Source: Kiritimatiellota bacterium
Lineage (GTDB): Bacteria; Verrucomicrobiota; Kiritimatiellia; JAAZAB01
DNA: 10,000 nucleotides
Direction of reading: 5' to 3'
Assembly: GCA_008636095.1 (NCBI GenBank)
Contig: VSJD01000207.1
Span: 1-10,000, forward strand
In this document: positions 1 through 10,000 of the stretch, in pieces
Numbering within the stretch: position 1 is the first letter of the stretch
Layout: every line of letters begins with the position of its first letter
Made by a program: the position numbers and the translations under genes
The notes under the pieces: generated by a model
What the model was told of the DNA's origin: nothing
Seen by the model: only the letters and a program-made list of their open reading frames with translations
Database searches by the model: none

Positions 1-30
1 CCTGAATATAATGCCCCTGAATATAATTGC
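1..30 (+). repeat. Two-copy 15-bp direct repeat at the window edge
   Basis: The 12-mer CCTGAATATAAT occurs at 1-12 and again at 16-27, so two 15-bp units match at 13 of 15 positions. Frame 1 from the window edge is open through both units and stops at TAA 52-54, reading PEYNA then PEYNC and a short tail. This could be the C-terminus of an upstream gene carrying a pentapeptide repeat, or the end of a non-coding tandem repeat. The window edge prevents a choice. Confidence 0.4.
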
Positions 31-125
31 GTTCGTTTTTTCAATGGATTATAATTATCGACCAAAGTGTTTTCAAATCGCCGCATTTGATTTTGATGAT
101 GAAACCTGACTGCCATTCAGCTCGA

Positions 126-746
126 ATGTTTTTCAAGCTATTGCTCATGGCGGGCATAAGCTGTTATGCAGGCGTGCCCGCGACGGCCCTGGACGCGTCC
201 GAACGGGCCTTCATCTGGAATGAGGGGCAGGCGCGCATGGCGGCCGCCCGTACGCCGGATGCCTACCTGCGCACCGCACAGACGTATCAGAAACTGGTAG
301 ACGACGGCGTACGCAACGGCCCCCTGTTTTACAACCTGGGTACGGCCCTCCTGCAGGCCGGACAGATTGATTCGGCGATTGACGCCTTCCAGCGCGCCGA
401 GCAGTTTTTAGGCGCCCAGAGCGACATCCACCAGAACCTTAAAATCGCCATGGCACGCAAGGCCGATAATGAAACGGCAGAGTGGCCCTGGTACCGGCTG
501 GTACTGTTCTGGCATTTCTATCTGCCCGCCGCCACGCGCATGATAGTGGCCGCGGTCGCGTTTTTTATCTTTTGGGCGGCATTAACCCTGCGGCTGGTGG
601 GAATTCAACGAAGCGTGGTAAATGCCATCCTGATCCTGGCCGCTATTATCGTGATCCTGTTCGGATCGAGCGTGGTTACCTCGTGGCATCAGGAAGCCAC
701 GACAAGCGGCTACCAGCTGATTCAGACACCAACGGCAAGCAAATAG
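126..746 (+). CDS. BatE-like TPR protein with signal peptide and two C-terminal membrane helices
   Basis: The product is 206 residues from ATG 126. It has a signal peptide at about residues 1-21 (basic MFFK start, hydrophobic core, ATA before LDA). A TPR-like unit at about 67-100 begins FYNLGTALLQAGQIDSAIDA. Two membrane helices lie at about 138-156 and 164-185, followed by a short polar tail. This order is that of BatE-type proteins of Bat (aerotolerance) operons, where the TPR faces the periplasm; many BatE proteins also carry an SH3-like domain after the helices, absent here. No other Bat gene is visible, so the assignment rests on architecture. No clear Shine-Dalgarno supports any start. 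ATG 96 or 99 would lengthen the N-terminus, and TTG 27 lies in the direct repeat and is unlikely. The role in the cell is unknown. Confidence 0.7.
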   Translation: MFFKLLLMAGISCYAGVPATALDASERAFIWNEGQARMAAARTPDAYLRTAQTYQKLVDDGVRNGPLFYNLGTALLQAGQIDSAIDAFQRAEQFLGAQSDIHQNLKIAMARKADNETAEWPWYRLVLFWHFYLPAATRMIVAAVAFFIFWAALTLRLVGIQRSVVNAILILAAIIVILFGSSVVTSWHQEATTSGYQLIQTPTASK

Positions 747-765
747 TCATAGCTTGTAAAGTATT

Positions 766-822
766 TTCGCCACGAATACGAACGGGATTTGCCGTAAAAA
801 GGCGCAAAAAAACACATATACT
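766..822 (+). repeat. Degenerate copy of the CAC(G/A)AA-type intergenic repeat
   Basis: The segment starts GCCACGAATACGAACGGG and ends in AAAAAGGCGCAAAAAAACAC. This resembles the left arm of the inverted repeat at 1927-2000 (GCCACAAAAATGCAC...), but no right arm is visible. TATACT at 817-822 could serve as a -10 box for the downstream reductase gene, though I see no matching -35. The relation to the other copies is by eye only. Confidence 0.3.
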
Positions 823-843
823 TTAAATTAGCAGGGAACAACA

Positions 844-1866
844 ATGCCGGAACCAGCCGGAACAAACGTGTCCATCGCTATTAACGATCGGCCTGCATTT
901 CCGGTGCCGACGGGGCAATCCCTGCTGGCCGCACTGAAGGCGCACACCATCTTCGTGCCTTCCGCCTGCGGCGGGCGTGGAGTGTGCGGACTGTGCCGGG
1001 TTAAGGTACTCGCGGGTGCCGGACCATGCACACCCCGGGAGGAGGCGCTCCTGAGCGAGGCGGATCGTCTGGCCGGTATGCACCTGGCCTGTCAAGTTAC
1101 GGTGGAACGTGATCTACGGATTAGTATTCCTAACGATTTTTTTTCTGCGCGTGAATACAAGGCAGAAGTCATTGCACTGCGGGACCTGACACCGGATATC
1201 CGTGAGATCACGCTCCAGCTTCGATCGCCGCCGGTCATGGATTTCAAGGCGGGGCAATATATCCAATTGCGCATCCCGCCTTACGAACAGTTGCGCCGAA
1301 CAATCTACCGCGCTTACTCCATGGCCTCGCCGCCCTCGGCACGCGACCGGCTGGAACTGGAAGTCCGTCAAGTTCTGAACGGCGCGGGCACGACCTATCT
1401 TTTCAAGCATCTGCCGTTGAATACTCACGTGGTTTTCAATGGCCCCTACGGTGAATTTTACCTGCGCGAAAGCAACCGGGCCATCACCCTGATCGCCGGC
1501 GGTTCGGGCATGGCGCCCATGAAAGCCATGCTGTGCGCTATGCAGGAGCGGAAGATTCGCCGTAATGTCCGCTATTTCTTCGGAGCGCGCGCACGACGCG
1601 ATCTTTTCCTGATGGACGAGATGCAGGCGTTGGAGCAAAGCCTGCCGGATTTCAGGTTTATCCCCGCGCTTTCCAAGCCATTGCCGGAGGACCAGTGGAC
1701 AGGCGAAACAGGACTGATCACGGAAGTGTTGGACCGGCATCTGGAAGACCAGTATCCCGGGGAAGCCTATCTCTGTGGCAGCCCGGCCATGATCCAGGCC
1801 TGTGTCAAGGTACTGCAGAAAAAAGGCGTCGCTAAGGATCGCATATTTTACGACACGTTCGCGTGA
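844..1866 (+). CDS. Soluble NqrF-type 2Fe-2S/FAD/NADH oxidoreductase
   Basis: The 340-residue product has the domain order of NADH-dependent reductases. An N-terminal plant-type 2Fe-2S ferredoxin domain (residues 8-95) has ligand cysteines C42, C48, C51 (in CGGRGVCGLC) and C83. An FAD-binding barrel (about 104-205) carries RAYSMASPP at 156-164. An NAD-binding domain carries GGSGMAPM at 219-226 and CGSPAM at 311-316, and ends FYDTFA. Known relatives pass electrons from NADH through FAD to the iron-sulfur cluster and on to a quinone-reducing complex or an oxygenase. NqrF of the Na+-pumping NADH:quinone reductase normally starts with a membrane helix; this protein has none, and no nqrA-E gene is visible, so the partner is unknown. 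Similarity to phenol or methane hydroxylase reductases is the alternative. ATG 844 is supported by AGGGA at 833-837, six bases upstream. Confidence 0.85.
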   Translation: MPEPAGTNVSIAINDRPAFPVPTGQSLLAALKAHTIFVPSACGGRGVCGLCRVKVLAGAGPCTPREEALLSEADRLAGMHLACQVTVERDLRISIPNDFFSAREYKAEVIALRDLTPDIREITLQLRSPPVMDFKAGQYIQLRIPPYEQLRRTIYRAYSMASPPSARDRLELEVRQVLNGAGTTYLFKHLPLNTHVVFNGPYGEFYLRESNRAITLIAGGSGMAPMKAMLCAMQERKIRRNVRYFFGARARRDLFLMDEMQALEQSLPDFRFIPALSKPLPEDQWTGETGLITEVLDRHLEDQYPGEAYLCGSPAMIQACVKVLQKKGVAKDRIFYDTFA

Positions 1867-1926
1867 TTTTGGACTTAAGCAATAAGTTAGGTCCTGCGGC
1901 AGGGCGACTTTAACAACAGAGATTAG

Positions 1927-2000
1927 CCACAAAAATGCACAAAAAGCACAAGAAGAAAACAAACAGATAAATTTTTTGTGTCTCTTGTGCCTCTTTGTAG
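1927..2000. repeat. Imperfect inverted repeat, CACAA-rich arms
   Basis: The left arm (1927-1955) and the reverse complement of the right arm (1973-2000) match at about 21 of 28 positions without gaps. The shared core is GCACAA. The intervening 17 bases are AT-rich. The element sits in the 172-base gap between the reductase gene and the next gene. It resembles the segments at 766-822 and 8524-8600. As RNA it would form one long imperfect hairpin. It lies too far from the reductase stop, and lacks a terminal U-run, to be called a terminator. Confidence 0.6.
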
Positions 2001-2038
2001 AAAACTTCTAAATTCCCATGCATTAAACCGAGGTAATT

Positions 2039-2503
2039 ATGCCAAAAAAACATTCCCTGGACGCCCTTGAACAGACCCTGCGCCAAGCAAGCGCCGCCCG
2101 CGAGGGATTCCTGGGGGCGGACGAGCGGAGCTTGGCGACCATTCTCCAGGCCGATGATGAGGCCATCCGGCGGCGTGGGCTGACCCATGCGTACATCGCC
2201 CAGCACCTGCTTGCCTTGCGCCAGGCCGGATGGGAGGGACTGGGCGAACCCGTGTCCGTGCCCCCGCATTTCGAGGTATGCGTGGACGCCGCGCGCGGCA
2301 CACTCCCATGTCCGTTTGGAGATCAGGGCTCGTTTGCAAAAGTCAATACAACGGTCCACAACCTTGCGAGCGGGAAGGAAATCACGTTTACCGATTTAAA
2401 TATCCATCTGATTGCCTCGCACGGGTTTTATGAGGGCCATGGCGCCCAATTTCGCCTTGATCCAGAGCAATTAATGGACACTCTGGAAATGGGAGAAATT
2501 TGA
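2039..2503 (+). CDS. Conserved-looking hypothetical protein, 154 residues
   Basis: I do not recognise a named family. The protein is soluble, with no signal peptide or membrane helix. The N-terminal half (about 5-70) looks helical, with charged residues spaced by leucines and alanines. The C-terminal half is denser in apparently constrained residues: FEV at 78-80, RGTLPCPFGD at 86-95, TDLNIHLI at 118-125, then HGFYEG at 128-133 and FRLDP at 138-142. Cysteines C81 and C91 and histidines H107, H123, H128 and H134 could bind a metal, but that is inference. ATG 2039 follows GAGG at 2030-2033 at good spacing. The gene lies 113 bases upstream of the STAS cluster on the same strand, so a link to that pathway is possible but not shown. 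Confidence 0.75.
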   Translation: MPKKHSLDALEQTLRQASAAREGFLGADERSLATILQADDEAIRRRGLTHAYIAQHLLALRQAGWEGLGEPVSVPPHFEVCVDAARGTLPCPFGDQGSFAKVNTTVHNLASGKEITFTDLNIHLIASHGFYEGHGAQFRLDPEQLMDTLEMGEI

Positions 2504-2529
2504 CCATGCAAAAAATATGATGGAATGCA

Positions 2530-2558
2530 TTGATTTTTAACAGGGACGGTGGTAATAA
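2530..2558 (+). promoter_or_regulatory. Weak candidate promoter upstream of the STAS cluster
   Basis: TTGATT at 2530-2535 and TAATAA at 2553-2558 are separated by 17 bases and lie about 60 bases before the first STAS start. The -35 matches the sigma-70 consensus at four of six positions, the -10 at only three. The AT-rich stretch to 2564 offers other possible -10 boxes. Autoregulation by an alternative sigma factor cannot be judged from this sequence. Confidence 0.3.
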
Positions 2559-2616
2559 TTATATCGAAACAACGTCGCGTCCACAGAATCAGCGCAACAA
2601 GGAAGGAGCCAGCGTC

Positions 2617-2946
2617 ATGCAAATCGAAACCAGCAAAATTGATCAAACGGTCGTCCTGGCAATCAAGGGCCGCATGGATGTCATTGCCGCGATGGAGTAC
2701 GAAAAAGCAATCATGGCGTGTCTCCAGCGCGGCGACCTGAAGTTCGTCGTGGACCTTAACGCCTTGGACTATATTAGCAGTGCAGGTCTGCGCAGTCTGC
2801 TGACCACCGCCAAAAAAATCAAGGAAGCTAAGGGTACGGCAAACTTCTGCAATGTCAAAGGCGTCGTCCAGGAAGTCTTTGCCATGTCCGGCTTTGACTC
2901 CATCTTGCCGATCTTTAAGTCGGTTAAAGACGCCTTGCCAGGTTAA
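2617..2946 (+). CDS. STAS-domain anti-sigma-factor antagonist, first of a tandem pair
   Basis: This 109-residue protein is a single STAS domain, the usual length for SpoIIAA/RsbV-type antagonists. In such proteins an unphosphorylated conserved serine lets the antagonist bind a kinase/anti-sigma protein and free its target; phosphorylation blocks this and a PP2C phosphatase resets it. The signature FVVDLNALDYISSAGLR spans residues 43-59. By family analogy S55 is the phospho-acceptor. ATG 2617 was chosen because AAGGAG at 2603-2608 sits eight bases upstream; the in-frame TTG at 2530 would add 29 residues outside the domain. The next gene follows after four bases. No kinase partner is encoded in the window. 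The protein is cytoplasmic and probably a substrate of the phosphatase at 4286-6250. Confidence 0.88.
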   Translation: MQIETSKIDQTVVLAIKGRMDVIAAMEYEKAIMACLQRGDLKFVVDLNALDYISSAGLRSLLTTAKKIKEAKGTANFCNVKGVVQEVFAMSGFDSILPIFKSVKDALPG

Positions 2947-2950
2947 GCCC

Positions 2951-3283
2951 ATGCAAATTATCATTGCAAAGAAAGCCCCCGCCATCATCTTGAGCATTTA
3001 TGGGCATTTTAACGCCGCGGCCACCGCGGAATTTGAGCGTATTTTCAACCAGCACCTGGATGCCGGCGAACGCCACTTTGTCCTGAATCTGGCCGAGATG
3101 ACCTTCATCAGCAGTGCGGGGTTATGTAGTATCCTTGCGACCGCCAAGAAAATTAAGGAGCGTGATGGGAACATTGTGATTTGCGCTCTACAGGGCGAAG
3201 CGCTCAAAGTCTTCGAGATATCCGGGTTTGCCGCCTTGTTTTCCTTTTACCCTACTGAGGCGGCGGCGCTCAAACAGGTATGA
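2951..3283 (+). CDS. STAS-domain anti-sigma-factor antagonist, second of a tandem pair
   Basis: This 110-residue STAS protein aligns end to end without gaps to its upstream neighbour. By eye I count 38 identical residues among the first 100, including ISSAGL at 53-58 and TAKKIKE at 64-70. It is therefore a tandem duplicate, now well diverged. The putative phospho-serine S55 is kept, while D46 and D51 of the first copy are N and T here. Loss of these acidic residues may change recognition by the kinase or phosphatase, so the two copies could bind different partners. The start ATG follows the previous stop by four bases, which suggests translational coupling; the upstream AGG near 2940 is a weak ribosome site. 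Confidence 0.87.
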   Translation: MQIIIAKKAPAIILSIYGHFNAAATAEFERIFNQHLDAGERHFVLNLAEMTFISSAGLCSILATAKKIKERDGNIVICALQGEALKVFEISGFAALFSFYPTEAAALKQV

Positions 3284-3297
3284 TTTTGTCCGACTAC

Positions 3298-3313
3298 CAC
3301 CTTGATTAAGGTG
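3298..3313 (+). promoter_or_regulatory. Hairpin sequestering the ribosome-binding site of the binding-protein gene
   Basis: CACCTT at 3298-3303 pairs perfectly with AAGGTG at 3308-3313 across the loop GATT. AAGGTG is the only Shine-Dalgarno-like sequence before ATG 3316, so the helix would hide it. The stop of the preceding STAS gene (3281-3283) lies 14 bases upstream of the helix. A ribosome terminating there could disturb it, which would couple translation of the two genes. The pairing is seen directly; the regulatory role is inference. Confidence 0.5.
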
Positions 3314-3315
3314 CC

Positions 3316-4332
3316 ATGAACCAGGTATCCCATGCCCACCGGCTCCTGCTCTTGGTAGGTCTGATTTTCCTGTCCGGCACACTTGCGCTGAAGGCCGCGT
3401 CGGCCGACGTTAGGCCGGCTGTATTGGTGCCGCAATGGGAACCCCAGGCCCAATTTGCCGGGTATTATGTCGCTGTCGAAAAAGGTTTTTATGCCCGCTA
3501 CGGCCTGGTGGTCACGGTGCTCCGGGGTGGCCCGGACCAGCCGATTGGCCGCCTGCTCCAGGAAGGCCAAGCTGATTTTGCCACAACTTTCCTGACCTCC
3601 GCGCTGGAAAAGCGTTCCCTTGACGGGCTCCCGCTGGTCAATATCGCCCAAATGGTCCAACGTTCCTCACTCCTGCTGGTGGCCCGTAAATCGTCCGGCA
3701 TCCGCTCGCCCGCCGATTTACAGGGCAAAACGGTCAGCCTTTGGCCGGATTTCGCTGTTCAGCCCAAGGCCCTATTCCGCAAATTCGGCGTGGAACCGCG
3801 GGTGCTGATCCAGGGTGCAACGATCAATCTGTTTTTGCGCGGGGCAGTGGATGCCGCTTCCGCCATGTGGTACAATGAATACCACATGCTGATCAACAGC
3901 GGGCTTGAGGAGCAGGACCTGACGGTCTTCTTTTACGACCAGTTTGACCTGAATTTCCCGGAAGACGGTATCTATTGCCTGGCGCCGACGCTGAAACAGG
4001 ATCCGGACCGTTGCCGCCGGTTTGTGCAAGCCTCGATTGCCGGCTGGCAATATGCGTTTCAACATCCCGAAGAAGCGCTGGATATCGTCATGCGGCAGGT
4101 AACGGTGGCCAATCGCCCGACCAATCGCGTCCACCAACGCTGGATGCTGAACCGTATGAAAGACATTATGCAACCGCCCGGCGCTCTGCCGTTTGGCACG
4201 CTTACGGAAGCCGATTACCTGCGCGTGGCCCGGGAACTGAAAGACATCGGCCAGATTAACACCATCCCGGCCTGGAACGAATTTTATGAAAACTGCGCCC
4301 TTGACATTCCGACGAACCAGCCTGGCCGTTAA
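3316..4332 (+). CDS. NMT1/THI5-type periplasmic substrate-binding protein
   Basis: The 338-residue product begins with a signal peptide (hydrophobic stretch about 10-25, probable cleavage near ASA at 28-30) and lacks a lipobox cysteine, so it should be a free periplasmic protein. The mature start VLVPQWEPQAQFAGYYVAVE (36-55), then KGFYARYGL (56-64) and GGPDQP (71-76), is typical of the NMT1/THI5/SsuA fold, whose members bind thiamine precursors, riboflavin, sulfonates, nitrate or related small molecules. The ligand cannot be named from sequence. No permease or ATPase gene lies in the window. Its 3' end overlaps the next gene by 47 bases, tying its expression to the sensor phosphatase. I infer a receptor role in signalling rather than transport. 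The ATG is the only reasonable start; its ribosome site lies in a hairpin. Confidence 0.85.
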   Translation: MNQVSHAHRLLLLVGLIFLSGTLALKAASADVRPAVLVPQWEPQAQFAGYYVAVEKGFYARYGLVVTVLRGGPDQPIGRLLQEGQADFATTFLTSALEKRSLDGLPLVNIAQMVQRSSLLLVARKSSGIRSPADLQGKTVSLWPDFAVQPKALFRKFGVEPRVLIQGATINLFLRGAVDAASAMWYNEYHMLINSGLEEQDLTVFFYDQFDLNFPEDGIYCLAPTLKQDPDRCRRFVQASIAGWQYAFQHPEEALDIVMRQVTVANRPTNRVHQRWMLNRMKDIMQPPGALPFGTLTEADYLRVARELKDIGQINTIPAWNEFYENCALDIPTNQPGR

Positions 4333-6250
4333 GTTCGGCTTAATGGTTATGGCGGGCACTTCGCTGGTATTTGCCGCGGCCTTTATTTACAATCATGCCC
4401 TTTCGCGCCGCAGTATCTTGCGCAATGCAGAAATAAACGCCAGCAATTTGGCTGGCGCCACGGTGGGCCGGATTGAGGCCGTATTGAATGGCGTGGAAAA
4501 GATTCCCTGCTACATGGCGCTCTGCCTGGAACAGCGCACCTGGGCACGCGAAGACCTGACTGCCTTCATTAGCAATGGGTTAGCGGCCAACCCGGATATT
4601 TTCGGGTCCACCGTTGCGTTTGAGCCGTACACGTTTGATCCCCACTCCAGGTTTTTTGCGCCTTACTGTTATCACCAGGGCACGGATATCCGGCAAATCT
4701 GGCTGGGTAGCGACCAGTACCAGTATTTTAACTGGGATTGGTATATCCTTCCCAAAGAGCTCCAGCGCTCCGTGTGGAGCGAACCGTTTTTTGATGAAGG
4801 GGGCGGCAATATTCTCATGACTACGTATTCCGTGCCGTTTTACCGTCTGTTAAACGGACAACGGCAATTCCAGGGAATTGTTACCGCCGATATCGCGCTG
4901 GACTGGCTGGTCAACATGGTCGCATCGGTGTCCTATCTTAAGACCGGTTATGCTTTCTTGATTTCGCAGAGCGGTGTGTTCGTGACGCATCCCGACAAGC
5001 GCTTGATCATGCGTCAAAGCATATTTGACGTAGCCGAGGGCGCCAACGACGCGCATCTCCGGCAAGTTGGCCAGGCCATGGTTCACGGCGACACGGGCTT
5101 TGTGCGGCTGGAAAGTCCGTTCTTTGGCAAGCCTGCCTGGTTGTATTACGCGCCGTTGAAATCGCCGGGCTGGTCATTGGGCGTACTCTTCCCGGAAGAT
5201 GAACTGTTCGCCGACGCCCAGCGCATGGGCCGCAACATTCTGCTGATCGGCTTGGCAGGTTTCGTCATCCTCTTCCTGATCATTGTGCTGATTTCGGCCA
5301 CCGTGACCCGGCCTATCCGGGCCCTGGCCCGGACCACGGCGGATATTGCACGCGGCAACCTGGACATCAAATTGCCGCTGGTTAAAAGCCACGACGAAGT
5401 GGGCGAGCTCTCCTTTGCCTTCGACAACATGCGCGTAGCCCTCAAGGAGTATATCGCCGGCCTTACGGAAGCCACCGCTGCCCGGGAGCGCCTGGAAAGC
5501 GAACTCAAGATTGCCCGGACGATTCAAATGAGCTTCCTGCCGAAGCACTTTCCGCCTTTCCCCGAACAGGCCGAATTCGATCTCTTTGCCCGACTGGAAC
5601 CCGCCAAGCAGGTTGGCGGCGATCTCTACGACTTTTTCCTGCTCGACGACCAGCATCTATTCTTCAGCATTGGGGATGTCTCCGACAAGGGTGTGCCGGC
5701 GGCGCTTTTCATGGCCGTAACCAAAACGCTGATGAAAGGGATTGCCATGCAAGGTGGACTCGATCCAGCCAGCGTGCTGGAACACGTCAACCTGGAATTG
5801 TGCAAGGAAAACGATTCGCTTATGTTTGTGACCGTCTTCTGTGCCTTGCTCAATTTCCGCACGGGCGAGTTGGTGTATTCCAACGCCGGTCACAACCCCC
5901 CGCTGATCCGGCGCGCCGACGGCCAGCCGGAAGAGTTGCCCCTACCCAAGGGCATTATTCTGGGCGCGATCGAGGAAGCCCGTTATACGACTGCTTCCCT
6001 GACCCTGCATGCCGACGATATGCTGGTGCTCTATACCGACGGTGTCACCGAGGCCATGAATCCGAGCCAGGACTTATATTCGCTGGAACGCCTGCGGGAA
6101 ACGGTGAATGGCGTCAGTGATCAGAACCCAAAAACCATCGTGGATGCCATCTTCCAATCCGTCACCACCTATGCCGCCGGCGCGCCGCAGTCCGACGACA
6201 TCACCGTCCTGGCTTTGCATTATAACGGAACATCATCGCCGATTCGTTGA
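4286..6250 (+). CDS. Membrane sensor phosphatase: dCache-HAMP-PP2C (SpoIIE/RsbU type)
   Basis: The 654-residue protein has a membrane helix at about 17-35, a large extracytoplasmic dCache-like sensor domain (about 37-312, with WDWYILP, WSEPFFDEGGG and a GYAFLIS segment), a second helix at about 318-340, a HAMP domain starting TRPIRAL (to about 393), a short coiled linker, and a PP2C/SpoIIE phosphatase domain (about 415-645). Metal-binding motifs are intact: GGDLYDFF with D446 and D449, GDVSDKG with D464 and D467, NAGHNPP at 533-539, YTDG with D585, and SDD with D637 and D638. Such enzymes dephosphorylate STAS antagonists in response to a signal, and two STAS genes lie just upstream. The start overlaps the binding-protein gene by 47 bases and has only a weak GGA upstream; ATG 4343 would cut into the first helix. 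Translation is probably coupled. Confidence 0.93.
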   Translation: MKTAPLTFRRTSLAVKFGLMVMAGTSLVFAAAFIYNHALSRRSILRNAEINASNLAGATVGRIEAVLNGVEKIPCYMALCLEQRTWAREDLTAFISNGLAANPDIFGSTVAFEPYTFDPHSRFFAPYCYHQGTDIRQIWLGSDQYQYFNWDWYILPKELQRSVWSEPFFDEGGGNILMTTYSVPFYRLLNGQRQFQGIVTADIALDWLVNMVASVSYLKTGYAFLISQSGVFVTHPDKRLIMRQSIFDVAEGANDAHLRQVGQAMVHGDTGFVRLESPFFGKPAWLYYAPLKSPGWSLGVLFPEDELFADAQRMGRNILLIGLAGFVILFLIIVLISATVTRPIRALARTTADIARGNLDIKLPLVKSHDEVGELSFAFDNMRVALKEYIAGLTEATAARERLESELKIARTIQMSFLPKHFPPFPEQAEFDLFARLEPAKQVGGDLYDFFLLDDQHLFFSIGDVSDKGVPAALFMAVTKTLMKGIAMQGGLDPASVLEHVNLELCKENDSLMFVTVFCALLNFRTGELVYSNAGHNPPLIRRADGQPEELPLPKGIILGAIEEARYTTASLTLHADDMLVLYTDGVTEAMNPSQDLYSLERLRETVNGVSDQNPKTIVDAIFQSVTTYAAGAPQSDDITVLALHYNGTSSPIR

Positions 6251-6263
6251 ACGGATTTTGCAC

Positions 6264-6298
6264 TCCGTAATCCGCAATCATGAATCATCAATCCGTAA
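6264..6298 (+). repeat. Heptamer tandem array, five units, consensus TCC(G)NAA
   Basis: Five consecutive 7-bp units read TCCGTAA, TCCGCAA, TCATGAA, TCATCAA, TCCGTAA. The array begins 13 bases after the phosphatase stop codon. Units one and five are identical and all share TC at the start and AA at the end. A second heptamer array with a different consensus lies at 9757-9784. Function is unknown; in other bacteria such short tandem heptamers are intergenic and mobile over evolutionary time. Confidence 0.6.
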
Positions 6299-6327
6299 TT
6301 CTTGTGTGGGCGGGTACCCCGGACGGG

Positions 6328-6347
6328 ACCCCGCAGGGATGCGGGGT
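6328..6347. other. GC-rich hairpin in the convergent gap after the phosphatase gene
   Basis: ACCCCGCA (6328-6335) pairs perfectly with TGCGGGGT (6340-6347) over the loop GGGA. It is flanked by the palindromes GGGTACCC (6313-6320) and GTAGCGCTAC (6361-6370). It sits between the phosphatase gene and a tRNA gene on the opposite strand, where a two-way terminator would fit. Neither side carries a U-run, so I do not call it a rho-independent terminator; a palindromic repeat element is equally possible. Confidence 0.4.
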
Positions 6348-6396
6348 AAGTTTGAACCCTGTAGCGCTACAAGCGGGAACGCGACAATATCTAAAG

Positions 6397-6473
6397 TGGC
6401 ACCCCGGAGAGGGCTCGAACCTCCGACCTGCGGTTTAGGAAACCGCTGCTCTGTCCAACTGAGCTACCGGGGC
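6397..6473 (-). tRNA. tRNA-Arg (anticodon CCT)
   Basis: Read on the minus strand, the acceptor arm GCCCCGG pairs with CCGGGGU (first pair G-U). The anticodon stem GCGGU/ACCGC encloses the loop UUCCUAA with anticodon CCU. The T arm holds GGUUCGAGCC. The discriminator is G and the CCA tail is encoded (6397-6399). The 77-nt length is normal. It would read the rare arginine codon AGG. A minus-strand promoter lies just upstream. Confidence 0.95.
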
Positions 6474-6501
6474 ATGCTGAAGCAAGCTTCGTTCCGGATT
6501 C

Positions 6502-6531
6502 ACCATACCACAGGGCCGGAGGCATTGACAA
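6502..6531 (-). promoter_or_regulatory. Candidate sigma-70 promoter for tRNA-Arg
   Basis: On the minus strand TTGTCA (6526-6531) and TATGGT (6502-6507) are separated by 18 bases, with five and four of six consensus matches. The predicted start lies about 20 bases before the mature tRNA 5' end at 6473, as expected for a tRNA precursor. Confidence 0.55.
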
Positions 6532-6790
6532 TAACGGAAGCGTGCGCCGGCCCGCGCGGCGTATAATAAGTAGCTGGCATTTCGATAATTGCTTGTATGA
6601 AAACCGATACAACAGGTAATTTCCGGAGACATTCAGGTCGAGACGGCAATCATCCGCAGATAATATCGCGCCTGGCAGCCGGGCGCGATGACGTCTGCGA
6701 CACGCATTTGCCCCGCTAACAGAACCGCGCCCAATTACACCAACAAATTTATCTTACACCGCCCCACAAGCCCCGGCTATGCCAACGCCG
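6532..6790. other. Intergenic stretch without a recognisable gene
   Basis: I see no supported coding region here. The clearest structure is a hairpin with an 8-bp perfect stem, ATCGCGCC (6665-6672) with GGCGCGAT (6682-6689), around a nine-base loop. A weaker stem joins TTGTAT (6593-6598) and ATACAA (6607-6612). A perfect TATAAT at 6562-6567 has no -35 box at normal distance. A small RNA is conceivable but nothing shows one. Confidence 0.4.
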
Positions 6791-6834
6791 AAAAAAAACT
6801 AACCCGAACGTTTCCCGCGAAACATCCGGGTTAG
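6791..6834 (-). terminator. Rho-independent terminator of the EF-hand gene
   Basis: On the minus strand CTAACCCG pairs with CGGGTTAG (6827-6834 with 6799-6806). An inner stem GTTTC/GAAAC (6819-6823 with 6810-6814) has the loop GCGG, and a run of eight T follows (6791-6798 as A on the plus strand). It starts about 30 bases after the stop codon of the EF-hand gene. The stem, loop and U-run are all of textbook quality. Confidence 0.93.
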
Positions 6835-6865
6835 CCAATCCTCAAGATGCACAAATCAGGCTTGC

Positions 6866-7498
6866 TTATTCCGCAGGCTGATCGGCCGTTTTCTCTTCAA
6901 CCTTGGGCACCGCCGGAATGGGGATGATGGCGATCATTTCTTCCACGGTCACAAAACCATCATTGTTGGCGTCCCGGTCTTTGAATTGCTTGTCGGCACC
7001 GGCCTTCATTTCATCCGGCGTAACCTTGCCGTCGCCGTTGGCATCCATGGCTGCGAAAACGCTCTTACGGTAGGCAATGACCTCAACCGCGCTCACTTCG
7101 TTATCGCCGTTGGCGTCCAGTTCATCACAGGCCGCTGTCTGGTCAGCCGCGGCATCTGCGCCCGCAAAGAACACAACGTATTCTTCCATCGTCACGCTGC
7201 CGTCTTTGTTGACGTCGATATTCACGAACCGCTGGCCGATGAATTCATCGGGAGATACTTTGCCGTCGCCATTGGCATCCAGTTCCTTGAACCATTCCTT
7301 AAGTCTGGCCTGCCGTTCTTTCGCGGTCAACTTGCCGTCGATATTGGCATCCATTTTCTGAAAGATCGATTTAACGATCTTGGCGCCTGCTTTCAGGTCC
7401 GTAGCCGTGGTGGACGCCGCTTTCTCCTGCGCGCAAACCACCGACATCATAGCAACCGCGGCCACTCCGGCAACTGCCCACTTTAACATCTGACTCAT
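6866..7498 (-). CDS. Exported calcium-binding protein with six EF-hands
   Basis: The 210-residue protein has a signal peptide (about 1-23, cleavage near VCA-Q). Six canonical 12-residue EF loops begin at D50, D74, D95, D128, D152 and D176. Each has acidic or Asn residues at positions 1, 3 and 5 and Glu at position 12, so all six should bind Ca2+. The fourth (DANGDNEVSAVE) has Asn in place of the usual Gly at position 6. Loops are 21-33 residues apart and probably form three pairs. The tail is Pro/Glu-rich. No enzymatic domain is present, so it is a periplasmic or secreted Ca2+ buffer or sensor, target unknown. ATG 7498 follows GGGAGG (7506-7511 on the complementary strand) by seven bases. The gene is monocistronic, with its own promoter and terminator. 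Confidence 0.92.
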   Translation of the reverse strand: MSQMLKWAVAGVAAVAMMSVVCAQEKAASTTATDLKAGAKIVKSIFQKMDANIDGKLTAKERQARLKEWFKELDANGDGKVSPDEFIGQRFVNIDVNKDGSVTMEEYVVFFAGADAAADQTAACDELDANGDNEVSAVEVIAYRKSVFAAMDANGDGKVTPDEMKAGADKQFKDRDANNDGFVTVEEMIAIIPIPAVPKVEEKTADQPAE

Positions 7499-7534
7499 CG
7501 TGGAACCTCCCGAACTGTTGTTTGCGGCCGCATG

Positions 7535-7577
7535 GGTGTTGATTGTTTTAGAGCTGCCTTAGCTCGCATTCAACACC
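7535..7577 (-). promoter_or_regulatory. Structured 5' leader of the EF-hand mRNA
   Basis: Seen on the plus strand, GGTGTTGA (7535-7542) pairs with TCAACACC (7570-7577). Inside, GAGCT (7551-7555) pairs with AGCTC (7561-7565) over a five-base loop, separated by an internal loop. The structure lies between the predicted transcription start and the ribosome-binding site of the EF-hand gene, so it would be in the mRNA leader. It matches no riboswitch class I recognise. Confidence 0.45.
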
Positions 7578-7603
7578 AGACAATCATGACGACCAACTAA
7601 AAA

Positions 7604-7633
7604 AGTGTATCACTGCGCGAGGAATCATGTCAA
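7604..7633 (-). promoter_or_regulatory. Sigma-70 promoter of the EF-hand gene
   Basis: On the minus strand a perfect TTGACA (7628-7633) is followed after 18 bases by TACACT (7604-7609), four of six matches. Transcription should begin near 7597, giving a leader of about 100 bases that contains the stem-loop at 7535-7577. Confidence 0.7.
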
Positions 7634-7675
7634 ATCTATTTTTCATAATTCTTGGTTAGCCGAAGATAATTTTAA

Positions 7676-7704
7676 TTGGACACACTCCTTGGGATGGATA
7701 TAGT
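7676..7704 (+). promoter_or_regulatory. Promoter of the EEP-family gene, apparently leaderless
   Basis: TTGGAC (7676-7681) and TATAGT (7699-7704) are separated by 17 bases, with four and five of six consensus matches. Six bases separate the -10 box from ATG 7711, so transcription should begin at or within a base or two of the start codon. No Shine-Dalgarno lies at normal distance; the nearest purine stretch overlaps the spacer and would not be transcribed. Confidence 0.55.
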
Positions 7705-7710
7705 AACACC

Positions 7711-8490
7711 ATGCGGTTTCTTCTCTATAATGTGCGTTATTGCTCGGGACATGGCGGACAGTTTCATCTTCCGTGGAGCGGCTATCTGCACCGGACGGCG
7801 CGTCAGCTCGATCAGATCACCGCGTTTATCCAAACGATGGCGCCGGACATTGTCGGCTTGTTGGAAGTGGATGCCGGTTCCTATCGCTCGCGACGGCACA
7901 ACCAGGCAGCCCTGATCGCGGAGACCCTGGGGCACTATCATGTCTATCATTCCAAGTATTCGGAGCGCTCTCTGGCGCGCCGTTTGCCGGTAATGGGCAA
8001 ACAGGTCAACGCCTTCCTGTGCCGCGATGCCGTCCATGCCCGGCGATTCCATTTTTTCAAGAAGGGCGTCAAACGCCTGGTGATCGAGTTGGAACTTCAG
8101 AATCTCGTTATTTTTCTCGTGCATCTCTCGCTGGGGTATCGGACCCGTCATGATCAACTGAATGATCTGTATACCTTGGTGAAAACAATTCAAAAGCCTT
8201 GTATCGTGGCCGGAGATTTTAATGCATTCTGGGGGGATCGCGAAATCAAGCTGTTCCTGGCCGCCACCGGCCTGGCCAGTGCCTGCGCACAGCCCCGGCC
8301 GTCCTTTCCCAGCTGGAAACCCCGGCGCCAACTGGATTTCATCCTGCACAGTTCCGCTATTCGAATCACCGGTTTTTTCATGCCGCAGGTGACATTTTCC
8401 GATCACTTGCCGCTGGTCTGTGATTTTGAGATTCAAATGCCGGAGGCGGATCAAAAAAGTTCATCTACCGGAAAACCCAAAAGGAAGTAA
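7711..8490 (+). CDS. Endonuclease/exonuclease/phosphatase (EEP) fold hydrolase
   Basis: The 259-residue protein shows the full EEP active-site set: N7 in LLYNVRY, E52 in GLLEVD, H138 in VHLSLGY, D169 and N171 in GDFN, D209 in QLDFIL, and D231-H232 in SDHLP. Family members (DNase I, exonuclease III, sphingomyelinase, inositol phosphatase) cleave phosphodiester or phosphoester bonds with Mg2+. The compact length and lack of a signal peptide suggest a cytoplasmic enzyme. The substrate cannot be assigned: it lacks obvious AP-endonuclease features and could act on nucleic acid or a small phosphate ester. The C-terminal 25 residues are charged and probably flexible. It is divergent from the EF-hand gene across 212 bases, and appears monocistronic. 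Confidence 0.87.
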   Translation: MRFLLYNVRYCSGHGGQFHLPWSGYLHRTARQLDQITAFIQTMAPDIVGLLEVDAGSYRSRRHNQAALIAETLGHYHVYHSKYSERSLARRLPVMGKQVNAFLCRDAVHARRFHFFKKGVKRLVIELELQNLVIFLVHLSLGYRTRHDQLNDLYTLVKTIQKPCIVAGDFNAFWGDREIKLFLAATGLASACAQPRPSFPSWKPRRQLDFILHSSAIRITGFFMPQVTFSDHLPLVCDFEIQMPEADQKSSSTGKPKRK

Positions 8491-8523
8491 ACGGAAAACA
8501 TAAAACGAAGATATCGAAAACTG

Positions 8524-8600
8524 TCTCACACGAAGGCACGAAGGAAAGCTTCCCGATTTGGAATTAACTTTGCGACCTTCCATGTGGTTCCGTGTGCGAA
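8524..8600. repeat. Imperfect inverted repeat, CACACGAAGGCACGAAGG type
   Basis: The left arm CTCACACGAAGGCACGAAGG (8525-8544) pairs imperfectly with the right arm ending CCGTGTGCGAA (8590-8600). By eye about 12 of the outer 16 positions match, then pairing continues with a gap. The element fills the gap between the EEP gene and the transglycosylase gene. The right arm includes the GTG at 8592, which argues against that codon as a start. Confidence 0.55.
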
Positions 8601-8621
8601 TGTTCAAGAAATGATCAACCG

Positions 8622-9956
8622 ATGATACAATCAGAATATTTTCGCATGGGATTCGTTCTGGGCATCGTCATGCTCCTGGCAGTGGTTGCCCGAACCGAGC
8701 GCGTGCTGACGCCGGAAGATCTGCTGGATAACGCGGACATTTCATCACTGGAGCAATCTCTCCTCGAAAATCTCCCGCCGGAACTGGAACTGCCCGATGC
8801 CGAAGACTGGCAATCATTTTGGAACCAGGTCGAAATTATCCTGCAATCTCAATCGTTGGACGACATGACCTGGTTTTGTTCCACAGTCCAACAGGTCTGC
8901 GGGTATCTTGACGCCGACCCCGCCACTCAGCCGTGGGCCGACTGGCTCAGGCAAAGGCTGGATTATTTTGAAATGGCGAGTGTTGCCGTTCAGGAAGTAC
9001 CGTCTGAACCGGTCATTCCAATTGCCTCCGCGCCATCCACCCCACCCGCCCCCTCACCGGCAACACCGAAAGTCAAGCCCAGCCCACCCCCTTCGCCGGC
9101 GGTTACACCGACCAAACACAAGGTATTCCATCTCGTTACACCCGGGACACCGCCGGCCAAAGCGCCGGTGTCGCTCCAAGTACAAAGCAAACGGCATAGT
9201 CTGGTTCGCAATTCAAGCCGGTGGCAGAAAAAACTGGCAAACCGACCGGCGCCGCCGAATGCGGCCGCGCTGATTCCACGCCTTAAAAAAGTATTTCGGA
9301 GCGAAGGTTTACCGCCGGAACTGGTCTGGATGGCGGAAGTGGAATCGTCACTGAATCCCGCGGCACGCAGTCCGGTCGGTGCGCTGGGACTATTTCAACT
9401 CATGCCGGCCACGGCTCGACGATTTGGCTTGCGCACCGGTTTTTTTGATGAGCGCAAGGACCCCGAAAAAAGCGCGCGCGCCGCCGCACAGTACCTGAAG
9501 TTTCTTTACCACGCGATGGGATCCTGGCCGCTGGCCCTGGCGGCCTATAATGCGGGTGAAGGCCGCGTGGGCAAAATAGTAAAACGCAAAAAGCAGGACT
9601 CCTTTGAGGGCATTGCCGATGACCTGCCGATGGAAACCCAGATGTACGTGCCCAAGGTCATGGCCCTTATTTCCCTGCGGGAAAACACGGCCCCCGAAAA
9701 ACTGCCCGGTCCCGTAATCAGGTCATCATTGAATCAGCATCCCGCGGCTGTTGCCACCTACAGCCTTCAGTCCACAGCCTACAATCTTTCTGCATTATTT
9801 ATCTTCGAGCCACTTTTCGAATGTTTGCCCGGACCCACTGAGCGCTCAGTTTATGCTTGCAATTCGGAGGTAAACCGACAGAATGCACAAGTTTATTGGC
9901 CGGAAGATCTCCCTTATCGGTGGGGTACCGAAGTGGCCAACCGGGGCAGACTGTAA
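8622..9956 (+). CDS. Membrane-anchored lytic transglycosylase (SLT/MltD-like catalytic domain)
   Basis: The 444-residue protein (from ATG 8622) has an N-terminal signal or anchor helix (about 9-25), an acidic region, a Pro-rich linker (about 126-185) and a goose-type SLT domain (about 215-350). The catalytic glutamate is E241 in EVESSLNPAA. GALGLFQLMPATARRFG follows, and AAYNAGEGRVG contains N310 and E313. Such enzymes cut peptidoglycan, leaving 1,6-anhydromuropeptides, during wall growth or remodelling. No LysM domain is present. The last ~85 residues are not part of the SLT fold: they are encoded by a heptamer array and a palindrome, and the final 38 bases overlap tRNA-Tyr, so the tail is probably a recent read-through extension. 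The start is uncertain: ATG 8622, ATG 8646 and GTG 8592 all lack a Shine-Dalgarno, and GTG 8592 lies in the repeat. Confidence 0.85.
   Translation: MIQSEYFRMGFVLGIVMLLAVVARTERVLTPEDLLDNADISSLEQSLLENLPPELELPDAEDWQSFWNQVEIILQSQSLDDMTWFCSTVQQVCGYLDADPATQPWADWLRQRLDYFEMASVAVQEVPSEPVIPIASAPSTPPAPSPATPKVKPSPPPSPAVTPTKHKVFHLVTPGTPPAKAPVSLQVQSKRHSLVRNSSRWQKKLANRPAPPNAAALIPRLKKVFRSEGLPPELVWMAEVESSLNPAARSPVGALGLFQLMPATARRFGLRTGFFDERKDPEKSARAAAQYLKFLYHAMGSWPLALAAYNAGEGRVGKIVKRKKQDSFEGIADDLPMETQMYVPKVMALISLRENTAPEKLPGPVIRSSLNQHPAAVATYSLQSTAYNLSALFIFEPLFECLPGPTERSVYACNSEVNRQNAQVYWPEDLPYRWGTEVANRGRL
9757..9784 (+). repeat. Heptamer tandem array, four units, consensus CCTACAG
   Basis: Four consecutive 7-bp units read CCTACAG, CCTTCAG, TCCACAG, CCTACAA. 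The array lies inside the open frame of the transglycosylase tail, where it encodes a low-value stretch (TYSLQSTAYN). Its period equals that of the array at 6264-6298, but the consensus differs. Confidence 0.6.
9837..9850. repeat. Perfect 14-bp palindrome upstream of tRNA-Tyr
   Basis: ACTGAGCGCTCAGT is identical to its reverse complement. It lies 68 bases before the tRNA-Tyr 5' end, inside the tail of the transglycosylase frame. With no loop it would be poor as an RNA hairpin, so a protein-binding site or a repeat fragment is more likely. Function is unknown. Confidence 0.4.
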
Positions 9957-10000
9957 ATCTGTTGGCTAACGCCTTCGATGGTTCGAATCCATCCCCCACC
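9919..10000 (+). tRNA. tRNA-Tyr (anticodon GTA), 3' end at window edge
   Basis: The acceptor strand GGTGGGG (9919-9925) pairs with CCCCACC (9994-10000). The anticodon loop CTGTAAA gives GTA. A long variable arm makes it class II, as expected for bacterial tRNA-Tyr. The T arm is GATGG/CCATC around TTCGAAT. The discriminator base and any encoded CCA lie outside the window. Its first 38 bases overlap the transglycosylase reading frame. Confidence 0.95.

Follow-up and report, generated by a model that had tools for sequence, protein, structure and literature searches.

A conserved gene pair for an NMT1-type binding protein and a dCache-HAMP receptor, a probable two-part receptor with exchangeable outputs

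The window analysed here is a stretch of 10,000 nucleotides from a Kiritimatiellota bacterium (contig VSJD01000207.1), whose genome assembly is 87% complete and comprises 357 contigs. Four genes form one tight cluster on its plus strand. The first two encode STAS proteins: STAS 1 (2617..2946), of the anti-sigma-factor-antagonist type, scores 66 bits against the Pfam STAS profile and STAS 2 (2951..3283) 58 bits, and both exceed the TIGR00377 cut-off. They are followed by the genes for an NMT1/THI5-type binding protein (SBP) of 338 amino acids (3316..4332; Pfam NMT1, 137 bits) and for a dCache-HAMP-PP2C membrane phosphatase of 654 amino acids (4286..6250; Pfam MCP-like_PDC_1/dCache_1, HAMP and SpoIIE-type PP2C, the latter with 185 bits). 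The genes are spaced by gaps of 4 and 32 bases, followed by a 47-base overlap between the SBP and receptor genes that is also present in two further genomes of the same genus (L017 and L098). The frame of the first STAS gene is open from 2530, and the ATG at 2617 fits the STAS homologues. Gene coordinates and Pfam profiles thus reproduce the make-up and spacing given in the original prediction. Its description of a cluster lacking permease, ABC ATPase and anti-sigma kinase genes also holds in the window, where neither the gene list nor the Pfam profiles revealed any of them. The only RNA genes in the window are two tRNAs. Around eight selected loci, an RNA-family search gave no riboswitch pointing to a ligand, the only matches being two group II introns at one locus (L075).

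The receptor comprises a periplasmic dCache domain (about residues 40-310), a HAMP domain (336-387) and a SpoIIE-type PP2C domain (454-646). A model of residues 1-400 (pLDDT 87.7) matches 3LIB and other dCache domains in the PDB, whereas the PP2C domain matches Rv1364c, RssB and SpoIIE. By these matches and its Pfam SpoIIE score, the phosphatase is of the SpoIIE/RsbU type found in RsbU/V/W partner switching. The protein was rejected as a SiaA, with 70 bits against an NCBIfam equivalog cut-off of 700. It was also rejected as an amino-acid-type dCache receptor (dCache_1AA), the motif of which we take to carry an Arg two positions ahead of a Trp-Tyr pair: by eye, this Arg is found in none of the 24 rows of alignment A4, where Trp, Leu, Met, Tyr and other residues take its place.

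Near its N-terminus, the SBP has a hydrophobic helix (residues 7-26) that looks by eye like a signal peptide. Its AlphaFold2 model (pLDDT 93.1) has 4NMY, 3IX1 and THI5 as best PDB matches; the predicted fold is nearest to those of thiamin- and aminopyrimidine-binding proteins. Trp41, Trp143 and Glu188 are identical to the aligned residues of the thiamin-bound 4NMY protein. Phe47, invariant across 68 aligned sequences, occupies the column of the His from the THI5/thiamin-binding branch, and LNFPEDGIYC stands at the stretch of the THI5 Cys-rich motif. We take this His to be the active site of the THI5 HMP synthase and the Cys-rich motif to belong to that enzyme, and the replacement of the one and loss of the other rule out the SBP as a THI5-like enzyme. 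The SBP thus shares its fold and best sequence matches with THI5 and with ThiY and the thiamin-binding proteins of ABC importers but, unlike the importer proteins, has no permease gene beside its cluster. Its probable ligand is a heteroaromatic compound similar to thiamin or aminopyrimidines.

Both STAS proteins carry the serine expected of STAS antagonists at the phosphorylation column: Ser55 of STAS 1 (2779-2781) and Ser55 of STAS 2 (3113-3115) align with the SpoIIAA site, presumably Ser58, in an alignment that includes 1auz. Outside the window, the genome holds six matches to RsbW-type ATPases (HATPase_c_2), four of them above the Pfam cut-off. An operon of STAS, GPP34 and ATPase genes that includes an RsbW-like gene is kept in the genus; it lies on contig C125 in the window genome and about 1.7 kb upstream in genome G003. 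RsbW-like genes are also nearby or fused in 56 of the 117 PP2C-type loci described below. The system may therefore have a kinase after all, and the absence of an anti-sigma kinase noted originally applies to the cluster only. The locus resembles RsbU/SpoIIE-SpoIIAA-RsbW switching by its PP2C phosphatase, by the serine that its STAS proteins have at the phosphorylation column and by the RsbW-like ATPases of its genome, but it differs by a cluster without a kinase gene and by a phosphatase that would be gated by a periplasmic two-part sensor.

We collected 145 distinct loci of the SBP subfamily, with 3.2 to 19.7 kb of DNA per locus. One source was the best 80 of 545 confirmed relatives, which lean to close relatives; further genome samples were drawn regardless of the neighbouring gene, with at most seven candidates scored per genome (eight in one sample). 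Thirteen identical or contained duplicates were removed and nearly identical rows, for instance the window and L017, retained, and loci with NMT1 fused to kinases (L101-L103) or with remote SBPs (L184-L189, 114-149 bits) were left out of the counts. Domain positions were measured per locus, and a repeat scan gave the same counts. The dCache receptor gene lies directly behind the SBP gene in 140 of 142 testable loci, L181 and L182 being the exceptions, and the two genes overlap in 131 of these 140; an open frame holding both was found in none of 158 rows. The pair occurs under twelve phylum labels, with SBP identities to the window protein down to 44% in alignment A2 and with differing flanking genes. 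This recurrence across many phyla indicates that the adjacency is more than chance. In 297 genomes from a single phylum there are 44 subfamily SBPs, 42 of them with the dCache gene next in order, and a dCache domain of at least 230 bits is present in 41 of the 44 SBP-carrying genomes versus 4 of the 253 that lack the SBP (odds ratio 851, p 5e-42, uncorrected for relatedness). The pairing of SBP and receptor genes known from LuxP-LuxQ-type systems is thus found here as well, and the conservation and co-occurrence that the original prediction proposed to check are borne out.

The dCache domain might instead bind the ligand itself. The SBP would then have an accessory role that increases sensitivity but is dispensable for signalling, such as that of a scavenger or concentrator. 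Among 48 close dCache relatives, seven, one of which is truncated by a contig end, lack a preceding SBP gene, and these seven include PP2C loci accompanied by STAS and/or RsbW-like genes; the absence of the SBP gene from orthologous phosphatase loci, named at the outset as contrary evidence, thus occurs in a minority. These relatives imply that the dCache receptor may act alone or with a partner encoded elsewhere. Moreover, the dCache fold resembles many direct ligand binders, and excerpts of PMC10384115 describe the CuaDSR kinase as also responding without its SBP, although less efficiently. We nevertheless regard an accessory role as unlikely, as the pair is kept nearly throughout and across changes of output, and as the Arg of the amino-acid-type motif is replaced in the 24 rows of A4.

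Transporter genes are rare beside the pair. A profile built from TauC-type seeds detected a permease at 1 of the 145 loci. In L174, permease and ATPase genes adjoin the pair and bring a second SBP of their own; L068 has one oligopeptide-type permease. As a control, 30 of 75 NMT1 matches were examined with 1.5 kb flanks: of 19 free-standing SBPs outside the subfamily, 11 have transporter genes and none has this dCache, whereas of 8 subfamily members none has transporter genes and all have the dCache. Membership of a NitT/TauT/thiamin ABC importer was rejected on the lack of permease and ATPase genes in the window and on the single TauC-type permease. The SBP could still serve an importer with permease and ATPase genes located away from the cluster, the phosphatase being only co-transcribed: its family is of transporter type, the window genome has eight BPD permease matches elsewhere, and ABC-ATPase-like genes lie 2-8 kb off in some further loci. 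This we consider very improbable, given that related transporter SBPs do retain their permeases and that the importer of L174, the one relative to show the permease and ATPase genes that would speak against a dedicated SBP, has its separate SBP. Dedication of the SBP to the dCache receptor instead of a transporter, as originally proposed, is therefore well supported by conservation.

The output domain behind the sensor pair varies. It is a PP2C phosphatase in 117 loci (eight fused to a kinase-type ATPase), a class III cyclase in 13, a chemotaxis domain in 4 and a histidine kinase in 1 (L261, recognised by eye). STAS or RsbW-like genes are found near 64 of 117 PP2C loci versus none of the 17 loci with cyclase or chemotaxis output and, counting only loci with ample flanks, near 33 of 72 versus 0 of 13 (p 0.0012); the other 39 of these 72 PP2C loci have neither gene nearby. 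The unit of SBP, dCache, PP2C and STAS proposed originally thus stands in its SBP-dCache core, whereas PP2C with STAS is the commonest of several outputs that replace one another. Such exchange makes it very doubtful that the SBP is a product under pathway control, its expression or secretion being governed by the partner switch. Co-transcription alone would be explained equally well in this way, but the SBP is also paired with cyclase, chemotaxis and kinase outputs, and its divergence tracks that of the periplasmic dCache domain.

Trees were built from the 134 of 145 loci with PP2C, cyclase or chemotaxis output. With the pair intact, the output changes at least six times on the SBP tree (three forced by starred branches) and six times on the dCache tree (two forced). 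The same protein pair with different outputs in distant bacteria looks like a reusable two-part receptor. SBP and dCache distances correlate with a Spearman coefficient of 0.89, and of 0.90 between loci of different output, an agreement about that of two halves of one protein, which can come from shared inheritance alone. An argument for co-evolution from SBP-dCache (0.90) versus dCache-PP2C (0.61) agreement was dropped: in 113 PP2C-type rows, the half-protein control showed PP2C distances to be noisy, and with an agreement of just 0.51-0.64 between its two halves PP2C is unusable as an internal control. The nearest outgroups of the window SBP and the window dCache differ between their trees. 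Part of the agreement between the trees comes from shared inheritance, yet chance inheritance or a neutral block moved by gene transfer is hardly credible in view of the retention across twelve phylum labels, the low SBP identities and the differing flanks.

The SBP is thus most likely the subunit that senses the ligand in a modular two-part receptor. We consider it probable that the window cluster works as such a receptor, with the SBP sensing, dCache-HAMP relaying and PP2C acting on STAS. The soluble periplasmic SBP would capture a small molecule, and its ligand-dependent shape would be read, through a direct contact and in a direction of control that we infer, by the dCache domain of the membrane receptor that the overlapping gene encodes. 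The signal would pass through HAMP to the PP2C domain, which would remove phosphate from Ser55 of one or both adjoining STAS proteins. Once dephosphorylated, these STAS proteins may bind an RsbW-like kinase whose gene lies elsewhere, the best candidate being the ATPase of the operon on contig C125, and by titrating it alter whatever that kinase holds.

The sensor of LuxQ is of the PDC/Cache type. Binding-protein-gated signalling is documented, in excerpts of PMC9602780, for chemoreceptors, sensor kinases, c-di-GMP enzymes and Ser/Thr kinases, and SBP-gated kinases and chemoreceptors also in parts of PMC10384115 and PMC5394107. In LuxP-LuxQ, CuaD-CuaS-CuaR and ChvE-VirA, a membrane receptor operates together with a binding protein that is periplasmic or extracellular, as proposed here; for AatJ-AauS, in which AauS has a CACHE domain, such SBP dependence is a proposal (excerpts of PMC5394107, PMC10384115, PMC7386598). 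LuxP-LuxQ-type receptors have a histidine-kinase output, which among our loci was seen only in L261; the output is PP2C in the window and cyclase or chemotaxis in relatives, and the SBP here is of the NMT1 family. NMT1 also serves as the sensor part in a set of loci (L101-L103, L185-L188) where it is fused to histidine kinases (L101-L103) or lies beside dCache-HAMP histidine kinases; these differ by their kinase output and by the fusion or a dCache gene that escapes our dCache profile. SiaABCD of Pseudomonas aeruginosa has a membrane HAMP-PP2C phosphatase in a partner switch, as here, but the excerpts of PMC7647112 name no binding protein, whereas the window phosphatase is paired with an SBP gene. 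SBP-gated kinases and HAMP-PP2C phosphatases are thus each known separately, and we found no SBP-gated phosphatase in the literature searched.

We lean, somewhat beyond even chances, towards a widespread receptor class in which an NMT1 SBP and a dedicated dCache-HAMP protein, encoded by overlapping genes, form one sensor unit for interchangeable outputs, so that protein phosphatases of partner switches and nucleotidyl cyclases, besides chemoreceptors and kinases, would be under binding-protein control, probably in response to a vitamin-like heteroaromatic signal. To our knowledge, the signals sensed by RsbU-type membrane phosphatases are mostly unknown. Here the question becomes testable because the likely sensing subunit is soluble and can be purified and screened for ligands. 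If the proposed receptor is real, PP2C phosphatases, and class III cyclases in relatives, would join binding-protein-gated signalling through one sensor pair, and the repeated swaps of output behind this pair would be a natural experiment in receptor modularity.

The cluster consists of two STAS genes (2617-2946 and 2951-3283), a gene for an NMT1-type substrate-binding protein (SBP; 3316-4332) and a gene for a dCache-HAMP-PP2C phosphatase (4286-6250) that overlaps the SBP gene by 47 bases, all on the forward strand. The four genes are real and lie at the positions originally predicted, and none of the transporter and kinase genes said to be absent was found within the window. Each of the two STAS proteins scores above the cut-off of the anti-sigma-factor-antagonist model, and their Ser55 residues align with the column of SpoIIAA that we take to be its phosphorylation site. 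Structure matches of the PP2C domain are SpoIIE, Rv1364c and RssB. The 47-base overlap is also present at loci L017 and L098, from two other genomes of the genus. The contig (C156) belongs to a fragmented assembly of 3.8 Mb in 357 contigs, 87% complete; among relatives that carry a name, a Kiritimatiellaeota MAG is the nearest. Upstream of the cluster lie a ferredoxin reductase (844-1866) that resembles NqrF but scores under its cut-off, and an ORF of 154 aa (2039-2503) that has no match in Pfam or NCBIfam. The window also contains tRNA-Arg(CCT) (6397-6473, reverse strand), tRNA-Tyr(GTA) (9919-10000, forward strand, truncated by the window end) and, at 6866-7498 on the reverse strand, a protein that has repeated EF-hand motifs and whose N-terminus is hydrophobic; its neighbor (7711-8490) is a gene of the endonuclease/exonuclease/phosphatase family.

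Only the SBP, alone or as an alignment, served as the query for related loci, and the neighboring gene had no role in their selection. The best 80 of 545 confirmed relatives from a scan of GTDB species genomes were combined with loci from 97 relatives and from four phyla, sampled at 297, 288, 285 and 297 genomes. These 158 loci gave 145 distinct ones, 3 of which reach a contig edge directly behind the SBP, leaving 142 testable. A same-strand dCache-family gene directly follows the SBP in 140 of them (4 truncated by the contig end); the SBPs of the two exceptions, L181 and L182, look closely related to each other. With the longest open frames taken, the SBP and receptor genes overlap in 131 of the 140, by exactly 4 bases in 27. 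The 71 loci of named origin bear twelve phylum labels, some of which may be wrong for MAGs: chiefly Thermodesulfobacteriota (31) and Myxococcota (20, largely titled only 'Deltaproteobacteria'), then Omnitrophota, Lentisphaerota, Verrucomicrobiota, Kiritimatiellota, Acidobacteriota, Planctomycetota, Elusimicrobiota, Coprothermobacterota, Hydrogenedentota and Pseudomonadota. At L172/L344 (genome G154), a stop breaks the SBP frame and the dCache gene that follows, close to the end of the contig, is incomplete, reflecting decay or sequencing error. Eleven loci (L030, L035, L038, L041, L043, L047, L051, L053, L054, L065, L068) have, close to the cassette and on its strand, a gene of ~317 aa that is metallo-beta-lactamase-fold-like by eye; in 7 of them it directly follows the PP2C gene. 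Behind the cassettes of L032, L058 and L081, a ~680-aa protein resembles, by eye, two ABC_sub_bind-type binding domains.

The pairing was also examined from both sides in 297 genomes of one phylum. A dCache gene lies behind 42 of the 44 SBPs scoring at least 300 bits, and an SBP in front of 41 of the 48 dCache matches of at least 230 bits. The other 7, one of them cut by a contig end, have no SBP gene in front, a minority that runs against strict pairing. Both genes occur in 41 genomes, the SBP only in 3 (including G154, whose dCache piece is cut by the contig end) and dCache only in 4 (odds ratio 851, p 5e-42, a p-value that is too small as the genomes are related). Direct inspection showed that five of the seven SBP-less dCache genes encode full-length PP2C; STAS and/or RsbW-like genes adjoin those of L313, L314, L315 and L317, and L316 has no such neighbors. 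The gene of L318 starts at the contig end, its upstream neighbor falling outside the assembly piece, and that of L319 encodes a cyclase. Of all 59 dCache matches, 11 score less than 230 bits, and only one of these, in G154, is paired with an SBP. Since 42 of 44 SBPs are paired, yet seven dCache genes lack an SBP and weak dCache matches are mostly unpaired, the dependence of the SBP on the dCache gene is stricter than the reverse.

The original prediction had the SBP dock on the dCache domain and control STAS dephosphorylation with no transporter involved. Across the 145 loci (3.2 to 19.7 kb of DNA each), a TauC-type permease was found at one only, L174, where permease and ATPase genes do adjoin the SBP. 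There the order (4118-9727) is ATPase, permease, NMT1 SBP, then sensor SBP and PP2C receptor; because this separate NMT1 SBP precedes the sensor SBP, the importer has its own binding protein, and uptake and sensing possibly share a ligand. An oligopeptide-type permease occurs at one further locus, L068, and some loci have ABC-ATPase-like genes at a distance of 2-8 kb, beside a TauC-type permease in L174 only. As a control, 59 genomes of the same phylum were searched with Pfam NMT1. Of the 75 matches, G143 accounts for 40 and each of the other 58 genomes for at most 5; 30 were made into loci with 1.5 kb flanks. Eight hold SBPs of the window's subfamily, with a dCache gene in all 8 and a permease in none. 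Of the 19 other free-standing NMT1 SBPs, 11 are flanked by permease and/or ATPase genes and none by a window-type dCache; the last three of the 30 are NMT1 domains within longer open frames. Two of the 19 (L338, L339) are the same genes as those of L188 and L185, and HAMP histidine kinase genes come next. The remote NMT1 SBPs of L185, L186, L187 and L188 all precede such kinase genes, whose sensors our dCache profile misses; Pfam finds dCache_1 in L185 and L186 and HisKA also in L185, while L187 and L188 were read by eye. This is a parallel pairing. In genomes of the same class, Pfam also shows NMT1 domains that are fused with histidine kinases of the PAS/GAF type (L101:491-3520, L102:7325-10615, L103:8448-11714), the last being a second NMT1 protein of G003.

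Over 134 loci, the pairwise SBP distances correlate with those of dCache at a Spearman coefficient of 0.89, and at 0.90 for pairs differing in output; the best of 200 permutations reached 0.17. At equal column numbers, in 113 PP2C-type loci, the SBP-dCache agreement (0.79-0.85) is about that between halves of the same protein (SBP 0.81-0.87, dCache 0.84-0.87). Within the available resolution, the histories of the two are therefore almost the same, which is compatible with physical partners and is also the outcome expected of strict co-inheritance. PP2C is no usable contrast for co-evolution, its own halves agreeing at 0.51-0.64 only.

The 140 receptor outputs comprise 117 PP2C domains (8 fused to an RsbW-like ATPase), 13 class III cyclases, 4 chemotaxis signalling domains and one histidine kinase (L261, read by eye from sequence), with 4 cut and one broken. 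These calls rest on our own profiles, except the cyclase of L073, confirmed by Pfam. The SBP tree (134 rows) requires at least 6 changes of output, 3 of these forced by well-supported branches, and the dCache tree again 6, 2 of them forced. Outputs thus change while the sensor pair stays constant. The window SBP clusters with four chemotaxis-type SBPs (95% SH-aLRT), whereas its dCache is nearer PP2C-type dCaches, so that the two trees disagree on the history near the window. STAS or RsbW-like genes are near or fused in 64 of 117 PP2C loci versus 0 of 17 cyclase or chemotaxis loci. Restricting the count to loci flanked by 4 kb or more in front and 5 kb or more behind gives 33 of 72 versus 0 of 13 (p 0.0012), the other 39 PP2C loci having no STAS or RsbW-like gene nearby. 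Because such genes accompany PP2C and never cyclase or chemotaxis outputs in the loci counted, the gene neighborhoods fit STAS proteins as putative PP2C substrates. A close, same-strand STAS/RsbW-like gene stands before the SBP in 32 and behind the receptor in 16 of the 117 PP2C loci, as in the orders STAS-ATPase-SBP-PP2C and SBP-PP2C-STAS-ATPase.

RsbW-like ATPase matches above the cut-off lie on contigs C125, C211, C127 and C149 of the window's genome. C125 carries STAS, a presumably GPP34-like gene and the ATPase in this order. In G003, of the same genus, this operon precedes STAS-STAS-SBP-PP2C by ~1.7 kb in the same orientation, with a divergent permease gene, presumably of purine type, in between; both the blocks of C125 and the cluster of the window align to that single region at 84-88% DNA identity. 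Since its operon lies near the cluster in G003, the C125 ATPase is the best candidate kinase. The operon is conserved in the genus (G000:C125, L329:7127-8783; L098:11855-13509).

The predicted SBP model (pLDDT 93) has its nearest structural matches in the thiamin-bound SBP 4NMY and ThiY (3IX1), followed by THI5, a ranking with which sequence profiles agree. Trp41, Trp143 and Glu188 have identical counterparts in 4NMY, but an invariant Phe47 takes the place of the His of that branch, and the Cys-rich motif of THI5 is missing. Tentatively, the ligand may be a heteroaromatic compound other than HMP. Matches of the predicted dCache model (pLDDT 88) include 3LIB and 3LI9, sensor domains of histidine kinases; its alignment lacks the Arg of what we take to be the amino-acid-type dCache motif.

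The list of receptors stimulated by SBPs in PMC9602780 names chemoreceptors, sensor kinases, c-di-GMP enzymes and Ser/Thr kinases, and no phosphatases. PMC10384115 and PMC5394107 describe SBP-kinase systems, as does PMC7386598, where the SBP-kinase contact is a proposal; a HAMP-PP2C phosphatase acts in partner switching according to PMC7647112. Neither an SBP-gated PP2C phosphatase nor this SBP-dCache gene pair was among the matches listed in open-licence literature, where 0 papers joined NMT1, PP2C, STAS and periplasmic. The receptor of the window would likely work by a mechanism analogous to that of LuxP-LuxQ. The cluster belongs to a conserved, modular family of SBP-dCache receptors whose output is mostly a PP2C partner switch.
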